Shown: one piece after another, positions 1-5,398 of the stretch
Layout of the letters: every line of letters starts with the position of its first letter
How positions within the stretch are numbered: the stretch's first letter is position 1
Assembly: GCA_007135845.1 (NCBI GenBank)
Contig: SLIC01000080.1
Location: forward strand, 1 to 5,398
Direction of reading: 5' to 3'
DNA from: Candidatus Brevefilum sp.
Lineage (GTDB): Bacteria > Chloroflexota > Anaerolineae > Anaerolineales > Anaerolineaceae
Length of the DNA: 5,398 nt
Made by a program: the position numbers and the translations under genes
Notes under the pieces: generated by a model
What the model saw: the letters and a program-made list of their open reading frames with translations, nothing else
Told to the model about the DNA's origin: nothing
Databases searched by the model: none

Positions 1-244
1 AGCCCTGGCTGACCCCACACGCTTGCTGATCCTGACCTTACTGTTCAACGGTGAGCGCGGTGTTGGCGATATCGCGGACCATTTAGCCGTCTCACAGAGT
101 GCCGTGTCACATCAATTGCGGCTGTTACGCAGTTTAGATATTGTGCGCTACCACAAAGAAGGTCGTGAAGTGTTTTATGACCTGGCAGACGATCATGTTC
201 GGGATATCCTTATGCGGACGTTCGAACATATACTTCATGACTGA
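1..244 (+). CDS. ArsR/SmtB-family metal-sensing repressor, 3' part (5' end outside window)
   Basis: Eighty C-terminal residues are visible, read from the codon at base 2; the N-terminus lies upstream of the window. The fragment opens with the ArsR hallmark ALADPTR and then shows the winged helix-turn-helix: recognition helix around SQSAVSHQLRLLR, followed by the wing HKEGREVFYDL. The last helix carries D63, H65, H76 and H79 (fragment numbering), i.e. D-x-H-x10-H-x2-H. This matches the alpha5 inter-subunit site of CzrA (Asp84, His86, His97, His100), with His where SmtB has Glu, so zinc or cobalt sensing is the best inference. Whether an alpha3N cysteine site is also present cannot be seen. The family binds DNA as a dimer and releases it when metal binds. 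The ATPase gene starts 14 bases after the TGA stop, so the pair is very likely one auto-regulated operon; the operator must lie upstream of base 1. A TTG at base 23 is internal, not the start. Confidence 0.93.
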   Translation, partial: ALADPTRLLILTLLFNGERGVGDIADHLAVSQSAVSHQLRLLRSLDIVRYHKEGREVFYDLADDHVRDILMRTFEHILHD

Positions 245-246
245 GG
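243..246 (+). promoter_or_regulatory. Ribosome binding site of the metal ATPase
   Basis: GAGG overlaps the TGA stop of the ArsR-type gene and lies 12 bases before the ATG at 259. The spacing is slightly long. The overlap with the upstream stop suggests the two genes are translated from the same message. Confidence 0.5.
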
Positions 247-258
247 CGAAAGACATTC

Positions 259-2442
259 ATGGCTGAAACAACATTGAAAATCACAGGACTGGATTGTATG
301 GACTGTGCCAATGAACTGGAAACCTCTGTCGCCGCATTACCGGGGGTGCAAGACGTCAATGTACGGTTTTTTGACAGCACCCTGACGGTGCGTGGGGATG
401 TCGACCTTGTTAAGCTGCGCAATTTGATCAACAAGTTAGGTTACCATGAAGTGCTCCATCAGGATGATGTTGATGGTGGCGATGAAGCGGCTGTCCAGCC
501 AATCGCTGTCGTTGGGTTCTGGCGCTACCTGATCCGGCAAGTCGAAACCCGGCTGGCATTAATTGCAGCTGTGGTGATTCTGGCGTCTTTTACAGCCAGT
601 TGGCTGGGTGTCTCGCGGGGCGTGGTTATTGCCATGCAGATTGGTGCCTTGATCCTGGCTGGCTGGCCAATAGCGCGCAGCGGTTTTGTCAATCTTTGGA
701 TCAATCGTACGTTCAACATAAATTTCTTGATGACGGTTGCTGGTTTGGGTGCGCTGGCGATTGGTGAATATGCTGAAGCAGCCACGTTGATCCTGCTGTT
801 TGACCTGGCGGAAGCCCTGGAGGGATTTACCAATGAGCGGGCCCGGGGAGCGATCTCACAATTGAGGGCCCTATCACCCACGCATGCGATCAGGCTTGAA
901 GCAGGGATTGAACAGCGGGTACCGGTGGAAGACCTGGTCGTTGGTGACACAATCCTGGTCAGCCCGGGTGAACGCATCCCGGTGGATGGGGTCATCGCCG
1001 AGGGTCACAGCGATATCAACCAGGCGCCAATCACCGGTGAAAGTATGCCGGTGTGGAAGGAAAAAGGCGACTCTGTTTTCAGCGGAACAGTCAATGGGAG
1101 CGGACGAGTCTTGATCGAAGTCACCCGGTTGGTTGCAGACAGCACCCTGCACCGCATTATCGAGATGGTTACTGAGGCGCAGTCCCGCCAATCACGCAGC
1201 CAGAAGTTCATCGATAAATTTGCCCAATATTACACGCCCGCCATGGTGATCCTGGCGTTGATGATGGCCGTTCTCCCGCCGCTGTTGTTTGGGGCACCAT
1301 TTCTAAACCCCATTGATGGTGGTCGCGGCTGGCTGTACCGAGCCCTGGCGCTGCTGGTGATCAGCTGCCCCTGTGCCCTGGTCATCTCTACACCGGTGAC
1401 GATGGTTGCCAGCCTGACCAAAGCCGCTCGGGAAGGGGTTTTATTTAAGGGGGGAATCTTCCTGGAACAATTGGCGCGGATCAATGTGTTCGCCTTTGAT
1501 AAAACTGGCACCCTTACCCTGGGTGAGCCGCAAGTCGTAGATACCAAGGATTTGGATTGCATGGAGGCAGCAGCTTGCGAACCCTGTGATGATTTACTGG
1601 CACTGGCATACGCCCTTGAGCGGCACAGCACCCATCCACTGGCACAGGCAATTGTGAAGGAAGCCGAAGCGCGTGGTGTAACGCACTGCTACCCGGCAGC
1701 CAGGGACCTGGTGACGCGCGGCGGGCTTGGCCTGGAGGGCAGGGTAAACGGGTATAAGATGACGATTGGCAGCTTGCGCATGTTTGAAAAGGAACATGTT
1801 ATCCCTGATGAGGTGCGTACCTGGGTCATGGAGGCTGAGGGGCAGGGTAGGACTGCCATGCTCCTCTGCGATGGTGACCGGGTACGTGGCTTTATCGCTG
1901 TTGCGGACACACTCCGTCCCGAATCTCAGGCTGTCATTGGTGCATTAAACCGCATGAAGAAACACACCCTGATGCTGACCGGTGATAATTCAGCGGTTGC
2001 CAGCGCGGTTGGTGGCTCACTGGGTTTAGATGATGTCAGGGCGAATCTGTTGCCCGGGGATAAACAGACGGCGGTGGAACAACTCCGGGAGTCCTATGGC
2101 GCAATTGCCATGGTGGGGGATGGGATTAATGATGCACCCGCATTAGCCGCAGCTAACCTGGGAATTGCGATGGGCGGCAGCGGCAGTGCCCAGGCGATGG
2201 AAACCGCGGATGTGGTCTTAATGGCGGATGACATCCACCAACTGCCCTTTGCGATCCGATTATCGGCCTTCGCTAACCGGTTGATCAGACAGAACATCGG
2301 TTTCAGCCTGGGAAGTAAATTGCTGGTCGCTGTATTTGCCCTGCTGGGTTATGCACCATTATGGCTGGCAGTACTGGCAGATATGGGCGTCTCGTTACTG
2401 GTGACGGCAAATGGGTTGCGGGCGTTGCGGTTTGAGGGGTAG
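259..2442 (+). CDS. Heavy-metal-exporting P1B-type ATPase (Zn/Cd/Pb class, ZntA/CadA-like)
   Basis: This 727-residue inner-membrane pump expels divalent soft metals using ATP. An N-terminal HMA domain (about residues 5-65) has the metal ligands C13 and C16 in GLDCMDCA. Membrane segments lie at about 98-140, 153-188, 326-345, 358-380 and 680-718. Catalytic motifs are all present: TGES 259-262 (actuator), CPC 370-372 in the membrane, phosphorylated D414 in DKTGTLT, H459-P460 of the nucleotide domain, TGDN 574-577 and GDGINDAP 620-627. K687 and D708 in the last two helices have the same 21-residue spacing as ZntA Lys693/Asp714, which marks the Zn/Cd/Pb subgroup rather than the copper pumps. Length is normal for the family. 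An unusual extra cysteine group (C434, C440, C443) sits just after the phosphorylation site. The ArsR-type gene 14 bases upstream is its likely regulator. Zn versus Cd or Pb preference cannot be decided from sequence. Confidence 0.97.
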   Translation: MAETTLKITGLDCMDCANELETSVAALPGVQDVNVRFFDSTLTVRGDVDLVKLRNLINKLGYHEVLHQDDVDGGDEAAVQPIAVVGFWRYLIRQVETRLALIAAVVILASFTASWLGVSRGVVIAMQIGALILAGWPIARSGFVNLWINRTFNINFLMTVAGLGALAIGEYAEAATLILLFDLAEALEGFTNERARGAISQLRALSPTHAIRLEAGIEQRVPVEDLVVGDTILVSPGERIPVDGVIAEGHSDINQAPITGESMPVWKEKGDSVFSGTVNGSGRVLIEVTRLVADSTLHRIIEMVTEAQSRQSRSQKFIDKFAQYYTPAMVILALMMAVLPPLLFGAPFLNPIDGGRGWLYRALALLVISCPCALVISTPVTMVASLTKAAREGVLFKGGIFLEQLARINVFAFDKTGTLTLGEPQVVDTKDLDCMEAAACEPCDDLLALAYALERHSTHPLAQAIVKEAEARGVTHCYPAARDLVTRGGLGLEGRVNGYKMTIGSLRMFEKEHVIPDEVRTWVMEAEGQGRTAMLLCDGDRVRGFIAVADTLRPESQAVIGALNRMKKHTLMLTGDNSAVASAVGGSLGLDDVRANLLPGDKQTAVEQLRESYGAIAMVGDGINDAPALAAANLGIAMGGSGSAQAMETADVVLMADDIHQLPFAIRLSAFANRLIRQNIGFSLGSKLLVAVFALLGYAPLWLAVLADMGVSLLVTANGLRALRFEG

Positions 2443-2490
2443 CACATTTTTTTGAACATTAATTATTGATAAATGCTGCTATTGGTTTTT
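2438..2490 (+). terminator. Possible factor-independent terminator after the metal ATPase
   Basis: Bases 2438-2449 (including the ATPase stop codon) can pair with 2471-2483: a CAUUU/AAAUG stem, one bulged C (2476), then UAGCA/UGCUA, extended by two G-U pairs. The loop is long (21 bases, AT-rich). A run of five T follows at 2486-2490. The position at the end of a transcription unit that converges on another supports the call. The long loop and the two bases between stem and T run make it a weak example. It does not work as a terminator for the opposite strand, which has no T run on its side. Confidence 0.35.
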
Positions 2491-2507
2491 CTGGTTGCAG
2501 GGGATCA

Positions 2508-2948
2508 TTATGTCGGATTCGGAACATGCCTGGCGTGCCATAAATCGAAAACAAACAGGAATGCGGCTTGAAGGATGATGCCCCAACCGGTTCCCTGCCA
2601 GAAAGCGGATGTGCTGCCCAGGGTAAAGATAATCACGACGCCGCCGGCTATGTAAAGCACATCCAGGGCAGTGTTGATCCACAAGATCTTGCGTATTCTG
2701 CTGGCTTCCCGGACGTCATTTTGATCAACAGCTTCATCCATCAGGTTTTGCTTCACGCGGCGCTGACCAAGCCAGACGATGATACCATCCACAGCACCCC
2801 AGGCAAGCAACTGAATCCCAAATCCTTGCCAAAATGGGTTGCCAAAGAGTATCAAAACAACACCAGCCACCATGCTGAGAACTGCCCACAGGGCCAGCCG
2901 TCGCATCAGTGATTTTTCAAAATCCCAAATCATCCGAACACTTTTCAT
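2508..2948 (-). CDS. Small four-helix membrane protein of unknown function, with internal duplication
   Basis: I do not recognise this 146-residue protein with confidence; a DUF6992-like membrane family is possible but unverified. Four hydrophobic segments are seen at about 18-36, 42-60, 89-110 and 118-137, with a charged, basic and acidic connector (about 62-88). The two halves look like copies of one two-helix unit: FWQGFG at 39-44 and FWQGTG at 116-121 sit at the same place, each preceded by a GVV-containing helix and followed 21 residues later by an R-x-V turn. It is the last gene of the minus-strand group. The first ATG lies 32 bases inside the end of the SDR gene and has no convincing ribosome binding site. 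ATGs at 2931-2933 (residue 6) and 2904-2906 (residue 15) are alternative starts, and the second would remove the overlap. No catalytic motif is visible. Confidence 0.75.
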   Translation of the reverse strand: MKSVRMIWDFEKSLMRRLALWAVLSMVAGVVLILFGNPFWQGFGIQLLAWGAVDGIIVWLGQRRVKQNLMDEAVDQNDVREASRIRKILWINTALDVLYIAGGVVIIFTLGSTSAFWQGTGWGIILQAAFLFVFDLWHARHVPNPT

Positions 2949-3615
2949 CAGGTACCAATGCAGCCAATAATTGCGCCCAATCCGGGCAGCCTTTTTGATC
3001 CGCTTCGACCACCTCGAAGGTCACGGGAATTTGCTGCAAATCGTTTAACGCCTGCAAGCAAGTGTCGGCCAGGTCTTCCCGGCTGATGGTTCCAAGGATA
3101 TGATCGCCCTGGTCGAAGACCAGTGGATGACAGCCGCCTGGTGTGTCTTTCAACCCGCCCGGGCGAACAATGGCATAATCCAATCCGCTATGTCTTAAAG
3201 CTTCCTCACCTTTGAGCTTCCAATCCAGTATCTTGCCAAAGCGGTTCAAGGGATGCTCAGGATGGGTGACGGCTATCGAGGAAATCAGGATGAAGCGTTG
3301 TACACCCATTGATTGAGCAGCTCTAACCATATTAGCTACACCTTCGTAATCCACCCGTTTGGGGCAGTTTTTTCCAACTGGGGAAGAGGTCCCCACCGCT
3401 GAGATGACGGCTTGCATACCTTCCATTGGGTTAAGCAGTGTTTCATACTCACGCACATCGCCAACATGATAAATCAAATTTGCTCCGAATAATTCTTGAG
3501 CTTTTGATAAATCTCGCACCAGGAGCTGTGGGTAAATACCACTCGCCACCAAGTTTCTAACAATGATCTGACCGGTTCGTCCGGTACCACCTACAATTAA
3601 AATTTTATCTAACAT
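2917..3615 (-). CDS. NAD(P)-binding atypical SDR (NmrA / SDR_a5-like)
   Basis: This 232-residue soluble protein has a Rossmann fold. The dinucleotide-binding loop GGTGRTG is at residues 9-15. R34 in LLVRD after the second strand suggests NADP(H) preference. The adenine-side GDV is at 52-54. An SAVGT segment (72-76), the ISSIAV strand (111-116) and VRPGGL (150-155) are typical of the atypical SDR branch that includes NmrA, Tic62 and YwnB/YhfK-type proteins. The usual Tyr-x3-Lys pair is not evident: the region that should hold it reads DWKLKGEEAL (131-140), with lysines but no tyrosine. A redox-sensing or binding role is therefore as possible as a reductase role, and the substrate is unknown. 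The start is supported by an AGG 9 bases upstream (3625-3627). The gene begins 28 bases after the peroxiredoxin-like gene, and its 3' end overlaps the next gene. Pairing with a redox protein suggests a role in redox or stress metabolism (inference). Confidence 0.88.
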   Translation of the reverse strand: MLDKILIVGGTGRTGQIIVRNLVASGIYPQLLVRDLSKAQELFGANLIYHVGDVREYETLLNPMEGMQAVISAVGTSSPVGKNCPKRVDYEGVANMVRAAQSMGVQRFILISSIAVTHPEHPLNRFGKILDWKLKGEEALRHSGLDYAIVRPGGLKDTPGGCHPLVFDQGDHILGTISREDLADTCLQALNDLQQIPVTFEVVEADQKGCPDWAQLLAALVPDEKCSDDLGF

Positions 3616-3624
3616 ACCAATATA

Positions 3625-3627
3625 CCT
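3625..3627 (-). promoter_or_regulatory. Ribosome binding site of the SDR gene
   Basis: AGG (in ACAGGT) lies nine bases before the ATG at 3615, within the 28-base gap after the peroxiredoxin-like gene. It is a short match but supports this start. Confidence 0.45.
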
Positions 3628-3643
3628 GTAAAAATACCAATAA

Positions 3644-4141
3644 TTAAATGGTCTGATTAAGAATATTTTGTTTGTTTATCTCCTTAAGCAGTTTTATGAT
3701 CTCATCATTTTCCGGGATATCTGACATTGAGCGGGCATAGTGAACGTAGCGGGTCACGCCTTCTTTATCGATGATCATCTGTGCAGGAACCCGGCCAAAT
3801 TTCAACAGGGTAACTTCCTGATCGTAAAGGCGGGCAGCTTGATGGTCGGGGTCTGCCAGTCCGATAAAGGGTATATTGCCCTGAATCCAGAATCTCTTAA
3901 AATCTTCCAGAGAATCTGGACCGACTGCAATAACTTCAGTCTCAGTTTGGACAAACTGATGGTAATCCTGGCACAACTGTGCCATATGCCTGCGGCAGAA
4001 TGATCAGGTAAAGCCGCGGTTAAATACCAGGTAGACATTCTTTTTGCCCTCAAAATCTGACAGACTAACGTCTTTGCCCTGGGTGTTGGTTAATGTGAAA
4101 TCACGAGCTTTTTCACCTTGCTTGATTCGTTTGCTTGTCAT
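3644..4141 (-). CDS. Peroxiredoxin-like (AhpC/TSA, PRX_like2-type) selenoprotein with in-frame TGA at codon 46
   Basis: Read through the TGA at 4004-4006 as selenocysteine, the product is 165 residues, the usual size for a thioredoxin-fold peroxiredoxin-like protein. The N-terminal part (1-45) is family-typical: a DFTLTN segment, a GKDVSLSDFEGK turn, then the strand YLVFNRGFT. The active site becomes U46-S-F-C49 followed by RRHMAQL, so the TGA occupies the first (peroxidatic) cysteine of the family's CxxC. Downstream come a VGPDS turn (73-77), ADPD (96-99), the cis-proline region VPAQMIID around P119, and a C-terminal helix. The expected role is reduction of peroxides or disulfides in the cytosol. 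The ATG at 4141 has GGAG seven bases upstream, overlapping the end of the hydrolase gene; only 4 bases separate the two genes. Codons before and after the TGA are in the same frame, so no frameshift is needed. Alternatives are a recent nonsense mutation or a base error. An internal ATG at 3985 would give 113 residues lacking the active site, and I reject it as the real start. Confidence 0.85.
3969..3984 (-). promoter_or_regulatory. Candidate bacterial SECIS hairpin
   Basis: In the mRNA the sequence UGGCAC-AGUU-GUGCCA forms a perfect 6-bp stem with a 4-base loop. Exactly 25 bases lie between the UGA and the first loop base. Known bacterial SECIS elements have the apical loop roughly 16-37 bases after the UGA and a G among the first two loop bases; here the loop starts A-G and contains the GU seen in the E. 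coli fdhF loop. A bulged U such as that in the fdhF upper stem is not obvious. The hairpin lies inside the codons for M53 to Q58, so it has to satisfy both protein and RNA constraints. Its partner would be the SelB elongation factor, whose gene is not in this window. Confidence 0.75.
4004..4006 (-). other. Candidate selenocysteine codon (UGA)
   Basis: Codon 46 of the peroxiredoxin-like gene is TGA, flanked by ACC and TCA. It falls at the first position of a CxxC-type redox motif (reads U-S-F-C), the classic position for selenocysteine in thioredoxin-fold selenoproteins. TGA is one base from the Cys codons TGC and TGT. The coding signal on both sides is clear and continuous. TGA cannot simply be reassigned as a general sense codon here, since the ArsR-type, SDR and partial hydrolase genes all appear to end with TGA. 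Confidence 0.82.
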
Positions 4142-4145
4142 TGTA

Positions 4146-5120
4146 TTACTCCAATATCATTGTGATAAAGTCATCGATTGCAGCCAGGAAATCCACCGGA
4201 CATTCTTCCTGAGGGAGGTGACCGCAGTTTTCAATCACCACCAGGGTTGTGTCAGGAATGTCTTCCGCCAGGCGCAGGCTGGCTTCCAAAGGAACGATCT
4301 GGTCATCCTCGCCAGCAATCACCAGGGTTGGGACTAGAATTTCGTTCAATCGCTCTGCCAATCCAGGCGGACTGGCAGCCTTGGTATGTTCCCACAGGGC
4401 GCGATCCCAATTGTCTGCCATAAGGGGTTTTCGATAGCCAGCGATAATGTCGGGGTTTGCCTCAACCTGGCTGGGATCGCTCCAGGCGCTGCGGATGAAG
4501 GCATCGCCCTGACTGCCTGCTAACCGGCGGGCGATCAGTGGGCCGATGTGATCCACCTGGGGGGTGCTCAGCAGCCAATTCAAAATAGGGGCATCGGGCC
4601 TGGTCTGGTAAATGGCTGCATTGACCTGGATCAATGCTTGCACACGCTGTGGATGTGCCAGTGTGAAGGCGGTCGCCAGGGTGCCGCCAGCAGAGTTGCC
4701 GACCAGGATCGCTTGTTCAATTGCCATTTCGTCCATTAATCCGATCAGCAGGTCGATATTGCTCTCCTGGGTGTAGGGGTTTGCACCTTCCCAGGTGAGC
4801 GGTCGTTCGGTTAACCCGAAAGCGGGGCGGTCATAGGCGATTACCATGCCGTATGTCGAAAGTGGGTCGAGCACTTCTCGCCACGAGAAGGTGCTGGCGC
4901 CAAACCCATGCAATAAAATAAAGGCCGGTTCTCCCTGGCCGCTGCGCTTGAGATGTACATTGAGGTCATTGATTTCCAGAAAGATACTGTCAGGGTCAGC
5001 CAGTTCTTGCGGCGGGCGGGTATTTTCCACGCTGCCCACAGGTACGAGGAAGGGCCCAACCAATAACACAACGAGGAGTGTGGTGATGACAATCAGGGTG
5101 ATCTTCCAACCTTTTTTCAT
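4146..5120 (-). CDS. Membrane-anchored alpha/beta hydrolase
   Basis: This 324-residue serine hydrolase is counted from the ATG at 5120. A basic start MKKGWK and one hydrophobic helix (about residues 7-25) form a signal anchor, placing the catalytic domain outside the cytoplasm or at the membrane surface. The alpha/beta fold shows the oxyanion HGFG at 71-74, the nucleophile elbow GNSAGG with Ser143, the acid in AGEDDQIVP (Asp273 most likely) and His301 in NCGHLPQEE, so the triad is complete. A cap region lies at about 165-255. Overall it resembles epoxide hydrolase / meta-cleavage-product hydrolase / lipase relatives; the substrate cannot be told. Start choice: GGAG lies five bases before the ATG at 5120. 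An alternative ATG at 5135 forms an ATGA overlap with the preceding gene's stop but has no ribosome binding site; it would add five residues. It is followed after 4 bases by the peroxiredoxin-like gene, so the two are very likely translated together. Confidence 0.92.
   Translation of the reverse strand: MKKGWKITLIVITTLLVVLLVGPFLVPVGSVENTRPPQELADPDSIFLEINDLNVHLKRSGQGEPAFILLHGFGASTFSWREVLDPLSTYGMVIAYDRPAFGLTERPLTWEGANPYTQESNIDLLIGLMDEMAIEQAILVGNSAGGTLATAFTLAHPQRVQALIQVNAAIYQTRPDAPILNWLLSTPQVDHIGPLIARRLAGSQGDAFIRSAWSDPSQVEANPDIIAGYRKPLMADNWDRALWEHTKAASPPGLAERLNEILVPTLVIAGEDDQIVPLEASLRLAEDIPDTTLVVIENCGHLPQEECPVDFLAAIDDFITMILE
4149..4152 (-). promoter_or_regulatory. Ribosome binding site that fixes the start of the peroxiredoxin-like gene
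   Basis: GGAG lies seven bases before the ATG at 4141, and the hydrolase stop TAA (4146-4148) follows it directly. This well-placed site shows that translation starts upstream of the TGA, which argues for readthrough over initiation at the internal ATG at 3985. Confidence 0.75.
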
Positions 5121-5125
5121 TCGTA

Positions 5126-5129
5126 CTCC
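5126..5129 (-). promoter_or_regulatory. Ribosome binding site of the membrane-anchored hydrolase
   Basis: GGAG lies five bases before the ATG at 5120 and just after the TGA stop (5132-5134) of the upstream hydrolase. It favours 5120 over the ATG at 5135, which overlaps that stop. Confidence 0.6.
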
Positions 5130-5131
5130 AA

Positions 5132-5398
5132 TCATTGCCCGATAGATTGCAAGAATGTAACCGTTGCCTGAACGATCTGATTCTGTTGTTCTGCTTGACT
5201 GAGGGAGGCAACACCGTCACCATTTTGGTCGCCGTACCAACCAAAACCAGCATGGTTCCCGCCGGTAATTTCTACAAATATGGTACTGGCAGGCAAGCGG
5301 TTCTGTGAGTCGGCAATGTCCTCAAGGGTTGCCAGCCCGTCGTTACTGGCAAAAACAGAAAGGACCGGCAGGCTTGAGTCAGTGAGGTCGTTACTGCC
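5132..5398 (-). CDS. Alpha/beta hydrolase, Abhydrolase_5-like, C-terminal part (5' end outside window)
   Basis: Eighty-eight C-terminal residues are visible, ending at a TGA. They show the end of an alpha/beta hydrolase fold: the strand PVLSVFASNDG with the likely catalytic acid D20 (fragment numbering), a VEITGGNHAGFG segment with the catalytic His49, and a last helix QIVQATVTFLQS. The spacing of Asp and His and the phrase GGNH-x2-FG are typical of the Abhydrolase_5 family (predicted dienelactone-hydrolase-like enzymes). The nucleophile lies outside the window. After the His, the loop reads GDQNGDGVASLSQAEQ, which has a DxNxDG look. It belongs to a different hydrolase subgroup from its downstream neighbour, so this is not simply a tandem duplication. 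Its stop overlaps an ATG and sits next to the ribosome binding site of the next gene, so the two are co-transcribed. Confidence 0.85.
   Translation of the reverse strand, partial: GSNDLTDSSLPVLSVFASNDGLATLEDIADSQNRLPASTIFVEITGGNHAGFGWYGDQNGDGVASLSQAEQQNQIVQATVTFLQSIGQ

Follow-up and report, generated by a model that had tools for sequence, protein, structure and literature searches.

The window, that is, the whole stretch of 5,398 nucleotides analysed here, carries on its minus strand an operon of closely spaced genes, five including a candidate selenoprotein gene, and on its plus strand two further genes. Its features are given below; for the neighbouring genes, the fraction in brackets is their occurrence among the ten nearest loci.

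5132..5398, minus strand: second alpha/beta hydrolase, cut by the window end (8/10)
4146..5135, minus strand: alpha/beta hydrolase, the gene before it in the operon being the one cut at 5398 (8/10), itself directly upstream of the candidate gene
4149..4152, minus strand: GGAG ribosome-binding site, 7 bases 5' of the ATG, within the 3' end of the upstream gene (upstream sequence)
3644..4141, minus strand: putative Prx-like redox selenoprotein gene, 165 residues, Sec at 46 (frame reading, PF00578, aligned TGA codons)
4004..4006, minus strand: UGA codon, read as Sec46 (TGA in the best 80 relatives, Cys in homologs)
3995..3997, minus strand: Cys49 codon, partner in U-x-x-C, aligned with the Bcp-type peroxidatic Cys and the second Cys of ResA (alignments; TGC in 81/81)
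3969..3984, minus strand: SECIS-like hairpin UGGCAC-AGUU-GUGCCA, bases 23-38 from the U of UGA (comparison across relatives)
3980..3982, minus strand: Ala54 codon GCA, its third base paired with the first of codon 57 (alignment)
3975..3978, minus strand: apical loop AGUU, bases 29-32, with the G expected of bacterial SECIS loops (alignment and the loop rule in the accessible text of PMC1088965)
3971..3973, minus strand: codon 57, TGC (Cys), partner half of the compensatory pair (CGC or CGT, Arg, in 77/81 genes)
2917..3615, minus strand: NAD(P)H-binding protein, the downstream operon gene (10/10)
2508..2948, minus strand: DUF6992 protein, end of the operon (2/10)
259..2442, plus strand: heavy-metal P-type ATPase (9/10)
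within 2-2442 together with the ATPase, ending at 244, plus strand: ArsR-type regulator (9/10)

Wherever they are present in the ten nearest loci, the neighbour genes keep the same arrangement; the regulator and ATPase pair (2-2442), for its part, lies beside the operon on the opposite strand in nine of the ten. The NAD-binding gene was found in none of the remaining 70 loci in a search with the window's proteins. Judged by this context, the organism of the window probably belongs near Brevefilum, as a relative of the Anaerolineaceae; the selenoprotein gene itself is spread wider than its operon context.

Read on the minus strand from 4141 to 3644, the gene runs from an ATG through 45 codons (Met included), one TGA and another 119 codons to a TAA. 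A reading made earlier from the sequence alone (the sequence-only reading) had described just this frame, with a strong start and a TGA at the first position of a CxxC-type site, and these points were borne out: GGAG at 4152..4149 stands at a 7-base spacing before the ATG at 4141, and the site reads U46-S47-F48-C49 followed by RRHMAQL. It had also foreseen that gene callers would report the 113-residue part from the ATG at 3985; indeed, the table-11 ORF listed in the same frame is 3985..3644 (113 aa), and the protein database entry P0002 is exactly that fragment. The read-through product matches PF00578 over residues 9-132 (5.9e-24; 84.8 bits against a cut-off of 26), and because this match runs through the TGA, the frame across it is a single coding unit beyond chance; a match to PF08534 (66.2 bits, cut-off 26.6) spans the TGA too. 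Elsewhere in the window, TGA is an ordinary stop, closing the ArsR gene, the NAD-binding gene and the partial hydrolase.

The codon aligned with the TGA was followed through relatives found by a genome scan with alignment A2, which returned 361; the 80 most similar to the window protein were kept. Of the scan's two search patterns, one is written for Trp or Cys at the site and the second covers another region, so the scan is not biased toward TGA. The codon is TGA in 80/80 of these best 80 of 361 relatives, which come from several phyla, and TGG in 0/80. The rows of the tree built for the family are recorded as Chloroflexota, Thermodesulfobacteriota, Actinomycetota, Myxococcota, Calditrichota and Spirochaetota; no relatives of the gene were confirmed in viral contigs. 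In the phylum sample of G001, a Brevefilum relative, 44 of 301 genomes have a match at 1e-20. Above 147 bits, a line set after viewing the list, there are 30 matches in 29 genomes, 29 with a TGA and one (G280) without, and the DNA of this last match (L105) has TGC at the site. A class sample of 396 genomes, some of which also belong to the G001-phylum sample, was searched with a Cys protein as query at 1e-35; it gave 115 matches in 111 genomes, with exactly one TGA in each of the 115. The phylum sample of G012, a Smithellaceae relative (247 genomes, 1e-35), gave 19 matches in 14 genomes, 14 with TGA and 5 without; four of the five are Cys copies in G433, a genome that also holds a TGA copy, and the fifth (G477, L124) begins past the site, its TGA sitting upstream of the match. 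The four Cys copies of G433 (L126 to L129) have CxxS at the site in three cases and CxxT in one.

Two related groups were seen on the way. In the G012-phylum sample, L118, L119, L120, L122 and L123 (around 1501-1960) form a related subfamily with the TGA in the same place and, where the second Cys would stand, Ala (RGF-x-U-P-[FY]-A), which makes it a UxxA variant. In the G001-phylum sample, a weaker Prx-like group (75 to 121 bits) has TGA in 20 of 29 matches, in 20 genomes, its position being checked only in L110; there, a hairpin lies at the same place with other pairing, UCACGC-GGUU-GCGUGA.

The protein databases hold the family in a different form. A search with the read-through product gave 617 homologs, of which 120 were listed; among these, 104 span 103 to 136 residues, and the other 16 are full-length. 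The six short entries that were fetched (P0002, P0029, P0032, P0059, P0065, P0071) all start after the site, and, judging by length and coverage, the remaining short ones probably do so as well. At the site, the 16 full-length entries have Trp in 15 cases and Cys in one (P0027). A search with P0027 (211 homologs, 120 listed) led to 16 further full-length proteins that were fetched, with Cys in 13 and Trp in 3. The sequence-only reading had proposed looking for homologs with Cys or TGA at position 46; both were found, TGA in the DNA loci and Cys in these 13 proteins, in P0027 and, at the DNA level, in L105. An in-frame UGA stands where homologs hold Cys, as is characteristic of a bacterial selenoprotein. 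That reading had also named a residue other than Cys or Sec at this position as counting against itself. Trp does occur there in the 15/16 and 3/16 database proteins, but is here attributed to gene calling, and at the DNA level the 80 loci have TGA throughout. All 15 Trp entries of the first search lie on contigs no longer than 1413 bases, the pattern that a fallback of gene finders to table 4 would produce; most simply, they would be TGA translated with table 4. We rejected Trp as a genuine homolog state and prefer table-4 gene calling. P0003, P0004, P0006, P0010 and others are records of this sort, with Trp at the Sec site, probably from table-4 translation on short contigs.

The bacterial SECIS rule, as stated in the accessible text of PMC1088965, asks for a hairpin just past the UGA whose small apical loop includes a G. 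A conserved hairpin of this kind follows the UGA here, its start separated from it by 19 bases. The commonest form in relatives at bases 23-38 is UGGCGC-AGUU-GCGCCA, set against UGGCAC-AGUU-GUGCCA in the window. RNAalifold on 91 sequences recovers exactly this helix unaided. Over 86 distinct rows, 99.4% of cells pair and three of the six pairs are changed on both sides (5 cells), while none of 500 shuffles attains any of the five measures used. Control structures slid along the alignment pair 17 to 66% of cells; a slide of +3 likewise gives 3 pairs (4 cells) changed on both sides, but with just 39.9% of cells pairing. One of the three true covarying pairs depends on L036, a row of another type that was kept in, and the remaining two depend on L041 with L073, and on the window with L011. 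The codon choice inside the hairpin is nearly frozen: across 81 genes, the loop Leu codon is TTG in 79/79 (background 20%), the hairpin Ala codon GCG in 74/77 (22.5%) and the hairpin Gln codon CAG in 80/80 (65%).

Folding of the window alone is weak (z = -0.58), and among 2000 codon shuffles of it, 159 equal its stem and 54 equal its low energy; single-sequence folding was thus rejected as evidence, and the hairpin is convincing only through comparison across relatives. The sequence-only reading had placed a SECIS-like hairpin at the expected distance, within 4006..3960. Such a hairpin is indeed present, at 3984..3969, and it covaries; taken from the window by itself, it would have had no weight as evidence. 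An Rfam search of the window gave no match up to E = 1, and no such hairpin was found in the Cys copy L105. In a set of 133 TGA-site genes that takes in distant ones, the AGUU loop stands at base 29 in 109, and 11 have other best stems; in the other 13, a subclade with FLRGF-x-U-P-x-C-R-A-type motifs, the loop sits at base 20 or 21 and reads AGUUG, AGUUA or GUU. In the subclade L089, L090, L092 to L095, L097 to L102 and L104, an AGUU-type hairpin lies nine bases nearer the UGA and is encoded by other residues.

The hairpin seems to have left a trace in the protein. At Ala54, two of the three rows that are not GCG have GCA, namely the window and L011; the rows with TGC (Cys) at codon 57 are precisely this pair. 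The double change in the window preserves the base pair and costs Arg57, which becomes Cys; the distant relative L109, which is absent from the tree, has the identical pair and the identical Cys57. The tree places the window in an Anaerolineaceae group as sister to L001 (73% identical, Arg), and L011 in a separate well-supported group; because the two fall in separate groups, the change from Arg57 to Cys probably has two or more independent origins. A count of how often the labels 'Cys form' and 'Cys57' changed over the tree was uninformative, with 5/57 rows labelled, 22 forks open and the bootstrap unsettled. The exchange of Arg57 for Cys is a plain example of an RNA element within a gene imposing an amino acid.

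Insertion of selenocysteine needs its own machinery, which was surveyed in the genomes of the first 50 of the 80 loci against 14 control genomes. SelB above its curated cut-off is present in 46 of the 50 gene-bearing genomes and in 2 of the controls. A tRNA-Sec above the Rfam gathering score is found in 46/50 genomes, yet also in 5/14 controls, so this score was rejected as a test of presence; at 60 bits or more, a line picked after viewing the list and used instead, 43/50 have it. Among the ten nearest genomes, SelA is above its cut-off in 9, SelB in 9 and SelD in 8, and tRNA-Sec of at least 60 bits occurs in 8. A SelD copy with one in-frame TGA occurs in all 8 SelD-positive nearest genomes (G001 to G005, G008 to G010); SelD may itself be a selenoprotein there, and these copies are a further hint that UGA means Sec in these genomes. 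Four of them also carry SelD in a longer TGA-free frame of 743 to 752 residues. Three of the 50, namely G006, G024 and G049, show no SelB above the cut-off and no tRNA-Sec that reaches 60 bits. The record of G006 is labelled Marinimicrobia, but its contig (L006 1-6426) bears the Anaerolineaceae operon and is therefore likely mis-binned; the genome of G024 is only 0.9 Mb in size; and G049 has two adjacent SelB pieces (171 and 123 bits, both below the cut-off) that may be one broken gene. In the G001-phylum sample, SelB occurs in 234/301 genomes, including 29/29 of those with a strong match (hypergeometric P = 4.4e-4, uncorrected for kinship); counting the other way, G094 and G307 of the weaker group have a TGA match and no SelB at the survey threshold. 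From these genomes of relatives, we infer the Sec machinery of the window's own organism.

Could the UGA be read in some other way, or not at all? It might be decoded as Cys or Trp by a UGA-reading tRNA or an altered code, without selenium, and the Trp in 15 of the 16 full-length proteins among the 120 homologs listed would fit, as would the tolerance of Cys at the site. Against this, TGA terminates three other genes of the window, the aligned DNA loci never show TGG, the Trp entries have the short contigs expected of a table-4 fallback, and such decoding leaves both the conserved hairpin and the Sec machinery unexplained; we consider it very improbable. SepRS in Chloroflexi, considered as a source of UGA-encoded Cys, finds no support in PMC5424206, which treats SepRS/SepCysS and tRNA-Cys and in its main text uses 'UGA' 0 times. 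Alternatively, the 113-residue ORF from the ATG at 3985 could be the real protein, with the upstream part untranslated, as the database gene calls of 103 to 136 residues would have it. This is harder still to credit, as the N-terminal 45 residues are conserved and within the PF00578 match, a good ribosome-binding site precedes 4141, and the fragment is without the first strands of the fold and without U46 and C49. A single stop in an otherwise open frame, reported as a fragment by gene callers, is also what a nonsense mutation or sequencing error in a Cys peroxiredoxin would leave behind; that the same codon is TGA in every one of the best 80 of 361 relatives, across several phyla, and that the rest of the protein is under evident constraint make a pseudogene barely conceivable. 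The claim of a UxxC selenoprotein on a peroxiredoxin-like scaffold is supported by the frame, the homology, the conserved UGA, the Cys replacement, the covarying hairpin and the Sec machinery in close relatives. We hold with high confidence that the gene encodes a 165-residue selenoprotein, with Sec46 inserted via the hairpin, that combines a Prx fold with a thioredoxin-like active site.

The predicted structure is a full peroxiredoxin fold, in which the Thr of TxxC is matched by Sec46 and the peroxidatic Cys by Cys49, and the site is likely a UxxC thiol-disulfide site in that fold. The peroxiredoxin motif is PxxxTxxC; in the alignments, its Pro and Thr positions are occupied by R42 and U46. 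Only motif and fold suggest a redox role for the window protein. For Sec insertion in this organism, and for the chemistry, substrate and partner of the protein, we infer the following course. The ribosome would start at 4141; at the UGA (4006..4004), the hairpin (3984..3969) would recruit SelB with Sec-tRNA(Sec), and selenocysteine would enter as residue 46. Sec46, standing where Prx has the Thr of TxxC (and ResA the first Cys of CxxC), would be the likely attacking nucleophile, and Cys49, at the position of the peroxidatic Cys, would resolve the mixed selenenyl-sulfide. The product would be a thiol-disulfide oxidoreductase or a thiol-dependent peroxidase in an Anaerolineaceae-like bacterium. 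It is possible, though we lean the other way, that the selenoprotein mainly reduces peroxide like Bcp/PrxQ, with Cys49 or Sec46 as the peroxidatic residue; R42 and U46 at the Pro and Thr positions argue against this, and the UxxC layout matches ResA-type thiol-disulfide oxidoreductases.

Considering the family as a whole, we slightly favour a wider picture, in which this UPFC Prx-like branch is almost Sec-obligate in Chloroflexota and in a number of further phyla, with a protein sequence that the SECIS element has shaped. In that picture, double changes that keep the pair made Arg57 into Cys separately in the lineage of the window, in L011 and in L109; one subclade shifted the AGUU hairpin nine bases (three codons) upstream; and the databases hold mostly N-terminally cut fragments or artefactual Trp. 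A redox selenoprotein branch of widespread uncultured bacteria is recorded mostly as fragments without the catalytic residue, and because the records lack it, enzyme counts and estimates of selenium demand for these organisms are too low. The covarying hairpin offers a ready template for a search model.

The general kind of protein has been in print since 2005 or earlier: the accessible text of the Sargasso Sea paper (PMC1088965) sets UXXC against the TXXU of Prx. In the accessible parts of the later sources, the GOS survey counted 225 'Prx-like 1' UxxC selenoproteins (PMC2398784), the 2006 survey named Syntrophus, Desulfotalea and Geobacter as carriers of the family and gave just 3 selenoproteins for Chloroflexi (PMC1794560), and the 2026 review places the 'Prx-like thiol:disulfide oxidoreductase' (PF00578, UxxC or UxxU) among high-confidence predicted families (PMC13188914). 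Our literature search, whose reach excluded figures, supplements and most subscription papers, found no description of this branch in Chloroflexi/Anaerolineae, and the earlier label 'undetected' holds for the collections searched. With PF00578 above its gathering score and the motif U46-S-F-C49, the gene belongs by definition, through domain and motif, to the 'Prx-like thiol:disulfide oxidoreductase' kind, whose representative is WP_010940744.1.

With the Prx-like UxxC/UxxU selenoproteins known from Deltaproteobacteria including Syntrophus and Geobacter ('Prx-like 1'), the window protein shares, as far as the accessible text of these four papers describes them, the Pfam domain, the UxxC motif and a hairpin straight after the UGA; this branch, for its part, has NRGF-x-U-P-[FY]-C (S for P in the window), is common in sampled Chloroflexota and appears in the databases largely as fragments. 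In a search with the window protein, every NCBIfam model stays below its cut-off, which fits the fragment annotations. The best-scoring model is that of the SelL-related proteins (NF040769), which 57/57 alignment members match at E 0.001, the ResA and BCP models being matched too; however, the window protein reaches 64.1 bits against a cut-off of 120 and its motif is UxxC, and the earlier label 'SelL-type' was thus dropped. The Sec peroxiredoxin PrxU (TxxU) has the fold family in common with it and Sec at the active site, whereas here Sec occupies the Thr position and the peroxidatic one is held by Cys (NF040737, 29.6 against 270 bits). The CxxC of ResA aligns to U46 and C49, and Bcp (PrxQ) has the overall fold and Cys49 in common with the window protein; unlike either, the window protein has Sec in place of Cys or Thr, within another flanking motif.
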